Assembly: GCF_015244705.1 (NCBI RefSeq)
Contig: NZ_JABCQF010000007.1
Location: 1-64,000 of the forward strand
Source of the DNA: Gluconobacter potus
GTDB taxonomy: Bacteria; Pseudomonadota; Alphaproteobacteria; Acetobacterales; Acetobacteraceae
Length of the DNA: 64,000 bases
Direction: 5' to 3'
Of the stretch, positions 1 through 64,000 are shown piece after piece (positions within the stretch are counted from its first letter, which is position 1; each line of letters starts with the position of its first letter). Made by a program: the position numbers and the translations under genes. The notes under the pieces are model-generated. The model did no database searches. It was not told the origin of the DNA and saw only the letters and a program-made list of their open reading frames with translations.

Positions 1-99
1 CAGGATGCTTCGAAGCAGTAACGTCACAAAGACCGCCGCTACGGCATAAATGGAAAGCGGTGCAACGAAAACGCCAAACAGGTCAACTTCAGCCAGCAT
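1..99 (-). CDS. DUF1656 (AaeX-like) small membrane protein, partial
   Basis: The first 33 codons of a minus-strand gene run off the left edge. The translation starts MLAEVDLFGVFVAP and continues into a hydrophobic segment, the pattern of the DUF1656/AaeX family of about 65-75 residue membrane proteins. Family members are encoded beside FUSC-type aromatic-acid efflux pumps and HlyD-type adaptor proteins. A FUSC gene lies 0.7 kb away on the opposite strand, which supports the assignment. I infer that the HlyD-like partner lies beyond the edge. No strong ribosome-binding site is visible ahead of the ATG. The C-terminus cannot be seen. Confidence 0.72.
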   Translation of the reverse strand, partial: MLAEVDLFGVFVAPLSIYAVAAVFVTLLLRSIL

Positions 100-264
100 C
101 AGGAACCGACCCTACCGTCAACCACCAGACTGCCACACGCCAGACTGTACGCCAATTCGTCCACAACGCTCCTCGCTCAGCCACATCGACTCCCACTCAG
201 TGAAGCAGTAGTCGGTGAGTGATATGGATCAAAAACTGAACCTCCTGACGAAAATGTCAACAGG

Positions 265-304
265 ATCTGTTTTCAATTGTGATGGTGTCATATAATCTAT
301 TGCT
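265..304 (+). promoter_or_regulatory. putative promoter of the MarR/FUSC operon
   Basis: A perfect TATAAT -10 box lies at 291-296. The matching -35 region (about 268-275, TGTTTTCA) is weak, as expected for a regulated promoter. Transcription would start near 303-305, at or within a few bases of the first ATG, so a leaderless mRNA or use of a downstream ATG at 332 is likely. The stretch from 100 to 304 also carries the divergent promoter of the DUF1656 gene. I see no clean palindrome that would be an obvious MarR operator. Confidence 0.45.
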
Positions 305-814
305 ATGTCAACAGATGAGGTGTCAGCAGAAATGGCTGTCCAGTACGATCCGTCCATTCTTCGGGACAGCAGTTTTCATGACATGGGGCTGACCTTTCAT
401 GTCCTGCGACTGTCGAGCCTGTGGCGGGCGCAGCTGGACCGTCTCCTGCGGCCCGAGGGCATGACGCTCGCGACCATGCGGCCCATGGCGTACCTGATGG
501 TGATGGGAAACGGGATGAAGCAGAGCGATCTGGCGTCCGTCATGGGCGTGGACAGTTCGGCGCTTGTGCGGGTTCTCGATCATCTGGGGCGGGAAGGGCT
601 GATCTCGCGGAAGCCCGATCCGCAGGACCGTCGCTCCAACCTTCTGGTTCTCACGCAAGCCGGGTGCGAGCGGTGCCGTCAGTTCCACCGCATCTCGGCG
701 GATCTGGAAGCCCGTCTGACCGAGGGGCTGCCTTCGGATGCCGTGGCACTGCTGCGTAGCCAGCTTGGTATGATGGAAGGGAAATTTTCCCTCTCCGGTT
801 TTTCTTCCCCCTGA
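305..814 (+). CDS. MarR family transcriptional regulator
   Basis: A 169-residue protein with the MarR winged-helix layout. An N-terminal helical dimer arm is followed by a recognition region around residues 65-105 (QSDLASVMGVDSSALVRVLD), then the wing (LISRKPDPQDRRSNLLVLT) with the typical D-x-R-S/R motif, and a C-terminal dimer helix. MarR proteins beside FUSC pumps usually repress the pump and are released by phenolic or aromatic acids. The gene is 15 bases upstream of the FUSC gene on the same strand, so they probably form one operon. An in-frame ATG at 332 has GAGG about 11 bases ahead, whereas the ATG at 305 is almost at the predicted transcript start; either may be used. Confidence 0.88.
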   Translation: MSTDEVSAEMAVQYDPSILRDSSFHDMGLTFHVLRLSSLWRAQLDRLLRPEGMTLATMRPMAYLMVMGNGMKQSDLASVMGVDSSALVRVLDHLGREGLISRKPDPQDRRSNLLVLTQAGCERCRQFHRISADLEARLTEGLPSDAVALLRSQLGMMEGKFSLSGFSSP

Positions 815-829
815 TTTTCCGGACCTTTC

Positions 830-3001
830 ATGCGCAATCCTTTTCGCCAGCTTTTTTCTTTCGACCGCAACAGCGTGCGTTGGCGGAATTTCGTCTCCAC
901 GGCGGCTTTTACGGCCAGGGTTTTCCTGTCCATAGGCATTGCGCTCTTCCTCGCCTTCATGATCCAGCTGGAATCGCCGATGAGTACGGTCACGACCGTC
1001 CTGATCGTCGCGAACCCGACTGTAGGCGCACTGGTCTCCAAGAGTGTGTGGCGCATGACCGGGACGGTGATCGGCGCAGCCCTGAGTACGGCGGTCATGG
1101 CGATGTTCGTGCAGTCCGCCGTTTTGTATTTCATGGCGCTGTCGGCCTTTGTGGGGCTGGCCTGCATGACGGCAACCTGCCTGCGCTATTTCCGGGCCTA
1201 TGCAGCGGTTCTGACGGGCTACACGATTATCATCGTGGCCGTGCCGGCTTTTGCCCATCCCGAAAACATCTTCCTGTCGGCCATGATGCGCGTGTCGGAT
1301 GTGGCGCTCGGGATCGTGGTGACGGCGGCGGTGTTCATGGTGACGTCGCCGCGTCGGCGTCAGGGCACGATGGACGCGCTTTCAGGGGCGTTCCGCGAGA
1401 CGATCCGCCATGCTTTGGTGTTTCATGAGGGGCTGATGAACCGCTCCGATGCGCAGGATGTTCCGGGCTCGGAACCTGTGGGGACTGAAGGGGCTTTCCG
1501 GAGCCTTCCGCAGACAATCTATGACGGGCGGCAGCGTCTTCTGGGGCAGCTGGCACGGCTCGGGCCTGCCATAGAATACGCCGCGACGGACAATCCCGAC
1601 ATTCATGCCGGGGTGCGGGGATACCGGCTCGCCGTCAGTCGCATGACGGGGCTTGTCGCGTCCTATCATCCGTACTGGCGCAATCTGGGAGTGGCGAACC
1701 CGCTCTCGGCGCCTGTTCATCGTGAGATTCGCGACACGCTGACCGAGCTTCTCGCCCTGACGGAGAACGCCGGATGGATCGAGCGGCCGCAGGGCGTGCT
1801 GGCCTGTCTGGAAGAGTCGCTTGAGCGGCTTGAGGTTCTGGAGGGGGCGGTGACATCGCCTGCGGTTCAGGCGTCTGTCGATAATGTCCGCGATATTCTC
1901 CTTCAGCTTCGGGAGACGGTTCTGGACCTGTCCAGCCCGCGCGGCCCGCATGTTCGCGTCCGGGTGCTGCCTTATCTGGAATGGATGTCGGCGATCTATA
2001 ACGGTCTGCGGGGAGTGTTGATCGCCTTTCTGGCCTGCATGATCTGGTACATCACCTATTTCCCGACCGGGCCGATGATGATCATGTATGTCGTGGCGGC
2101 GTCGAGCCTGCTGTCCACGGCGCCTTCTGCGGCACGGGCCAGTCTGCCGATGGCAATCGGGACGGCGCTGTCGGTTCCGGCCTGCTGGCTGTGCCATATT
2201 GCCGCACTTCCCCGCGTGGACGGTTATCCGATGCTTTGGCTGTCGGTCTGTGCGTGCATGCTGCCGGGCGTGTGGCTCCAGTTTCATCCGCGTTACGGGG
2301 TGGGGGCGTTCGGTTACACGGTCTTTCTGGCCATGCAGTTGATGATAACGAACAGTATGGTTCCCGACGACATCACGCTCATCAATACCTGGCTGGCCAT
2401 CCTGATGGGCTGTGCGCTGCTGGTTCTGGTGTTCCGGGTGATCATGCCGGCCGATCAGCGGCTTTATGCCTCACGGCTCGTCATTTCCCTTGGTCGTAGT
2501 CTTCAGAGTCTTTCGGCTCGGCCTGCCGGGAAGGTGCCATCCTGGATGGTGTGGGAAGGGACGCAGATCCAGAAGGTTTCCATCCTGCTCATGCGGCTGT
2601 CTTTGGTGGCGTCTCCGATCGACCGTCAGGGATATGTCGATGGCGCGTTTGCCGCCCTGTCCCTTGGGCGTCTGCTGATCCGCCTGCGGCAGGCCGTGGA
2701 ACCGGCGGGATTGAGTGCTCACGAGAGAGAGGCTCTGGATGGGGCGCTGGCGTCCTTCAAAACCCTGCGGCGGGATCCTGTCGGGACGGCTGCGTCTCTT
2801 ATGGCGGCCGCGGGGTTGATCGGGGCGGACGAGGCTTCCGGAATGGAAGGGCTGTACCGTGTCCGGCTGGTGTCGTGTCTGGAACAGAGTGCCCATATCA
2901 TCGACAGTATTCCGGGCTTTTTCCATGCGGATGGCCCGTTGCATCTGTGGTATGACGAGCGGGGCCCTGCGACGCTGGTTGCGGTCAATCCGGCGCGGTG
3001 A
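830..3001 (+). CDS. FUSC family (fusaric acid resistance/aromatic acid) efflux protein
   Basis: A 723-residue inner-membrane protein with the duplicated FUSC layout. A block of transmembrane helices occupies about residues 20-170, a soluble region follows to about 385, a second membrane block about 390-545, and then a C-terminal cytoplasmic part. Family members (AaeB, FusB-like) export aromatic carboxylates together with an HlyD-type adaptor and a DUF1656 protein. The DUF1656 gene here is divergent rather than inside the same operon. The 15-base gap to the MarR gene suggests co-transcription. The substrate cannot be deduced from sequence. Confidence 0.85.
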   Translation: MRNPFRQLFSFDRNSVRWRNFVSTAAFTARVFLSIGIALFLAFMIQLESPMSTVTTVLIVANPTVGALVSKSVWRMTGTVIGAALSTAVMAMFVQSAVLYFMALSAFVGLACMTATCLRYFRAYAAVLTGYTIIIVAVPAFAHPENIFLSAMMRVSDVALGIVVTAAVFMVTSPRRRQGTMDALSGAFRETIRHALVFHEGLMNRSDAQDVPGSEPVGTEGAFRSLPQTIYDGRQRLLGQLARLGPAIEYAATDNPDIHAGVRGYRLAVSRMTGLVASYHPYWRNLGVANPLSAPVHREIRDTLTELLALTENAGWIERPQGVLACLEESLERLEVLEGAVTSPAVQASVDNVRDILLQLRETVLDLSSPRGPHVRVRVLPYLEWMSAIYNGLRGVLIAFLACMIWYITYFPTGPMMIMYVVAASSLLSTAPSAARASLPMAIGTALSVPACWLCHIAALPRVDGYPMLWLSVCACMLPGVWLQFHPRYGVGAFGYTVFLAMQLMITNSMVPDDITLINTWLAILMGCALLVLVFRVIMPADQRLYASRLVISLGRSLQSLSARPAGKVPSWMVWEGTQIQKVSILLMRLSLVASPIDRQGYVDGAFAALSLGRLLIRLRQAVEPAGLSAHEREALDGALASFKTLRRDPVGTAASLMAAAGLIGADEASGMEGLYRVRLVSCLEQSAHIIDSIPGFFHADGPLHLWYDERGPATLVAVNPAR

Positions 3002-3004
3002 GGA

Positions 3005-3697
3005 TCAGGGCGTTGTCCGCTCGCGGATGACGTCCAGCGAGAGGGACGCGGCTTCGAGAATATGCTGCTTCGTCAGGCGGCCGAGCTCTTCGCCGTCGCG
3101 GGCGCGGCAGGCCTGAAGGATCTGGAAATGCTCGGCGTCAGTTGCGGCTTTTCGCCCCGGTAGTTCCAGATGGGCGCGGATGTAACGATCAAGCCGAGAA
3201 TGCAGGTCGTGGATCATGCCGTACAGCCTCGGGCGCTGCGCTGCGGCATAGATGGCGCCATGGAACTCCCAGTTCAGACGGCCGGACTGTTCCATGCCCT
3301 GTGCGCCGCCTGTTCCGCTGACAAAGGTCTCATAGGCGTCCTCAATCCGCGCCAGATCGACACGGGTGAGGGACGTCATCGCCAGTCCGGCCGCCATGCT
3401 TTCCAGCGAGGCACGGATGTCCGAATATTCCAGGATATCCGCCTCGCTCAGCCCCGTGACCACGGCGCCACGATGGGGCAGGAAAGCGATCAGGCCTTCT
3501 GCCTCAAGCTGTTTGAGGGCTTCGCGGACCGGGATGGTGGAGACGCCGAAATTGCGGGCAAGCTCCGACTGTCGCATTGGCTGGCCATCGGTCAGGATGC
3601 CATCCGTAATGGCACGGCGCAGAGCGTCCGCGATTTCGAGCGAAGCCGAGCCGCTTTTCGTATCAACAGGTGCGAAGAGTGGTTCGGCGTCGTGCAT
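3005..3697 (-). CDS. GntR family (FadR/FCD subfamily) transcriptional regulator
   Basis: A 230-residue regulator. The N-terminal winged helix (about residues 20-85) contains RQSELARNFGVSTIPVREAL and the wing GLIAFLPHRGAVV, both typical of GntR. The all-helical C-terminal FCD domain follows, with metal-ligand candidates such as H147 (NWEFHGAIY) and later histidines. FCD proteins bind small carboxylates or amino-acid-derived ligands. The gene stops 4 bases from the FUSC stop codon on the other strand. It lies downstream of putA in the same direction, 74 bases away, with a perfect palindrome in the gap. Control of proline catabolism is plausible but only inferred. Confidence 0.88.
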   Translation of the reverse strand: MHDAEPLFAPVDTKSGSASLEIADALRRAITDGILTDGQPMRQSELARNFGVSTIPVREALKQLEAEGLIAFLPHRGAVVTGLSEADILEYSDIRASLESMAAGLAMTSLTRVDLARIEDAYETFVSGTGGAQGMEQSGRLNWEFHGAIYAAAQRPRLYGMIHDLHSRLDRYIRAHLELPGRKAATDAEHFQILQACRARDGEELGRLTKQHILEAASLSLDVIRERTTP

Positions 3698-3734
3698 GGA
3701 ATGGTCGTCCGTCAGTTAGGGGCGATCCTCTTAG

Positions 3735-3757
3735 CATGATCGTAACGAACGATCATG
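3735..3757. promoter_or_regulatory. 23-bp perfect palindrome, probable GntR operator
   Basis: Arms CATGATCGT and ACGATCATG (9 bp each) flank a 5-base centre AACGA. The site is 37 bases upstream of the GntR start codon and 13 bases past the putA stop. There is no T-tract on either side, which argues against an intrinsic terminator and favours autoregulation. The half-site ATCGTA resembles the site upstream of putA at 7420-7431. Confidence 0.5.
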
Positions 3758-3770
3758 TCAGGTCCTGTCC

Positions 3771-6700
3771 TTATCCGATGGTCATCAGGCTGGCATTGCC
3801 GCCCGCGGCCGTCGTGTTCGTGCTGACGACCTTTTCCTGAAGCACCCATTCAGGCCGGATCGGGCTTTTCGCGTCAAGCATGTAGAGCTGCACGATCATG
3901 CCCGAACGCGACAGGGCCGCACGGGCCTGTTCCGCCATCTGCTTTTCTTCCGGCGACGCAAGGATCGTCCGGCACCCCGCAACACGCCCACCCTGCGTGC
4001 GGCGGATATGCAGCGCAAGCGCATCGGGAAGGTCGGAGACCCAGTCCGAAGCCACATTCGGCCCCTGAACGAAGGCTGTGTTTCCACCGCTGAGGGCGAG
4101 GCCCACGGCGCGAAGCATGGTCTCGCGGTCGCTGGCGATGCACAGGACGGCGCCACGCGGCAGAAGCTGATACAGGTTGGTTTCGCCGACCGGGCCAGGC
4201 AGTTCGCGTGTGGTGCCGCACATGCCGTGCTGCATGGCGTCCACGATCGTCTGATAGAGCGGGAAGCTTGTCCGCATCAGCCAGGACAGGAAGAGCCGTG
4301 CGGGCTCTGGCAGTTCCTGGTTTTCCCAGTCCGTATGGGCCGGGGCGGTGCTCATCAGGCGACGCAGGATCAGCGGACCACCGGCTTTCGGTCCCGTGCC
4401 CGAGAGCTTTTCGCCGCCGAAAGGCTGGCTGCCCACAACCGCGCCAACCATGTTGCGGTTGACGTAGAGGTTCCCGGCCTCAATGCGCGAGGTGACATGC
4501 GCCATGCGGCTTTCGATCCTTGTGTGCAGACCGAAGGTCAGGCCATAGCCAGACTGGTTGATCGCGTTGATCAGGGCCTCGAAGCTGCTGGCTTCAAAGC
4601 GCAGGACATGCAGGACCGGTCCGAAGACTTCGCCTTTGAGGTCCGCCAGACTGTCGATCTCGATGATCGTCGGGGCGATGAAGGTGCCGTTCGATGCCGT
4701 GGCCGGAAGGAGAAGGGACCAGACGGCACGGTTCTGCGCACGGGATGCGTCGATATAGGTCTGGATGCCCGACTGGGCTTCAGCGGAAATGACAGGGCCG
4801 ACATCCGTGTGCAGTTCGGCCGGATTGCCGACACGCAGTTCTTCCACGGCACCGCGGAGCATGGTCAGGACCCGATCGGCACAGTCTTCCTGCACGCACA
4901 GGACGCGGAGGGCGGAGCAGCGCTGGCCCGCGCTGTCGAAAGCCGAGACCAGAACATCCGCGACCACCTGTTCGGTCAGGGCGGAACTGTCCACGATCAT
5001 GGCGTTCTGGCCGCCGGTCTCGGCTACGAACGGGACGGGTTGTCCGTCCGCGCCAGTCCGTCCGGCCAGAGTGCTGGCGATCAGGCCGGCGACAGCGGTG
5101 GAACCGGTGAACATCACGCCGGCAATCCGCGGATCGGCCACGAGGGCCGCGCCGGTCTCGCCCGCGCCCGGCACAAGCCGAAGTGCGTTTTCCGGAATGC
5201 CGGCTTCGCGCAGAAGGGCAACGGCGCGCAGGGCAATGAACGGTGTTTCCTCAGCGGGTTTTGCGACGACCGTATTGCCAGCCGCCAGTGCGACCGAAAT
5301 CTGTCCCAGGAAAATGGCGAGGGGGAAGTTCCACGGGCTGATACAGGCAACAACGCCGAGCGGCGTGCTGCTGCCTGCCTGGGCCGTTTCGCGGGCCTGA
5401 ACGGCGTAATACCGCAGGAAATCAACGGCCTCGCGAACTTCAGAGAGCGCATTGGCATAGGACTTGCCCGCTTCGCGGACCAGAAGGGCCATCAGTTCGC
5501 TCTGATGCTCTTCCAGCAGATCCGCTGCGCGATCGAGCTTGGTGCTTCGTGCGTCGGCGGATAGAGCCGCCCATGCTGCGCCTTCGCTTTCGGCGGCATC
5601 AATGGCTTTGCGGACATCCTCTTCGGTTCCGAAACAGACACTGCCGATCCTGTCCGAATGGTTGGACGGATTGCGGATCTCCTGCGTCTCACCCGAGCAG
5701 GACAGGTCTTCCAGCGTCTGTTTTTCGGAGGCGCAGACGGCTTTGGCCAGGGCCGTGACGGTGTGTTCGTCGGTCAGATCCAGACCGCGGGAATTGGTGC
5801 GTTCGGGTGCGAACAGGTCCTTGGGCAGCGTGATGGCCGGATGCGAGGCGCCCGGGGGCTGGACAGCTTTTGCGAGCGCGACCGGATCGGCGATCAGGGT
5901 CTCGATGGGCAGGCTCTCGTCGCCGATCTGGTTGACGAAGGACGAGTTGGCGCCGTTCTCCAGCAGGCGGCGCACCAGATAGGCCAGCAGCGTCTCATGT
6001 GAGCCGACCGGAGCATAGACCCGACACGGGCGGTTGAGCTTCTGCGGACCGACGACTTCGTTATAGAGCGTCTCGCCCATGCCGTGCAGGCACTGGAATT
6101 CGTAATCGCCGATCTGGAAGTTCAGGCCGGCCAGCGTGTAGATCGTGGCCAGCGTGCGGGCGTTATGGGTCGCGAACTGCGGGAAGACGACATCGCGCGC
6201 CGCGAGAAGCTTTTTCGCGCAGGCGATATAGCTGACATCCGTGTAGCATTTGCGCGTGTAGACCGGGAAATCCGTCTGGCCTTCAACCTGCGCTTTCTTG
6301 ATTTCGCTGTCCCAGTAAGCGCCCTTCACCAGACGGATCATGAGGCGATGTCCGCTGCGGCGGCCAAGGTCGATCAGATAGTCCAGAACCTTCGGGGCAC
6401 GGCGGCCATAAGCCTGCACGACGATCCCGATGCCGTTCCAGCCGTCCAGTTCCGGGCAGTGGCACAAATCTTCGATCAGATCGAGCGAGAGGTCCAGACG
6501 TTCGCTTTCTTCGGCGTCGATATTGATGCCAATGTCATAGCGGCGGGCCTGAATGACCAGGTCTTTCAGCGTCTGGCCAAGTTCCTTCAGCACACGCTCG
6601 CGCTGGGCGAAGGCATAGCGCGGGTGCAGGGCCGAGAGCTTGATGGAAATTCCGGCCTTTTCATACACATTCGCACCGCGTGCGGTCTGGCCGATCACGT

Positions 6701-7379
6701 CGATCGCGCGCTCGTAGTCGCGGCGGTAGCGCAGCGCGTCGGCTTCCGTCATCGCCGCTTCGCCGAGCATGTCATAGGAATATTTGAAGCCGCGGTCTTC
6801 GGGTTCGGTGCTGACCTTGCAGGCTTCCTCGATGGTTTCACCGATGACGAACTGCTCGCCCATCATGCGCATGGCGATGTCGAGCGCACGGCGGACCAGC
6901 GGCTGCCCACCACGTCCGACGAGGCGGAACAGCGCGGCGGCGAGGCCTTCATCCGTATCGTTGGTCAGCTTGCCTGTCAGCATCAGCCCCCAGGAGGCCG
7001 CATTCACGAAGACGGACTTCTTGCCGCCGACATGGGACAGCCAGTCGCCTGTGCCGATCCGGTCGCGGATCAGGGCGTCGCGGGTTGCAGCATCCGGAAT
7101 ACGCAGGAGGGCCTCGGCTAGACACATCAGGGAGACGCCCTCGGCGGAGGACAGTGAGAACTCCTGCACGAGGGCCTCAACGCCCCCCGGGCGACGTTGT
7201 GTGCGCAGGGAGCGGGTCAGATGGCGGGCGACGTCAAACGTGTTCTGCTGTTCCGTTTCGGTCAGCGTGGCCTGTTCGATCAGGGGAAGGATGCACTCCG
7301 CTTCGGGCCTGCGCATGTCTGCGGCGATGGCCTGACGAAGGGAGGAGCGGACAGGATAGGACGGCACAAAAGTTGACAT
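3771..7379 (-). CDS. putA: bifunctional proline dehydrogenase / L-glutamate gamma-semialdehyde dehydrogenase PutA
   Basis: A 1202-residue protein that oxidises proline to glutamate through FAD-dependent PRODH and NAD-dependent P5C dehydrogenase domains with substrate channelling. The PRODH barrel carries the signatures at residues 238-255 (ending KLSALHPRY) and 349-357 (RLVKGAYWD). The aldehyde dehydrogenase domain shows SPWNFPLA near 681-688, general base Glu787 (ETGG) and catalytic Cys821 (GQRCS). About 200 C-terminal residues follow, as in type B PutA. There is no N-terminal ribbon-helix-helix domain, so this PutA should not self-repress, unlike the E. coli protein. I chose the ATG at 7379, preceded by GAGG; an in-frame ATG at 7424 would add 15 residues that do not look conserved. 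Confidence 0.95.
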   Translation of the reverse strand: MSTFVPSYPVRSSLRQAIAADMRRPEAECILPLIEQATLTETEQQNTFDVARHLTRSLRTQRRPGGVEALVQEFSLSSAEGVSLMCLAEALLRIPDAATRDALIRDRIGTGDWLSHVGGKKSVFVNAASWGLMLTGKLTNDTDEGLAAALFRLVGRGGQPLVRRALDIAMRMMGEQFVIGETIEEACKVSTEPEDRGFKYSYDMLGEAAMTEADALRYRRDYERAIDVIGQTARGANVYEKAGISIKLSALHPRYAFAQRERVLKELGQTLKDLVIQARRYDIGINIDAEESERLDLSLDLIEDLCHCPELDGWNGIGIVVQAYGRRAPKVLDYLIDLGRRSGHRLMIRLVKGAYWDSEIKKAQVEGQTDFPVYTRKCYTDVSYIACAKKLLAARDVVFPQFATHNARTLATIYTLAGLNFQIGDYEFQCLHGMGETLYNEVVGPQKLNRPCRVYAPVGSHETLLAYLVRRLLENGANSSFVNQIGDESLPIETLIADPVALAKAVQPPGASHPAITLPKDLFAPERTNSRGLDLTDEHTVTALAKAVCASEKQTLEDLSCSGETQEIRNPSNHSDRIGSVCFGTEEDVRKAIDAAESEGAAWAALSADARSTKLDRAADLLEEHQSELMALLVREAGKSYANALSEVREAVDFLRYYAVQARETAQAGSSTPLGVVACISPWNFPLAIFLGQISVALAAGNTVVAKPAEETPFIALRAVALLREAGIPENALRLVPGAGETGAALVADPRIAGVMFTGSTAVAGLIASTLAGRTGADGQPVPFVAETGGQNAMIVDSSALTEQVVADVLVSAFDSAGQRCSALRVLCVQEDCADRVLTMLRGAVEELRVGNPAELHTDVGPVISAEAQSGIQTYIDASRAQNRAVWSLLLPATASNGTFIAPTIIEIDSLADLKGEVFGPVLHVLRFEASSFEALINAINQSGYGLTFGLHTRIESRMAHVTSRIEAGNLYVNRNMVGAVVGSQPFGGEKLSGTGPKAGGPLILRRLMSTAPAHTDWENQELPEPARLFLSWLMRTSFPLYQTIVDAMQHGMCGTTRELPGPVGETNLYQLLPRGAVLCIASDRETMLRAVGLALSGGNTAFVQGPNVASDWVSDLPDALALHIRRTQGGRVAGCRTILASPEEKQMAEQARAALSRSGMIVQLYMLDAKSPIRPEWVLQEKVVSTNTTAAGGNASLMTIG

Positions 7380-7419
7380 AGACTCAGCCTCGGACACGAC
7401 ACTCGGTCTGAGTCCTATA

Positions 7420-7431
7420 ATCATATACGAT
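7420..7431. promoter_or_regulatory. imperfect palindrome upstream of putA, candidate FCD-regulator site
   Basis: ATCATATACGAT matches its own reverse complement at 10 of 12 positions and has the A/T-rich centre common in GntR/FCD operators. It lies about 40 bases upstream of the chosen putA start. The outer ATCGTA half resembles the palindrome at 3735-3757, which suggests that the neighbouring GntR protein may act on both. No convincing sigma-70 promoter could be assigned here. Confidence 0.28.
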
Positions 7432-7468
7432 CCTGAGTAAAATATATGAAATGAGAGTCAGATCATTT

Positions 7469-8482
7469 TTATGGCGTATCTTTGCATCCGAAATGTTCGT
7501 GCCATGTCGGGAGTGGGGCGCCGCCGGGAAGAGGGGACGCCTCATACACGCCCCGGGCGATGGCGCGGGCCGTGACCTGCGTGGCGGTGTGGAGGATTTC
7601 GGTCCATTCCTGACCAAGGGGGGCAGGTTTTTCGCAGGTCGAGACCCCGATCATGGCATCCCCGTCCAAGGGCAGATGGGCTGGAAACACACCGCGTGCC
7701 ACGCCGTCCTGCGCCAGAATGGCGAGGCGTTTGGCCTGTGTCTTGGTGAGGGTGGCGTCCGTGGCGATAAGGCCGATCGTGGTGCCAGTGACGGAGGCCC
7801 ATTTGGAACGCAGGCGCAAATCTTCTGCGCTCAGATGCACCGGCATGCCCAGACCGCCGAACTCGTCCCCCTGCTCGAAAGGCGCGCTCCAGAAATGCGG
7901 CCTGTCGCCGATCGTGGCTGTTCCGACGGCATTGACGGCGACCATTGCGGCCACGCGGTGCCCGGCGGGTGTGATCGCGCTCGCCGAACCCAGCCCCCCG
8001 CGCAGTGTGGCGGTTGTCGCGCCTGTTCCTGCGCCAGCCGTACCCAGTGCGAAAGCTCCGCTTCGGGCGCTGGTCGCGGCCTGATGGCCCATTTCGGCAT
8101 AGGGTGAATAGCGGCCCCACGTCGTCTGTCCGCCCTGCGGGAGATCGTAAAGACTGGCCTGCACCACGATGGGCACGCGGATGGTGTCCGGCGCCAAAGG
8201 TGCGTTGCCGAACTGCTCGCGCAGCCAGGCCTGAACCCCGGCTGTCGCGTCCAGCCCAAAGGTCGAACCGCCTGACAGGACGACCGCATGGATATGCCCG
8301 ACCATGTTTTCCGGCTCCAGCAGCGCGGTTTCCCGCAGGGCCGGTGCGCCGCCCGGAAAACTGCCGGAAGCGATGACGGGGCGATCGAACAGGACCGCCG
8401 TCACCCCCGTGCGAAGGGTCAGATTCTGGCAGTGGCCCACGCGGATGCCGGAAATGTCGGTAAGGAGGTTCAGGCTGGTCAT
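7469..8482 (-). CDS. P1 family (DmpA/L-aminopeptidase D-esterase type) peptidase
   Basis: A 337-residue N-terminal nucleophile hydrolase. Family members self-cleave before a Ser or Thr to give two chains and release N-terminal residues from peptides. The cleavage site is visible as GGLGSAS, so Ser166 is the predicted nucleophile. The early motif DISGIRVGHCQN and the segment VVLSGGSTFGLDA around residue 70 are typical. The start at 8482 follows a GAGG motif and is 13 bases after the upstream ATPase stop. The gene is the last one in a peptide-import operon, which fits cleavage of imported peptides in the cytoplasm. A longer reading frame extends to 8653 but overlaps the ATPase gene. Confidence 0.88.
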   Translation of the reverse strand: MTSLNLLTDISGIRVGHCQNLTLRTGVTAVLFDRPVIASGSFPGGAPALRETALLEPENMVGHIHAVVLSGGSTFGLDATAGVQAWLREQFGNAPLAPDTIRVPIVVQASLYDLPQGGQTTWGRYSPYAEMGHQAATSARSGAFALGTAGAGTGATTATLRGGLGSASAITPAGHRVAAMVAVNAVGTATIGDRPHFWSAPFEQGDEFGGLGMPVHLSAEDLRLRSKWASVTGTTIGLIATDATLTKTQAKRLAILAQDGVARGVFPAHLPLDGDAMIGVSTCEKPAPLGQEWTEILHTATQVTARAIARGVYEASPLPGGAPLPTWHEHFGCKDTP

Positions 8483-8495
8483 GACGCCTCGCGGG

Positions 8496-9260
8496 TCAGT
8501 AGGTGTTTTCAAGAAGCGCCTTTGTGGCGGGCTGGGTGGGCGTATCCAGAATATCGGACGCCGAACCGGATTCCACGATCCTGCCCTGATCCAGAACGGC
8601 GATATGGTGCGACAGATGGCGGATGACGGCCAGATCGTGACTGACGAAAACATACGACAGTCCGTGCCGCTTCTGAAGATCGAGCAGCAGGTTCAGGACG
8701 ATGGCCTGTGTGGAGACATCCAGCGCCGAGACGGCTTCATCGGCGATGATGACGGAAGGCCGTGTGATCAGGGCGCGGGCGATGGCGATCCGCTGCTTCT
8801 GGCCGCCGGAAAAGGCTCTCGGGTAGCGGCTGGTGATATCGGCGGAAAGGCCGACGTTCTGGAGGGCTGTGCGGATGCGTGCGTCCCGAGCCGGGACGGG
8901 ACCCAGCGCTTCCCCCACGATATCACCGACCGTCTGACGTGGATCGAGCGCGCCAGCCGGGTCCTGAAAGATCATCTGGATCGCGGGGCGGATTTTCTTC
9001 CGCACGGCTTCTGATGAGGTCGCGAGATCCTGCCCCTGATACAGGATCTGTCCTTCATCGGGCGCGATCAGGCCGCTGAGGATACGGCACAGGGTGGATT
9101 TCCCGCTTCCCGAGGCCCCGACGATCCCGAGCGTCTGGCCTGCCTGCAGATCTAGACTGATGTTTTTCAGAATAGGGGGGCGTGCGGATCGCGCGAAGGA
9201 GAAACCCTGCCGGCCTGTCCTCCCATACGTCACATTCCGGGCTTGAAGGATCGGGGTCAT
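8496..9260 (-). CDS. peptide ABC transporter ATP-binding protein (DppF/OppF type)
   Basis: A 254-residue ABC ATPase. Walker A is GASGSGKSTL near residue 50, the ABC signature FSGGQKQR near 150 and Walker B VIIADEAVSALD near 170, followed by the switch histidine SHDLAVI. The sequence between Walker A and the signature (FQDPAGALDPRQTV) is typical of the second ATPase of oligopeptide transporters. It overlaps the upstream ATPase gene by 4 bases (ATGA), so the two are translationally coupled. The short length, without the zinc/iron-sulfur tail of some OppF proteins, is normal for compact members. Confidence 0.88.
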   Translation of the reverse strand: MTPILQARNVTYGRTGRQGFSFARSARPPILKNISLDLQAGQTLGIVGASGSGKSTLCRILSGLIAPDEGQILYQGQDLATSSEAVRKKIRPAIQMIFQDPAGALDPRQTVGDIVGEALGPVPARDARIRTALQNVGLSADITSRYPRAFSGGQKQRIAIARALITRPSVIIADEAVSALDVSTQAIVLNLLLDLQKRHGLSYVFVSHDLAVIRHLSHHIAVLDQGRIVESGSASDILDTPTQPATKALLENTY

Positions 9261-10075
9261 GACGGTGCCGTAAAGACGGTCAGGGGCGTAAGCGGCGTGC
9301 GGGCCGCGCCGTGCAGGGACATGGCAAGGAGCGCCTGCGTATAGGGATGGCGTGGGGCGTCAAACACGGATGTGGTTGCGCCCTGTTCCACGCAGGTGCC
9401 GTCTTTCATGACCAGAACATGATCGGCATAACGACGCACCAGCCCGAGGTCATGGGATATTATGAGAACGGCCATGCCCTGCGTCTCGCAGCGGCGGCTC
9501 ACAAGCGCCATCATGGCTGCCTGGGTCCGGGCATCGAGTGCGGTGGTGAACTCGTCCGCGATCAGGAGTTCGGGCTGGCAGGCCAGCGCCATTGCCAGCA
9601 GGACGCGCTGTCTCTGGCCACCGGAAAGCTGATGGGGGTAGGCGCGTTCGCTCACGCCGGCTTCAGACAGGCCGACCTGTTCCATAAGCGTGCGTGTTTC
9701 CGTGCCGATCTCGCGACGGGAGAGCGTCGTATGAAGGCGGAATGTATCCCCGATCTGGGTCCCGATACGGCGCGTGGGGTTCAGGGCCGTCATGGGTTCC
9801 TGAAAGACCATGCCCAGTCTTTTTCCCCTGATCTGGCACCAGTCCTGTTCGGAGAGCGTGGAAAGCTCCGTCTCTTCAAGCCGGATGCTGCCGTGAGCCT
9901 GAAAGCCGGGGGGCAGCAGCCCCATCAGGCTTAGTGCGAGCGTGGATTTTCCGGAACCGGATTCCCCGGTGACGGCGAGGATCTGTCCCGCTTCAAGCGT
10001 GAAGGACACGTCATGCAGGATCGGCCGCTCCGGGCTCTGCACGCTCAGATTCCGGACATGGAGCAGGGAACTCAT
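9257..10075 (-). CDS. peptide ABC transporter ATP-binding protein (DppD/OppD type)
   Basis: A 272-residue ABC ATPase with Walker A GESGSGKSTL near residue 37, signature LSGGQRQR near 150 and Walker B LLIADEFTTALD near 170. The motif FQEPMTALNP is the hallmark of DppD/OppD proteins. Gene order (binding protein, permease, permease, this ATPase, second ATPase) matches dpp/opp operons. Four-base ATGA overlaps on both sides indicate one polycistronic unit with coupled translation. The enzyme would sit on the cytoplasmic face of the inner membrane and heterodimerise with the product of the next gene. Confidence 0.88.
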   Translation of the reverse strand: MSSLLHVRNLSVQSPERPILHDVSFTLEAGQILAVTGESGSGKSTLALSLMGLLPPGFQAHGSIRLEETELSTLSEQDWCQIRGKRLGMVFQEPMTALNPTRRIGTQIGDTFRLHTTLSRREIGTETRTLMEQVGLSEAGVSERAYPHQLSGGQRQRVLLAMALACQPELLIADEFTTALDARTQAAMMALVSRRCETQGMAVLIISHDLGLVRRYADHVLVMKDGTCVEQGATTSVFDAPRHPYTQALLAMSLHGAARTPLTPLTVFTAPS

Positions 10076-10887
10076 GGGGTGCGCTCCTCATGGGTGGCAT
10101 CCAGAGCATCCCGCAGACCGTCCCCGAATATATTAAAGCCCAGCACGAGCAGCATGATCGTTATTCCGGGGATAGCGACCAGCAGTGGATGATCGAAGAT
10201 ATGGATCTGATACGATGCCAGGGCGCGTCCCAGATCCGGTCGTGGTGGCGGCGCGCCCAGACCGAGATAGGACAGTCCGGCATCGGACAGGATCGCGAGG
10301 GCCAGCGAGGAGGTCGCCTGGACCGTCAGGAGCGGCAGGATATTGGGCAGGACATGCCGGCGCATGATGTAAACCGGGCCACGTCCGGCCAGTCGGGATG
10401 CGGCGATATAGTCCTGAATGAGAATGGAGCGTGCAGCCTGCCGGGTAATGCGGATCTGGGCCGGGAGGCCGAACAGGGCAATGGCGAGGATTTCACCCGT
10501 GGCCGAGGCTCCAAGAGCGGTGACAAGAAGGGCGGCGATCAGGATGGGCGGGAAGGCCAGGCCCAGATCGGCCAGTCCCATGATGGCTCTGGCCGGTCGG
10601 GCCGCCGCGATCAGACCGAGTGCCGTCCCCACAATCGTGGCGAGACAGACGGAGATCGCGGCGATCGTCACGCTGTTGAAGGCTCCGGTCAGAACATGGA
10701 CCATGAGGTCGCGACCGAAAGGATCGGTTCCGAGTGGGTGCAGCAGGGATGGCGGCGCATAACGGTGCAGGACGTCGATGGGCGGCGCGTGACCGCCATC
10801 GAACAGGGTTATGACGGTCGCGGGGAGGAGGACAATTCCGAGCAGAATGCTCCCCGCTTGGAGCGTTCGGTTGGAACGCGCTGTCAT
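10072..10887 (-). CDS. peptide ABC transporter permease (DppC type)
   Basis: A 271-residue inner-membrane protein of the BPD transporter family. The N-terminal segment HPLGTDPFGRDLMVHVLTGA around residues 50-70 is the conserved OppC/DppC start. The EAA-like loop lies near residue 180 (ASRLAGRGPVYIMRRHVLPNI) and contacts the ATPases. About six membrane helices are visible. ATGA overlaps join it to both neighbours. Substrate cannot be resolved beyond short peptides or related compounds. Confidence 0.87.
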   Translation of the reverse strand: MTARSNRTLQAGSILLGIVLLPATVITLFDGGHAPPIDVLHRYAPPSLLHPLGTDPFGRDLMVHVLTGAFNSVTIAAISVCLATIVGTALGLIAAARPARAIMGLADLGLAFPPILIAALLVTALGASATGEILAIALFGLPAQIRITRQAARSILIQDYIAASRLAGRGPVYIMRRHVLPNILPLLTVQATSSLALAILSDAGLSYLGLGAPPPRPDLGRALASYQIHIFDHPLLVAIPGITIMLLVLGFNIFGDGLRDALDATHEERTP

Positions 10888-11837
10888 GATGGGTCTGTCT
10901 CAAGGCGCGGATCAAGCCAGCGAACGAGGATCGTCATCAGGACATTGAGGACCATCACAGACGCGACGATCAGCATGACGAGGTTCTGCACCACGGGGAT
11001 ATCGCGCTGGTTGATGGCCTCCAGCAGGAGCTTTCCGCAGCCGGGCAGGCTGAAGACGCTCTCGACGATGATCGTTCCGGTCACGAGGAGCGGAAGCTGG
11101 ATCCCGGCCAGCGTCAGGACGGGGATCAGCGCGTTGGGCAATGCGATGCGCCACAGAACGCTGCGTCTGCTGTAGCCCTGTGCCCGGGCCGTGCGGATGA
11201 AATCCTGCGACAGGGTCTCGATCAGGGACGAGCGCATGAAACGTGCCGTGATGGCGGCCTGCGGGATGGCGAGAGCGATGGCGGGAAGGGTGAGGGCCCT
11301 GAGCGCCGGGAGGGCACCATCATGCCAGCCCGGAAAGCCGCTGGAGGGCAGCCAGTGCAGGGTCAGGGAGAACAGGAACGTCATCATCATCGCCAGCCAG
11401 AAATCCGGAATGGATTTGAAAAGCTGGAGGAAGCTCATCAGGCCCGTATCAAGCAGTGTTCCGCGCTTCGCGCCCGCCATTACGCCGAGTGGGATGCCTG
11501 CGCCCAGAGACACGAGCATGGCCAGCAGAATGAGGGGAAGACTGCTTTGCAGGCGCTCGCCGATCAGGCTCCGGACGGGAACGTCATAGATGTAACTCCG
11601 GCCCAGATCACCGCGAATGAATGCGCTGATCCAGTGCGCGTATCGCACGGGCAGGGATGATTCCAGCCCGAGTTTCTGGTGCAGGGCCGCCAGACTTTCG
11701 GGGCTTGCATCCAGCCCGAGCATGACTGCTGCGGGGTCGCCGGGCAGGAGGTTCATGGCCGCGAAAATGACGAGGCTTGCGAGGACGAAAAGCAGCAGCC
11801 GTTCCAGAGCGATGCGAAGGGTATCCATGCCCGTCAT
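10884..11837 (-). CDS. peptide ABC transporter permease (DppB type)
   Basis: A 317-residue permease with the DppB pattern: a first helix after the start (LERLLLFVLASLVIFAAMNL), then LPGDPAAVMLG, a periplasmic loop, and the EAA loop FIRTARAQGYSRRSVLWRIALPNAL. I chose the ATG at 11837, since it forms a 4-base ATGA overlap with the binding-protein stop, as at every other junction of this operon. The ATG at 11828 would remove three residues and is equally possible. A longer frame to 11891 overlaps the binding-protein gene and is unlikely. Confidence 0.86.
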   Translation of the reverse strand: MTGMDTLRIALERLLLFVLASLVIFAAMNLLPGDPAAVMLGLDASPESLAALHQKLGLESSLPVRYAHWISAFIRGDLGRSYIYDVPVRSLIGERLQSSLPLILLAMLVSLGAGIPLGVMAGAKRGTLLDTGLMSFLQLFKSIPDFWLAMMMTFLFSLTLHWLPSSGFPGWHDGALPALRALTLPAIALAIPQAAITARFMRSSLIETLSQDFIRTARAQGYSRRSVLWRIALPNALIPVLTLAGIQLPLLVTGTIIVESVFSLPGCGKLLLEAINQRDIPVVQNLVMLIVASVMVLNVLMTILVRWLDPRLETDPS

Positions 11838-13330
11838 GGTGCCCAGAAAACGCCTGCGACCGGGCAGCCTGCGATGGGCTGGTTTGTCCATAGACCCCTG
11901 AGGCGTCGGTTCATGACGGTTTCGCGGGGAATGGCGAACAGGAAAATATTGGGTTCGTCCTGTGCGAGCTGTTCCTGCATCTGCACGGAAAGCTGGTGCC
12001 GCCGGGTCGTATCCGCTGTCGCTTCGTACTGTTCTACGAGCCTGTGAAAGACCGGGCTGTGATAGTGGAAATAGACGGGCGTGCGGTCATAGATCGTGAT
12101 GTCATGAGGCTCGGTATGGGCGATGACGGTCATGTCGAACTGACCCTGTCCGTAAACCTGACTCAGCCATGTCGGCCATTCCACGGGCTGAAGCGTCACA
12201 TTCAGCCCGACCTGCTCCAGATAGGCGGCAATGAGTTCGCTGCTGTCGCGTGCATAGCCGATGGGCGGGAAGGTCAGGGTCAGGTGCGTGCCTGGTGCCA
12301 CGCCCGCCTCTTTCAGCAGGGCGCGGGCATGGTCCGGATCGTAGGGATACCGGTCGGGCAGGGCGACGTAATCGGGGTCGTCCGGTGCCATGTGAGATTG
12401 CAGGAGCGTCCCGTCTCCGTCGGCTACGGCCTGGATCAGGGCTTTGCGGTCAATGGCCTGTGCGATGGCCTGCCGGACGCGGAAATCATTGAACGGGCGG
12501 CGGGCGTTGTTGAGCGCGAGAATGGCCTTGAACGGAAAGCTGCCCCGGACGACCTGCAACTGCATATTTCCGGAAAAGCGGCTCAGGATTTCCCGGGACG
12601 GAAAAGACGGATAGGCATCCAGCTCCCCGGCCAGCAGCGCATTACTGGCGGACAGCGGATCGGGCATGAAGCGGAACGTCACCGATTGCAGGGCCGGTCT
12701 GGCACCCCAGTAATCCGGATTGTGGGTCAGGGTCAGGTGGTCCCCGCGCCGCCATTCACCGAACACGAATGGCCCTGTGCCGACGGGATGGCTGATGTTC
12801 TGCGCTGCGGACGCCGGCGAGAGAATGGCGGCGTCGTTCCAAGCGAGCTGATAGAGGAAACTGCCGTAAGGATGCTGAAGCCGGATGCTGACATGCAGGC
12901 TGTCCGGGCATGAGATGTCGGCGATCTGGCTGAAGATGGCCCTGTGCGGGTTGGTGCTGTCCGCCGCACCGGCGCGGAGCAGGGAAAACTTTACGCTGTC
13001 GCAGGTCAGGGGCGTACCATCATGGAAGCGCACGCCGTTATGAAGCGTGAAGTCATAGGTCAGGCCGTCCGGCGAGATATGCCAATCCTGCGCCAGAAGG
13101 GGTTTGAGGGCGCCCTGTTCGTCCAGCCGCATCAGTCCTTCATAGATGTTGCCATACGTCACCATCCCGATGGCTTCGCTGGAGCCGCGCGTCGGGTCCA
13201 GACCCGGCGGTTCGATGGCCAGACCGATCGAAAGCGTATCGCGCGTATCGGCTGCCCGCGCCGTCCCGGGAATATGAGACGCCGGAAAGCCGACCGCCAG
13301 AACGGTCAGGAGAATGGGCACGGTTTTCAA
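11834..13330 (-). CDS. peptide ABC transporter substrate-binding protein (SBP family 5)
   Basis: A 498-residue periplasmic binding protein. A signal peptide of about 26 residues ends ARA-A. The mature part begins DTLSIGLAIEPPGLDPT, the family 5 opening, with the later motif LYEGLMR-like GNIYEGLMRLD and VRFHDGTPLTCDSVKFSL around residue 100. Family 5 proteins deliver di- or oligopeptides, nickel or sugars to ABC permeases. The following P1 aminopeptidase gene favours a peptide ligand. It is the first gene of the operon, and the promoter should lie in 13331-13414, where I see no clear box. Confidence 0.9.
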   Translation of the reverse strand: MKTVPILLTVLAVGFPASHIPGTARAADTRDTLSIGLAIEPPGLDPTRGSSEAIGMVTYGNIYEGLMRLDEQGALKPLLAQDWHISPDGLTYDFTLHNGVRFHDGTPLTCDSVKFSLLRAGAADSTNPHRAIFSQIADISCPDSLHVSIRLQHPYGSFLYQLAWNDAAILSPASAAQNISHPVGTGPFVFGEWRRGDHLTLTHNPDYWGARPALQSVTFRFMPDPLSASNALLAGELDAYPSFPSREILSRFSGNMQLQVVRGSFPFKAILALNNARRPFNDFRVRQAIAQAIDRKALIQAVADGDGTLLQSHMAPDDPDYVALPDRYPYDPDHARALLKEAGVAPGTHLTLTFPPIGYARDSSELIAAYLEQVGLNVTLQPVEWPTWLSQVYGQGQFDMTVIAHTEPHDITIYDRTPVYFHYHSPVFHRLVEQYEATADTTRRHQLSVQMQEQLAQDEPNIFLFAIPRETVMNRRLRGLWTNQPIAGCPVAGVFWAP

Positions 13331-13414
13331 TCAGGCGCTCCGCGAACTTGCAGCCTCAGGGCGCAGGATCACGGAAAATAGGGCCTTCGTCGCCTGAGCG
13401 AAAGGGGGTGCTGT

Positions 13415-14041
13415 TCAGGGGCGCGGGGTCGTGCTGGCGATCCGGGCAGCGAGTTGTTCAACGAGGGTCCGGGTCAGGACGACCTTGCCGCTGTCGGTCG
13501 TCACCGTGCCATGTGCGGTGAAGGAGCCACGGCTGCGCTGAACGGGCTGGTGCTCGTCCGAGGGGATCAGTGCCCAATCTGCGGTCAGGGCACCCTGACC
13601 GCTGCTGTCGAGATCCAGCCGGCTGATATTGACTGCAAGACGCAGGGCTGGCGTCTCGGCCAAGGGTTGCGTCGTGACGACATAGCTCGGCCAGTCCTGC
13701 CCCAGATGGGCCGCCAGAAGATCCGTCACGCCCTGGGACAGACGGCTTCCCCAGCGCCCGTTGGGGCTGCGGTCAAGCTGGTCGCCCTGGCGTATGAGGA
13801 TATCCTGACTGTCGAGATAATCCGGGAGTGTGACATGAGACACGTTCAGGACAGGGGCCGAGGCGGGCAGGGTGCCGCTGTTCTGCGCGATTGATGGGGC
13901 GCCAAGGGTGTAGAACTGCATGGGGGGCGCGGCACAACCTGACATCAGGGCGAAGGCCAGAAGGGCTGCGGATCGGGTCATGAGCCGTGTCACGGGTTTG
14001 GTCTCCGGAAGAAACAAAGGGCGGCGGAACTGTCTGCTCAT
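13415..14041 (-). CDS. PqiC-like ABC-transport auxiliary lipoprotein
   Basis: A protein of up to 208 residues with a lipobox (LMSGC), followed by the PqiC/ABC_trans_aux pattern: FYTLG soon after the cysteine, then VSHVTLPDYLDSQDILIR and LAAHLGQDW. PqiC proteins are outer-membrane lipoproteins that partner MCE proteins in moving lipids across the envelope. The ATG at 14041 overlaps the MlaD stop by 4 bases, suggesting coupling; the ATG at 13981 would give a more standard lipoprotein signal (MTRSAALLAFALMSGC) of 188 residues. This is the last gene of the MCE operon. Confidence 0.85.
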   Translation of the reverse strand: MSRQFRRPLFLPETKPVTRLMTRSAALLAFALMSGCAAPPMQFYTLGAPSIAQNSGTLPASAPVLNVSHVTLPDYLDSQDILIRQGDQLDRSPNGRWGSRLSQGVTDLLAAHLGQDWPSYVVTTQPLAETPALRLAVNISRLDLDSSGQGALTADWALIPSDEHQPVQRSRGSFTAHGTVTTDSGKVVLTRTLVEQLAARIASTTPRP

Positions 14042-15000
14042 GGCCGGCGTCCCGTGAGAAGGAGCTGCGGATTGCGCTCCACGTCCGTGGCAAAACCGCG
14101 CAGGGCGGACGCGGCGGCGGCTATATCCCGCAGGCTGGATTCGAGATTGGCGCGGTCGGCAGAGCGCGGGGATGTCATGCTCTCCAGATTGGCGAGGCTT
14201 TTGGTAGCCTGTTGGACGGCGTCGTTGCTGTTCTGCAGGACGGCATGGAGTTCATGGCCGCGCGCATTGAGCTGGGTCGTGCCCTCATTGGCCAGCCTGT
14301 CCACGCTGAGCAGTGTGCGCGTCAGGGCGGGTTCGAGTTCCGTTACTGTCTTGCGGGCGGCATCGACCATGTCCCGGCTGTGGTCGGAGGTGTCGCGGAT
14401 GCTCTGCACCAGAGCCGGAAGTTCCCTGTCGAGCTGTTCCGAGAGCTGGCGGACAGAGGCCAGTGTTGCATTGGCGTTCTCGCCGATCTGCTTCAGCGGC
14501 AGGTCCTGCAGGCTCTGTGTCATGGCCGCGATGGTGGACTGCTTGGTCGGGATTTCGGTGATGCGGGCGATATCGGGATGCAGCACGGCCGGGGTCGAGG
14601 GTGCGAAATCCAGATCGATTTCAGACGTGCCGGTAACGAAGCTCTTGAGGTTCATCTCGCCGCGCAGACCCTGATGGACGAGTTCTTCCATGTCGGGCCG
14701 GTGATGACTGCTGCTCGTCAGAACGATGTTGTCGGGGCGTATGGTGACGAAGACCGGAATATAGGCGTCCTTCGTGGCCGGATTATATTCAATGACGACG
14801 CGGTCCACCGCGCCGACCTGGACACCACGGAACGTGACGGGGGATCCGACAGACAGCCCGGACGAGGCGCCATGAAACACGAGAACGGCTTTTTCCGTCC
14901 GGGTGAAGGGATGGAAATTGCCGAACAGGACGAACGCCGCGACAATCAGGCCCGTCCCCCCAAGGACGAAAGCACCGACAAGAGCCTGCCTGTTCATCAC
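14038..15000 (-). CDS. MlaD family MCE-domain protein
   Basis: A 320-residue protein with one N-terminal transmembrane helix (about residues 8-27) and a single MCE domain (about 38-117, including GSPVTFRGVQVGAV). A long helical, coiled-coil-like region follows to the end. MCE proteins form hexameric rings that carry lipids across the periplasm, fed by an MlaEF ABC module. The helical tail is longer than in E. coli MlaD and more like PqiB or Mce needle proteins. Overlaps of 4 bases with both neighbours show an operon. Confidence 0.88.
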   Translation of the reverse strand: MMNRQALVGAFVLGGTGLIVAAFVLFGNFHPFTRTEKAVLVFHGASSGLSVGSPVTFRGVQVGAVDRVVIEYNPATKDAYIPVFVTIRPDNIVLTSSSHHRPDMEELVHQGLRGEMNLKSFVTGTSEIDLDFAPSTPAVLHPDIARITEIPTKQSTIAAMTQSLQDLPLKQIGENANATLASVRQLSEQLDRELPALVQSIRDTSDHSRDMVDAARKTVTELEPALTRTLLSVDRLANEGTTQLNARGHELHAVLQNSNDAVQQATKSLANLESMTSPRSADRANLESSLRDIAAAASALRGFATDVERNPQLLLTGRRP

Positions 15001-15764
15001 GTTTTTCCTTCTTCGTCACGTTCACGGTGCATGAAGGCATGCACCTGTGGATCGGTACAGTTGTCCCGCAGGTCCCGGGGGGAGCCATGGGCGATCGGAG
15101 TTTTTGTCCTGGCGTCCAGGAAGATGCCGTCATCGGCGATATGGAAGAGGCTTGGCAGTTCGTGGCTGACGATGACGATCGTCGCGCCAAGCCCGTCCCG
15201 CAGGTTCAGGATCAGGTCATCGAGCCGGGCCGAGGTGATCGGATCGAGGCCTGCGGAAGGCTCGTCGAAAAACAGGATGTCCGGATCGAGGGCGAGGGCG
15301 CGCGCCAGACCGGCGCGTTTGCACATGCCGCCACTGATTTCCGACGGGTAGAGATCAATCGCCTGCAACATGCCGACGAACCCCAGCTTCAGTTCCACAA
15401 GTCTGCGGATCACGGAGGGTTTGAGATCCGTGAACATCTGGAGCGGCAGGGCGATGTTCTCGCCGACAGTCATGGAACTCCAGAGCGCGCCGCTCTGGAA
15501 CAGGACCCCGAAGCGGTGGTTCAGATCCGTGCGATGGGCTTCGTCTCCGGCCCAGTAGTTCTCGTCCCCGACATGATATTCGCCGGCGGATGGGCGCAGC
15601 AGGCCGATCATGCTCTTGAGAAGCGTGCTCTTGCCGCAGCCCGAGCCGCCCATGACGGCGAAAATGCTTCCCTTGCGTACGTCGAGCGAGATGTTTTTCT
15701 GGATGATCTTCGGGCCGAAGGACAGCGTAATGTCGCGAAGGGACAGGACGGTCTGGTCAGGCAT
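14997..15764 (-). CDS. MlaF-like ABC transporter ATP-binding protein
   Basis: A 255-residue ATPase with Walker A GGSGCGKSTL, the signature ISGGMCKRAGLARAL and Walker B DILFFDEPSAGLDP, which is the characteristic MlaF/Ttg2A form. It energises lipid movement through the MlaE permease. It overlaps the MlaD gene by 4 bases and starts 2 bases after the MlaE stop. The switch histidine is in VSHELPSL. Confidence 0.9.
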   Translation of the reverse strand: MPDQTVLSLRDITLSFGPKIIQKNISLDVRKGSIFAVMGGSGCGKSTLLKSMIGLLRPSAGEYHVGDENYWAGDEAHRTDLNHRFGVLFQSGALWSSMTVGENIALPLQMFTDLKPSVIRRLVELKLGFVGMLQAIDLYPSEISGGMCKRAGLARALALDPDILFFDEPSAGLDPITSARLDDLILNLRDGLGATIVIVSHELPSLFHIADDGIFLDARTKTPIAHGSPRDLRDNCTDPQVHAFMHRERDEEGKT

Positions 15765-15766
15765 GG

Positions 15767-16930
15767 TCAGATCCCCAGAACATCGGCGATGACGGCGAAG
15801 ATCGCGTCGATTGCGATAACGCCCACGATCCCCACGACGACGGCCCGTGTGGCGGCAATGCCGACATCCGCGGCTGAGCGGCCAGCCTTCAGGCCGATCC
15901 GGCAGCTCGTCAGACCGATAAAGGCCCCGAAGACGAGGCTCTTGGTAAAGCCGAAAATGAACTGTCCGATCCCGAACGCCGTGACCGTCTGATGGAAATA
16001 TCCCGCCGCCGTGATGTCCAGCATCGAGATGGCCACGACGAAGCCGCCCAGCATGCCAATCAGGCAGCCGTACAGGTAGAGAAACGGCATCGTGATGATG
16101 AGGGAGAGGACGGCCGGCAGGATCAGATAGGTTGAGGTCGGGATGCCGAAGACGTTCAGGGCATCGATTTCTTCATTGCCCTGCATGGTCGAAATCCGTG
16201 CGGCATAGGCACCACCCGTACGTCCAGCCATGATGATGGCGGTCATGACGGCGGCCATCTCACGCACCATCGCGATGCCGACCAGACTGGCCACATAGAT
16301 GCCGGCGGCGAATTTCTGAAGCTCGACGGCGCCTACGAACGCCAGGATCGCGCCGATCAGAAAGTTGACGATCCCCACGATGAGCAGGGCGTACGGACCG
16401 GCATCGGCCGTATTGGCCAGCAGGTCGACCATGCGCATCCGGCTGCGGCCAAGAAGCGTGAGGACGGCGCCCTTTGCCGTCAGCGCGCCCAGTTCGGAGA
16501 CCACGCCGACTTCCGTCATCGATGCGATGGCGTGATTGCCGATTGTTTCCAGAAAAGGGGTGCGGGCCGTCTTGTGATGGACGGGGTCGTCGGGGACTTC
16601 GGGCAGCAGTTCGAGGAGCTGGCGCATCGGGCCCGGCAGCGTCTGCATGTCCAGACTGATGCCTGCGTCATGGGCAACGCGTTTGAGATCCCACAGGAAT
16701 GCCACAAGCCCCGTATCCCAGACCTGGAGATCGGATGTCTGGAAGGACAGATGGGCGCCGGGAGATTTTTTCAGCCCGTCTTTCGGGAAAACGGGAATAT
16801 TGCCAGTCCGCGCCTGCCAGGTACCGCTCAGAACCATGACTGGCGCGCTCTGCTCGCCCTGCAGATGCCACTGGGGCGTTCTGTCTGCGGGCTGGGCGGC
16901 CGAGGGGCCTGTCGTGGTCTGGTCTGTCAT
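15767..16930 (-). CDS. MlaE family lipid ABC permease with N-terminal STAS-like domain
   Basis: A 387-residue protein. The first 125 residues are soluble and resemble a STAS domain (VMVLSGTWQ, then VWDTGLVAFLWDLKR). The remaining part is the MlaE/YrbE permease with about five helices and the conserved AGRTGGAYAARISTMQGNEEIDALNVFG segment. In E. coli the STAS part is a separate protein, MlaB; here the two are fused, which explains why no mlaB is present. No MlaC shuttle gene is seen. The ATG at 16930 was chosen; upstream in-frame sequence to 17098 has no conserved content. It is the first gene of the operon. Confidence 0.9.
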   Translation of the reverse strand: MTDQTTTGPSAAQPADRTPQWHLQGEQSAPVMVLSGTWQARTGNIPVFPKDGLKKSPGAHLSFQTSDLQVWDTGLVAFLWDLKRVAHDAGISLDMQTLPGPMRQLLELLPEVPDDPVHHKTARTPFLETIGNHAIASMTEVGVVSELGALTAKGAVLTLLGRSRMRMVDLLANTADAGPYALLIVGIVNFLIGAILAFVGAVELQKFAAGIYVASLVGIAMVREMAAVMTAIIMAGRTGGAYAARISTMQGNEEIDALNVFGIPTSTYLILPAVLSLIITMPFLYLYGCLIGMLGGFVVAISMLDITAAGYFHQTVTAFGIGQFIFGFTKSLVFGAFIGLTSCRIGLKAGRSAADVGIAATRAVVVGIVGVIAIDAIFAVIADVLGI

Positions 16931-17230
16931 GGACTCTGCATTTCCGGTCCTGACATCCCCTGATGCTGCAAAAGAGCGGAAAGGCTGGCGGGAAGTGACA
17001 CTTGAAGAAACAACTGGCTGGCGGTTACGGGCGAGACGGGGTGGAAATCCGATCGCCGTCCTGACGTGGCACCTTATCGGCTGCAGGCAAAAGATCAATG
17101 CTCATGAAAGGTTCTGACACGGATCGACTGTACCCGAAGAACGCTGTTCTTTCCTGACGGGAGGGCTGACTGTTACTGGGATATTTCTGTTATGATCATT
17201 CTGTCACGATTTGGAACCTGAAAACCCTCT
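16931..17230. other. 300-base divergent intergenic region
   Basis: This gap separates the minus-strand MlaE operon and the plus-strand glycosyltransferase gene. It should hold both promoters. A TATGAT hexamer at about 17192-17197 is a possible -10 box for the glycosyltransferase, without a good -35. I see no RNA gene, repeat or conserved small ORF. Confidence 0.3.
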
Positions 17231-18157
17231 ATGGCCAGCCAGCTTTCCCTGATTGTCCCGTTCTGGAACGAAGAAGCCGCCATCAGCCATTTCGTGCGGA
17301 GTATCCTGCCTGTCCTTGACGGGATTGCGGACACGGACTGGGAAATCGTCTGCGTCGATGACGGCAGCAGCGACGGCACGCTGCGAGAGCTGATTGGATT
17401 TTGCGAAACCGACCGGCGGTTCAGGGTGCTCGAACTGTCGCGTAATTTCGGCAAGGAAGCTGCGCTGACGGCCGGTCTCGATGCGGCGACGGGAGATGCG
17501 GTCATCATCATTGACGCCGATCTCCAGGACCCGCCCGAGATCATCCCGAAAATGGTGCAGGCCTGGCGCGATGGGGCGGAGGTCGTGCTGGGCAAACGGA
17601 TCGACCGGTCCAGCGACAGTCTGCTCAAGCGCAAGACGGCGTCCTGGTTCTATGCGCTGCATAACCGGCTTGCCCATATCCGGATTCCGGAAAATGTGGG
17701 AGATTTCCGCCTGATGGACCGATGCGTGGTCGATGCGCTCAAAAGGCTGCCCGAACGTCAGCGATTCATGAAAGGTCTGTTCGCCTGGGTCGGCTTCCGG
17801 ACGGTCAGCATCGATTACGTTCGTGCGCCCCGTGCGGCGGGCATGACGAAGTTTTCCGGCTATTCCCTGTGGAACTTCGCCCTGGAAGGCTTCACCAGCT
17901 TTTCTTCCGCCCCAATCCGGCTGTGGACCTATCTGGGAACGGCAGGCGCGCTGCTCTCCATGTTCTATGCGCTTTTCATCATGTTGCGGACGATCGTCTG
18001 GGGCAATCCCGTGCCGGGTTATACATCCCTGTTCGTGGCGATCATTTTTTTCAGCAGTGTGCAGATCATCAGTATCGGCATGCTGGGGGAATATATCGGC
18101 CGTATCTACATGGAGACGAAGCAGCGCCCGATTTACGTGCTCCGCCGCACGTACTGA
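17231..18157 (+). CDS. glycosyltransferase family 2, DPM1/GtrB-like polyprenyl-phosphate glycosyltransferase
   Basis: A 308-residue GT-A enzyme. The N-terminal domain shows LSLIVPFWNEE, the nucleotide-binding VDDGSSDGT and the metal-binding DADLQDPPE motifs. Two C-terminal transmembrane helices (about 230-255 and 262-290) follow, as in GtrB and ArnC, which load a sugar onto undecaprenyl phosphate on the cytoplasmic face. A GT-C-type membrane protein that might use such a lipid-linked sugar is encoded 6 kb away at 24269-25840, but that link is speculative. No polysaccharide cluster surrounds the gene. Confidence 0.88.
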   Translation: MASQLSLIVPFWNEEAAISHFVRSILPVLDGIADTDWEIVCVDDGSSDGTLRELIGFCETDRRFRVLELSRNFGKEAALTAGLDAATGDAVIIIDADLQDPPEIIPKMVQAWRDGAEVVLGKRIDRSSDSLLKRKTASWFYALHNRLAHIRIPENVGDFRLMDRCVVDALKRLPERQRFMKGLFAWVGFRTVSIDYVRAPRAAGMTKFSGYSLWNFALEGFTSFSSAPIRLWTYLGTAGALLSMFYALFIMLRTIVWGNPVPGYTSLFVAIIFFSSVQIISIGMLGEYIGRIYMETKQRPIYVLRRTY

Positions 18158-18249
18158 CGGATCGAATGCGGTCAGGCATTCTGTTGCGTGATCGTAAAAA
18201 ACCGCTACTCTTTTCCGTAAAGGATCAGGGCAGAGGAGAGATACGGAAC

Positions 18250-19434
18250 ATGCCGGAGAGGCTCGCCACAAAAAGGCACGGTTTTCTGAAGCGGCGCCAT
18301 GTCCTGCTCGGAGGGGCTGCGGCCTGCGTCAGTCAGATGGCCGCCTGCGCGCGTCCGGGTTCTTCGTTCGGTGCAGTGGACGTTCTCGTCCGGGATGCCA
18401 TCAGAAGAGGCGAAGCTCCGGGCGCCGTGGTCGCGATCGGTCATGATGAAAAGATCGTGCACCGGTTCGTCTATGGAAAGCGGGCGCTTGCTCCGGTGTC
18501 CGAACCTCTGGACTGGGAGACGCGCTTTGACATGGCGTCCCTCACCAAGCCGACCATGACGGCGCTGGCGGTCATGCAACTGGTCGAGCAGCAGAAGCTG
18601 CAACTGGATGACCGCGTCAGTCAGTATTTTCCGGAATTTGCATCCAATGGAAAGGGCGACATTTCGGTTCGCCTGCTCATGACCCATTATTCCGGCCTGC
18701 CGCCGGACATTCCCCTGAACGATCCCTGGACCGGCAAGGCCGAGGGCGTCAGGCGGGCCATGATGTCTCCGCTCGCCAATCCACCGGGCGAGAAGTTTGT
18801 TTATAGTGACATCAATTACATCATGCTGGGGCTTCTGGTCGAAAAGCTGGCCGGTCTGCCGCTCGACCAGTATGCCCGGATCAATATTCTTGAACCGCTG
18901 GGCATGACGGAATCCGGCTATCTTCCGGCGACCGGTCTGCGTCCCATTATCGCCCCGACCCAGTATGACGAGCAGGGCAACATGCTGCGCGGCGTGGTGC
19001 ATGATCCGACGGCGCGGAGAATGGGGGGCGTGGCCGGTCATGCCGGGTTGTTCTCGGATGCGCGGGACATGACGCTCTATGCGCAGGCCCTTCTGGATCG
19101 CCTGAAAGGACGTCCGAGCCGCTTCCCCCTGCGCCAAGAGACGCTCATCCTCATGACCACGCCGCAGCAGCCGGCAGGAAAAACGGAACTTCGGGGACTG
19201 GGCTGGGATATCGACACCCATTATTCGTCCCCGAGGGGAGACGTGTTTTCCCACCGCTCCTTCGGACATACCGGCTTTACCGGCACATCTCTCTGGATCG
19301 ACCCGGACAGCGACAGCTATGTGCTGATCCTGACCAACCGGGTTCATCCGTCAGGGGGCCACAGTGTCGTGCGGCTGAGGCATGATATCGCCACGGCAGC
19401 GGGAAGGGCGCTCGGCCTTTCCGCGCCAGTCTAG
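18250..19434 (+). CDS. serine hydrolase of the beta-lactamase/class C family
   Basis: A 394-residue protein. The SxxK motif is S97-L-T-K100 (MASLTKPT), the second motif is YSDINY and the third is HTG in GHTGFTG. These match the esterase/class C beta-lactamase fold used by many periplasmic hydrolases. The N-terminus has KRRHVLLGGAAA, a twin-arginine-like signal, then a cysteine at MAAC that could be a lipobox. AGGAG precedes the ATG at 18250 by about 10 bases. Typical substrates are esters or peptidoglycan-type amides; none can be chosen. A longer upstream frame overlaps the glycosyltransferase gene and is not used. Confidence 0.85.
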   Translation: MPERLATKRHGFLKRRHVLLGGAAACVSQMAACARPGSSFGAVDVLVRDAIRRGEAPGAVVAIGHDEKIVHRFVYGKRALAPVSEPLDWETRFDMASLTKPTMTALAVMQLVEQQKLQLDDRVSQYFPEFASNGKGDISVRLLMTHYSGLPPDIPLNDPWTGKAEGVRRAMMSPLANPPGEKFVYSDINYIMLGLLVEKLAGLPLDQYARINILEPLGMTESGYLPATGLRPIIAPTQYDEQGNMLRGVVHDPTARRMGGVAGHAGLFSDARDMTLYAQALLDRLKGRPSRFPLRQETLILMTTPQQPAGKTELRGLGWDIDTHYSSPRGDVFSHRSFGHTGFTGTSLWIDPDSDSYVLILTNRVHPSGGHSVVRLRHDIATAAGRALGLSAPV

Positions 19435-19454
19435 AAGTTTTCCGCAACTGCGTG

Positions 19455-20084
19455 TCAGGGAACGCGCGGGACACCGACGAAGGGGTGAACCGGATCCTTC
19501 GGACAGGATCCGGGATACAGGGCGATCAGCTCCAGAACATGCCGCGTCAGGGCATCGCGGCTGGTTCTGATCCTTTCCCCTTCGGCTTGACGCACGGTAT
19601 CGCTCTGCGACAGGAGATCACCGGCATAGCCGACTTCCCGCGCCATTTCTGCATCCGGCAGTGCGGAAAGTGGGACGAACTGGACCGGAAGGTCAATCGT
19701 CTGGGCTTTCGTACGGTTCGCGTCCGCCTGAAGGCCGAAAACGGGCAGCGTGCCGGAGCTGCTGACCGAAAAGCTGCCCGAGGACGTAAAGCTCCCCGAC
19801 AGTGACAGCGTAACCGGCCCGGACATCATGGCGACAACCGGGTCCGGAACATGCTGGCTGCATTGCAGGGCACGAACGTTCCGGTCGAACCCTGCCTTCT
19901 GCTCCACTGTCCAGTCCTGCACATGCGAGGTGCTGACCACCCCCGTTTTCGTCAGATCCATCTGGATGCCGGCAATGGCCTCACTGATCGTGACAGGAGA
20001 TGGAGACCCCGCCGAACAGCCGCCGAGAAGGGCAACTTCCAGCAGGCCCAGAGCAGAACGGCCGGAGGAAATCCTGCCGCTCAT
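19455..20084 (-). CDS. putative lipoprotein of unknown function
   Basis: A 209-residue protein with a lipoprotein-type N-terminus (LLEVALLGGCSAG, cysteine at 23). I do not recognise a domain. The middle is rich in Ser, Gly and Thr (SLSGSFTSSGSFSVSSSG) and looks like exposed beta strands; two cysteines further on may pair. The ATG overlaps the stop codon of the cysteine-peptidase gene by 4 bases, so it is translationally coupled to it. It is the last gene of a four-gene minus-strand array, ending 20 bases from the convergent serine hydrolase gene. Confidence 0.7.
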   Translation of the reverse strand: MSGRISSGRSALGLLEVALLGGCSAGSPSPVTISEAIAGIQMDLTKTGVVSTSHVQDWTVEQKAGFDRNVRALQCSQHVPDPVVAMMSGPVTLSLSGSFTSSGSFSVSSSGTLPVFGLQADANRTKAQTIDLPVQFVPLSALPDAEMAREVGYAGDLLSQSDTVRQAEGERIRTSRDALTRHVLELIALYPGSCPKDPVHPFVGVPRVP

Positions 20085-20830
20085 ACGCCTCTCACTTCCG
20101 CCAGAAGGGCCTCGAAGGCTTCTCCGTTAGGCGATGTACCGGGAATACCGATCCAGTTCTGGCGCGACAGGAGGCCATAGGATTCATCGGCAATCTTCGT
20201 GAAGGTATCCCACGGCATGAATGTCCGCGTCCCCCAGGTATTGAAGAAAAGCCCTTCAGGATTATAGCCCACGAGGGCGATGGCATGACCGCCCACCGGC
20301 GTGCGGTCGGAAATGGCGTTCCAGTCCCAGGTCGCGCCCAGTGGAAGATCCATGAAGCCCTGAGGCACCTGAACCCCTGCGAGAACGCCCCCAAGATAAC
20401 AGATGCCGCGACGGATCCCGTCGCAGTCCTGCGGATCAATCGTGCCGTAAGCCGTCAGGTAATCCAGGGTCTGCCCCGGACGGTGCAGACCCTGACGCAG
20501 CCAGAAGTTCAGCTCATCCAGCAGGACCGTTCCGTTGTCCCGGGCCCCCGTCTGCGGATCGAACCCGGTCACGGCCCCGTAATTGTTCAGCACCATGTCC
20601 GTAGACAGCACGACCAGCCCCTGCGCGGCATGTGTCCATGTCGCCGTCAGAGCCGCATGGGCAGCAAAGGCGCAGCAGCCATACCGGTCATTGCCCCACA
20701 TCTGATAGGGCACCCCTTCGGACCAGTCCTTCTGCACGGGAACGGCGGGAAGGTGTGCGGCCAGCATGGGCGCCAGACGGTAGGTTCGCAGATCATGCTT
20801 GGGCGCACGTTTGCCAAGGCATCGGGACAT
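20081..20830 (-). CDS. papain-like cysteine peptidase family protein
   Basis: A 249-residue protein whose motifs follow papain order: a cysteine in RYGCCAFAA (Cys53 aligns with the CWAF motif), a histidine in GGHAIALVGY (His182) and an asparagine in FFNTWG (Asn197). No signal peptide is evident. Similar proteins occur as hypothetical C1-type peptidases in phages and bacteria. I chose the ATG at 20830, since GGAG lies 6 bases ahead of it; the ATG at 20851 sits directly on the T-tract of a terminator hairpin and has no ribosome-binding site. It overlaps the next lipoprotein gene by 4 bases. Peptidase activity is inferred from motif order only. Confidence 0.72.
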   Translation of the reverse strand: MSRCLGKRAPKHDLRTYRLAPMLAAHLPAVPVQKDWSEGVPYQMWGNDRYGCCAFAAHAALTATWTHAAQGLVVLSTDMVLNNYGAVTGFDPQTGARDNGTVLLDELNFWLRQGLHRPGQTLDYLTAYGTIDPQDCDGIRRGICYLGGVLAGVQVPQGFMDLPLGATWDWNAISDRTPVGGHAIALVGYNPEGLFFNTWGTRTFMPWDTFTKIADESYGLLSRQNWIGIPGTSPNGEAFEALLAEVRGV

Positions 20831-20851
20831 GGACAACTCCGGCAGGAACAT

Positions 20852-20882
20852 AAAAAAGGGAGCGGTTCAGGCGAACCGCTCC
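20852..20882 (-). terminator. intrinsic terminator ahead of the cysteine peptidase gene
   Basis: Perfect 10-bp arms (20859-20868 and 20873-20882) with a 4-base loop are followed on the minus strand by CCTTTTTT. It would end transcripts from the lipoprotein gene 20913-21413. It lies 22 bases upstream of the peptidase start, so the peptidase needs read-through or its own promoter, and none is visible in between. Confidence 0.8.
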
Positions 20883-20912
20883 TGTCTTCGGGGTGAGGAA
20901 GCGGACGGAGCG

Positions 20913-21413
20913 TCAAACGCCCTGATAGATCCGGGCGCGGATCAGTTCCGGCGACTGCGTGGTGGCTGTGAAAGGGGCGGCCGTAACGCCTGCGAGGGCT
21001 TCGACCAGCGGGATCATCGCGGACACCGTGCTCATGTAAGTGGCGGCGGAGGGCGAGTAGACCTTCACGATCGGCGTTGCGATGGCCAGCAGGGTCTGCA
21101 GATCGGTGCCGAGGCTCTTGGCCCAGTCCTTGCCGGTTGTAACCGTGATGGAACCGCTGGAGTTGGCGGCAACCTGTGCCGTCACGCTCTTGATCTGGGC
21201 GATCAGGTTGTCGAACGTCGCCTTGTCCGTGGCGGACAGATGACTTTCCAGATCCGGAATGCTTTCGATGGCCTGAACCGCATAGGCGATGGCAGCGGCG
21301 TCACTGCTCAGGGCCTGGGTGTTGAAAGTGGTTGTGCTGCCGGTGGTGGTGCAGGCGCTCGTGGACGCCAGAAGAACGGCGCCAAGGCTCAGGGCGATCA
21401 GACGGTTACGCAT
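20913..21413 (-). CDS. small lipoprotein of unknown function
   Basis: A 166-residue protein with a clear lipoprotein signal (lipobox ASTSAC, cysteine near 21), then a Thr-rich linker and predicted helices with alternating Ala/Ser content. No domain recognised. GGAG lies 10 bases ahead of the ATG at 21413. It belongs to the minus-strand array of four genes and is bracketed by terminator-like hairpins on both sides. Lipoprotein/membrane-protein/peptidase sets like this can be phage-derived lysis cassettes, but no sequence motif proves that here. Confidence 0.72.
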   Translation of the reverse strand: MRNRLIALSLGAVLLASTSACTTTGSTTTFNTQALSSDAAAIAYAVQAIESIPDLESHLSATDKATFDNLIAQIKSVTAQVAANSSGSITVTTGKDWAKSLGTDLQTLLAIATPIVKVYSPSAATYMSTVSAMIPLVEALAGVTAAPFTATTQSPELIRARIYQGV

Positions 21414-21434
21414 CAGTAAAAAGCTCCAGAAATG

Positions 21435-21459
21435 AAAAAAGCCGCCTCAGGGGGCGGCT
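21435..21459 (-). terminator. intrinsic terminator between the small membrane protein and lipoprotein genes
   Basis: Arms AGCCGCC and GGCGGCT (7 bp) with a 6-base loop are followed on the minus strand by a run of Ts. It lies 71 bases after the stop of the 21530-21865 gene and 22 bases upstream of the lipoprotein start at 21413. Confidence 0.75.
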
Positions 21460-21529
21460 ATGGATCGTGAAAATGAAAATTGTCACCCGGCAGACGGTCA
21501 GCCCGGCTGTGAAATGACTGACGTTGAAA

Positions 21530-21865
21530 TTAGTTGACGCGACGGGGCGGCTCACCGGCCTTCGGATGCGTCGAGACCACATCCAGCCCCAGTTTTTCGG
21601 CGTCTTTCGCACGCGAGGAGCCAACCGGCACCATGATGGCTTTCGCCCCCGGCTGATAGGCGCTGGTATTCCAGCCTTTCGCCTGCGCGATCATGCTCAC
21701 GATCCGAAACAGCGGCAGCAGCTTCGACGTGCTGGCGGGCGGCTTCCAGAAGCGCAGGGCCAGCGCGGCCGCGGCAATGAGAAAGGTGATGATTGAAACA
21801 ATATCGCCAGCGTATTTGGCGGGCAGATAGGGCAGGATTGTCTGGAACAGCGATGTCCAGTCCAT
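21530..21865 (-). CDS. small single-span membrane protein, holin-like size, function unknown
   Basis: A 111-residue protein with one strong hydrophobic helix at about residues 20-38 (IVSIITFLIAAAALALRF), after an N-terminal amphipathic stretch. The basic C-terminal half contains AQAKGWNTSAYQPGAKAIMVPVG. No family recognised. I chose the second ATG (21865): GGAG abuts the ATG at 21871 but is 6 bases from 21865. It is the first gene of the four-gene array. The size and single helix allow a holin or membrane anchor role, without direct support. Confidence 0.65.
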   Translation of the reverse strand: MDWTSLFQTILPYLPAKYAGDIVSIITFLIAAAALALRFWKPPASTSKLLPLFRIVSMIAQAKGWNTSAYQPGAKAIMVPVGSSRAKDAEKLGLDVVSTHPKAGEPPRRVN

Positions 21866-21882
21866 TGTCATCTCCAGCTATG

Positions 21883-21905
21883 AAAAACCGCCCCGAAAAG
21901 GCGGG
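21883..21905 (-). terminator. terminator-like hairpin in the leader of the four-gene array
   Basis: Arms CCGCC and GGCGG (5 bp) with a 7-base loop are followed on the minus strand by TTTTT. No minus-strand gene lies upstream that would need a terminator, since the neighbour is the divergent dcp gene. It could therefore be a leader attenuator or a remnant. Confidence 0.5.
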
Positions 21906-21963
21906 CGTGTCAACACACACTGCCGGTCTAGGGAGGAGTTTTCGCACGCACCAAGGAGAAAAT

Positions 21964-22025
21964 GCCGTCAAGCGGCAATTGGCCGTTTCCGCACGCTTTC
22001 GGTAGCGCGATCAGCCGTTTGACGG
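21964..22025. repeat. widely spaced inverted repeat between the array and dcp
   Basis: GCCGTCAAGCGGC at 21964-21976 and GCCGTTTGACGG at 22014-22025 are inverted copies matching at 11 of 12 positions, separated by 37 bases. The pair lies in the divergent gap between the membrane-protein gene and dcp and might be two operator half-sites or the base of a long stem. No regulator gene is adjacent. Confidence 0.35.
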
Positions 22026-22079
22026 TCCTTCCTGAACACCATACGGTTCGGCATCATCATGAGTATTACAGGCGATTTC

Positions 22080-24206
22080 ATGGCTTTCAATTTCAGGCTT
22101 GCCGCAGTTCTTGCGGTTTCGGCATTTTCCCTTTCCGCTGAAGCGCATGCCGCTTCCACGAACCCGTTCTTTTCGGCGAGCACGCTGCCCTATCAGGCCC
22201 CCCGTTTCGACCAGATCACAGACAGCGACTACGCCCCCGCCTTCGAGCGCGGGATGACGGAGCATCTGCGCGAGATCAAGGCGATCGCCAACAACCGCGC
22301 AGCGCCGACGTTCGACAACACCATTGCCGCCATGGAACGCGCGGGCCAGACCCTCAATCGCGTGCAGATGACGTTTTACGGTGTCTATCAGGCCAACACC
22401 GACGATACGCTGGACAAGGTGCAGAGCCAGGAAGCGCCCCGCCTGACCGCCCATGAAGATGAAGTCTATCTGAACGCGAAGCTCTTCGCCCGCGTAAAAT
22501 CCCTTTATGACCGCCGCGAAAAGCTCAACCTGACGCCTGAGCAGGCGCAGCTCCTCGATATCTATTATCAGCAGTTCGTCCATGCCGGTGCCCAGCTCTC
22601 GGCAGCGGACAAGACGAAGCTGCGTGCGATCAACACGCGCCTTTCCAATCTTGAAACCCAGTACGAGCAGAAGCTGATTGCCAGTGCCAAGAACGGCGCC
22701 CTGATCGTGGACAGCAAAAAGGCGCTGGCCGGTCTGGATGACAACACGATCGCCTCGGCTGCTAAGGCCGCGCAGGAGCGGGGACTGACTGGGAAATGGG
22801 TCATCCCCCTTCAGAACACGACGCAGCAGCCGGCTCTCTCTTCCCTGACGGACCGTAAAACCCGTCAGGCCCTGTTCGAGCAGAGCTGGACCCGTGCCGA
22901 GAAGGGCGACGAGAACGACACCCGCGCCACGATCGCCGAACTGGCAGAGCTTCGCGCGCAGAAGGCCGCACTCTTCGGCTATCCGAATTTCGCCGCCTAT
23001 ACGCTGTACGATCAGATGGCCAAGACGCCGGAAGCTGCGGAAAACTTCATGCAGCAGCTCGTCCCGGCCACGGTTGCCGAACAGAAGCGCGAAGCCGAGG
23101 TTCTTCAGAAAGCCATCCGCAAGGACGGCGGCAAGTTCGATCTGAAGCCCTGGGACTGGGAGCATTATTCCGATCAGGTGCGCCGCGCGAAGTACAATCT
23201 CGATCAGAATGAAATCAAGCCGTATTTCGAGCTCAAAACGGTCCTGACGGATGGCGTGTTCTTTGCCGCCAACCAGCTTTACGGGATCACGTTCCAGCAG
23301 CGGACGGATATCCCCGTCTACCAGCCTGACGTCATGGTCTTTGAAGTCCATGACAAGGACGGCTCTCCGCTGGGTCTGATGTATTTCGATTACTTCAAGC
23401 GGGACAACAAGTCCGGCGGTGCGTGGATGTCCAACTTCGTCGGGCAGTCCAAACTGCTTGGGACGAAGCCCGTCATCTACAACGTCGCCAACTTTACCAA
23501 GGCGGCCCCTGGCCAGCCGCAGCTCATCACGTCCGACGACGTGACGACAATGTTCCACGAATTTGGCCATGCCCTGCACGGTCTGTTCGCGGACCAGACC
23601 TATCCGTCGCTGTCCGGCACAAGCGTGGCGCGCGACTTCGTGGAATTCCCGTCGCAGTTCAACGAGAACTGGGCGCTGGATCCGAAGGTCCTGTCGCATT
23701 ACGCCCGGCACTACAAGACCGGCGCTCCGATGCCCAAGGCCCTGGTCGAGAAGATCCGCAAGGCCGCACACTTCAATCAGGGCTATGCGCTGGGCGAGAT
23801 CGTCGCTGCAGCCGAACTGGACATGAAGTGGCACAGCCTGCCCGCGACGGCACCGCGGCAGGACGTGGACAAGTTTGAGAGCGATGCTCTGAACAGCACG
23901 GGACTGGACGTCGCAGCTGTTCCGCCGCGTTATCGTTCCAGCTACTTCCTGCATATCTGGTCCAACGGATATTCTGCCGGCTATTACGCCTATCTGTGGA
24001 CGGAAATGCTGGATCAGGACGTGTTCTCCTGGTTCCAGGAGCATGGCGGTCTGACGCGTGAAAACGGACAGCGCTTCCGCGACATGATCCTCTCGAAGGG
24101 ACACACCATGGATTACGGCCCGATGTTCCGCGCCTTCTACGGCCGCGACCCGGACATTACCCCGATGCTGGTGCATCGTGGGCTTGTTTCCGAACAGGGC
24201 AAGTAA
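22080..24206 (+). CDS. dcp: M3 family peptidyl-dipeptidase Dcp, exported
   Basis: A 708-residue zinc metallopeptidase that removes C-terminal dipeptides from oligopeptides. The zinc motif is HEFGH at residues 493-497, and the following segment YPSLSGTSVARDFVEFPSQFNENW is typical of Dcp rather than thimet oligopeptidase. A signal peptide of about 24 residues ends AEAHA, pointing to the periplasm. I start at the ATG at 22080, with AGG ahead; the ATG at 22059 would add seven residues in front of the signal. Together with the M28 and M1 peptidases in this window it fits periplasmic peptide breakdown. Confidence 0.92.
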   Translation: MAFNFRLAAVLAVSAFSLSAEAHAASTNPFFSASTLPYQAPRFDQITDSDYAPAFERGMTEHLREIKAIANNRAAPTFDNTIAAMERAGQTLNRVQMTFYGVYQANTDDTLDKVQSQEAPRLTAHEDEVYLNAKLFARVKSLYDRREKLNLTPEQAQLLDIYYQQFVHAGAQLSAADKTKLRAINTRLSNLETQYEQKLIASAKNGALIVDSKKALAGLDDNTIASAAKAAQERGLTGKWVIPLQNTTQQPALSSLTDRKTRQALFEQSWTRAEKGDENDTRATIAELAELRAQKAALFGYPNFAAYTLYDQMAKTPEAAENFMQQLVPATVAEQKREAEVLQKAIRKDGGKFDLKPWDWEHYSDQVRRAKYNLDQNEIKPYFELKTVLTDGVFFAANQLYGITFQQRTDIPVYQPDVMVFEVHDKDGSPLGLMYFDYFKRDNKSGGAWMSNFVGQSKLLGTKPVIYNVANFTKAAPGQPQLITSDDVTTMFHEFGHALHGLFADQTYPSLSGTSVARDFVEFPSQFNENWALDPKVLSHYARHYKTGAPMPKALVEKIRKAAHFNQGYALGEIVAAAELDMKWHSLPATAPRQDVDKFESDALNSTGLDVAAVPPRYRSSYFLHIWSNGYSAGYYAYLWTEMLDQDVFSWFQEHGGLTRENGQRFRDMILSKGHTMDYGPMFRAFYGRDPDITPMLVHRGLVSEQGK

Positions 24207-24220
24207 TCACAAACCGGGAG

Positions 24221-24249
24221 GAAAGACCTGATCTTTTCTCTCGGTCTTT
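24221..24249 (+). terminator. possible stem-loop after dcp
   Basis: AAAGACC (24222-24228) and GGTCTTT (24243-24249) form a 7-bp stem with a 14-base loop 15 bases after the dcp stop. There is only a weak T-rich tail, so termination would be inefficient, and it lies just ahead of the next gene. Confidence 0.35.
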
Positions 24250-24268
24250 AATCTTTCCGGATAAAAAT

Positions 24269-25840
24269 ATGCCGACACCCATGCGCAGAATGAGCTTCCT
24301 TCCTTTTTGCGGCCCATTCCTTGCTATGCTTGCCGTGCTGTATTTCGGCCTGAAGACCTTCTTCGGCCTCGGAGCCCCACCTTTTGGCGATGAATCTGGC
24401 CACATCCTCGGCGGACTGGCCATCGTCAGGGGCGATATCCTGTATCGCGATTATATCGACGCGCACGGCCCGCTGATTTTTGCCCTGTCCTGGCTCGTCG
24501 GCCTGGTGACCGATTTCCGCCACGCCTATCTCATGCGGCTCATCCCGGTTGTCTGCACGATGGCCAGCGCCGTGGCCGTTTTCCTGTCCGCCGTACTTAG
24601 CAGGCCATCAACTCGGTGCCTTGCGACTGCGGCATGGCTTGTCGCAATGGGTGCCCAGTGGACGATCCAGGCGTTCAACATGGACAGTTACTGGACCATC
24701 GGCGGTGATCTGCTTGCGGCGGCCATGGCGTTGCTGGTTCTTCCGGTGCTTCTGGGAGACAAGGTCGGCTGCTGGCAGGCGCGGTGTGGTGGCGCGTGCA
24801 TCGCCCTTCTGCCGCTTACGGCGTATTCCTTCGGTCCGACGGCCGTCCTGCTGGGGCTGGTCGTCATTGCCGTAAGACGCCCGGGCTACTGGAGCGGGAT
24901 TCTGCAGGTTCTGCTCGGCGCTGGTGCGGCACTCGTCCTCAGCGGGCTCTGGATGGCGGTTTACGGCGATCTGGGCGGGATGATCGTCTATCACTTCGTT
25001 GCCAACCAGTTCTACTATGCCCCCTATATCGACGTGGGCTTTGGCACCCTGTTTCTCAGCCTTGTTCCATCCTTCCGGCCCGATACCACGATCCAGTCCC
25101 TGGCCGTGATCTGCTTCGTGATCGGCAGTATTCTCGTTCTCGCAACATCCCGGCACAGACTGGCAGCCCTGCTGCTCATCGGCGCGGTTCTGATGATGCA
25201 GGTGCGTGGCGCGTTCGGATTTCAGGACGGAACATTCATCATGGGCGCGCTCACACTCTGCGTTCTGATGATGATGCGTGTGTTGCAGTCCTATGACCGT
25301 GCCGCACTATGCATCGCGCTCGCTTTCTGTGCCTTCTATGTCATCGGGGTCCGGCACGCCGTCTCCTCACCGCATGGCATGACACGGCAGCAGTTGCGTC
25401 AGGCAGGCTTTCATCCGATCCGCGAAAACAGGGATGTCGGTTTCGTCAAAGCCATTCAGGCCCATTCCCGCCCGGACGAACGCATTCTGGTCATTCCCTA
25501 TAACCCGGATGTCTATATTTACGCGGGCCGCCTCTCCATGAAGAAATATCACGAATACCTGCCATGGGAGGCGGATTACGCGCGTCACCCCTGGGGCGGC
25601 TATGAGCGTGACCTATGCCATGACCTTCCGCAGGATCTTCCGCCCGTCATCTATTTCGATGATTACCATGTGTGGGGCAGGTGGGCACCTGCGGATTTCA
25701 TGCCCTGCGTCCTGAAGATACTCGCACAGGATTATCAGCGCGATCCGGTTGAAAAGAGCGTCTATATCCGCCGTGATCGTCTGGACCCGGCGGCACTGAA
25801 AGATGCCGGTCCGATTTCTTCTTCCCAGAACCGTAACTGA
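24269..25840 (+). CDS. polytopic membrane protein, putative GT-C type glycosyltransferase
   Basis: A 523-residue protein with about 10-11 hydrophobic helices over the first 360 residues, then a soluble C-terminal domain of about 150 residues. The first extracytoplasmic loop carries an acidic pair (FGDESGHILGG) and RDYIDAHGPL, a pattern common in GT-C enzymes related to ArnT/PMT, which take sugars from polyprenyl phosphates. The C-terminal domain contains RILVIPYNPDVYIYAGR, typical of this kind of membrane transferase. No exact family is recognised. It lies 62 bases after dcp and 15 bases before the M28 gene. Confidence 0.65.
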   Translation: MPTPMRRMSFLPFCGPFLAMLAVLYFGLKTFFGLGAPPFGDESGHILGGLAIVRGDILYRDYIDAHGPLIFALSWLVGLVTDFRHAYLMRLIPVVCTMASAVAVFLSAVLSRPSTRCLATAAWLVAMGAQWTIQAFNMDSYWTIGGDLLAAAMALLVLPVLLGDKVGCWQARCGGACIALLPLTAYSFGPTAVLLGLVVIAVRRPGYWSGILQVLLGAGAALVLSGLWMAVYGDLGGMIVYHFVANQFYYAPYIDVGFGTLFLSLVPSFRPDTTIQSLAVICFVIGSILVLATSRHRLAALLLIGAVLMMQVRGAFGFQDGTFIMGALTLCVLMMMRVLQSYDRAALCIALAFCAFYVIGVRHAVSSPHGMTRQQLRQAGFHPIRENRDVGFVKAIQAHSRPDERILVIPYNPDVYIYAGRLSMKKYHEYLPWEADYARHPWGGYERDLCHDLPQDLPPVIYFDDYHVWGRWAPADFMPCVLKILAQDYQRDPVEKSVYIRRDRLDPAALKDAGPISSSQNRN

Positions 25841-25855
25841 AGATATGGTCTTGCC

Positions 25856-27544
25856 ATGACACAGAAGACATTCCCCCGACGCAGCCTGTTTCTTGCCACT
25901 GCCCTGACAGCGGTTCTTCTCGCTCCGGTCGCCGGTCATGCCGACCCGACAGCCGAGATCAGCCCGTCGCGTATGTCGGAGACGATGAAGATCCTGGCCT
26001 CCGACCGGTTCGAGGGCCGTGCTCCCGGAACGGAAGGGGAGAAGGTCACGGTTCCCTGGCTGATCGAACAGTACAAGGCTCTGGGTCTTGAGCCGGCTGG
26101 TGAAAACGGCGGATGGACGCAGACTGTCCCCATGATCCGCACCAGAACCGCCGCGAACGGTTCCATCAGTGCCCGGACCGGCGGAAGGACGCTTCCCCTG
26201 ATCCAGCTTCAGGACATCTATCTCGCGACGCTGCTGCCGGAAGACCGGCTTCAGGTCAAAAATGCTCCGATGGTTTTCGTGGGCTATGGCGTGCATGCGC
26301 CGGAGCGCCACTGGGACGATTTCAAGGGCGTTGATCTGAAGGGCAAGGTCGCGGTTTTCCTCGTCAACGATCCCGATTTCGATGCGGCTCCCGGTGAACC
26401 CGTCGCCGGGCGCTTCGGCGGCAAGACCATGACGTATTACGGCCGCTGGACCTACAAATACGAGGAAGCCGCGCGTCGTGGCGCTGTCGCTGCCCTGATC
26501 ATTCACGAAACTGCGGCCGCGTCCTACCCCTGGAGCACCGTCGTGGCACCGGGCGGGGAGGCGTATGACGTGGAACATGCTGCCACCGAAAGCCGTCCCG
26601 TCCCCGTGCAGGGCTGGCTTGAAGGCAAGGCCGCGGCCGCACTGTTCCAGCAGGCTGGGCTGGATCTTGATACCCTGCGCATCAAGGCCCGTTCCGAGAG
26701 CTTCCGTCCCGTCACGCTGAAGCACGCGACATTCTCAGCCGACCTGCCGGTCACAGTCGATCGTCTGGAAAGCCAGAACGTGCTCGCCAAGATCACGGGT
26801 GCGAAATATCCGGACGAGACGGTCATGTTCGGTGCCCACTGGGACGCTTACGGCAAGAGCACCGACGCGCAGGGCAACACTGTCATTCGACGTGGCGCGA
26901 TCGACGATGGTTCGGGAATTGCTGCGCTGTTCGAAATCGCCCGGGCCTTCAAGGCCGGACCGAAGCCTGACCGCACTATTCGTTTCGCAGCCTGGACGGG
27001 CGAGGAACGCGGTCTTCTGGGATCAGGCTGGTACGTCTCTCATCCGCTGGCACCGCTGGACAAGACGGCAGCCAATTTGACGATGGACGTGCTCCAGATG
27101 GCGGGGCCTGCGCATAACGCCTTCATCATCGGGGCAGGGCAGGACACGCTTCAGGAACAGTTCGCTGCCGCCGTGGCTCTTCAGGGCCGCACCGCGCAGC
27201 CGGAAGCAATGCCCGAGCGTGGCGCGTTCTATCGCGCGGATCATCTGCCCTTCGCACGGGCGGGCGTGCCGGTTCTTGCGGTTATGGATATGGCGGGCAA
27301 ATTCGATCTTCTGAAGGGCGGAACGGAAGCGGGTGGCAAGTGGCTGACGGCCTACATGGCCTGCTACCATCAGGCCTGCGATGCCTGGAGCCCCGACTGG
27401 GATGTGCGGGGTGCCGCGCAGGACGTCTGGGCCGTGTGGAAAGTCGGGCATGACGTGGCGTTCTCCCATGACTGGCCACAATGGAAGGCTGGTTCGGAAT
27501 TCGCCGCGATCCGCCAGAAAAACGCTCCGGAAACGGTTCAGTAA
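25856..27544 (+). CDS. M28 family zinc peptidase, periplasmic
   Basis: A 562-residue protein with a signal peptide of about 29 residues (ending GHA). A PA-type insert lies around residues 130-270, and the catalytic domain begins near 300. Zinc ligands are visible: His328 (GAHWD), Asp350 (AIDDGSG), the Glu383-Glu384 pair (TGEERGLLG) and a later ADH motif (YRADHLPF). Such enzymes act as aminopeptidases on peptides. The gene is 15 bases after the GT-C-like gene, so the two may be co-transcribed, although functions seem unrelated. Confidence 0.9.
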   Translation: MTQKTFPRRSLFLATALTAVLLAPVAGHADPTAEISPSRMSETMKILASDRFEGRAPGTEGEKVTVPWLIEQYKALGLEPAGENGGWTQTVPMIRTRTAANGSISARTGGRTLPLIQLQDIYLATLLPEDRLQVKNAPMVFVGYGVHAPERHWDDFKGVDLKGKVAVFLVNDPDFDAAPGEPVAGRFGGKTMTYYGRWTYKYEEAARRGAVAALIIHETAAASYPWSTVVAPGGEAYDVEHAATESRPVPVQGWLEGKAAAALFQQAGLDLDTLRIKARSESFRPVTLKHATFSADLPVTVDRLESQNVLAKITGAKYPDETVMFGAHWDAYGKSTDAQGNTVIRRGAIDDGSGIAALFEIARAFKAGPKPDRTIRFAAWTGEERGLLGSGWYVSHPLAPLDKTAANLTMDVLQMAGPAHNAFIIGAGQDTLQEQFAAAVALQGRTAQPEAMPERGAFYRADHLPFARAGVPVLAVMDMAGKFDLLKGGTEAGGKWLTAYMACYHQACDAWSPDWDVRGAAQDVWAVWKVGHDVAFSHDWPQWKAGSEFAAIRQKNAPETVQ

Positions 27545-27565
27545 GGGACGCTTTTCCCGGTTCCG

Positions 27566-28477
27566 TCAGATCGTCCAGGGCGGAACCGGGCCATAGCGTT
27601 CGACCAGAAAATCGATCATCGCCCGGATTTTGAGCGGGACATGAGGCGTCGGAGCATAGACGGCATGCAGTTCCGGCCCCGTCATGACGGGCACATCAAG
27701 CGGCAGCGGAACCAGCCGACCTGATTTCAGCTCATCCGAGACGATGAATGTCGGCTGATAGATGATGCCCTGTCCGGCCACGGCAGCTTCGCGCAGGATA
27801 TCGCCGTTATTGGCATGCATGGGACCGCTCACCGGCACCGTGCGCTCACCGTTCGGACCAAAGCTCCAGCGCGCGCTGCTGATCTCGTCGCCAAGCGTGT
27901 AACCCAGACAGCGGTGGTTCGGCAGGTCGGCAACGCTGCGGGGCGTGCCACACTCTTCCAGATAGGACGGCGCCGCGCAGACCACGAAATCGACCTGCGC
28001 CAGCCGGCGCGACCGCAACGCGCTCGATGGCATCCGCCCGATACGCAGCGTCAGATCCCATCCTTCGGTAATCGGATCAATCCTCCGGTCATCCAGCCCC
28101 AGTTCGACCGTGACGAGGGGGTGGCGTCGGCTGAATTCCGGCAGGATCGGCCCGACATGCCGGATGGCGAACGAGACCGGCGCATTCAGGCGCAGAAGCC
28201 CGCGTGGCTCCTGGTTTTCCGCCGAGACTTCCTGTTCCATCTCTTCCAGATCCGTCAGGATTTTTTGGCTGCGGATGAAAAAGAGACGCCCCGGTTCCGT
28301 CAGCGACAGCCTGCGCGTGCTGCGATGGAACAGCGAGATCCCCAGCCGGCTTTCCAGCGCGGCAATATGTTTCGTGACCATCGTCTGCGACAGACCCAGC
28401 GAGCTCGCGGCTCCTGAAAAGCTGCCCTGAGCCACGACCTTTGCAAAAACCTGCATGCCCGTGAAGCGATCAAGCAT
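27566..28477 (-). CDS. LysR family transcriptional regulator
   Basis: A 303-residue LysR protein. The N-terminal helix-turn-helix (residues 1-60) has GSFSGAASSLGLSQTMVTKHIAALESRLG, and the effector-binding domain starts near residue 90. It is transcribed divergently from a DODA-type dioxygenase gene with a gap of 105 bases, the usual arrangement for LysR control of a neighbour. The subgroup is the common LysR type often linked to redox or aromatic stress genes; the inducer is unknown. Confidence 0.9.
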   Translation of the reverse strand: MLDRFTGMQVFAKVVAQGSFSGAASSLGLSQTMVTKHIAALESRLGISLFHRSTRRLSLTEPGRLFFIRSQKILTDLEEMEQEVSAENQEPRGLLRLNAPVSFAIRHVGPILPEFSRRHPLVTVELGLDDRRIDPITEGWDLTLRIGRMPSSALRSRRLAQVDFVVCAAPSYLEECGTPRSVADLPNHRCLGYTLGDEISSARWSFGPNGERTVPVSGPMHANNGDILREAAVAGQGIIYQPTFIVSDELKSGRLVPLPLDVPVMTGPELHAVYAPTPHVPLKIRAMIDFLVERYGPVPPWTI

Positions 28478-28582
28478 TCACCTCACACTCCTGGTGTCAG
28501 ATCTTATCCCGGATCAGGGAATTATTCTTTTCGGGTGAGGGTGGCAAGATCAGTCCCATCGCACGGAACGGAGGCACTCACC

Positions 28583-29389
28583 ATGACCCTGAACGATCAG
28601 GACACGACGCGGCAGCCCGTTCTTTTCCTGCCGCATGGAGGTGGCCCGTGCTTCTTCATGGAGTGGGGGACGACATGGGACCACATGGCGGCCTATCTCC
28701 GTTCCGTGGGGCCATCCCTGCCACGTCGTCCGGATGGCATTGTGGTCATGTCCGGTCACTGGGAGACACAGGGTATGGTCGTCGGATCAACGGCTCATCC
28801 GTCGCTGATCTACGATTATTACGGCTTTCCGCCCCACACCTATCAGCTTGAATATCCCGTACCCGGAGCGCCGATCGTGGCGGGGAAAATCCGTAATCTT
28901 CTGCGCACGCGTGGCATGGCCTGTACAGAAAATGCCACGCGCGGACTGGATCACGGGGTCTTCATTCCCTTCATGCTCGCATTTCCCGATGCGGATATCC
29001 CGGTTGTGGAGATTTCCCTGCCAGGGTCGCTGGATGCCGCAGGCGTCCTGCAACTCGGGGAAATGCTGGCGCCTTTGCGGGACGAAAACATCCTGATCGT
29101 GGGCACGGGCATGACTTACCACAACATGCGCCATCTGATGCGCCCCGATGCCGTGTCCGACGCCAGATCCGTCGCGTTCGACACCTGGCTTCAGCAGGCG
29201 GTCGAGGCTCCGCCCGCTCGTCGCACACAGAGCCTGCTGGATTGGGAGCACGCCCCCTTTGCGCGGGAGTGCCACCCTCAGCCGGAACATCTCCTGCCGT
29301 TGATGTTCGCCGCCGGAACCGATGCAGGTCATCGCGATTACAACGATATCGTCATGGGGAAGGCCCTGTCCGGTTTCCGGTTTGGCTGA
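28583..29389 (+). CDS. DODA-type (LigB/YgiD) extradiol dioxygenase family protein
   Basis: A 268-residue enzyme with the LigB-superfamily motifs: LPHGGGP near residue 15, MSGHWE near 58, LDHGVFIPF near 125 and PEHLLPLMFAAG near 230, which supply metal ligands. Members open catechol-type rings (DOPA dioxygenase in plants; YgiD in E. coli). A ribosome-binding site GGAGG precedes the ATG at 28583; the frame extends further upstream but without support. The stop codon TGA shares its A with a downstream ATG. The LysR gene is divergent and probably controls it. Confidence 0.85.
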   Translation: MTLNDQDTTRQPVLFLPHGGGPCFFMEWGTTWDHMAAYLRSVGPSLPRRPDGIVVMSGHWETQGMVVGSTAHPSLIYDYYGFPPHTYQLEYPVPGAPIVAGKIRNLLRTRGMACTENATRGLDHGVFIPFMLAFPDADIPVVEISLPGSLDAAGVLQLGEMLAPLRDENILIVGTGMTYHNMRHLMRPDAVSDARSVAFDTWLQQAVEAPPARRTQSLLDWEHAPFARECHPQPEHLLPLMFAAGTDAGHRDYNDIVMGKALSGFRFG

Positions 29390-29427
29390 TGTCCTCAATT
29401 CACTTCATCAAGAAAGATCATGACATC

Positions 29428-30039
29428 ATGAAAATACGTTTTCTCAAGAGCGCAGGCGCTGCATTCGCTCTCGTCCTCCTGTCTTCCACGGCTTATGCCG
29501 CCAACCCTGCTGATGTGCAGTCCGGCGCCTATACGGTCGAGAGCAGCCATACGCAGATCGGTTTTTCCGTGCTGCATTTCGGCTTCACCTATTATTCCGG
29601 CCAGCTCTCCGGCGTCACCGGCGCGCTTCAGCTTGATACGGCCCATCCGGAGGCCTCGCACCTGAACGTGACCATCCCGGTTTCGAGCATTTCAACCACC
29701 AGCACGGTTCTGACGGGTGAACTCAAGAACAGTGAATGGTTCGATGTCGCGAAATATCCGGATGCGACCTTCGTCTCGACGCAGGTCCGCCGCACGGGCA
29801 CGGATGAGGCTCTGGTGACCGGCAACCTGACGCTTCATGGCGTCACGCACCCGGAAGTCCTGCACGTCCATTTCGTGGGCGCAGGCGTCAATCCGATGGA
29901 CAAGGCCTATACGGTCGGTTTTCAGGCCGAAGCGACGATCCATCGCAGCGATTTCGGCGTGAAGAAATATGTCCCCTATGTCGGCGATGACGTCACGCTG
30001 ACGATTGCCGGGGCGTTTGAGAAGACTGCCGCGAAATAA
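29428..30039 (+). CDS. YceI family periplasmic lipocalin-like protein
   Basis: A 203-residue protein with a signal peptide of about 23 residues (ending AYA-AN). The YceI barrel has YTVESSHTQIGFSVLHFGFTYYSG, then the repeated strand patterns and the C-terminal VGDDVTLTI. YceI proteins bind isoprenoids or similar lipids in the periplasm. It follows the DODA dioxygenase by 38 bases (or 0 if an upstream ATG at 29389 is used), so they likely share a transcript that ends at the strong terminator at 30050-30077. Confidence 0.9.
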   Translation: MKIRFLKSAGAAFALVLLSSTAYAANPADVQSGAYTVESSHTQIGFSVLHFGFTYYSGQLSGVTGALQLDTAHPEASHLNVTIPVSSISTTSTVLTGELKNSEWFDVAKYPDATFVSTQVRRTGTDEALVTGNLTLHGVTHPEVLHVHFVGAGVNPMDKAYTVGFQAEATIHRSDFGVKKYVPYVGDDVTLTIAGAFEKTAAK

Positions 30040-30049
30040 CGCGCATAAA

Positions 30050-30077
30050 AAAACGGCCCACTTTCGTGGGCCGTTTT
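30050..30077. terminator. bidirectional intrinsic terminator
   Basis: Perfect 12-bp arms (AAAACGGCCCAC and GTGGGCCGTTTT) with a 4-base loop TTTC. On the plus strand it ends in TTTTCTTTTTC and on the minus strand in TTTTTTT. It lies between the convergent YceI and MFS genes and serves both. Confidence 0.92.
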
Positions 30078-30100
30078 CTTTTTCAGACTGTCCGGAAAAC

Positions 30101-31393
30101 TCAGGAGGTCTTGTGGACTTTCCATCCGGTTTCCTTGAGCAGGAAGCCGAGCAGAATGGCAATTCCGATGCCGATGACCAGCGGTAGGAAGGCCGTATGG
30201 AACTGTTCCATCGTCTCCGGCGCATCCTTGCCCATCAGGGCGGAAACGAGCGGCGACATGATGCCGGTCGTGCCGAACACGAGGAAGTTCATGACACCGG
30301 CGGCCGTTCCCTTGACCTCGGGCGGATTGACTTCCTTCATCGAGGAGAACGGGATCATGGCCGCACCGGACGCGATACCCATGACCAGCGCCACGGAGTA
30401 GTGCGGCATAACGCCGACCGGAACATAGAGCGCACAGAGCGACGCCGCCAGCAGCACCAGCGCACCGCCGATCAGGACGGGCTTGCGACGGCCGATCTTG
30501 TCCGAAATCCAGCCCAGAAGCGGGCAGCCGATGACCCAGCCGATGGGGACCATCGACACATCCGTGGCTGCAAAGCCCATCGTCGTGTGCTCGCCCTTGC
30601 TCAGCATCAGCGCACCCCAGCCCAGGGCACCGATCGTGGTTGGCACGAAGAGCAAGCCACCAGCAAGACCGGCAATCCAGCTCTGCGGGTTGGAGAAGAT
30701 GATCTTGAAGGGCCGCAGCAGGTTGGCCATGGAAACATCGCCATGGTGCTGGGCGCTGTCACCCGTATCACGCGGCATGACGAAAAAGACTGCCACAGCC
30801 AGCAGGAGCCCGATGACACCAAAACCCAGCCAGACGGACTGCCAGGGGATGTGGAACGACCCATGCGGATCGATCAGGATGCGCGTCGGCTTGGAGCCGA
30901 AAGCGGCCCCGGCCATGCCCATGCACTGCGTCAGACCGACGAAAAGCGCCAGCGTCCGGGCCGGAAGATAGCGTGCCGCAACATAGGACGCGCCGACGAA
31001 GGCACAGATCGCGCCAATGCCCTGAATGATGTAACCGCCGATACCCGCAACCAGGCTGCCCTGGCCGAAGATCAGACAGCCCACGCCCGTGATGGCAATG
31101 AACATCGGCATGATGGCATGGGCGCCATAGCGGTCCAGCAGCACGCCCACGGCAAGGGCCATCAGAGCATAGACGATATAATAGGACGCGATCATCAGGC
31201 CGAGATGACTGTTACCCCAGGCCTGCGTCAGTTCATCCTGCATGATGCCGGGGGCGGAACGGATGGCATACTGATAGAAGTAGAACAGCGCGCACAGGAA
31301 CCACGACAGCACATAAAGCGGCTGAAGTTTCTGCGGTTGCGTCGGGGACGGATTCAGGGGCTTGGGCGGCGCCTGAGTTGTTGTGCCAGACAT
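30101..31393 (-). CDS. MFS transporter
   Basis: A 430-residue membrane protein with 12 predicted helices. A cytoplasmic N-terminus rich in Pro and Gln (residues 1-25) comes first. The loop 2-3 motif is GVLLDRYGAH, and the matching loop in the second half is GWISDKIGRRKP. The C-terminal half keeps FLVFGTTGIMSP. It resembles general anion or sugar-acid/metabolite symporters of the MFS, but the substrate is not readable. GGAG precedes the ATG. The large porin gene lies 130 bases further upstream on the same strand, so the porin could feed this transporter. Confidence 0.88.
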   Translation of the reverse strand: MSGTTTQAPPKPLNPSPTQPQKLQPLYVLSWFLCALFYFYQYAIRSAPGIMQDELTQAWGNSHLGLMIASYYIVYALMALAVGVLLDRYGAHAIMPMFIAITGVGCLIFGQGSLVAGIGGYIIQGIGAICAFVGASYVAARYLPARTLALFVGLTQCMGMAGAAFGSKPTRILIDPHGSFHIPWQSVWLGFGVIGLLLAVAVFFVMPRDTGDSAQHHGDVSMANLLRPFKIIFSNPQSWIAGLAGGLLFVPTTIGALGWGALMLSKGEHTTMGFAATDVSMVPIGWVIGCPLLGWISDKIGRRKPVLIGGALVLLAASLCALYVPVGVMPHYSVALVMGIASGAAMIPFSSMKEVNPPEVKGTAAGVMNFLVFGTTGIMSPLVSALMGKDAPETMEQFHTAFLPLVIGIGIAILLGFLLKETGWKVHKTS

Positions 31394-31523
31394 GAAATTC
31401 TCCAGAGTGTCATGGCTGGCCTGTCAGACCGGAAACCATGACTGTGAGGGCGCGAAAGTCTTGAAAAAAGCGTGTTTGCCGGTTGGAATGATTTGTCAGG
31501 TAATGTGAATATTTCACCAGATG

Positions 31524-33452
31524 TTATTGCTGGAAGGGGTAATAACGGAAGGTCACATACACCGTATGTCCGTAAGTCGTGGGGTCGACGGCATGATCCG
31601 CGCCGTCATTGCCCTTGAAGGCGAACTTCCGGATATAGGTGTACTGAAGCCCGCCCATGACACTGCCGTAATGGCCGTCCAGGAAGTGCCACCAGCCGCC
31701 CGTCGTCAGGGAGGCCAGCGTTCTTGTCTGGGCAGAGCACGTTCCGAATTCGTATTCACAGCCGGAGAGGTTCAGGTCCGTCGCGCCATAGCCATGCTGG
31801 ATGCCATCGGCGCCCAGATAGGTGCGGCGTCCCGCGCTCTCCACACCGCCATAGGTATAAAGCAGCACGGAGCGTGCCGGATGCCCGACCAGCCCGAGCG
31901 AACCCATGATTTCCGGGATCGGAGTGGGATTGCCGTTGCTATCGAAGGTCGTATCGGGAATGAGGCTGGGCCCGTAACGCCCCACACCCTGACCGGCGAG
32001 CACGTTTCCGGTCAGCTGCAGCTTGTCGGTCCCGAGCGGCACGGTCATGCCAGCGCCCACGCCACCGCCGAACTGGGTGCTTTTGTGGGTATGGTTCTCG
32101 CCAGCCGGCTGAACCAGTCCACGGAACCAGCGGGCAAGGCCAAAGACCTCATAATGCCCGAATGACGTATCAACCGCCGTCTTGAGAACGATATCGGGCG
32201 CGGGGTTGTAACTGTACTGCGTGTTCGGGTTCAGCAGAACGCCACCGGCATTGGCGTAATAGACTGTCGGTCCGGTGAGATGTCCGTAGCTCGCGGGAAG
32301 CGTTCCGCCCGAACTGAGCGCATCGGAGAAACCGACTGTCGCCTGAGGATCCTCGATCGACAGGGCCAGCCAGTATTTCCTGTCCCAGTCCTTGGCAATG
32401 CGGATCTGCGGCACGCGGGTAAAGGTGATGCCTGGGATCTGGTTGTTATCCGTAACGGCCGGAAGCTGTTCCTGACGGGGAATGACGCCCTTGGCGTAAT
32501 TGGTCGTCAGGCTCCAGGCCTGGCCCATGAGGACGTGCAGTCCCCAGTCCTTCTCCGTGAAAGTGAAATATCCCAGCCTCAGACGGGGTGTATAACCGTT
32601 GATCTGCACGCTGTTGGTCGTCCCGCCAGACCCGCCGAAATCGCTTTCGACATAAGCCTGAAGACGCACGGACTTGGTCGGATTGGCTTCCAGAAGCGTG
32701 GAGAAACGGGTGAGCTGCGCCGAGAAACGCTCTTCGCTCAGCCCGTGATTGGGGCTGTTGACATACGGAAAATTGTTCCACGCCGTCGCAGGGCCACTCG
32801 TCATGTTCGAACTTCTCCAGATGTTGGAGAAATCGATGAATCCACCCAGCCTGACCGTCAGATTGCCGATCTGGAAGACCGGCGGAAGATGATCCACTTC
32901 CGTCTGGGTAATGGCGAGCGGACTGGACGATGTCAGGTCGATGGATGTCCGGTGCGCCTCGTTGTGCTGGTTGCCCAGCCACTGGAACAGCGGCGGCGGT
33001 GTCTGGTGGGCCGGTGTAACGATCGGTGTCGTCGGGACCGTTGCGGGAGCTGCCGTGACGCTGTCCGGAGCGAAGCCTGCTGTTGAAACCGGCATGATCC
33101 CGCTGCTGGGGCGGGGAATGCTTCTGGCCGGAGAGGACGGCGATGTTGCCGCGCGGGCGGTTTCGATTTTTGGGGTCTCGCCCTTTATCGGCATCCTGCG
33201 CGCGACGGAGGTTTTCGGGGCATTCGGACGGGCCGCATGGGAGGACGAGCCTGCATGGCGGCGTTGCTCGATGGCCTGAAGGCGGCCTTCGAGCATGCGC
33301 ATCTCCGCCTTGATCGCGGCCAGTTCCTGGTCGTCGGCGCTCTGGGCAAAGGCAGGAAGGGGGGAGCCAATGAAGAAGACAGCACCCAGAAGCAGTCTGT
33401 ACCGTCTGGGCAGGTAATTTCCCGTGATCTTCAGGCCACCGAGAGGAGACAC
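31524..33452 (-). CDS. large outer-membrane porin, DcaP-like
   Basis: A 642-residue protein. After a signal peptide (cleavage near FAQ-S) comes a short coiled-coil segment ELAAIKAEMRMLEGRLQAIEQ, then a Pro/Ser/Ala-rich linker to about residue 150. The beta-barrel starts near 190 (IGNLTVRLGGFIDF) and ends in FRYYPFQQ. The DcaP family of trimeric porins has exactly this coiled coil plus barrel. The start is GTG at 33452 with GGGA ahead, since no in-frame ATG exists near. The barrel likely admits organic acids or sugars. Confidence 0.85.
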   Translation of the reverse strand: MSPLGGLKITGNYLPRRYRLLLGAVFFIGSPLPAFAQSADDQELAAIKAEMRMLEGRLQAIEQRRHAGSSSHAARPNAPKTSVARRMPIKGETPKIETARAATSPSSPARSIPRPSSGIMPVSTAGFAPDSVTAAPATVPTTPIVTPAHQTPPPLFQWLGNQHNEAHRTSIDLTSSSPLAITQTEVDHLPPVFQIGNLTVRLGGFIDFSNIWRSSNMTSGPATAWNNFPYVNSPNHGLSEERFSAQLTRFSTLLEANPTKSVRLQAYVESDFGGSGGTTNSVQINGYTPRLRLGYFTFTEKDWGLHVLMGQAWSLTTNYAKGVIPRQEQLPAVTDNNQIPGITFTRVPQIRIAKDWDRKYWLALSIEDPQATVGFSDALSSGGTLPASYGHLTGPTVYYANAGGVLLNPNTQYSYNPAPDIVLKTAVDTSFGHYEVFGLARWFRGLVQPAGENHTHKSTQFGGGVGAGMTVPLGTDKLQLTGNVLAGQGVGRYGPSLIPDTTFDSNGNPTPIPEIMGSLGLVGHPARSVLLYTYGGVESAGRRTYLGADGIQHGYGATDLNLSGCEYEFGTCSAQTRTLASLTTGGWWHFLDGHYGSVMGGLQYTYIRKFAFKGNDGADHAVDPTTYGHTVYVTFRYYPFQQ

Positions 33453-33755
33453 ACTTTTCCCTTCCTAAAATCCGTCCAAGGAATTCCATCAGGTACCCGA
33501 CCGCCATGCCGGGCATGTCGATGGGCACTACCCGTCAGGAGAGACTTACGCGTTCACGGAAGTTTGAAAATTGATATATCTCAAAAATAACGAAAATTAC
33601 ACATTATTTATGGATCAGAATAACAACTTACCACGCTTCATGGAAGTATATTTACTATCCTTCTATGGGTATTTAACGATTTTCATATTGGAGACAGGAT
33701 ACCGAGGAGGGGTTATTCAAATACAGCCCTCCTCAATAATGATTCCTGTATTTTC
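33453..33755. other. A+T-rich intergenic region with inverted repeats
   Basis: Roughly 33560-33760 is clearly more A+T rich than the rest of the window. It must contain the porin promoter near its left end and the end of the ABC-F transcript near its right end. GAGGAGGG (33704-33711) and CCCTCCTC (33727-33734) form an 8-bp stem with a 15-base loop, and AATACAG/CTGTATT repeats overlap it. There is no good T-run on the minus strand, so termination is unproven. A plus-strand ORF here of 96 codons overlaps the ABC-F gene and has no ribosome-binding site. Confidence 0.4.
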
Positions 33756-35396
33756 TTATTTGGTCTTCTTTTTCTTGCCCTTGGAGCGCTTTTCCTTTGC
33801 GGCGCTCTGGGACGGGGCGGATGTTCCCCCCTTTGCCCGCTCGATGACGAACCTGGCGTAATCATCCATGTCGCCATCGAAGGGGACGATCTGGTTGTCC
33901 GCGGCCAGCCACAGACGGTCCGCGACCAGTTCCATCAGCGAGCGGTCATGGGTGATGAGGATGACCGCGCCTTCGTAACTGTTCAGGGCGTCCAGCAGGG
34001 CGCGGCGGCTGTCGATGTCCAGATGGTTGGTCGGCTCATCGAGGATCAGCAGATGCGGCGCGGCCATGGCGACCATGTTCAGCAGCAGGCGCGCGCGCTC
34101 GCCGCCGGACAGGGCCTCGACCTTGGTACCCTGTTTTTCAAAATGGATGCCAAACTGCGCCAGACGGGAGCGGTGGGACTGATCGCTGTCCGTCGGACGG
34201 GCTTCACGCATGATGTCGAGCGGGGTCTGCTCGGGATCGAGCGCCTCGATCTGGTGCTGGTGGAACCAGCCGACCTCGATGCGGGGGGAGCGGGAGACTT
34301 CCCCGGAGCGGACTTCGAGAGCGCCGGCGATCATTTTTGCAAAAGTGGACTTGCCGGCACCGTTGACGCCCAGCAGGCCGATACGATCATCCACGTCCAG
34401 CCTGAGGTTCAGATCGCGCAGGATGGCGGGATCGTCGCCATAGCCGACTTCCACATTTTCCAGCCGGATCAGGGGCGGTGCGAGAGGACGCGCTGGCGAG
34501 GGGAGCAGGAAGGGTGAGACCGAAGCCTCGATCGTGGTTTCGATCGGGGCCAGCTTGGCAAGACGCTTGACACGGCTCTGGGCCTGCGCGGCCTTGGCGG
34601 CCGAGGCCTTGAAGCGGTCCACGAAGGACTGCAGATGCGCGCGTTCGGCTTCCTGCTTGGCGCGCGTCGCGCTTTGCAGGCGGATCTTCTCGGCGCGCTG
34701 ACGCTCGAAATCGTCATAGCCGCCGGTGTAAAGCTCCAGCTTGCCTTCCGTGACATGCAGCGTGAAATCGACGGAGTTGTTCAGCAGTTCGCGGTCATGG
34801 CTGATGATGAGCGCGGAATGCGGATAGCGGGCAAGGCGCGCTTCCAGCCATAGAGCACCTTCAAGATCGAGATAGTTCGTCGGCTCATCGAGCAGCAGCA
34901 GGTCGGGCTCGGCAAACAGCGCGGCAGCCAAAGCTACGCGCATCCGCCAGCCGCCGGAGAATTCGGCCATCGGGCGATCGAGATCGGCCGTGGAAAAGCC
35001 CAGACCGTTGAGAATTTCCGCCGCGCGGGAAGGGGCACTGTCGGCGTCGATTTCTATCAGACGCATCCAGATATCGCCCATCCGCTCCGGATCGGCGGTT
35101 TCCAGCTCGGCCATGAGGGCGGCGCGTTCCGTGTCGGCGGCGAGGATCGTGTCGATCAGGCTGATGGGAGTGGCGGGGTGTTCCTGATCCACGGTCGCCA
35201 CGCGGGCGGCGCGGGGGATGACGATCTCACCGGAATCCGGCTGAAGCTCGCCCTTGATCAGTTTGAAAAGTGTGGATTTCCCGACGCCGTTCCGGCCGAC
35301 CAGAGACACCTTGGACGGGTTGGGCAGGTTGGCGCTTGCACGATTGAAGAACTGTCGTCCCCAGGCGTTGAAGACAAGGTTTTCGATCTGAAGCAT
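33756..35396 (-). CDS. ABC-F family ATPase (ribosome-associated)
   Basis: A 546-residue protein with two ABC domains and no membrane part. Domain 1 has Walker A GRNGVGKST near residue 37, signature FSGGWRMR and Walker B LLLLDEPTNYLD. The linker between domains (about 235-300) is charged and helical. Domain 2 has GVNGAGKST and LSGGERAR. A lysine-rich tail KEKRSKGKKKKTK ends the protein. ABC-F proteins (Uup, YheS, EttA) bind the ribosomal E-site and modulate elongation or ribosome rescue. The gene stands alone. Confidence 0.92.
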   Translation of the reverse strand: MLQIENLVFNAWGRQFFNRASANLPNPSKVSLVGRNGVGKSTLFKLIKGELQPDSGEIVIPRAARVATVDQEHPATPISLIDTILAADTERAALMAELETADPERMGDIWMRLIEIDADSAPSRAAEILNGLGFSTADLDRPMAEFSGGWRMRVALAAALFAEPDLLLLDEPTNYLDLEGALWLEARLARYPHSALIISHDRELLNNSVDFTLHVTEGKLELYTGGYDDFERQRAEKIRLQSATRAKQEAERAHLQSFVDRFKASAAKAAQAQSRVKRLAKLAPIETTIEASVSPFLLPSPARPLAPPLIRLENVEVGYGDDPAILRDLNLRLDVDDRIGLLGVNGAGKSTFAKMIAGALEVRSGEVSRSPRIEVGWFHQHQIEALDPEQTPLDIMREARPTDSDQSHRSRLAQFGIHFEKQGTKVEALSGGERARLLLNMVAMAAPHLLILDEPTNHLDIDSRRALLDALNSYEGAVILITHDRSLMELVADRLWLAADNQIVPFDGDMDDYARFVIERAKGGTSAPSQSAAKEKRSKGKKKKTK

Positions 35397-35468
35397 GGGG
35401 CAGGATGGTCCGGTGACGGTAAAACGGGAGCGCCATCCCTATAACAGTTTGATCGCCCCGGACAGGGA

Positions 35469-35491
35469 CGAGGCGGATCTTTTCCGCCTCG
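35469..35491 (-). terminator. stem-loop after the M1 peptidase gene
   Basis: Perfect 8-bp arms CGAGGCGG and CCGCCTCG with a 7-base loop, 15 bases past the M1 stop. No T-tract follows on the minus strand, so it may act as an end-protecting hairpin or as a weak terminator. Confidence 0.5.
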
Positions 35492-35505
35492 CCTAGGTGT
35501 TGTCG

Positions 35506-38142
35506 TCAGTGGGTGTGGGCGGCAAGCCAGTCATGGATCTGGCTTTGGGTCGCCTGAACCGCTTCCTGACGGGCGGCAACGGTGTTGAGGGCATGGGCCG
35601 TGGCAATCTTGGCGCCGGTCGTCTTGCTGGAAGACGGATCCTTCTGAAGCTCGGCCAGAATGTCAGGATTGTTGGAATGTCCTGCGATGGCCGGCAGGAA
35701 CCCGTCCTGTGACCAGGGGGCCAGATGGGTGCGGATCTCGGCCTCATGCTGGCGGACCAGCTTCCAGACGAGGTCCGGATTTTCGCTGGCAGAGGCGATC
35801 TGTGACAGCGCCATGGAAATACGGCCGTTCGGAATGGCGCCGCTATAGGCCAGTTCCACATTGCGACGGATCAGGTCAGGATCCGTGGCATTGGCGAGGG
35901 CCTGGAACAGGCGGAGCTTGAGTTCGGTCGCCTGGGTGTCACGGACCTTCTTGGCCATGATTTCGTAGGTTGCGGCGTCGGTATGCTTCATCGCAAGGGC
36001 CGAGACCGTACCGACCAGATCGGGACGCAGGGAGGCCGGGTTCTTCAGCCAGATTGCGAAACGGCGCTTGGCCTCAGTCAGCACAGCCGGGTCATTGAAG
36101 GTGCCGAGTGCCGAGATGACGGACGGGCGCAGCATCGTGTCCAGCACGCTTTCATGCGGCTTCTGGTCCCAGCCGAGACGCTTGAGGACCGGGGCAAGGC
36201 GGCTGCGGGCATAGGCCTGGAACGCAGGGCGGTCCGGGCTGCCGATTTCATAGAAATCGAGCGTTTCCAGCTTGCTGATGATTTCTTCAAGCGTGGCGAT
36301 ATCGGTCTCATGCGCGGCGGTCAGCCGGTCCACGAGGTCGAAATAGGAGGACAGCGCGCCATGCCCGGCCCGGAACTGCGCGAACTGGTCACCAAGGATG
36401 TTGGCGCGGTCGACGGGAGCAAATTTTGAGATCGATGCAGCGATCGGGGCGAAGGCCACGTCGTCGTAATGCACGCGGTAATACCCGCTCTCGCCCAGAT
36501 CGAGCTTGAGGGGGGCATTGCAACGGGGAAGGGTGAAGGTGGCGGGTTCCGCACCAAGCACCAGCTTCTTGGTCTCAAGGCCGGGGCCGCCTGCGACAAC
36601 CGGAATGTTCCAGGTCAGGGCCTTCGCATTCGGGTCGTGGATCGTGAAGCGGCTCTGCGTCAGGGTATAGGTCGTCTGGCCGTTTTTGCAGACGGCCGCG
36701 ACATTGACCTGCGGAATACCGGGCTGTTCGGTGAAGCTGCGGGCGACCTTGCCGACATCCTGTCCCGACGTGCCGGAGAGCGCGTTCCACAGATCCTGAC
36801 TGGTCGCGTTGCCAAAGGCATGGGCCTTCATGTAAGCGCGCATCCCGTCGCGGAAATGGTCTTCGCCAAGCCAGCCTTCCATCATGCGGATGACCAGCTC
36901 GCCCTTACCGTAGCTGATGCCGTCAAATGCGGAATTGGCTTCGCTGACGTTGTGGATGACCTGCTGGATCGGATGGGTCGTGGACAGGGCGTCCGTTGCC
37001 ATCGTGGCTTCGCGGGTCTCGTGCTGACGCGGCCAGATGTCCCAGTCGGGGTTCATCTTGTCGGTTGCCTTGATCTCCATCCAGGAGGCAAAGCCCTCGT
37101 TCAGCCAGATATTGTCCCACCAGCCCATGGTCACCAGATCGCCGGACCACTGATGTGCCATTTCATGCGCGACGACTTCATAGATCAGTTCGCGGGTTCG
37201 GGGTGTGCTGTTCTTCGGATCAAACAGCAGGACGTTGTCGATATAGGTCAGCGCGCCCCAGTTCTCCATCGCGCCGGCCTGATAGTTGCCGGGGATGGCG
37301 AGCATGTCCATTTTCGGCAGTGGATATTTGATGCCGAAATACTCGTTGTAATAGGGCAGGATCTTCTCGGCGGCACCCAGCGCGTAGGTGCCCTGGCTTT
37401 CAAGGCCGCTCGGCGCGAAAACGCGGATGGGGGTGCCATCCGCTTTGCCGTCCACGGAGGCCATGTCGCCGGCCACCAGTGCGAGCAGGTAGCTCGACAT
37501 GCGCGGGGTCGGGCTGAAGGAGACGCGCTTCGTCTTGGCGTCCTGCTGCGTCGTGCCGATGATCGGCATGTTGCTGACAGCCGCGTATTCGAAGGGCAGC
37601 GTGACGTTCAGCTGATAGGTTGCCTTGAAGGCGGGTTCGTCCCAGCCCGGGAACATCCGGCGGGCGTCCGCGACCTCGAACTGCGTGACCAGCATCCGCT
37701 TCGGCTTGCCTGCCGGGTCGGTGTAGTCGTCAATATAGATGCCGTTCGGTGTTTTCAGGATCGGGCCGGAATACTTGATCGCCAGCGTGTGGACGCCGGC
37801 GGGAACTGGGGCCGGGAAGTGCAGGGTGACGGTTTCGGCGGCATCATCCTGACGGATTTCGGCCTTCTGCGAGTTGTCCAGAAGGGCGCTGGCCAGTTTG
37901 AGACCTGCCTGATTGAGCGTGACGTCGGCGGTCGGGCTTTGCACTTCAACCCGGATGATCTCGTCGCCCTGAAGCGTCAGATGCTCCATGTCGGTTGTCA
38001 GATCGATGATGTAGTCCGTCGGTACGACGGTCTTGGGAAGCTGACCCGGTGTTGTGGCGAAGGAAAACGTGCCTTCAGCATGGGCAGGGAGCGCGAGGGG
38101 CAGGCCTGCAAGCAGCGTTGTGAGAACCAGAAGACGGCGCAT
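35506..38142 (-). CDS. M1 family metallopeptidase (aminopeptidase N type), exported
   Basis: An 878-residue protein with a signal peptide of about 22 residues (ending AHA-E). The exopeptidase motif GAMENWGALTY is near residue 290, and the zinc motif HEMAHQWSGD at 326-335, with the second zinc glutamate in NEGFASW. The large C-terminal helical ERAP1-like domain follows. It cleaves N-terminal residues from peptides, probably in the periplasm, in line with the Dcp and M28 peptidases nearby. AGGA precedes the ATG by 10 bases. The length is normal for the ERAP-type bacterial members. Confidence 0.93.
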   Translation of the reverse strand: MRRLLVLTTLLAGLPLALPAHAEGTFSFATTPGQLPKTVVPTDYIIDLTTDMEHLTLQGDEIIRVEVQSPTADVTLNQAGLKLASALLDNSQKAEIRQDDAAETVTLHFPAPVPAGVHTLAIKYSGPILKTPNGIYIDDYTDPAGKPKRMLVTQFEVADARRMFPGWDEPAFKATYQLNVTLPFEYAAVSNMPIIGTTQQDAKTKRVSFSPTPRMSSYLLALVAGDMASVDGKADGTPIRVFAPSGLESQGTYALGAAEKILPYYNEYFGIKYPLPKMDMLAIPGNYQAGAMENWGALTYIDNVLLFDPKNSTPRTRELIYEVVAHEMAHQWSGDLVTMGWWDNIWLNEGFASWMEIKATDKMNPDWDIWPRQHETREATMATDALSTTHPIQQVIHNVSEANSAFDGISYGKGELVIRMMEGWLGEDHFRDGMRAYMKAHAFGNATSQDLWNALSGTSGQDVGKVARSFTEQPGIPQVNVAAVCKNGQTTYTLTQSRFTIHDPNAKALTWNIPVVAGGPGLETKKLVLGAEPATFTLPRCNAPLKLDLGESGYYRVHYDDVAFAPIAASISKFAPVDRANILGDQFAQFRAGHGALSSYFDLVDRLTAAHETDIATLEEIISKLETLDFYEIGSPDRPAFQAYARSRLAPVLKRLGWDQKPHESVLDTMLRPSVISALGTFNDPAVLTEAKRRFAIWLKNPASLRPDLVGTVSALAMKHTDAATYEIMAKKVRDTQATELKLRLFQALANATDPDLIRRNVELAYSGAIPNGRISMALSQIASASENPDLVWKLVRQHEAEIRTHLAPWSQDGFLPAIAGHSNNPDILAELQKDPSSSKTTGAKIATAHALNTVAARQEAVQATQSQIHDWLAAHTH

Positions 38143-38181
38143 GAAACGCAGTTCCTTGAAATGGTTGAATGAGGGGAAACG

Positions 38182-38194
38182 GAACGGACCGTTC
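38182..38194. promoter_or_regulatory. 13-base palindrome upstream of the M1 peptidase gene
   Basis: GAACGG-A-CCGTTC, with 6-bp arms and a single central base, lies 40 bases ahead of the M1 start. The one-base centre suits a protein-binding site rather than a hairpin. No candidate regulator is adjacent. Confidence 0.3.
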
Positions 38195-38307
38195 GTTTTT
38201 GTTACGGAGACGGTGGCATAGCGTCGTCATGCCGAAAAGTGTCTCTCCCTAAAAACCTTGTCATCTCTTGACAGATCAAGGCTTGCACGGCTTTGTGATG
38301 GCCCTGA

Positions 38308-38400
38308 AGGCAATGGATTCTGCCTGACCGTTCCCGGTCGAACCGCTTCATCCGGAAGCTGATGATTCCTGTCCCTCGTCCCCTTCGGACAAGACAGGAG
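38308..38400 (+). ncRNA. fluoride riboswitch (crcB motif) with a Shine-Dalgarno sequestering hairpin
   Basis: Aptamer: AGGCA/TGCCT stem (38308-38312/38321-38325) with loop ATGGATTC, an accessory hairpin GACCG/CGGTC (38326-38330/38335-38339), then AACCGCTTC...GAAGC (38341-38349/38355-38359) followed by TGATGATTCCT. This order and the TGATGA-TCCT end match the fluoride aptamer as I recall it from B. cereus. Expression platform: TCCTGTC (38367-38373) pairs with GACAGGA (38393-38399), with an inner GTCC/GGAC helix, covering the AGGAG ribosome-binding site at 38396-38400. The TCC used by the aptamer pseudoknot overlaps this stem, so ligand binding should free the ribosome-binding site. One loop base deviates from perfect pseudoknot pairing. 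Confidence 0.8.
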
Positions 38401-38413
38401 AACTGCGTCCGTT

Positions 38414-39748
38414 ATGAGTGAACTTCAGAATCAGCCCCGTTTTCCCGGTATTTTCAGCCTTGTTCGCCTGAGCGCGGTGCTGGTGGTGCTGTCGGTCTGT
38501 ATCGGCAGTGCCTGTGCCCTGTTCCTGTGGCTTCTGGAACGCGCCACGTCGCTGCGGATCGAGTATCCGGTGCTGCTGTTCGGCCTTCCGTTGGCGGGTG
38601 TGGCAGTCGGGCTGTGTTACTTCTGGTTCGGCCGTGACGTTGAGGCCGGGGCGAACCTGATCGTGGATGAAATCCATGAACCGGGCGCGGGCGTTCAGCT
38701 GCGGATGGCGCCGTTCGTGCTCATCGCCACGGTGGTGAGCCATCTGTTCGGCGCTTCCGTGGGACGGGAAGGGACGGCGATACAGGTTGGCGGAAGTCTG
38801 GCCAGTGCCACGGCCAGACTGTTCAGACTGCGGGCTCCGGAAACCTGTGTTCTGCTGACATGTGGCATCGCGGCAGGGTTCGGCGCCGTTTTCGGAACAC
38901 CCATTGCTGGCGCCGTGTTCGCTCTTGAAGTTCTGACGCTCGGGCGGCTGGACTACCGTTTCCTTCTCCCCGCCGCGATGTCATCGATCATTGCGGACTG
39001 GGCCTGTCGCGCCTGGGGCATCCATCATGCGTCCTATCCGCTGGTGTTTCAGGGAACGCTGAATTCTGACGGTTCTGTCTCGCATGTGGACATCATGCTT
39101 GTAGTACGCGTTGCCATCGCCGCGCTGGCGTTCGGGCTGTTGAGCCGGGTGTTCGCCGAGAGCGTGCACCGTCTGGCGGCGTTCATAAAAAAGCTCTGCA
39201 AAACGCCGTGGCTGCTTCCGGCGATTGGCGGCATTCTGACCATTCTTCTGGTGATGATCGTGGGAAACCGGGATTATCTGGGGCTGGGCGTTCTGCCTGC
39301 TGAGCCGGGTGGGGCGTCGATCGTCAGTTTCTTTGGGCCGACGATCTATCCGTGGTCCTGGTTTTGGAAGCTGGTTTTCACGGTCACGGTTCTGGCGACG
39401 GGCTTCAAGGGTGGTGAAGTCACGCCGCTGTTCTTTCTGGGCGCCGCGTCGGGGAACATTCTCGCGTTCCTGCTGCATGTTCCGGTGGATCTGCTGGCGG
39501 CTGTCGGGTTCGTGTCGGTCTTTGCGGGGGCGGCAAACACGCCTCTGGCCTGTACGCTGATGGGTGTGGAACTGTTCGGGGCCGGGGATATCGTCTATTT
39601 CGCGACCGGATGTTTCGTGGCCTATGCCTGTTCGGGGCATACCGGGATCTATCTGTCCCAGCGGATCGGGACACCCAAGAGCGCGTCCTGGAACCGGGTC
39701 TGCGGCATGACATTGCGCGAGGCGCGGATGCCGCAGATCCCGGACTGA
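38414..39748 (+). CDS. CLC family fluoride/proton antiporter (CLC-F type)
   Basis: A 444-residue membrane protein of the ClC fold. The gating glutamate is Glu119 in VGREGTAIQVGGSLAS; GREGT instead of GREGP, and the absence of a GSGIP motif (EAGANLIVDEIHEPG stands there), mark the fluoride-exporting CLC-F branch. GTPIAGAVFALE and FKGGEVTPLFFLGAASG supply the other pore segments. A fluoride riboswitch directly upstream gives independent support. The protein would expel fluoride in exchange for protons. The ribosome-binding site AGGAG is 13 bases from the ATG, a rather long spacing. Confidence 0.85.
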   Translation: MSELQNQPRFPGIFSLVRLSAVLVVLSVCIGSACALFLWLLERATSLRIEYPVLLFGLPLAGVAVGLCYFWFGRDVEAGANLIVDEIHEPGAGVQLRMAPFVLIATVVSHLFGASVGREGTAIQVGGSLASATARLFRLRAPETCVLLTCGIAAGFGAVFGTPIAGAVFALEVLTLGRLDYRFLLPAAMSSIIADWACRAWGIHHASYPLVFQGTLNSDGSVSHVDIMLVVRVAIAALAFGLLSRVFAESVHRLAAFIKKLCKTPWLLPAIGGILTILLVMIVGNRDYLGLGVLPAEPGGASIVSFFGPTIYPWSWFWKLVFTVTVLATGFKGGEVTPLFFLGAASGNILAFLLHVPVDLLAAVGFVSVFAGAANTPLACTLMGVELFGAGDIVYFATGCFVAYACSGHTGIYLSQRIGTPKSASWNRVCGMTLREARMPQIPD

Positions 39749-39754
39749 TGAACC

Positions 39755-41128
39755 TTACCGTGTCCGGGTGGGTTCGTTGAGTGCCATGATCAGCGCCGCA
39801 ACCCACCCGATGAGCGTCCAGCCCAGAAGCACGGTTATCATCGCGATCCGGTGCTGACGGATCGTATTGCGACGGTAGGCGATCAGGACCGGAACAAGAT
39901 AGAGTGCCAGTCCCAGAACGCCGAGAGCCGCGAACAGTCCCCTGGATTTTGCGGGAACAGCCGAAGCGGAAAGGGCCTGGTCCCTTTCGGGTGGTTGGGC
40001 TGCGGCGGATGAGGGCGGGTTCGGGGCCTTGTGAGGCGTAGCCACGGGGGAAACGGGAGGGGGCACCGAAGCGGCCTCATGACTGTCCGTCACGGAGGCT
40101 GCCTGTTCTGGCGTGATGTATCCCGCGCGGACGAGGAAAAGGGACAGGGCCTGCGGGAATGGGAGCAGTTCTTTTTCCTTGGCGGAACAGGCATGACCAT
40201 TCTGCTTTTCAGCGGGCGGTTTGAGATCGCATGCCGAGAGGCCAAAGCCGGACTCTTTCGTGGACTGTGCATGGGCCAGCATGTCGCGCCAGCCTTCCGC
40301 GAACCGGCCCATATTGGTCATGGTCGCGACTTCATAGGCGAGAAAGCCATTGGGCTCGAAACGTCCGGACTTGATCCAGTTGCGCCGTCTGTCCGCCAGA
40401 TCCTTCGCAAGATAGTCCCGATAGGCCGGATCGCGCGTGACGTTTTCAAGGACGCCATCGTGGTAGCGTGAGATGACGACAGGGGCTTCGGATCCGGCAT
40501 GCGATGCGAAGGCATAGAGGAACGACTGATCGGATGTCAGGATTTCCTGCTGCCCGTTTCCGGCGATATCCACGACGTCCGGTTCCCCGTCGCCATCCAT
40601 TGCTCCAAGTTCAAGATGCTGCCAGCTTCTGCCGGAGCTTCCATCGGGGCGCAGATCGAAGATGGATGTGAGCGAGCAGCAATGGGCGCCCCCTGTATAG
40701 GCGGAGACCATGACCTGCGGGAAAGGCGATGACGCGTCCAGATGCCGTAACGACATCTTCAGCTGCGCCATACCGTCATCCTCGGTGCCGTAAGGCGTCA
40801 GGGGGAATGAGGCGGGGCGGGAGTGTGTGTTGCCGGGCTGGCTGAGCGTCAGGAAGGCCATGCTGCACGGAGAGGCCGGGCTGGTATCGGCGTCGGCCCA
40901 GACGACGGGCACGTTGCAGCGCGTGGTCCGACGGACGTCCAGAGTGGCAACAACCCCCTTTGCGGACAGGGCGGCGTGGGTGCTGTTTCCCATCTCCGCC
41001 TGGGCCATCGGTGCGAGCGGATGGAGTGTGGCAGACCGGGCCGGAACGCTTGTGGCAAGGAGTGCCGGAAGCATGACGCCGATCAGGGTTTTCATCTTGA
41101 GGATGGTCTGTCTCCGCTTTCCTGTCAT
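39755..41128 (-). CDS. exported protein with C-terminal superinfection-immunity-like membrane domain
   Basis: A 457-residue protein. A signal peptide (after MTGKRRQTILK) precedes a large soluble domain of about 300 residues with paired cysteines (GGAHCCSLTSIFDLRPDG; CDLKPP; HACSAK). I do not recognise this domain. A Pro/Ala linker follows, then two membrane helices with YRRNTIRQHR and LLGWTLIGWVAALIMAL, the Imm_superinfect pattern of phage T4 Imm and many bacterial membrane proteins. I chose the ATG at 41128 with GGAG 5-6 bases ahead; 41095 is an alternative. The frame extends to 41224 without support. It is divergent from a secreted nuclease gene. Confidence 0.72.
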   Translation of the reverse strand: MTGKRRQTILKMKTLIGVMLPALLATSVPARSATLHPLAPMAQAEMGNSTHAALSAKGVVATLDVRRTTRCNVPVVWADADTSPASPCSMAFLTLSQPGNTHSRPASFPLTPYGTEDDGMAQLKMSLRHLDASSPFPQVMVSAYTGGAHCCSLTSIFDLRPDGSSGRSWQHLELGAMDGDGEPDVVDIAGNGQQEILTSDQSFLYAFASHAGSEAPVVISRYHDGVLENVTRDPAYRDYLAKDLADRRRNWIKSGRFEPNGFLAYEVATMTNMGRFAEGWRDMLAHAQSTKESGFGLSACDLKPPAEKQNGHACSAKEKELLPFPQALSLFLVRAGYITPEQAASVTDSHEAASVPPPVSPVATPHKAPNPPSSAAAQPPERDQALSASAVPAKSRGLFAALGVLGLALYLVPVLIAYRRNTIRQHRIAMITVLLGWTLIGWVAALIMALNEPTRTR

Positions 41129-41351
41129 GCGGGCTCCGTGCTCCGCAGCATCAGGCATATCCCGACTTTCCTCTGTAACGCCAATGGATGATGCGGAGTT
41201 TTCATCGCCTGCAAGGAGAAGCATCCCGGAACGGACGAGGGCTTCTGAAGGAAAGAAATTGGAAAATCAGTCGGTTGTGCGGGGTTCCCTGATCCACTAA
41301 CACCGGGGCAGTCCCGGATGGATACTGCGGAACCGGGTATGCGAGGCATTA

Positions 41352-42218
41352 TTGAATTTCCTGTCGTATCTTCCGATCTGTGCTCTTCTTGTCGTGCTTC
41401 CGGCGCAGGCCGCGTCCTGTCCGGAGATGTTCGCTGATGGCGTTGCACCTCAGGTGCTGAATGAAACGCTCCGGATCGGGACGGTTCAGCTGTGTAATGC
41501 GGATTATGCGGTGCTTGCTTCGGAAAGCACGAAGGGACCGCTGTGGTCGGCCGAGGACCTGACGGAAGAAAATCTGGAAATCGCGGACCGCACGCGCCGG
41601 CAGGGGAGTTTTTACCCTGATGAACGCCTTCCTGTGAGAATGCGGGCGGCGCTCGAGGATTACAGGTCTTCGGGTTATGACCGCGGGCACATGACACCCA
41701 GCGGGGACGAGCCCGGTGTGCAGGCACAGCAGCAGTCCTTCCTGCTGTCGAACATCGTCCCGCAGACTGCGGAGCTGAACCGGGGGCCATGGGAAGGGGT
41801 GGAGAGTGCTGTCCGGGGTTGGGCGCGGCAGGAAGGGGAAATCTTTGTCGTGACCGGGCCGGGTTACGATCCGGAGCAGACCCGGACGATCGGGGCGGGG
41901 CGTACTCCGGTGCCTGCCGTGACCTGGAAAGCGATCTATGATCCGGCGGCTAACGGGATGGGGGCGTATGTGTGTCTGAACACGCGCCATCCGACCTGCC
42001 GGATTACGAGTGTGGCGCTTTTGACCGAGCTTGTGGGGATTGATCCGTTTCCCGCTCTTCCGGCATCGCTGAAGGATCACGTCAGTGCCATGCCGCCGAT
42101 CCGGGAAACACCGGAAGCCCTTTCGAGACAGCCCCGCTCCCGGAAACTACTGCAGGAATGGGGATCGAAAGCGGCCCAGAAGGCTCTCAAGGCACTTCTG
42201 AAAGCGCTCGTACAGTAG
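41352..42218 (+). CDS. secreted DNA/RNA non-specific endonuclease (NUC1/DRGH family)
   Basis: A 288-residue protein with a signal peptide of about 20 residues (ending AQA-AS). The DRGH motif is at residues 110-113 with catalytic His113, followed by MTPSGDE. The metal asparagine lies in the segment SNIVPQTAELNRGPW, and IFVVTGP is also typical. These enzymes degrade DNA and RNA in the periplasm or outside the cell. The start is TTG at 41352 with GAGG 5 bases ahead; there is no suitable ATG. A basic, Lys/Gln/Ala-rich tail follows the catalytic domain. Confidence 0.9.
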   Translation: MNFLSYLPICALLVVLPAQAASCPEMFADGVAPQVLNETLRIGTVQLCNADYAVLASESTKGPLWSAEDLTEENLEIADRTRRQGSFYPDERLPVRMRAALEDYRSSGYDRGHMTPSGDEPGVQAQQQSFLLSNIVPQTAELNRGPWEGVESAVRGWARQEGEIFVVTGPGYDPEQTRTIGAGRTPVPAVTWKAIYDPAANGMGAYVCLNTRHPTCRITSVALLTELVGIDPFPALPASLKDHVSAMPPIRETPEALSRQPRSRKLLQEWGSKAAQKALKALLKALVQ

Positions 42219-42292
42219 ATGCCGTATACTGGTCTGTTCGTAGCATCGCCAATGCTGCTGCAATTGCCATCTATACTATTTCGCTCAAGCCG

Positions 42293-42391
42293 ACCGTCTG
42301 GTCGAGGCTGATGAAGGGCGTGATGGTCTGGGTGCTGACACTGCCGGTGACGGGCTGTGTCGCGGCGGCGGTTTTCTGTCTTCTGGTCTGA
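42293..42391 (+). pseudogene. C-terminal remnant of a PiT-type phosphate transporter
   Basis: An open frame after the nuclease gene encodes PTVWSRLMKGVMVWVLTLPV and a final hydrophobic stretch to a stop at 42391. The VWVLTLPV segment plus a last helix resembles the end of PiT family transporters, where a similar W-[VI]-L-T-L-P stretch begins the final helix. The rest of the gene is absent: upstream sequence belongs to the nuclease gene and an AT-richer spacer. It may be a deletion scar. An alternative is a small membrane protein, though no ribosome-binding site is evident. Confidence 0.42.
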
Positions 42392-42452
42392 TCAGCGAGA
42401 CGTCTGGGTGGGGAAAGGACGCGATGGTCTGTTATCGTGTCCTTTCCTGTTT

Positions 42453-43463
42453 TCAGACCCCGGCGATCTGCAGAGCCAGCTGTGCCATGCGGATGGCGCC
42501 TTCGCGGCTGCCCGCACCGCAGATGAAGCGGGCAGGGTGGGCAAACACGGCGTCGGAGACACCGGAGACAGCCGCCAGCTTTTCCCGCTCCAGACCGCCC
42601 CAGGCTTCGGGAAGGGAGACGCGCTGCCCGAAATCACCGCGGACGGGCGGGACGGCCTTGACGTTCCACTGCTCCGGACCGGCGGGAGAGACCACGTACA
42701 CGACGGGCAGGTCATGTTCGAAAATGACCTTTTCGGTCGGCATGCCGGTGCCCATGACGAGAATGCGCTTGTCTTCGGCATTTTCATAAGCTGCCAGAAC
42801 GCGGTCCGTTGCCTTGAGGCTGGCGCGAACACGGTCCACGACATTCGTCAGGTGCGATGCGACGGCTGTGGCGGCATTGGCGAAACCGAGGGATTCCCGG
42901 GCGCGGGCTTCCTGGCGTCCGTAGAGTTCAGCCGTGTCCCAGGGCGGGCTGCAGGCGGAGACGATATCCGCCAGCGACAGCTTTCCCATCTTGACCACGC
43001 CATTGTCGTCCTGATCGATCGGCAGGATCAGGGACTTGTCGAGACTCTTCCAGATCAGGTCTACAGTTGCATCATCAACCGGGGTCTTGAGGATATTGCG
43101 GATGGCGGCGTGGCCGTAATCCTTCCACAGCAGACCGGCGGCGCTGTAAGGCGTGCCGTCTTCGCGAAGGGGCTTGTCCTTCATGTGATGGTCGTAGCGG
43201 CCATGCGGGGGGTCATAGAGGCCGCCGACGTCGAAGACGATATCGGCTGATTTGATGACATCCGGATTGCGGGAGCGGATGAAGGTCAGGCGGTCGGCGG
43301 ATTTTTCTTCGAGGACGCGGGCGCGCAGATCACCCTGCGGGGCGAGGGCGTAATGCAGGATGACATAGCCCATGGTCTCGTCGACGTGGAAATTGCCCGA
43401 ATGGGTTAGCGCCGTGACGGGCGCTGCGCCATTTTCGAGACCAATGGGAGTATGTTCGGACAT
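42453..43463 (-). CDS. MYG1 family (UPF0160) DHH-type hydrolase
   Basis: A 336-residue protein. The start motif THSGNFHVDETMGYVIL supplies the first metal ligands; FDVGGLYDP and YDHHMK carry the others. These belong to the MYG1 family, whose eukaryotic member is a 3'-5' RNA exonuclease of nucleus and mitochondria. Bacterial copies are sporadic and their role is not established. The gene has no operon partner. The C-terminal GPEQWNVKAVPPVRG segment is also typical of the family. Confidence 0.85.
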   Translation of the reverse strand: MSEHTPIGLENGAAPVTALTHSGNFHVDETMGYVILHYALAPQGDLRARVLEEKSADRLTFIRSRNPDVIKSADIVFDVGGLYDPPHGRYDHHMKDKPLREDGTPYSAAGLLWKDYGHAAIRNILKTPVDDATVDLIWKSLDKSLILPIDQDDNGVVKMGKLSLADIVSACSPPWDTAELYGRQEARARESLGFANAATAVASHLTNVVDRVRASLKATDRVLAAYENAEDKRILVMGTGMPTEKVIFEHDLPVVYVVSPAGPEQWNVKAVPPVRGDFGQRVSLPEAWGGLEREKLAAVSGVSDAVFAHPARFICGAGSREGAIRMAQLALQIAGV

Positions 43464-43567
43464 CTTGAGAACCTGCGACAGGGAGAAGGGGATGAAGTGG
43501 CCCCTTCATGCCGCAGGGCAGCCCGGCAGACAACCTTGTCGCCGGGGTTAGTTGGTCAGGCCCTGTT

Positions 43568-43948
43568 TCAGGAAGCCTTGTACAGGGCGCAGAGCTTGTT
43601 GCCGTCCGGGTCGCGCAGATAGGCAAGATAGAGGTCGCCCGTCGGCGTGTGACGGATACCCGGTGGGTTTTCGATCGCCTCGCCACCGTTCTCCACGCCT
43701 GCCTTATGCCAGGCATCGACCTGCTCGGGGCTGCTCATGGCAAAACCGATCGTACCGCCATTGGCAGGAGTTGCGGGTTCGCCGTTCAGGGGCTTCGTGA
43801 TGACCAGACGACCGCCGGAATGGGCATAGGTCAGGCGGCCCTTGGCATTGGGTTCGGCCGGTTCGCAGCCGATGACGCCCAGTGTCGCATCATAGAATGT
43901 CTTGGAACGGGCAATGTCGTTGCTGCCGAGCATGATATGGCTGAACAT
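43568..43948 (-). CDS. VOC family (glyoxalase/bleomycin resistance) protein
   Basis: A 126-residue protein with the two beta-alpha-beta-beta-beta modules of the vicinal oxygen chelate fold. MLGSNDIARSKTFYDATLG starts the first module, and the end DLYLAYLRDPDGNKLCALY is typical of small lactoylglutathione-lyase-like proteins. GAGGA is 9 bases ahead of the ATG at 43948; the ATG at 43957 directly abuts it. Function in detail is unknown; metal-dependent isomerase or dioxygenase activity is possible. Confidence 0.88.
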   Translation of the reverse strand: MFSHIMLGSNDIARSKTFYDATLGVIGCEPAEPNAKGRLTYAHSGGRLVITKPLNGEPATPANGGTIGFAMSSPEQVDAWHKAGVENGGEAIENPPGIRHTPTGDLYLAYLRDPDGNKLCALYKAS

Positions 43949-44001
43949 GAAACTCATTCCTCTATAATACAGGGGAAGGACGGACGTGCCGTCCTGAAAA
44001 T

Positions 44002-44334
44002 TCAGTCGATATTGATATTGCGGATACCACCCGGAATGCGGGTTTTTGAATCACGCGCGACGAAGGACTGTCGGTTGGTATTGTAATCCGGATTTTCCGC
44101 CATCGCCTGAAGGGTTGTGTCATCGCGTACATCCAGCGGCCGGTCATGGCCACCATTGTCTTTGCGTGCCGTGGCTGCGCAGAGTCCGGCAGCGGTGGCG
44201 AAGGGGTGGGGATTGCCGCCGGCGCCGCTCAGCATCTGCTCGCGAATACATTTGCTGTCGGTGTGACCGGTAACCCAGGGCGTTCCGGAGCATGAGGCAA
44301 GCAGAAGCAGGCTGGGGAGAAGGACGTAACGCAT
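44002..44334 (-). CDS. small lipoprotein, function unknown
   Basis: A 110-residue protein with a short lipoprotein signal (LLLLASC, cysteine at 15). Two further cysteines (KCIREQM and GLCAAT) may form a disulfide. The C-terminal half is polar with no recognised domain. It is 44 bases upstream of the VOC gene on the same strand, so they may be co-transcribed. Confidence 0.7.
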   Translation of the reverse strand: MRYVLLPSLLLLASCSGTPWVTGHTDSKCIREQMLSGAGGNPHPFATAAGLCAATARKDNGGHDRPLDVRDDTTLQAMAENPDYNTNRQSFVARDSKTRIPGGIRNINID

Positions 44335-44507
44335 GACAGAAACCTACTCGTGACGGAGAATGGAGTAAAGCGCGGGATCAGGTCGATCCTGACAGTCTAT
44401 TGGCTCGTGACTTCGCGAAAGGTCAATGTCTTTGATTGAGGCTTAGGGGAATGGCTTTCGCCAGTGATCTGATATCCTTCGCATCATTTGAATGATGGAG
44501 AGCAGCC

Positions 44508-44909
44508 ATGACGTCATCCGGGTTTCCGCTTCTGAACGATCCTGACATCCTTCGGGACATCACGGCCCTGTCCGACCGTTACGAACGGGCCCTGGGCGAG
44601 AATGAACTGCAAGAACTGGACAGGCTGTTTTACGACGGGCCGGAGACGGTGCGTTACGGCGTAGGGGAAAATCTCTACGGCTTTGACGAGATCAAGGCGT
44701 TCCGCCGCAACAGGACGGGTGGTTCGCCCCCGCGGGAGGTCCTGTGCCGCGTCATTACCGTCATTGGCAGGGATGTGGCGACGGTGGACCTGGAGTTCCG
44801 GCGGATCGGAGCGGAGCGGATCGGGCGCCAGAGCCAGACCTGGTTCCGGACGCCCGAAGGATGGAAGATCATCGCCGCCCATGTCTCGCTGATGGGCACG
44901 GGATCCTGA
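44508..44909 (+). CDS. AtzH-like/HpxZ-type NTF2-fold protein
   Basis: A 133-residue protein with the cone-shaped NTF2/SnoaL fold. The pattern LSDRYERALGENELQELDRLFYDGPETVRYG, followed by GFDEIKAFRRNR and SQTWFRTPEGWKIIAAHVS, matches AtzH-like/HpxZ proteins (DUF3225). These are found in purine-derived oxalurate and s-triazine catabolism, mostly as small accessory proteins. GGAG lies 7 bases before the ATG. No purine genes are visible nearby, so the role here is open. Confidence 0.82.
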   Translation: MTSSGFPLLNDPDILRDITALSDRYERALGENELQELDRLFYDGPETVRYGVGENLYGFDEIKAFRRNRTGGSPPREVLCRVITVIGRDVATVDLEFRRIGAERIGRQSQTWFRTPEGWKIIAAHVSLMGTGS

Positions 44910-44919
44910 GCGCCGGGCC

Positions 44920-45744
44920 TCAGCTTCCGCTGGAGACATATCCCGCTACCGCCCGGTTCCAGACGAGGATCATGATGCCGAGGAAGGCGAACCCCGCCGC
45001 CGGCGAAAGCGCGCCGATCCATGTCGGCATGCCAAGCGGGTCCGGGTGGGCGAGGCTGAACAGCGTCGGGTAATAGCAGACGGCTGCGAGCGGCAGGACG
45101 AAGGTGATGAAGCGCCGGAGCCAGCGGCCGAACATGGTCAGCGGGTACTGTCCGGCCTCCACGCCGCCATAAGTCAGGACGTTCACGACCTCCAGCCCCT
45201 CGACAGTGATGAAGCACAAGGCGGCCTGTCCGATCAGGACGCCGAGGAACATGGCCGCACCGCCCGCGATGGCCCAGGGCAGGACCAGCGCTGCGCTCCA
45301 CTGGACATGAGGAGCAAGCCACAGACCCGCCACGAGCACGAAGAGGCCCTGAAGGAAGCGTCCGATCGGGCGCAGGCGCAGTTCGTGTCCCAGAAGTAGC
45401 AGCAATGTCGAGCGCGGTCGCAGGAGGAGGCGGTCGAAGCTCCCAGTCCGGACATATTCGCCGCCAAAGACCTCAAAGCCGCGTCCCAAAGTCTCGGCGA
45501 CGGCAAAAGCCACGTTCACAAGACCGTACAGGACGGCGACGGTTCCGATATCCCATCCCGCAATGCTGCCGAAGCGATGGAAGAGGCTCCAGATGCCGAA
45601 GAAGCTGAGGAGTGTCGTGACGAAATTGCCGATGGCCTGAATGACAAAGGTGCCGGGATAGCGGAGCTGCGCCACGATCGAAGCCCCGGCCATGCGCCGA
45701 TACAGGCCCGGACCGCTGAGCGTGCGGGAAGGGGATTGCGTCAT
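44920..45744 (-). CDS. ABC-2 type export permease (DUF990 family), second subunit
   Basis: A 274-residue membrane protein with about six helices. The pattern LRYPGTFVIQAIGNFVTTLLSFFGIWSLFHRFG, the FEVFGGEYVRTGSFDRLLLRPRS segment after helix 3, and the Gly-rich central region fit the ABC_2-like DUF990 family. These permeases come in pairs with one ATPase. I start at the ATG at 45744, just after the upstream gene's TGA; a GTG at 45753 would overlap that gene. The transported compound is unknown. Confidence 0.82.
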   Translation of the reverse strand: MTQSPSRTLSGPGLYRRMAGASIVAQLRYPGTFVIQAIGNFVTTLLSFFGIWSLFHRFGSIAGWDIGTVAVLYGLVNVAFAVAETLGRGFEVFGGEYVRTGSFDRLLLRPRSTLLLLLGHELRLRPIGRFLQGLFVLVAGLWLAPHVQWSAALVLPWAIAGGAAMFLGVLIGQAALCFITVEGLEVVNVLTYGGVEAGQYPLTMFGRWLRRFITFVLPLAAVCYYPTLFSLAHPDPLGMPTWIGALSPAAGFAFLGIMILVWNRAVAGYVSSGS

Positions 45745-45745
45745 G

Positions 45746-46570
45746 TCAGGCACCCTGCACCTCCAGCCGGTTCACGGTCTGGCGCATCCACAGACGTCCG
45801 AGAAGTGTCAGGGCCGTCAGCCAGAAAATCTGCAGACCCAGACCCGTGGCAACACCGCCGGGGATGGGTGTTCCGAGATAGATGCGGATGGGGATGTCGG
45901 TAATGCCGGCGAAAGGCTGTGCGAGCAGGAAAGGCCGGATCCAGTCGGGATAAAGCGGCAGTGGCAGGAGCATCCCGGACAACAGGACGGCGAGCGGCGT
46001 TCCGACGGCATAGCTCCCCAGAGGCGAAAGGGTACGGGCCGTGAGGATATTCCACCACATGACGATGGTCGCGGAAAGCAGGGCGCCGAGTGTGATGGAA
46101 AGAAGGGCCAGAGCCGCGGAGATCAGGCTGGCGGGGCCGGCCAGGCTCCACGCGCCCAGCCCGACAAGCATCGCGAGAGGACCGGCCACGCAGGCCAGCA
46201 GGACCGCTCGAGGCACCGCATTTCCCAGCAGTCGCGCCAGGCTGGCAGACAGCCACCAGTTCCACATATCGACCGGACGCAGAAGATCATAGACGATGGC
46301 TCCCGTCCGGGCGGCGTCGCCGATGGCAGGCAGGCAGCCGAGCGGCAGAAGCGTGAAGAGTGACTGCTGGATCCAGGTATAGGTCATGGCCTGTCGCAGC
46401 GAGAGCGGGGCCTGCACGTCCGGAGCGGCATGGTACACTGACGCGTAGGCCATCAGGGTCACGGCGCCGAACCACATCTGTGCCACTAGTCCCGCAACGA
46501 CGGCGATGCGGTATCGCAGCCCTATCTTCCATTGCAGACCGAAGGCCGTGAGATACGGGCGCAGGCTCAT
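45746..46570 (-). CDS. ABC-2 type export permease (DUF990 family), first subunit
   Basis: A 274-residue membrane protein with six helices, related to the downstream permease. The segment GAIVYDLLRPVDMWNWWLSASLARLLGNAVPRA after helix 2 is the family hallmark. Its ATG overlaps the ATPase stop by 4 bases. With its paralogue it should form the heterodimeric membrane part of an exporter, as in three-gene systems annotated as multidrug or antibiotic exporters. Confidence 0.82.
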   Translation of the reverse strand: MSLRPYLTAFGLQWKIGLRYRIAVVAGLVAQMWFGAVTLMAYASVYHAAPDVQAPLSLRQAMTYTWIQQSLFTLLPLGCLPAIGDAARTGAIVYDLLRPVDMWNWWLSASLARLLGNAVPRAVLLACVAGPLAMLVGLGAWSLAGPASLISAALALLSITLGALLSATIVMWWNILTARTLSPLGSYAVGTPLAVLLSGMLLPLPLYPDWIRPFLLAQPFAGITDIPIRIYLGTPIPGGVATGLGLQIFWLTALTLLGRLWMRQTVNRLEVQGA

Positions 46571-47547
46571 GCGGCGTGATCCGCATAGAAACGCGTGATG
46601 ATCTCGTCGATCGAGGGGCGGCTGATCCGCAGGTCGTCGAGACCCGGAAGATGGCCGACATGCGCGACGAGAGCTGGGGCCGGGATCTGATGCGGGTCGA
46701 AAGTGATGGTGAGACTATGGGGCTCACGCGCGGTTTCGTGGGCGCCGGCGGGAAGCGTCAGTTCGGGGGGCGTGTCATGGAAATCGAGCTCCAGAATACG
46801 CTCGGACAGCGTCGTGGTGCGAAGATCCTCGAATGGGCTGTCTGCGAGGATGCGGCCGTGACCGATGACGATTACTCGTTCGGCGAGTGCCTCGATGTCG
46901 TGCATGTCATGGGTCGTCAGCAGGACGGTCGTGCCGCGGTCCCGGCAGAGTTCATGCACGAAAGCCCGCACGGCGAGCTTGGAGGGGGCGTCCAGCCCGA
47001 TCGTGGGTTCGTCGAGAATGAGGATGTCCGGATCATGGATGAGAGAGGCCGCGATTTCGGCACGCATTCTCTGTCCGAGCGAAAGCTGGCGGACGGACTG
47101 GTCCATGATCCCGCCCAGATCGAGCGCATCGGCCAGACGGGCGCGGTTGCGGGCAAAACGCTCCGGTTCCACGCCGTAGATGTCGCGCAGCAAAGCGAGG
47201 CCTTCGGCGACCGAAAGATCCCACCAGAGCTGGGTCCGCTGCCCGAACACGACGCCGATCCGTGCCACATGGGCGATGCGGTTCGTCCAGGGCACCAGAC
47301 CGTTGACCTGCACCTCTCCCGACGTGGGGCGCAGGATGCCGGAGAGGATCTTGATCGCCGTCGATTTTCCCGCGCCGTTCGGGCCGATGAAGCCTGCGAT
47401 CTGGCCTTTCGGGACGGAAAAGGAAATCCCGTCCAGCGCGACGATATCACGGGTTTTTCCCCGCCAGCTGCCTCCTTCGCGGATCCGGTAGGTTTTGCGG
47501 AGATTGCTGACCGTAATGGCGTCGGTAAGAGAAGGGGGCGTCTGCAT
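46567..47547 (-). CDS. ABC transporter ATP-binding protein of the DUF990 exporter
   Basis: A 326-residue ATPase. Walker A GPNGAGKST is near residue 55, then RIGVVFGQRTQLWWDLSV, typical of this exporter class, the signature LSLGQRMRAE and Walker B ILILDEPTIGLD. The last 90 residues form a small extra domain, common in these ATPases. The ATG at 47547 was chosen with GGAG 5 bases ahead; an upstream in-frame extension lacks support. It heads the three-gene operon. Confidence 0.9.
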   Translation of the reverse strand: MQTPPSLTDAITVSNLRKTYRIREGGSWRGKTRDIVALDGISFSVPKGQIAGFIGPNGAGKSTAIKILSGILRPTSGEVQVNGLVPWTNRIAHVARIGVVFGQRTQLWWDLSVAEGLALLRDIYGVEPERFARNRARLADALDLGGIMDQSVRQLSLGQRMRAEIAASLIHDPDILILDEPTIGLDAPSKLAVRAFVHELCRDRGTTVLLTTHDMHDIEALAERVIVIGHGRILADSPFEDLRTTTLSERILELDFHDTPPELTLPAGAHETAREPHSLTITFDPHQIPAPALVAHVGHLPGLDDLRISRPSIDEIITRFYADHAA

Positions 47548-47653
47548 CAGGGCTCCGTCATGAGCGGTAAACATCTGTTTTGGGGAGAGTGGACAGCGGT
47601 CCATATTGAAAGCAAGCCGTTTCTGAAGGCGTGTGATGTACCAGTCGGCTGGC

Positions 47654-48082
47654 TCAGTGCCCTTTGCGAAAGCGCGTCGAGAGGATGATGGCGGAGACGG
47701 TCCGCTCCACCCCTTCCATCTGCCCGATATCGTCAATGGCGCGATTGATGTTTTCGGTCGTGGCGGCCCCCAGCAGGGCAATCAGGTCCGAGGCACCGCT
47801 GACCGCATGCAGTTCCCGCAGTTCGGGCAGTGTTTTCAGGTCCCGCTCCACTTTCTGCCGGTGGCGCGGTGTGAGCACGATCGAGACATGGGCGCGCACC
47901 AGATCCTCGTCCGGATTTTCGAGAAGCGTATAGCCCCGGATCCGTCCCTGCCGCTCCAGACGTTCCATGCGTCCCTGCAGAGTCGTGCGGGAGATCCCCA
48001 GCCGGCGCGCCAGCGCGGCTGTGGGGGTTCGCGCATTGCGGCGCAGGATATCGAGAAGAGCCTGATCGATCGGATCCGTCAT
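47654..48082 (-). CDS. Lrp/AsnC family transcriptional regulator
   Basis: A 142-residue regulator. The N-terminal helix-turn-helix DQALLDILRRNARTPTAALARRLGISRTTLQGRMERLE is followed by the RAM ligand-binding domain (about 65-140), with the GASDLIALLGA segment. It is divergent from an amino-acid dehydrogenase gene with a 121-base gap, consistent with amino-acid responsive control. The ATG at 48082 was chosen; an upstream TTG at 48103 is also in frame. Confidence 0.9.
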   Translation of the reverse strand: MTDPIDQALLDILRRNARTPTAALARRLGISRTTLQGRMERLERQGRIRGYTLLENPDEDLVRAHVSIVLTPRHRQKVERDLKTLPELRELHAVSGASDLIALLGAATTENINRAIDDIGQMEGVERTVSAIILSTRFRKGH

Positions 48083-48203
48083 TCTGACTGTTATAGACGG
48101 CAATCTGCCGTTGGGAATAGCTTTTTGCCGTCACGCTGCCGCTTGAGATCCGTCGGCCCAGACCCTGATCCTGTCCGTAACACTTCCGGAACAGGATATG
48201 ATC

Positions 48204-49280
48204 ATGAAGCAGGTTACGGTTGCAGGCGCGGGCAAGATCGGTTCAGCCATTGCGGAGCTTCTTCATCACGGCGGCTATCATGTGACGCTGCTTGACTGTC
48301 ATGCGGAGTATCTCAACAGCCTGAAACTGCCCGAAGGCATTGCACGCCAGACCGCTGATATCGCCCAGGGCCTTGATCCGGATCTGCTGAAGGGACAATT
48401 CGCCGTCCTGTCCGCGCTTCCCTTTCACCTGACACGCCCTGTCGCGCGCGCCGCAGCCGCAGCGGGTGTGCATTATCTGGACCTGACCGAGGACGTGGCA
48501 TCCACCCGTGACGTGAAGGCGCTGGCCGAGGGCGCGTCGCATGCGTTCATTCCTCAGTGTGGTCTGGCACCGGGTTTCGTCTCCATTGCCGCACATGATC
48601 TGGCCGGGCATTTCGACGAGATCGATACGATCCGGCTGCGTGTCGGAGCGCTGCCGCGTTTTCCGTCCAATGCGCTGGGATACAACCTGACCTGGAGCAC
48701 GGAAGGCCTCATCAACGAATATATCGAACCCTGTGAGGCGATCGTGGATGGGAAGCGCATCCTCGTTCCCGCGCTTGAGGGCATGGAAAGCCTGGGTGTC
48801 GATGGCGTTCTTTATGAGGCTTTCAACACGTCCGGCGGTCTGGGCTCGTTGTGCGAAACCTATGACGGCCGGGTCCGGGAACTCAATTATCGCACCATGC
48901 GATATCCGGGTCATCGCGATATCATGAAGGTTCTCCTATCCGATCTGCGGCTGTCGGAACGGCGGCATATCCTTCAGGATATCCTGACCCACGCCATTCC
49001 CGGAACGGCTCAGGATCTGGTGGTGCTGTCGGTTATCGTGACGGGGCTACGGGATGGTCGGCAGCAGCAGGAAACGCTGGCCCGGACCATTCACGCGCAG
49101 GAGTTCATGGGCGGATACCGGACTGCAATTCAGCTCACGACAGCCGGGTCCATCTGCGCGGTTCTGGACCTGCTCGCAGAAGGGAAGATTCCGTCGGCAG
49201 GCTTTGTCCGTCAGGAAGATATTCCGCTGTCCGCCTATCTGTCGAACCGCTACGGGCGGGTCTATCAACCGCAGGGCTGA
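48204..49280 (+). CDS. saccharopine dehydrogenase family protein (lysine dehydrogenase-like)
   Basis: A 358-residue protein. The N-terminal Rossmann fold has TVAGAGKIGSAIAELL, then a catalytic middle part with YLDLTEDVASTR and PQCGLAPGFVSIAAHDLA, which matches the saccharopine dehydrogenase/lysine-6-dehydrogenase-like group. These catalyse NAD(P)-dependent oxidative deamination or amine ligation of basic amino acids. The divergent AsnC regulator fits amino-acid control. I start at 48204 with AGGA 8 bases ahead; 48198 leaves no spacing. The exact substrate is not clear. Confidence 0.84.
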   Translation: MKQVTVAGAGKIGSAIAELLHHGGYHVTLLDCHAEYLNSLKLPEGIARQTADIAQGLDPDLLKGQFAVLSALPFHLTRPVARAAAAAGVHYLDLTEDVASTRDVKALAEGASHAFIPQCGLAPGFVSIAAHDLAGHFDEIDTIRLRVGALPRFPSNALGYNLTWSTEGLINEYIEPCEAIVDGKRILVPALEGMESLGVDGVLYEAFNTSGGLGSLCETYDGRVRELNYRTMRYPGHRDIMKVLLSDLRLSERRHILQDILTHAIPGTAQDLVVLSVIVTGLRDGRQQQETLARTIHAQEFMGGYRTAIQLTTAGSICAVLDLLAEGKIPSAGFVRQEDIPLSAYLSNRYGRVYQPQG

Positions 49281-49286
49281 ACTGCT

Positions 49287-50339
49287 TTATGCGCAGTTCA
49301 GGATCCGGACCAGCAGGATGCTGGCCCCCAGAAGGCCGGCCAGGGACATCGCGACTGTCAGGACCAGCGGTCGTCCCGCCCGGAAGACGGAACGGATATC
49401 GATCCCCAGACCCAGTGCTGCCATGGCCAGAATGGTCAGGAATGTGGCGGTCTGGCTGAGGGGAGCGATGCAGGCTTCGGGAATGACGCCAAGGGACCGG
49501 ACGATGATCATCGCCATGAAGCCCGCGATATACCACGGGACAAGGCGGAACAGCCTTTGGGTTTTGCCCGTGCCGGAAGGTTTCAGTGGCTGCGTCCGGG
49601 CGTTGTTGCGATGAACCGTCAGTGACAGAACGGCGCAGACCGGGCCCAGCATGAGAACGCGCATGAGCTTGACGAGCGTTCCGACATGCAGCGCGGCGGG
49701 ACCGAACGGCGCGGCGGCCGCCATGACCTGTGGAACCGCATAGACCGTCAACCCGGCGACGGCGCCATTGGCGATCCCGGACATGTTCAGGAAGGGGAGC
49801 AGGACAGGCAGCCCCAGAACGACCGCCAGACCACCTGCGGCGGTAAAGGCGATTGTCGCGCCGACATCCTCATCAGACGCCTGAATGGCAGGGGCGGCGG
49901 CCATGATGGCAGAATTGCCGCAGATGGAATCGCCACAGGCCACAAGCAGGGTCTGATTCCGAGACAGGCCATTCATCCGTCCGGCCCAGCAGGTGAAGAT
50001 CATGCTGAAGATCACCATCCCCAGAACGGCGAGCAGGATTTCAGGTCCGGCAGACCAGACGGCCTGAAGGCTGAAAGTCGTGCCCAGAAGGACGATCGCA
50101 ATGTTGAGGAGTGTCTTCGAGCAGAACCTGATCCCGCAATTGAAGGTGTCTGCGGGTTTGCGGACAGACCGCAGGATGACGCCCAGGATGAGCGCGATAT
50201 TCAGGGTCTCCAGAAAGGCTTTACCAGCCAGGATCCGTTCCACGTGCTCGAGACCAAAAGCCGCAAGCGCAATACCGATGCACAGGGCCGTTCCCGGAAA
50301 GCGGGACACGAGGTCTCCCGCGGGCGATAGGGTCTTCAC
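49287..50339 (-). CDS. YeiH family (UPF0324) membrane protein
   Basis: A 350-residue protein with about 10-11 helices. KTLLNIAIVLLGTTFSL and NQTLLVACGDSICGNSAIMAAAPAI are the family signatures, with the C-terminal MAALGLGIDIRS also conserved. YeiH proteins are described as putative sulfate exporters. The start is GTG at 50339 with AAGGAGAG 6-8 bases ahead; an ATG at 50384 is in frame but has no ribosome-binding site. It is divergent from a LysR gene, the usual YeiH/LysR pairing. Confidence 0.87.
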   Translation of the reverse strand: MKTLSPAGDLVSRFPGTALCIGIALAAFGLEHVERILAGKAFLETLNIALILGVILRSVRKPADTFNCGIRFCSKTLLNIAIVLLGTTFSLQAVWSAGPEILLAVLGMVIFSMIFTCWAGRMNGLSRNQTLLVACGDSICGNSAIMAAAPAIQASDEDVGATIAFTAAGGLAVVLGLPVLLPFLNMSGIANGAVAGLTVYAVPQVMAAAAPFGPAALHVGTLVKLMRVLMLGPVCAVLSLTVHRNNARTQPLKPSGTGKTQRLFRLVPWYIAGFMAMIIVRSLGVIPEACIAPLSQTATFLTILAMAALGLGIDIRSVFRAGRPLVLTVAMSLAGLLGASILLVRILNCA

Positions 50340-50377
50340 GATATGCTCTCCTTGATCGTGAAGATTTAGGGAGAGGA

Positions 50378-50435
50378 CAATCAATCAATCCAACGCATAA
50401 ATTTCATGATTCCAATCAGAAAAATCGATTGATTG
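50378..50435. promoter_or_regulatory. inverted repeat in the YeiH/LysR divergent promoter
   Basis: CAATCAATC (50378-50386, extended by another AATC) and GATTGATTG (50427-50435) are perfect 9-bp inverted copies separated by 40 bases. Both lie between the two divergent start codons and are A+T rich relative to the surroundings. They are good candidates for paired LysR binding sites, possibly with DNA looping. A classic T-N11-A motif was not singled out. Confidence 0.5.
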
Positions 50436-50450
50436 TGCTATCCATTGCCC

Positions 50451-51365
50451 ATGACTCTTGATCAGCTCCGTCTCTTCATCGCTGTTGCCGAACGCGAACA
50501 CGTCACTGCTGCGAGCCGGGCGATGAACGTCACCCAGTCCGCGGTCTCGGCGGCTATTGCGGCTCTGGAAGAGCGTTACGGGGTCAGGCTTTTTGATCGG
50601 GTGGGACGGGGCATCCGTCTGAGCGAGGCGGGACATCTGTTTCTGCCCGAGGCCCGTGCGGTCGTCGCGCAGGCCGCTGCGGCAGAAAACATTCTGGATG
50701 AGATCAGCGGGCTGAAGCAGGGAACGCTTCGTGCTGTGGCGAGCCAGACCATCGCTGCGTACTGGATTCCGTCCATTCTGGTCGCTTTCCGCAGAAAATA
50801 TCCGCAGATCAAGGTCGAACTGGCCGTCAGCAATACCGAAGAGGCCGCGAAGAAGGTCCGGGAAGGGGAGGCTGAACTGGGGATCGTGGAAGCGATTGTC
50901 GATGATCCAGCGCTCGCTCAGTGGCCGCTGGGAAAAGACAATCTGACCATTGTGCAGGCGGACGCCGGGGTTCCTGCACATGCTGACAGGGAATGGCTGC
51001 GCAAACAGGTCTGGGTGATGCGGGAGCCGGGATCGGGGACGCGGGCTACGCTGGAACACTATCTCCGGCGTCTTGGGATCGCGCCCGATGAGCTGAATGT
51101 CAGTCTGGTCCTGCCATCGAATGAGAGCGTACGCACCGCCATCGAGGCAGGAGCGGGGATTGGTGCGCTGTCATCGCTGGTGGTTGCCCCGGCGCTGCTG
51201 GCGGGGACGCTTCATGCGGCATCAGAGGTGCCGGAAAGCCGCTTTTTCTATGGGCTGAGGCATAAGGAACGTTACAGAAGCCCTGCTGCCGATGCGTTTG
51301 TGGAGATGATCGATCTTGCAAACAAGGGGCACGGGCCGCAGCCCGAAAGTGGACGCCAGACATGA
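50451..51365 (+). CDS. LysR family transcriptional regulator (YeiE/CysB-like partner of YeiH)
   Basis: A 304-residue LysR protein. The N-terminal HTH has HVTAASRAMNVTQSAVSAAIAALE, and the effector domain starts near residue 90, ending in a variable tail. LysR proteins next to YeiH often respond to sulfur compounds (YeiE in E. coli senses sulfite), but the effector here is unproven. Start at the ATG at 50451; a TTG at 50433 extends the frame without support. It ends at the terminator shared with the convergent cspA gene. Confidence 0.9.
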   Translation: MTLDQLRLFIAVAEREHVTAASRAMNVTQSAVSAAIAALEERYGVRLFDRVGRGIRLSEAGHLFLPEARAVVAQAAAAENILDEISGLKQGTLRAVASQTIAAYWIPSILVAFRRKYPQIKVELAVSNTEEAAKKVREGEAELGIVEAIVDDPALAQWPLGKDNLTIVQADAGVPAHADREWLRKQVWVMREPGSGTRATLEHYLRRLGIAPDELNVSLVLPSNESVRTAIEAGAGIGALSSLVVAPALLAGTLHAASEVPESRFFYGLRHKERYRSPAADAFVEMIDLANKGHGPQPESGRQT

Positions 51366-51389
51366 AAAAAGCCGCCCTTGCGGGCGGCT
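51365..51389. terminator. bidirectional intrinsic terminator between LysR and cspA
   Basis: AGCCGCCC (51370-51377) and GGGCGGCT (51382-51389), 8-bp arms with a 4-base loop TTGC. On the minus strand it is followed by TTTTTT and serves cspA; on the plus strand only TTCC follows, so it would be weaker for the LysR transcript. Confidence 0.85.
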
Positions 51390-51419
51390 TCCTGCACATC
51401 GGAATGTACATCAGGGCAA

Positions 51420-51626
51420 TCAGATTGCCTTGATGCTCACTGCCGACGTTTTGCCGTTGCGGCCAGACTCGAGCTCGTAAGAGACATGCTGACCTTCGTT
51501 GAGGGTGTGCATTCCGGCGCGCTCGAGTTCAGAGATGTGAACGAACGCATCCTGGCCACCGTTATCAGGCTGGATGAAACCAAAGCCCTTGGTGGAGTTA
51601 AACCATTTTACGGTGCCTGTTGCCAT
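51420..51626 (-). CDS. cspA: cold-shock domain protein
   Basis: A 68-residue OB-fold protein with both RNA-binding motifs: KGFGFIQPD (RNP1) and AFVHISEL (RNP2). It belongs to the CspA family of RNA chaperones, which melt secondary structure during growth and cold shock. AAGGAG lies 6 bases ahead of the ATG. An extended region upstream (51627-51898) is A+T-richer and may supply a long structured leader. It is a single-gene unit. Confidence 0.95.
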   Translation of the reverse strand: MATGTVKWFNSTKGFGFIQPDNGGQDAFVHISELERAGMHTLNEGQHVSYELESGRNGKTSAVSIKAI

Positions 51627-51700
51627 AACGAGGCTCCTTTTTAACAATAGCAGTCGTGCACAAGATACGCACGAAATCATAACTCTTAAGGGGAACGAAT

Positions 51701-51715
51701 GACGCAACATGCGTC
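51701..51715. repeat. short inverted repeat upstream of cspA
   Basis: GACGCA-ACA-TGCGTC, 6-bp arms with a 3-base centre, 75 bases upstream of the cspA start. It could be a leader-RNA hairpin, as cspA messages have structured leaders, or a protein-binding site. Function unknown. Confidence 0.35.
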
Positions 51716-51898
51716 GAAAACCCGCTTAGGAGCACCTGCCGACATCAGATAGACGTTAACTCGACCGCAGATGCAAGAGAAAAATCTAAGGCAGGGCATT
51801 ATAATTGTAACCGGAATTCAATATTTTCCTTAACCGGACCATAAATTGGCTCTGAATTCAGGGATATGAGACTGTATGTTTGTAAGAAAAACTGCGCC

Positions 51899-52558
51899 TT
51901 AATTCTTGCAGACCAGGCGGCATATCGTTTCGATATTAAAGGCAATTCTTTCTTCAAGCGCTTCGGGGGCTGTAAAATCCCGCTCGAAGATTACCGATCC
52001 CGTGAAGCGGTTCGTGAAATAATAATAATTGATCGAGGCGATCGTGATGTTCAGCTGGGCCGCGTCAATGCCGTCGCGGAAGATGTTTTCCCGAACGCCC
52101 CGGTCCAGAAGGGACTGGATGCGGCGGACGAATTTCTGACTGATCGTCTTCAGTGTAGGCGAGTTCCGGATATGGGCGGCCTGACAGAGGTTCTCGCTGT
52201 TCACGAGGGTGATGAACTCGGGATTGGCGATGTAATATTCCCATGTGAAGCGGACGAGCGTTTCGAGCGCTGTCCTGGGGGGCAGGTTCTCCAGATCCAG
52301 TCTGGTCTCTTCCTCCCGGATGTTGAGATATTCCCGCTCCAGGACGGTGCGGAAGAGGCCGTCCTTACTTTTGAAGTAGTGGTAGAGCATCCTCTTGTTG
52401 GCCTTGGCATCGAGGGCGATCGTATCGACCCGTGCGCCTTCAAGCCCGTTTCGGGCAAATTCCTTCTTCGCCGCTTCGAGAATGCGTAATTTCGTGGCCT
52501 CCGCGTCCCTGACGCGCTTTTTCGTAGAGGAGGACGCTCTGCTTTTCTCAAGGGGCAT
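51899..52558 (-). CDS. TetR family transcriptional regulator
   Basis: A 219-residue regulator. The helix-turn-helix (about residues 25-70) contains LEGARVDTIALDAKANKRMLYHYFKSKDGLF, the TetR signature. The C-terminal ligand-binding domain has SINYYYFTNRFTGSVIFERDF, resembling the RutR-like group. It is divergent from a 10-gene catabolic island 336 bases away. Two clean 20-bp palindromes and one degenerate copy at island promoters are the best candidates for its operators. The lysine/arginine-rich N-terminus (residues 1-20) is an extra DNA contact seen in some TetR proteins. Confidence 0.9.
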   Translation of the reverse strand: MPLEKSRASSSTKKRVRDAEATKLRILEAAKKEFARNGLEGARVDTIALDAKANKRMLYHYFKSKDGLFRTVLEREYLNIREEETRLDLENLPPRTALETLVRFTWEYYIANPEFITLVNSENLCQAAHIRNSPTLKTISQKFVRRIQSLLDRGVRENIFRDGIDAAQLNITIASINYYYFTNRFTGSVIFERDFTAPEALEERIAFNIETICRLVCKN

Positions 52559-52894
52559 CAGGGGTTTGTTCCGCTCTCAGTAGGGGTGCTCTTTCTGGGG
52601 GAAACCGCCCCAAAAGAAAAGCGGATCGTAAAATCACACTTAAAGTACGAAAAAATATCAACGTAACGTGATTTCATGCTGGCGCGCCCCTGCGATATGT
52701 GTAAGTAACTACATGGTGCGTTGTGCGTTAGGAAGTTGGAACCCGAGCGTCTGTGGTCAAATGCAGGTGAGGGTCATCCGTGATTAAGAATTGCATGTTG
52801 TAATATCTCTCGGGGTTTCCAGTTCATAAGAATAAAACCGGGCTGTTCATCGTAAAAGGGATGGAAGCGCCATAGTCAGCAGGAAATAAGTCTC
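52559..52894. other. 336-base regulatory region between TetR and aldehyde dehydrogenase genes
   Basis: Holds the divergent promoters. It is A+T-richer than the coding sequence on either side. A degenerate operator-like site is at 52705-52724. TGGGG/CCCCA around 52596-52612 could form a small hairpin. No coding sequence longer than a few dozen codons is visible, and no tRNA or known riboswitch was found. AGGAAATAAGTCTC precedes the ATG at 52895. Confidence 0.45.
52705..52724. promoter_or_regulatory. degenerate TetR operator candidate
   Basis: GTAACTACATGGTGCGTTGT matches the consensus palindrome GTAACTAACNNGTTAGTTAC at about 14 of 20 positions in one orientation; the left half (GTAACTA) is intact. 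It lies 171 bases upstream of the aldehyde dehydrogenase ATG. Weaker than the sites at 56071 and 59055. Confidence 0.35.
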
Positions 52895-54391
52895 ATGAAT
52901 GTTGTCTCAAAGACTGTATCTTTACCGTTAAAGCCGCGTGAGTTCAAATTCTTCATTGATGGCGAATGGCGCGCTGGTAAGGATTTCTTCGATCGCTCTT
53001 CGCCAGCCCATGATGTTCCCGTCACCCGTATTCCACGCTGCACCCGTGAGGACCTTGATGAGGCGGTAGCTGCGGCGCGTCGTGCCTTTGAGAACGGAAG
53101 CTGGTCCGGCCTGCCGGCTGCGGATCGTGCGGCGGTTCTCCTGAAAGCCGCGGGCCTGCTGCGCGAGCGGCGCGATGATATCGCTTACTGGGAAGTTCTC
53201 GAAAACGGCAAACCAATCAGTCAGGCGAAGGGCGAGATCGATCACTGTATCGCCTGCTTCGAGATGGCTGCCGGCGCTGCGCGTATGCTGCATGGTGATA
53301 CGTTCAACAATCTGGGCGAGGGGCTGTTCGGCATGGTCCTGCGGGAGCCCATCGGTGTTGTCGGTCTGATCACGCCATGGAACTTCCCGTTCATGATCCT
53401 GTGTGAGCGCGCGCCGTTCATTCTCGCATCCGGCTGCACGCTGGTCGTCAAGCCTGCCGAGGTCACGAGTGCCACGACGCTTCTTCTGGCGGAAATCCTT
53501 GCCGATGCCGGACTGCCGAAGGGTGTCTTCAATGTCGTGACGGGTACGGGGCGCACTGTTGGTCAGGCCATGACCGAGCACCAGGATATTGACATGCTGT
53601 CCTTCACGGGCTCGACGGGGGTTGGCAAGTCCTGCATCCACGCAGCGGCTGACAGCAATCTGAAGAAGCTGGGTCTCGAACTGGGCGGCAAGAACCCGAT
53701 CGTCGTATTCGCGGACAGTAACCTCGAGGATGCGGCCGATGCGGTAGCTTTCGGGATCAGCTTCAACACCGGGCAGTGCTGTGTGTCGTCGAGCCGTCTG
53801 ATCGTAGAGCGGTCCGTGGCCGAGAAGTTCGAACGTCTCGTTGTGGCGAAAATGGAGAAGATCCGCGTCGGCGATCCGTTCGATCCCGAGACGCAGATCG
53901 GCGCCATTACGACGGAAGCGCAGAACAAGACCATTCTGGACTATATCGCGAAAGGCAAGGCCGAGGGCGCCAGGCTCCTCTGTGGTGGCGGGATCGTCGA
54001 TTTCGGCAAGGGGCAGTATATCCAGCCCACGCTTTTCACGGATGTGAAGCCCTCGATGGGCATCGCGCGTGACGAGATTTTCGGGCCGGTTCTGGCGTCC
54101 TTCCATTTTGATACCATCGATGAAGCGATCACGATTGCCAATGACACGGTTTACGGCCTGGCCGCATCGGTCTGGAGCAAGGATATCGACAAGGCGCTTG
54201 CCGTGACCCGTCGTGTTCGCGCCGGCCGCTTCTGGGTGAACACCATCATGAGCGGTGGTCCCGAGACGCCGCTGGGTGGTTTCAAGCAGTCGGGCTGGGG
54301 CCGTGAAGCCGGTCTGTACGGTGTTGAGGAATATACGCAGATCAAATCTGTCCATATCGAAACTGGCAAACGTTCGCACTGGATTTCGTAA
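52895..54391 (+). CDS. aldehyde dehydrogenase family protein
   Basis: A 498-residue NAD(P)-dependent aldehyde dehydrogenase. TPWNFPF is near residue 165, GSTGVGK near 245, the general base in LELGGKNP near 265 and catalytic Cys296 in FNTGQCC. The sequence is typical of the betaine-aldehyde/general ALDH class. It is the first gene of the island, and its TAA overlaps the ATG of the GMC dehydrogenase by one base, so both likely act in sequence: alcohol to aldehyde to acid. The same pairing occurs in choline and polyethylene glycol oxidation clusters, but the substrate here is not known. Confidence 0.92.
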
Positions 54392-55986
54392 TGACGAGCG
54401 GTTTTGATTACATCGTTGTCGGTGGCGGTTCGGCTGGCTGTGTTCTCGCAGCCCGCCTTTCCGAAAATCCTTCCGTCCGTGTCTGCCTCATTGAGGCCGG
54501 CCGGCGGGACACGCATCCCCTGATCCACATGCCGGTCGGTTTCGCGAAGATGACCACGGGGCCGCATACCTGGGATCTTCTGACGGAGCCGCAGAAACAT
54601 GCGAACAACCGCCAGATCCCCTATGTGCAGGGCCGGATTCTGGGTGGCGGATCGTCCATCAATGCGGAAGTCTTCACGCGGGGGCATCCTTCCGACTTCG
54701 ACCGCTGGGCGGCGGAAGGTGCGGATGGCTGGAGCTTCCGGGATGTCCAGAAGTACTTCATCCGTTCCGAAGGCAATGCCGTGTTTTCGGGTGCCTGGCA
54801 TGGCACGAACGGGCCGCTCGGGGTGTCCAACCTCGCGGACCCGAACCCGACCAGCCGTGCGTTCGTGCAGAGCTGTCAGGAAATGGGGCTGCCCTATAAC
54901 CCTGACTTTAATGGCGCATCGCAGGAAGGCGCAGGCATCTATCAGATGACCATCCGGAACAACCGGCGCTGCTCGACGGCTGTGGGGTATCTGCGTCCGG
55001 CCCTGGGGCGGAAGAACCTGACGGTTGTGACGCGGGCGCTGGTCCTGAAGATCGTCTTCAACGGGACGCGGGCGACGGGTGTGCAGTATATTGCCAACGG
55101 CACCCTGAATACTGCCGAAGCGAGCCAGGAAATCGTTGTGACGGCCGGAGCGATCGGAACGCCGAAGCTGATGATGCTGTCGGGCGTCGGGCCTGCCGCG
55201 CATCTTCGCGAAAATGGTATCCCGGTCGTGCAGGATCTGCCGGGCGTGGGCGAAAATCTTCAGGACCATTTCGGCGTGGATATCGTGGCCGAGCTCAAGA
55301 CGGATGAGAGCTTCGACAAATACAGGAAACTGCACTGGATGCTCTGGGCAGGTCTTGAATACACCATGTTCAGATCCGGTCCCGTTGCATCCAACGTGGT
55401 TGAGGGCGGCGCGTTCTGGTACTCGGACCCGTCTTCGGGTGTTCCTGATCTCCAGTTCCATTTCCTTGCGGGGGCAGGGGCTGAAGCAGGGGTGACGTCC
55501 GTTCCCAAGGGGACCTCCGGGATTACGCTGAACAGCTATGTGCTACGGCCGAAGTCCCGCGGAACCGTCCGGCTGCGTTCGGCAGATCCGAGGGTCAATC
55601 CGATGGTCGATCCCAATTTCCTTGGAGACTCGGCCGACCTTGAAACGTCTGCGGAAGGTGTGCGTCTGAGCTACGAGATGTTCTCTCAGCCGTCCTTGCA
55701 GAAGCACATCCGGAAAACCTGCTTCTTTAGCGGTAAACAACCGACGATGCAGATGTATCGCGACTATGCGCGGGAACATGGCCGGACGTCCTATCATCCG
55801 ACATGCACCTGCAAGATGGGTCGTGATGACATGTCCGTCGTCGACCCGCGTCTGAAAGTGCACGGGCTTGAGGGCATCAGGATCTGTGACAGCTCGGTCA
55901 TGCCGTCGCTGCTCGGTTCCAACACCAATGCTGCGACGATCATGATCAGTGAGCGGGCAGCGGATTTCATTCAGGGGAACGCCTGA
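54391..55986 (+). CDS. GMC family FAD-dependent alcohol dehydrogenase
   Basis: A 531-residue flavoprotein. [17 protein letters not shown] binds the FAD ADP part. The GMC signature [18 protein letters not shown] lies near residue 80, and the catalytic pair is His469 (SYHPTCTC) and an asparagine in LGSNTNAAT. No signal peptide, so the enzyme is probably cytoplasmic, unlike the periplasmic dehydrogenases typical of acetic acid bacteria. Choline-dehydrogenase-like members oxidise primary alcohols. Its start overlaps the aldehyde dehydrogenase stop (TAATG). Confidence 0.93.
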
Positions 55987-56070
55987 TCCGGGATTTCCCC
56001 GCATCACCTGAAAACACGCAATAGCGGAAAAGTCTTGCTGCCATGCCGGGCTTTTTCATTCGAAATTACA

Positions 56071-56090
56071 GTAACTAACCAGTTAGATAC
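56071..56090. promoter_or_regulatory. 20-bp palindromic operator upstream of the CoA-transferase gene
   Basis: GTAACTAACCAGTTAGATAC: 9-base half-sites with a 2-base centre, mirror-symmetric at 8 of 9 positions. It ends 14 bases before the CoA-transferase ATG, near enough to block transcription or translation. The same motif occurs at 59055-59074. This is the expected size and symmetry of a TetR site. Confidence 0.7.
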
Positions 56091-56104
56091 AAAGGCATTG
56101 GAAG

Positions 56105-57676
56105 ATGACGAAAGTCAGGACAGCGACTGAGGCTGTGAGCCTCATCAGGGACGGAGCCATGGTTGCCGTCAATTCGTCCTCGGGGCTTCTGTGTCCCGAC
56201 GCGGTTCTTGAGGCACTGGGACAGCGTTTCGAGGCTACGAAATCTCCATCTAAACTGACGACCATCCATCCGATTGCCGCAGGTGACATGTTCGGGACCA
56301 AGGGCGTGGACCATCTTGCCCGTCCTGGCATGATCACGAAGATCATCGGCGGCTCCTATCCTTCGGGGCCGAGCAATGCCGAGCCGCCGCTGATCTGGCA
56401 GCGCATCCAGGCAGAAGATCTGGCCGCCTATAACGTTCCGTCCGGGGTAATTTTCGACATGCTGCGGGAAGGGGCGGCAAAGCGTCCCGGCGTCCTGACC
56501 AAGGTCGGGCTTGATACCTTCGCAGACCCGAAGCGTGATGGCTGCGCGATGAATGAGACGGCACGGCTGAATCCGCTCGTCCGTCACATGGATTTCGAGG
56601 GCGAGGACTGGCTGTATTTCCCGGCGTTGCGTCCGGACGTAGCCATCATTCGTGGTTCGACGGCGGATGAAAACGGCAACCTGACCTTTGAGCAGGAAGG
56701 TGCGACGCTCGGTGCCATGGAAATGGCTCTGGCGGCCCATAACAATGGCGGTCTGGTAATTGCACAGGTCCGTCGTGTGGCGGCGCAGGGCACGCTCAAG
56801 CCGCATGATGTCAAGGTTCCCGGTATTCTGGTGGACGTGATCGTCGAAGCACCGGAGCAACTCCAGACAACCGCAACGGCCTATGATCCCGCCATTTCCG
56901 GTGAGATTTTCCGCCCGCTCTCCACATTCGACATTCCGGATTTTGGCCCGTCCAAAGTCATGGCCCGTCGCGTGGCGCAGGAGCTGAAGCAGGGCTGGGC
57001 CGTGAATATCGGTTTCGGCATTTCCGCGAATGTTCCCCGTATTCTTCTGGAAGAAGGGCGTCATGGCGCGGTGACATGGGTGATCGAACAGGGAGCCGTG
57101 GGTGGCATTCCGCTGCTGGACTTCAAGTTCGGCTGCGCCAGTAATGCCGAGGCCTTTGTCGCATCGCCCCATCAGTTCTCGTATTTTCAGGCGGGTGGCT
57201 TCGACTGCTCCCTCCTGTCCTTCCTTGAGATCGGACAGAACGGTTCGGTGAATGTCAGCCGTTTGGCCGCCACACCGCATCGTACGGCGGGAGCCGGTGG
57301 GTTTGTGGATATTACGGCGCGGGCCAAGCGCATCATTTTCTCGGGCAATTTCAATGCCGGAGCGAAGATGCATATCGAGGGCGGCCGTCTGGTGATTGAT
57401 AAGGAAGGCAAGATCGCAAAAATCGTGCCCGAAGTGTCGCAGGTCAGTTTTTCCGGTGGCCGTGCCACCGAAACCGGGCAGGAGATCACTTATGTGACGG
57501 AGCGTTGCGTTCTGAGGCTGCTGGATGGCAAGCTGACGGTCACTGAAATCGCGCCGGGGATCGACTTGCAGCGTGACCTTCTGGATCAGGCGACGGCTCA
57601 TCTCGAGGTGTCGCCCGATCTGAAGGAAATGGACGCGGCCCTGTTCCGTGATGAACCCATGGGACTGACCCTGTGA
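56105..57676 (+). CDS. family I CoA-transferase (YdiF/propionate CoA-transferase type)
   Basis: A 523-residue protein carrying both family I CoA-transferase halves in one chain. The first half has GLDTFADPKRDG and VAIIRGSTADENGNLTFE; the second starts around residue 300 and has the catalytic glutamate in WVIEQGAVGGIP (Glu328), then GQNGSVNVSR and GAGGFVDIT. Such enzymes move CoA between acetyl-CoA or succinyl-CoA and short carboxylic acids. It would activate the acid made by the aldehyde dehydrogenase. A 20-bp palindrome just upstream suggests it starts a separate TetR-controlled unit with the glycerate kinase gene. Confidence 0.9.
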   Translation: MTKVRTATEAVSLIRDGAMVAVNSSSGLLCPDAVLEALGQRFEATKSPSKLTTIHPIAAGDMFGTKGVDHLARPGMITKIIGGSYPSGPSNAEPPLIWQRIQAEDLAAYNVPSGVIFDMLREGAAKRPGVLTKVGLDTFADPKRDGCAMNETARLNPLVRHMDFEGEDWLYFPALRPDVAIIRGSTADENGNLTFEQEGATLGAMEMALAAHNNGGLVIAQVRRVAAQGTLKPHDVKVPGILVDVIVEAPEQLQTTATAYDPAISGEIFRPLSTFDIPDFGPSKVMARRVAQELKQGWAVNIGFGISANVPRILLEEGRHGAVTWVIEQGAVGGIPLLDFKFGCASNAEAFVASPHQFSYFQAGGFDCSLLSFLEIGQNGSVNVSRLAATPHRTAGAGGFVDITARAKRIIFSGNFNAGAKMHIEGGRLVIDKEGKIAKIVPEVSQVSFSGGRATETGQEITYVTERCVLRLLDGKLTVTEIAPGIDLQRDLLDQATAHLEVSPDLKEMDAALFRDEPMGLTL

Positions 57677-57716
57677 TTTTCGACCCTTGCGCCAGACGGA
57701 CAGACAGGAACTGACC

Positions 57717-58979
57717 ATGATGCTTCAGGACCGCATGTTTCTGACAGGACTCTTCGACGCCGCCGTTGGCGCGGCCGAGCCGGAGCAGATCCTGGCGGCA
57801 CATCTGCCCGAGCCTCCAAAGGGCCGGACGGTTGTGGTTGGTGCCGGCAAAGGAGTGGCCCAGCTGGCCGCGGCTTTCGAGCGTGTCTGGAGAGGGCCGC
57901 TCAGCGGGGTAGTGGTCACGCGTTACGGAAATGTCTGTCCGACGCAGTTCATCCGTGTGATGGAGGCTTCGCATCCGGTGCCGGATGAGGCGGGTCTGAA
58001 GGCTACGGAGGCGCTTTTCGAGACGGTAAAAGGGCTTGGGCCGGACGATCTCGTCGTGGCGCTCATCTGTGGCGGCGGGTCGGCTCTGCTGCCCTCTCCG
58101 CCACCGGGAATGACGCTTGAGGACGAGGCCGAACTGAACCGTGTCCTGCTCGCGTCAGGCGCGCCGATTTCCGTCATGAACAGCATCCGCAAGCAGGTGT
58201 CGGGCATCAAGGGCGGCCGCCTGGCGGCTGCGGCGGCTCCGGCGAAGGTCGTGTCTCTGGTGGTGTCGGATGTTCCTTTTGACGATCCTGCCCAGGTGGC
58301 CTCCGGGCCTACGGTGCCGGATCTGGGAACGCGAGAGGATGCCCGCCGTCTGGCGAAGACGTGGAAACTGCGCCTGCCCGAAAAGGTCCAGTCATGGCTG
58401 GAGGGGGAAGAGGGACGCGCACCGCTGGCGACCGATCCGGTCTTCAGCAGGAATGAGGTGCGGGTGATTGCCTCCGCCCATCTGTCGCTGGAAGCGGCGG
58501 CAGAGAAGGTTCGAGAGGCGGGGATCTATCCCGTGATTCTGTCGGATGCGATCGAAGGGGAGTCCCGGGACGTCGCCAAGGTTCATGCCGCAATGGTGCG
58601 GGAAGTCATCCTGAGGGGACGGCCTTTCCGCCGCCCGGTCGTCATCCTGTCAGGGGGGGAAACCACTGTAACCATACGCGGGCAGGGTGGCCGGGGAGGA
58701 CGCAATACCGAGTTCCTTCTGGCTTTTGCGCTGGCGGCGGAAGGTCTGCCGTTTTCGGCTCTGGCGGCGGATACCGATGGCATTGACGGCTCGGAAGACA
58801 ATGCCGGGGCCTTTGCCGACGGTGTCAGTATGGAGCGCCTGAGGGAGAAGGGATTCAATCCCACAGATCTTCTGATGGAGAACGATGCCTATACCGCGTT
58901 CGAGGCGCTGGGAGACCTGTTTGTTCCGGGGCCAACCGGGACGAACGTCAATGATTTCAGAGCCGTACTGGTTCGCTAG
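57717..58979 (+). CDS. glycerate 2-kinase (GckA/TtuD/MOFRL family)
   Basis: A 420-residue kinase that makes 2-phosphoglycerate from glycerate and ATP. The N-terminal domain has VVVGAGKGVAQLA and LICGGGSALLPSP, and the MOFRL domain shows ILSGGETTVTIRGQGGRGGRNTEF and AADTDGIDGSEDNAGA. AGGA is 7 bases ahead of the ATG at 57717. It is 40 bases after the CoA-transferase. Its presence implies that the pathway yields glycerate or hydroxypyruvate/tartronate semialdehyde, which would then enter lower glycolysis. Confidence 0.92.
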   Translation: MMLQDRMFLTGLFDAAVGAAEPEQILAAHLPEPPKGRTVVVGAGKGVAQLAAAFERVWRGPLSGVVVTRYGNVCPTQFIRVMEASHPVPDEAGLKATEALFETVKGLGPDDLVVALICGGGSALLPSPPPGMTLEDEAELNRVLLASGAPISVMNSIRKQVSGIKGGRLAAAAAPAKVVSLVVSDVPFDDPAQVASGPTVPDLGTREDARRLAKTWKLRLPEKVQSWLEGEEGRAPLATDPVFSRNEVRVIASAHLSLEAAAEKVREAGIYPVILSDAIEGESRDVAKVHAAMVREVILRGRPFRRPVVILSGGETTVTIRGQGGRGGRNTEFLLAFALAAEGLPFSALAADTDGIDGSEDNAGAFADGVSMERLREKGFNPTDLLMENDAYTAFEALGDLFVPGPTGTNVNDFRAVLVR

Positions 58980-59054
58980 GACCGGCTCGGAAAGCTTCAA
59001 TAATGATTGATTGGTGAGTGTGGCGAAAGCCGTAGTCTTTAACAGTTTTCAATA

Positions 59055-59074
59055 GTAACCATCTAGTTAGTTAC
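59055..59074. promoter_or_regulatory. 20-bp palindromic operator upstream of the acyl-CoA dehydrogenase gene
   Basis: GTAACCATCTAGTTAGTTAC: the right half GTTAGTTAC is the exact mirror of the left half GTAACTAAC at 56071, and the left half differs at two positions. Flanking A and T extend the symmetry by one base. It ends 16 bases before the ATG at 59091. Confidence 0.68.
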
Positions 59075-59090
59075 TTATGTGGAGTCGGCT

Positions 59091-60233
59091 ATGTTTCTGA
59101 ACGAAATGCAGGAAGAAGTCCGCGAAACGACACGGTCTTTCGTGGATAACGTCATCCGTCCCGCCGCCGAGGCGCTGGACCGCGAAGAGCGCTTCCCGGC
59201 AGAAATCTATGAAGAAATGGGCAAGTTGGGCCTGTTCGGTATCGCAGTTCCGGAAGAGCTTGGGGGGCCGGGTTTTGACACGCTGACCTATGCGGTCGTG
59301 ATGGAAGAACTGTCCCGCGGCTATGCCAGCGTTGCCGACCAGTGCGGTCTGGTGGAGCTGATCTCCACGCTTCTGGTCCGTCACGGAACGCCGGAACAGC
59401 AGAAGATGCTGCCCGACATCCTCTCCATGAAGCGCAAGGTCGCCTACTGTATCACGGAGCCCGAGGCTGGCACCGACGTGTCCGGTATCCGCACGACCGC
59501 CGTGCGCGACGGCGACGGCTGGGTGCTCAACGGCGGCAAGATCTGGATCCATAACGCGCCGGTCGCCGATACGGGCTTCGTTCTGGCTCGGACTGACAAG
59601 GAAGCGGGCAACCGCGGCATGTCCATTTTCATCGTGGATCTACATGCCAAGGGCGTCGAGCGTGGCCCCAAGGAGCACAAGATGGGCCAGCGGGCGAGCC
59701 AGGTTGGCGCGCTCGACTTCTCGGATGTCCGCCTGGGGAGCGATGCGCTGCTGGGCGAGATGAACCGTGGTTTCCACATGATGATGAGCGTGCTCGACAA
59801 GGGCCGCGTCGGCATTGCGGCACTGGCCGTCGGTATTGCTCAGGCCGGGCTTGAAGCGGCCGTGGATTATGCCGGAACGCGCAAGCAGTTCGGCAAGCAC
59901 ATCTCCGAGTTCCAGGGCGTGCAGTGGCTTCTGGCTGACATGGCCAAGGACATCGAGGCGGCGCGGCTTCTGGTCCATTCGGCTGCCACGAAGATCGATC
60001 GCGGGCAGGATGCTACGCGCTCGTGCTCCATGGCCAAGTGCTTTGCCGGTGACATGGCGGTGGCCCGGACGGCCGATGCCGTACAGGTCTTTGGCGGTTC
60101 GGGCTATATCCGTGGCTTCGAGGTCGAGCGTCTGTACCGCGATGCCAAGATCACCCAGATCTATGAAGGTACCAACCAGATCCAGCGCATGATCATCGCG
60201 CGTGAACTGCTCCGTAAAGGCGCACGGGCATGA
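59091..60233 (+). CDS. acyl-CoA dehydrogenase
   Basis: A 380-residue FAD enzyme that forms a trans-2,3 double bond in acyl-CoA. CITEPEAGTDVSG is the N-terminal signature, RKQFGKHISEFQ the C-terminal one, and the catalytic base is Glu359 in YEGTNQIQ, as in short/medium-chain enzymes. Electrons go to EtfBA, encoded at the end of the same unit. I use the ATG at 59091 with GGAG 6 bases ahead. It overlaps the SDR gene by 4 bases. Confidence 0.94.
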   Translation: MFLNEMQEEVRETTRSFVDNVIRPAAEALDREERFPAEIYEEMGKLGLFGIAVPEELGGPGFDTLTYAVVMEELSRGYASVADQCGLVELISTLLVRHGTPEQQKMLPDILSMKRKVAYCITEPEAGTDVSGIRTTAVRDGDGWVLNGGKIWIHNAPVADTGFVLARTDKEAGNRGMSIFIVDLHAKGVERGPKEHKMGQRASQVGALDFSDVRLGSDALLGEMNRGFHMMMSVLDKGRVGIAALAVGIAQAGLEAAVDYAGTRKQFGKHISEFQGVQWLLADMAKDIEAARLLVHSAATKIDRGQDATRSCSMAKCFAGDMAVARTADAVQVFGGSGYIRGFEVERLYRDAKITQIYEGTNQIQRMIIARELLRKGARA

Positions 60234-60997
60234 GACAGGTCGCTCTCGTCACCGGTTCCTCACGGGGTATCGGTTTCGCGACGGCGCAGGCTCTGGCGAA
60301 ACGGGGCTTCGCTTTAGCGGTCAACGGACCGTTCGATGACGAGGAACTGCGCTCGGCCGTCAGCCGTCTGTCCGAAACCGGAGCGTCCGTCATGGCGCTC
60401 CCGTTCGACATCACGGATCTGTCTGTCCACGCGGAGCGTCTGGCGCAGGTCGAGGCTAAGCTTGGGCCGCTGACGACGCTCGTGAACAACGCGGGCGTCG
60501 GCGTCCTTCAGCGTGGCGACCTGCTGGATGTGAGTGAAGCGAGCTGGGACCGCTGCCTGACGGTGAACACCAAGGCGCTGTTCTTTCTCTCGCAGGCTTT
60601 CGCAAAGCTGCTCCTGTCCCGTCCGCGGCCCGGGGGCGTGTTTCATTCCATCGTGAATGTGACGTCGTCCAACGCCACGGCCGTGGCGGTCCAGCGCTCC
60701 GAATACTGCGCGTCCAAGGCGGCTGCCGCGATGGTGTCCAAGGCTCTGGCCGTTCGGCTCGGACCTGAAAACATCGCGGTCTATGACGTCCAGCCCGGCC
60801 TGATCGCGACCGACATGACAGCGGCCGTGATCGAGCAGTATCGCCAGCGTGCCGTGGACGGTCTGACCCTGCTGCCGCGCGTCGGTGAGCCTGAGGACAT
60901 GGGCGGCATCATCGCAACCCTTGCTTCGGGCGGACTTCCCTACACCACAGGCCAGGTGATTTCGGCGGATGCCGGAATGCTTGTGCCGCGTTTCTGA
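60230..60997 (+). CDS. short-chain dehydrogenase/reductase (3-ketoacyl reductase-like)
   Basis: A 255-residue SDR. The cofactor motif TGSSRGIG, then NNAGVG, the catalytic YCASK and a C-terminal end GQVISADAGM are as in FabG-like enzymes. A 3-hydroxyacyl-CoA or keto-sugar substrate is possible. The ATG overlaps the acyl-CoA dehydrogenase stop (ATGA), so stoichiometric synthesis is likely. Cofactor choice is not clear: N at the end of strand beta 2 (VNGPF) does not decide it. Confidence 0.91.
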   Translation: MRQVALVTGSSRGIGFATAQALAKRGFALAVNGPFDDEELRSAVSRLSETGASVMALPFDITDLSVHAERLAQVEAKLGPLTTLVNNAGVGVLQRGDLLDVSEASWDRCLTVNTKALFFLSQAFAKLLLSRPRPGGVFHSIVNVTSSNATAVAVQRSEYCASKAAAAMVSKALAVRLGPENIAVYDVQPGLIATDMTAAVIEQYRQRAVDGLTLLPRVGEPEDMGGIIATLASGGLPYTTGQVISADAGMLVPRF

Positions 60998-61005
60998 GAG
61001 CGGTC

Positions 61006-62157
61006 ATGAAAATCATTCTTCCCGATGAAACCGGCCGGAAGACGGACTATCACCTGATCGGAACACCGGCTCCGACAGGAACACTGGGCCGTAATCCGGC
61101 GCGGATCGTTTATTCCGCAGCGCATGTCGTCGCCAATCCCTATGCAGCGAAGGACCCTTCAGGATCCGGTGCAATCGACTGGGAGCGGACGATGGAGTTC
61201 CGCCGCTATCTTGCGGGTCTGGGGCTGGGCATTGCTGAAGCCATGGATACGGCCCAGCGGGGTATGGGTCTGGACTGGCCGATGGCGCTTGAGCTGATCC
61301 GCCGGACGAAGGCGGAACTGCCGGACGCCGACGTCGTCAATGGCTGCGGAACTGATCATCTGGATCCGGCAAGCGTGCGGAATGTGGATGCAGTCATCCG
61401 CGCCTATCTGGAACAGGTCGAGGCCATTCAAGCCGTTGGTGGCCGGATCATCCTGATGGCGAGCCGGGCACTGGTCCGTGTGGCGAAAGGTCCGGAAGAC
61501 TATCTGCGCGTCTATCGCGAAGTTCTCTCGGCCTGCGATGAACCGGTCGTCCTGCACTGGCTGGGAGAGGCGTTCGACCCTGCACTGGCCGGATACTGGG
61601 GCACGAACAGTTTCGATCAGGCGCTGGAAACCGTGCTGGAAATGATCGGGCAGAACGTCTCCAAGGTGGACGGCATCAAGATTTCCCTTCTGGACAAGGA
61701 GAAGGAAATCCGGATGCGCCGTCTGCTTCCGGCCGGCGTGAAAATGTATACCGGGGATGACTTCAACTACCCGGAACTGATCGAAGGCGACGAGCAGGGC
61801 TTCAGCCATGCGCTCCTGGGCGTTTTCGATCCGCTGGCGCCGCTGGCCGCCTATGCTGTGAGCAAACTCGGCGAAGGCGACAAAGCCGCTTTCCGCGCGG
61901 CGCTGGACCCCACGGTTCCGCTGGCCCGGGTGATCTTCAAGGCTCCGACCCAGTATTACAAAACGGGTGTCGTATTCCTGGCATGGCTGAACGGCTTTCA
62001 GGATCACTTCATCATGCTGGGTGGTGCGCAGTCCATGCGACCTCTCCCGTATTTTACGGAGATCTTCCGGCTGGCGGATGGCTGCGGGTTGCTCCGCAAT
62101 CCGGAACTGGCCGTCCGGCGCATGAAGTCGCTTCTGTCGCTCTATGGAGCCGACTGA
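61006..62157 (+). CDS. DUF993 family, dihydrodipicolinate-synthase-like TIM barrel protein
   Basis: A 383-residue protein of the DUF993 family, related to class I aldolases of the DapA superfamily. A candidate Schiff-base lysine sits in KVDGIKISLLD, near residue 225, which aligns in context with the DapA GIK motif. GDDFNYPELIEGD and PTQYYKTGVVFLAWLNG are typical of the family. No member has, to my knowledge, a firmly known reaction. DUF993 genes often lie next to a sugar-phosphate-isomerase-like gene, as they do here. Aldol cleavage of a keto-acid or keto-sugar is a plausible role in this island. Confidence 0.83.
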   Translation: MKIILPDETGRKTDYHLIGTPAPTGTLGRNPARIVYSAAHVVANPYAAKDPSGSGAIDWERTMEFRRYLAGLGLGIAEAMDTAQRGMGLDWPMALELIRRTKAELPDADVVNGCGTDHLDPASVRNVDAVIRAYLEQVEAIQAVGGRIILMASRALVRVAKGPEDYLRVYREVLSACDEPVVLHWLGEAFDPALAGYWGTNSFDQALETVLEMIGQNVSKVDGIKISLLDKEKEIRMRRLLPAGVKMYTGDDFNYPELIEGDEQGFSHALLGVFDPLAPLAAYAVSKLGEGDKAAFRAALDPTVPLARVIFKAPTQYYKTGVVFLAWLNGFQDHFIMLGGAQSMRPLPYFTEIFRLADGCGLLRNPELAVRRMKSLLSLYGAD

Positions 62158-63014
62158 TGCGCGACTTCACCCACGATCATTCCGCGCTGGCCCTGAATAC
62201 CGCGACCCTCGGCCATAACATGCCGGGGGCAGGGGCCGGATGGTCCGCCGAACGGACAATCGACGCCTGCGCCGAGCGTGGCATCGGCGGCATCGTCTTC
62301 TGGCGTCCGGAACTTCAGGGCCGGGCTTCGGCCATCGGGCAGCACGCCCGGCAGGCCGGAGTGGAGATCGTGGGTCTGTGCCGTTCGCCGTTTCTTGTGG
62401 GGCCTCTGGCGCCACACGGACGGCAGGCGGTCGTGGATGATTTCCGTCGTTCCATCGACGAGACCGCCGATCTGGGAGGCAAGATTCTGACCATCGTGGT
62501 GGGGGGCGTCGAGCCCGGCACCAAGGGGGTGAGGGAGAGCCTCGATATTGTCACGGACCGTCTGTCGGCAGTGCTGGACTACGCATCCGAACGGGGCGTC
62601 AAGCTGGCTCTGGAGCCGCTGCATCCGATGTATGGCGGGGACCGCTCCTGCCTGCCGACACTGCGTGATGCCCTGGATATCTGCGACGTCCTCAATTCCG
62701 ACACGCTGGGTGTGGCGGTCGATGTCTATCACGTGTGGTGGGACACCGATCTTCCGCGCCAGCTTGAACGGGCAGGGACGCGCATCATGGGGTTCCATCT
62801 GTGTGACTGGCTCGTGCCGACGACGGATTTTCTTCTGGATCGCGGGATGATGGGGGACGGCGTGGCGGATCTGAAAGGTCTCCGCGCGGGTGTGGAACGC
62901 GCGGGATATGACGGGTTCTGCGAAGTCGAGATTTTTTCTGCAAACAACTGGTGGAAGCGCGATCCGGCCGAAGTGCTGGATGTGATGATACAGCGCTTCC
63001 GCGATATCTGCTGA
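62157..63014 (+). CDS. sugar phosphate isomerase/epimerase-like TIM barrel protein
   Basis: A 285-residue TIM barrel of the xylose-isomerase-like/AP endonuclease 2 superfamily. Metal-binding motifs are visible in [15 protein letters not shown] (near residue 150), [12 protein letters not shown] (near 190) and [12 protein letters not shown] (near 260). Such proteins isomerise or epimerise keto-sugars or dehydrate inositol derivatives. The ATG shares one base with the DUF993 stop, with GGAG 7 bases ahead. The coupling of the two genes suggests consecutive or joint action. Confidence 0.86.
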
Positions 63015-63028
63015 GAACGGAGAGTATC

Positions 63029-63790
63029 ATGAAGATCCTCGTCCCTGTGAAACGGGTCGTCGACTATAACGTCCGCATCCGCGTCCGGCCGGATGGGTCT
63101 GGCGTTGATCTGGCGAACGTCAAGATGTCCATGAACCCCTTTGACGAAATCGCGGTCGAAGAGGCCATTCGTCTCAAGGAAAAGGGCGTGGCGACCGAAG
63201 TGGTCGTCGTCTCCATCGGTGTCGCGCAGGCGAAGGATACGCTGCGGACCGCCCTCGCCATGGGAGCGGACCGCGCCATTCTCGTGACGGCAACGGATGA
63301 TGTGAACGTCGATCTGGAGCCGCTTTCGGTGGCGCAGATCCTGAGCAAGGTCGTGGCAAACGAACAGCCTGGTCTGGTGATCGCGGGCAAGCAGGCGATC
63401 GACAACGACATGAATGCGACCGGCCAGATGCTTGCCGCCCTGCTGGGCTGGGGGCAGGGCACGTTCGCCTCTTCTGTTACGATCGAGGACGGTTCGGCGC
63501 TGGTGACACGTGAAGTCGATGGTGGTCTTCAGACCATCAAGCTGAAGCTTCCGGCCGTGGTGACGACGGACCTGCGTCTCAACGAACCCCGCTATGTGGC
63601 GCTGCCCAACATCATGAAAGCGAAGAAGAAGCCGCTTGAAGAGGTGTCGCTCGACACGCTCGGCGTCGCGGTTCGCTCGCGTCTGACAGTTCTGAAGACG
63701 GTCGAGCCACCGCAGCGCCATGCCGGCGTGAAGGTCGGCTCTGTCGATGAACTGGTGTCGAAACTGAAGAATGAAGCAGGAGTCCTCTGA
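63029..63790 (+). CDS. etfB: electron transfer flavoprotein beta subunit
   Basis: A 253-residue protein that begins [14 protein letters not shown], the standard ETF-beta N-terminus, and has [26 protein letters not shown] and the adenine-nucleotide motif [12 protein letters not shown]. With EtfA it carries electrons from the acyl-CoA dehydrogenase to ETF-ubiquinone oxidoreductase. GGAG is 7 bases before the ATG at 63029. It is 14 bases after the TIM barrel gene and overlaps etfA by one base (TGATG). Confidence 0.95.
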
Positions 63791-64000
63791 TGTCTGTTCT
63801 GCTACTTGCCGAAGTCAATGAAGGGCGTCTGGGAACGGATATTGTCGCCAAGGCCCTGACGGCGGTTGCCACGCTGGGTGACGTGCATGTTCTCGTCACG
63901 GGCGAGAACTGCGCGGCAGCGGCCGACGAGGCGGCGAAACTGGCGGGTGTGTCGAAGGTTCTTCTGGCGGATGATGCATCTCTGGCGCACGGCCTTGCCG
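63790..64000 (+). CDS. etfA: electron transfer flavoprotein alpha subunit, partial
   Basis: The first 70 codons ([20 protein letters not shown] and on) match the N-terminal domain of EtfA, with VHVLVTGENC and AGVSKVLLADDA typical. The gene continues past the right edge, so the FAD-binding domain cannot be seen. The start overlaps the etfB stop by one base. An ETF-ubiquinone oxidoreductase gene is not in the window. Confidence 0.92.
   Translation, partial: MSVLLLAEVNEGRLGTDIVAKALTAVATLGDVHVLVTGENCAAAADEAAKLAGVSKVLLADDASLAHGLA

Follow-up and report, generated by a model that had tools for sequence, protein, structure and literature searches.

A predicted TetR-controlled gene island of Gluconobacter potus for CoA-dependent breakdown of a sugar-like compound, centered on the DUF993 family

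We propose that a gene island of Gluconobacter potus breaks down a neutral sugar-like compound through CoA loading, desaturation and cleavage by a DUF993 protein under TetR control, a reading to which we give a probability of roughly one half. The observations behind it are the gene content, its recurrence, a palindrome shared among loci, the relation of the DUF993 fold to that of dihydrodipicolinate synthase (DHDPS), and a genome without matches to ECH_1, MaoC or Thiolase_C. In its boldest form, to which we give clearly less than even odds, it would represent a new way of dismantling sugars, with DUF993 as a new class of Schiff-base lyase. The island gives this orphan family a setting, a likely reaction class and a predicted operator that bounds its regulon. 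We found no description of such a sugar route in the literature searched, and it is directly testable in Gluconobacter, a host in which we found no classical hydratase or thiolase that could blur results on DUF993.

Results

The window, that is, the whole 64,000-nucleotide stretch of DNA analyzed, spans C7:1-64000 of a 150,151-base contig (C7). A Pfam scan located every gene named in the first-pass annotation on the strand that it had claimed (Table 1), and its description of a tight one-strand run from the aldehyde dehydrogenase (ALDH) to EtfBA beside a divergent TetR gene is borne out by the measured gaps: 336 bases for TetR/ALDH, −1 for ALDH/GMC, 118 for GMC/CoA-transferase, 37 for CoA-transferase/glycerate kinase, 111 for glycerate kinase/ACAD, −4 for ACAD/SDR, 8 for SDR/DUF993, −1 for DUF993/TIM and 14 for TIM/EtfB, with the start of EtfA at 63790 overlapping the stop of EtfB. 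The view that this is a CoA-dependent catabolic island also gains support. A CoA-transferase, an ACAD and EtfBA are present, and an ETF-quinone oxidoreductase (ETF-QO) lies just outside the window. The combination of genes was said to match no known pathway, and among the matches listed in our literature search we likewise found no described pathway with this set.

Table 1. Features of the island and its flank (window positions; C7 coordinates lie outside the window)
Feature	Position	Strand	Basis or remark
TetR-family regulator	51899..52558	-	Pfam TetR_N + TetR_C_29; divergent; predicted island regulator
Weak, incomplete palindrome copy GTAACTACATGGTGCG	52705..52720	+	In TetR/ALDH gap; uncertain
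Aldehyde dehydrogenase	52895..54391	+	Pfam Aldedh, 569 bits; NAD type inferred
GMC FAD alcohol dehydrogenase, choline-dehydrogenase-like	54391..55986	+	Pfam GMC_oxred N+C
Predicted TetR operator, palindrome GTAACTAACCAGTTAG	56071..56086	+	Before CoA-transferase
Class I CoA-transferase, YdiF type	56105..57676	+	Pfam CoA_trans, 105 bits
Glycerate 2-kinase type kinase	57714..58979	+	Pfam DUF4147 + MOFRL
Predicted TetR operator, palindrome GTAACCATCTAGTTAG	59055..59070	+	Before ACAD
Acyl-CoA dehydrogenase (ACAD), short-chain type	59091..60233	+	Pfam Acyl-CoA_dh N+M+1
SDR dehydrogenase	60230..60997	+	Pfam adh_short, 154 bits
DUF993 protein	61006..62157	+	Pfam DUF993, 586 bits
Xylose-isomerase-like TIM barrel	62157..63014	+	Pfam AP_endonuc_2
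EtfB (electron transfer flavoprotein beta)	63029..63790	+	Pfam ETF
EtfA (electron transfer flavoprotein alpha)	63790..64000, on to C7:64716	+	Pfam ETF_alpha; runs past window
ETF-QO	C7:64760-66409		Fer4_ETF_QO + ETFQO_UQ-bd; just outside window
Sugar-porter MFS	C7:66519-67919		Outside window
GAPDH-I	C7:67988-69007		Outside window

Individual assignments vary in precision. The aldehyde dehydrogenase reached no NCBIfam cut-off among the matches listed, whereas the SDR matches NF009386 (‘3-ketoacyl-ACP reductase’) above cut-off. For the CoA-transferase, YdiF (2ahu, E 6.6e-101) is the sole PDB sequence at E<=1e-20. The DUF4147+MOFRL kinase scores 219 bits against NF041176, under that model's cut-off of 550, and presumably belongs to another kinase class than GarK. 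The island ACAD has the YEGTN motif, whose glutamate is catalytic in ACADs and is found in 69 of 73 cluster ACADs more than 70% identical; in the remaining 4 the motif was not found. The TIM barrel, with E153, D189, H214 and E256/E258 conserved, has PDB relatives 3ju2 (SMc04130) and 3qc0. The structures 2rjo and 4r2b, which we take to hold galactose and glucose, are not counted as evidence; literature on these codes concerned unrelated uses, judged by titles. Tags of the SMc0413x series turned up in one paper, as entries in a table of expression values in the accessible part of PMC12542648, and a literature search for candidate SMa14xx tags found none.

The gene set around DUF993 was found again in dozens of loci, which argues against a chance assembly. 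Nor is the island an oddity of a single strain: DUF993 occurs in 12 of 26 Gluconobacter genomes, in several other acetic acid bacteria and in 36 of 398 sampled genomes of the phylum. The module is distributed across Rhizobiales and Rhodobacterales and occurs in rearranged form in other groups, and the island is found again in numerous bacteria of soil, plant-associated and marine habitats. By BLAST matches to reference proteins in open frames, a count that misses genes past the flanks or at contig ends, ACAD and DUF993 co-occur in 52 of 55 loci, and among 60 loci having ACAD, DUF993 and CoA-transferase an ECH-family gene lies in or near the cluster in 48, a MaoC gene in 28 and a glycerate kinase in 26. 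We name ‘type D’ the module comprising the ACAD-SDR-DUF993-TIM-Etf block, CoA-transferase, GMC/ALDH and the palindrome, all of which the Gluconobacter island contains.

Comparison of intergenic gaps yielded this palindrome, which we predict to be the operator bound by the island TetR; relatives of the regulator, 53-98% identical, adjoin the same module at other loci. Over the locus set there are 165 matches (2 near no identified gene) and an upstream site in 65 of 95 loci, but because the set has related and partly duplicate members (L014/L085; L085-L087 with L088-L090; many close orthologs) these are not 165 independent cases, and the shuffled controls for these counts preserve base counts only. 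No site in the window matches the strict form exactly; the two island sites carry 1 mismatch each, and two such sites arose in 1 of 100 shuffles. The copy in the TetR/ALDH gap does not score at <=2 mismatches. A narrower form was derived from both island sites, so that its support lies in their exactness and the lack of a third site: at <=1 mismatch our genome holds no third match, the backward control also giving 2 (1+1), and no further regulon member was found in this way. Elsewhere, Paracoccus has 3 matches (control 0), Shinella 2, both in the cluster (control 2+2), one G. roseus site, at C1:16873, was not linked to the cluster (control 1+1), and no match was found in Gluconacetobacter liquefaciens. 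We predict that the genes of the island make up a single regulon under TetR control.

A hydratase had been reported as missing from the visible part. It is indeed absent there, but it does not lie just outside either: none was seen on reading on to ~C7:76000, and a whole-genome search for the families ECH_1, MaoC and Thiolase_C returned 0 matches. The steps thus cannot be written as classical beta-oxidation. Thiolase_C is absent from all 26 Gluconobacter genomes, and ECH_1 occurs in 4 of the 26, 3 of which carry DUF993. Given the frequency of ECH-family and MaoC genes across the 60 loci, a hydratase-like step belongs to the usual form of the module, and in acetic acid bacteria it may have been lost, replaced or unneeded.

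The absence of a firmly assigned role for DUF993 is in keeping with our search, in which no paper naming the family was found. Its structure has been solved (PDB 4dnh) and it shares the DHDPS/NAL-type TIM-barrel fold. Pfam returns PF06187 alone, and by sequence DUF993 is a separate family, distinct from PF00701. K225 is near-invariant in DUF993, and DHDPS forms its Schiff base through a lysine; a weak profile alignment (probability 18.6%, E 0.0013) sets the one on the other, and against three single DHDPS sequences K225 falls on the lysine in one, is slipped in one and is uncovered in one. H184 occupies the position of the DHDPS active-site tyrosine, and DTAQR, read by eye, replaces the pyruvate-binding GTTGE motif, in a region where the model leaves residues 82-84 uncertain. 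From its fold and K225, DUF993 is predicted to be a Schiff-base C-C lyase. The aldol-type cleavage suggested by the first-pass annotation agrees with this, as C-C cleavage by DUF993 fits both the fold and the near-invariant lysine, and since the genome-wide search turned up no classical hydratase or thiolase, DUF993 likely does the C-C cutting. Its relatives elsewhere pair with Gfo/Idh/MocA dehydrogenases.

Discussion

In the route that we favor, the MFS, or the ABC transporters found at other loci where Gluconobacter has the MFS, would import the compound, GMC and ALDH would convert a CH2OH group to a carboxylate, and the CoA-transferase would form the thioester. ACAD would then pass two electrons to EtfAB and through ETF-QO to ubiquinone. 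Where the alpha or beta carbon carries oxygen, the ACAD product would be an enol, which would turn into a ketone spontaneously and make a hydratase unnecessary. The SDR and the TIM barrel would set the position of the ketone, at which DUF993 would form an imine before breaking a C-C bond in place of a thiolase. Glycerate, or glyceraldehyde oxidized to glycerate, would be phosphorylated by the kinase to 2-phosphoglycerate, and the CoA handed back by the CoA-transferase. With a glycerate kinase in just 26 of the 60 loci, glycerate is doubtful as a universal product. We are more tentative about the exact chemistry, namely that a sugar-acid CoA thioester is desaturated by ACAD to an enol or keto form and cut by DUF993 with neither hydratase nor thiolase, its electrons passing to the quinone pool. 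As for the substrate, polyethers had been named as one candidate class, but the island's own ETF-QO and the Gluconobacter sugar porter point to a neutral sugar or cyclitol instead. Deoxyribonate was not adopted, because its breakdown would not call for ACAD; 1,5-anhydroglucitol and other cyclic ethers, galactosyl- or glucosylglycerol, carbasugars, levoglucosan and polyethers were also considered and not adopted.

Other readings of the same genes must be weighed. DUF993 could be a Schiff-base dehydratase or isomerase, with the TIM barrel or an unlinked enzyme cutting the chain. DHDPS-fold families include dehydratases, and DUF993 lacks the pyruvate-aldolase motif. PF01261 enzymes, moreover, perform eliminations and hydrations in levoglucosan catabolism, according to the accessible part of PMC10066097. 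We regard this as a possibility to be taken seriously, albeit not the one to bet on, because the Pfam scan of the island proteins detected no C-C lyase, decarboxylase or thiolase family besides DUF993 and the narrower operator search revealed no regulon member beyond the island. Somewhat less probable is that the regulon serves two processes. In one, GMC, ALDH, SDR, TIM, DUF993 and glycerate kinase would degrade a sugar by a non-phosphorylative aldolase route; in the other, CoA-transferase, ACAD and ETF would handle a distinct short acid that is only a by-product or aglycone of the shared substrate. DUF993 does occur in gene sets without CoA genes, as in an Erwinia stretch where it accompanies a TIM barrel, an oxidoreductase and a glycerate kinase; at locus L130 it stands with an NMT1-type transporter; and the order of genes separates a CoA-transferase-(ECH)-glycerate kinase block from ACAD-SDR-DUF993-TIM-Etf. 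However, ACAD, SDR and DUF993 form a tight block and ACAD accompanies DUF993 in 52 of 55 loci, and the type B and C stretches examined keep CoA-transferase and ECH with DUF993 where no ACAD was seen, which suggests that the CoA chemistry is linked to that of DUF993.

It seems improbable to us that the island carries out ordinary beta-oxidation on a hydroxylated acyl chain while drawing its hydratase and thiolase from other genes. ACAD, EtfAB, ETF-QO, the CoA-transferase and an SDR resembling 3-ketoacyl reductases would all suit this reading, as would the frequent ECH genes, but the second glutamate of crotonase is catalytic and 57 of 61 clustered ECH proteins have arginine in its place. No thiolase is named in the cluster tables, themselves incomplete, of Paracoccus, Roseateles and Sinorhizobium, and for the classical families searched this explanation is refuted in our genome by the absence of ECH_1, MaoC and Thiolase_C.

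Comparison with known systems

The island resembles classical beta-oxidation in having ACAD with EtfAB and ETF-QO and differs from it in the missing families and in the adjoining sugar porter. With DHDPS and N-acetylneuraminate lyase, DUF993 has the TIM-barrel fold in common, but it is a separate Pfam family without the GTTGE motif or the active-site tyrosine and has a longer chain (383 versus ~292 residues). The non-phosphorylative Entner-Doudoroff pathway employs a DHDPS-fold aldolase, an ALDH and a MOFRL-type glycerate 2-kinase yielding 2-phosphoglycerate. The island has a DHDPS-fold protein, an ALDH and a MOFRL-type kinase as well, but Pfam finds no sugar-acid dehydratase family in it, and its CoA-transferase, ACAD and ETF do not fit into that pathway. 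The levoglucosan 3-keto pathway (LgdA/B1/B2/C) shares the PF01261 TIM barrel, whereas as described in the accessible part of PMC10066097 it involves no CoA or ETF step, both of which the island is predicted to have; conversely, the island proteins have no GFO_IDH_MocA match that could represent the levoglucosan dehydrogenase. The oxidative deoxyribose/deoxyribonate pathway of Pseudomonas simiae, in the form proposed in the accessible part of PMC6365646, lacks ACAD, ETF and DUF993, all features of the island, and cuts with a beta-keto acid cleavage enzyme, a Pfam family absent from the ten island proteins and from five further-scanned Gluconobacter proteins. According to the same part of that source, the sugar is oxidized to an acid, an SDR makes the 3-keto group, the sugar chain is cleaved without a thiolase and a glycerate kinase, whose island counterpart is the DUF4147+MOFRL protein, produces 2-phosphoglycerate, and in each of these four respects the P. 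simiae pathway resembles the route predicted for the island.

Gene content and putative operators

The first-pass annotation described a CoA-dependent catabolic island of unknown substrate, and its gene list, a divergent TetR gene followed by ten genes on the + strand up to the end of the window, was borne out. Positions 1-64000 of a 150-kb contig (C7) make up the window; the genome measures 3.42 Mb and is 99.96% complete, and the DUF993 relatives in G. vitians and G. roseus are 97% identical to its own copy. The type I GAPDH encoded downstream could contribute to converting 2-phosphoglycerate to sugars, or may be unrelated to the island. The ORFs that follow resemble a second, N-type ATP synthase cluster.

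Features of the Gluconobacter potus island and of related loci (C, contig; L, locus fetched around a DUF993 relative)
Feature	Location	Remarks
Lrp-like ORF, saccharopine-dehydrogenase-like ORF, YeiH-like membrane protein, LysR gene	C7:47654-51365	Left flank; named by reading translations
TetR	C7, from 51899	Leftmost of island; divergent
ALDH, GMC, CoA-transferase (CoAT), glycerate 2-kinase (GK), acyl-CoA dehydrogenase (ACAD), SDR, DUF993, PF01261 barrel (TIM), EtfB, EtfA	C7, to window end	+ strand, in this order
Narrower 16-base form of the palindrome (putative operator)	C7:56071, 59055	Exact matches
ETF-QO, sugar-porter MFS	C7, past window end	In this order
Type I GAPDH	C7:67988-69007 (L003:3989-5008)	After MFS; retained behind island in other Gluconobacter loci
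ATP-synthase-like ORFs	C7:71761-77417 (L003:7762-13418)	Beta- and alpha-subunit-like, a-subunit-like in between; named by reading translations
Acyl-CoA_dh_1, partial	C1:527683	25 bits; cut-off 22.4
Set A, NMT1-type transporter	L130:4850-11557	Weak, below-cut-off enolase-superfamily match
DUF993 directly 5' of type I polyketide synthase	L098:9998-11185	Streptomyces sp. NBC_00557 plasmid
Dabb, MaoC	L096:14147-14935	Sagittula sp. P11 plasmid
Degradative HMG-CoA reductase, TRAP transporter; 3-keto-5-aminohexanoate cleavage protein with 3-hydroxyacyl-CoA dehydrogenase	L096:20043-29448	Adjoins DUF993 module

The gaps 5' of CoAT and ACAD carry a palindrome, (G/A)TAAC(C/T)N4(A/G)GTTA(C/T). Across 95 related, partly overlapping loci (1.82 Mb) it has 165 matches, against a mean of 0.4 in five base-composition shuffles; 163 lie up to 350 bases 5' of cluster genes, and none lies inside an identified gene. 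With up to two mismatches, the narrower 16-base form occurs seven times in the window (overlaps and both strands counted), against 0.19 expected by chance, and in the genome no third site besides the two exact ones was found at up to one mismatch. We infer that the predicted TetR protein binds this palindrome and that the island genes probably form one regulon.

Distribution of the module

A DUF993 scan with one genome per species gave 137 relatives, the best 80 of which were retained, and to map the neighbors, reference proteins were taken both from the window and from a Paracoccus plasmid. DUF993 is present in 36 of 398 sampled genomes of the phylum, in 12 of 26 Gluconobacter genomes and in none of 14 control genomes. 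The fullest module, found in Paracoccus (L085/L088), Roseateles (L086/L089, with ETF-QO added) and Sinorhizobium (L087/L090, where the gene table omits some genes that neighbor mapping detects), has the order TetR | SBP, permease, ATPase, permease, ADH, ALDH, GMC | AKR1 | CoAT, enoyl-CoA hydratase family (ECH), GK | AKR2 | ACAD, SDR, DUF993, TIM, EtfB, EtfA. It is rearranged in Janthinobacterium, and rearranged and partial in Rhodococcus. Among 55 loci of at least 19 kb, the partners of DUF993 are TIM (53), SDR (53), ACAD (52), CoAT (45), GMC (41), AKR2 (41), ALDH (34), ECH (34) and GK (19), all lower bounds because flanks were at most 10 kb.

Example loci define at least four other gene sets: Gfo/Idh-DUF993-TIM (set A), which in Erwinia is joined by glycerate kinase and MFS transporter genes; DUF993/LacI-Gfo-CoAT-ECH-ALDH with a sugar ABC transporter (set B); Gfo-CoAT-ECH-ALDH-ABC-GMC-SDR-GMC-DUF993-LacI (set C), with a glycerate kinase in three of five examples (L145, L148 and L159; not L147 or L157); and ECH-CoAT, TetR, then SDR-DUF993-TIM (set E). 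Thus, DUF993 often accompanies a ketone-making enzyme (SDR or Gfo) and often CoAT and ECH, and ACAD is not constant. Set A behind an NMT1-type transporter perhaps reflects a different substrate class, and the position of DUF993 before a polyketide synthase suggests that the family may also be used in biosynthesis.

Possible hydratase loss and proposed pathway

Judged by ECH_1, Thiolase_C and MaoC, none of which has a match in the G. potus genome, classical beta-oxidation is absent; the same searches were positive in 13, 12 and 8 of 14 control genomes, respectively. Acyl-CoA_dh_1 has a single full match in this genome, the island ACAD. Within Gluconobacter, ECH_1 occurs in 4 of 26 genomes (three with DUF993) and Thiolase_C in none of 26. 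The 60 loci that combine ACAD, DUF993 and CoAT (L014 and L085 being the same place) include 48 with an ECH-family gene. Acetic acid bacteria account for 11 of the other 12, and in this set L078 is their sole locus with ECH. Crotonase has two catalytic Glu residues; the clustered ECH proteins are unusual in this respect, keeping the first in 60 of 61 but having Arg at the second in 57 of 61.

In a tree of 45 hand-picked DUF993 sequences, 19 from acetic acid bacteria, including that of the window, form one group (support 99/97) nested among Rhodobacterales and Rhizobiales, with L078 outside. This placement would fit a single gain and subsequent ECH loss.

The genes, their recurrence, the palindrome and the fold of DUF993 are established. 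We propose that the sugar porter would import the substrate, that GMC and ALDH would oxidize a CH2OH group to a carboxylate, and that CoAT would activate it, with ACAD electrons passing through EtfAB and ETF-QO to quinone. If the alpha or beta carbon bore oxygen, the enol product of ACAD would become a ketone, which would account for the absent hydratase. SDR and TIM would then set the ketone position, DUF993 would cut the chain through an imine, and glycerate would yield 2-phosphoglycerate. Only 26 of the 60 loci have glycerate kinase in the cluster, which counts against glycerate as a strict end product. Next to the kinase gene, or in its place, Dabb and MaoC genes are frequent (28 of 60 loci; all three together in nine), which suggests a variant pathway ending.

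We found no paper naming DUF993 and no description of such a pathway in the literature searched, and we regard the island as a real, widespread variant. Among described routes, the closest in logic is oxidative deoxyribonate catabolism, which likewise has glycerate kinase at its end and no thiolase acting on the sugar chain, but differs in its cleaving enzyme and in proposed steps that do not involve an ACAD (PMC6365646).
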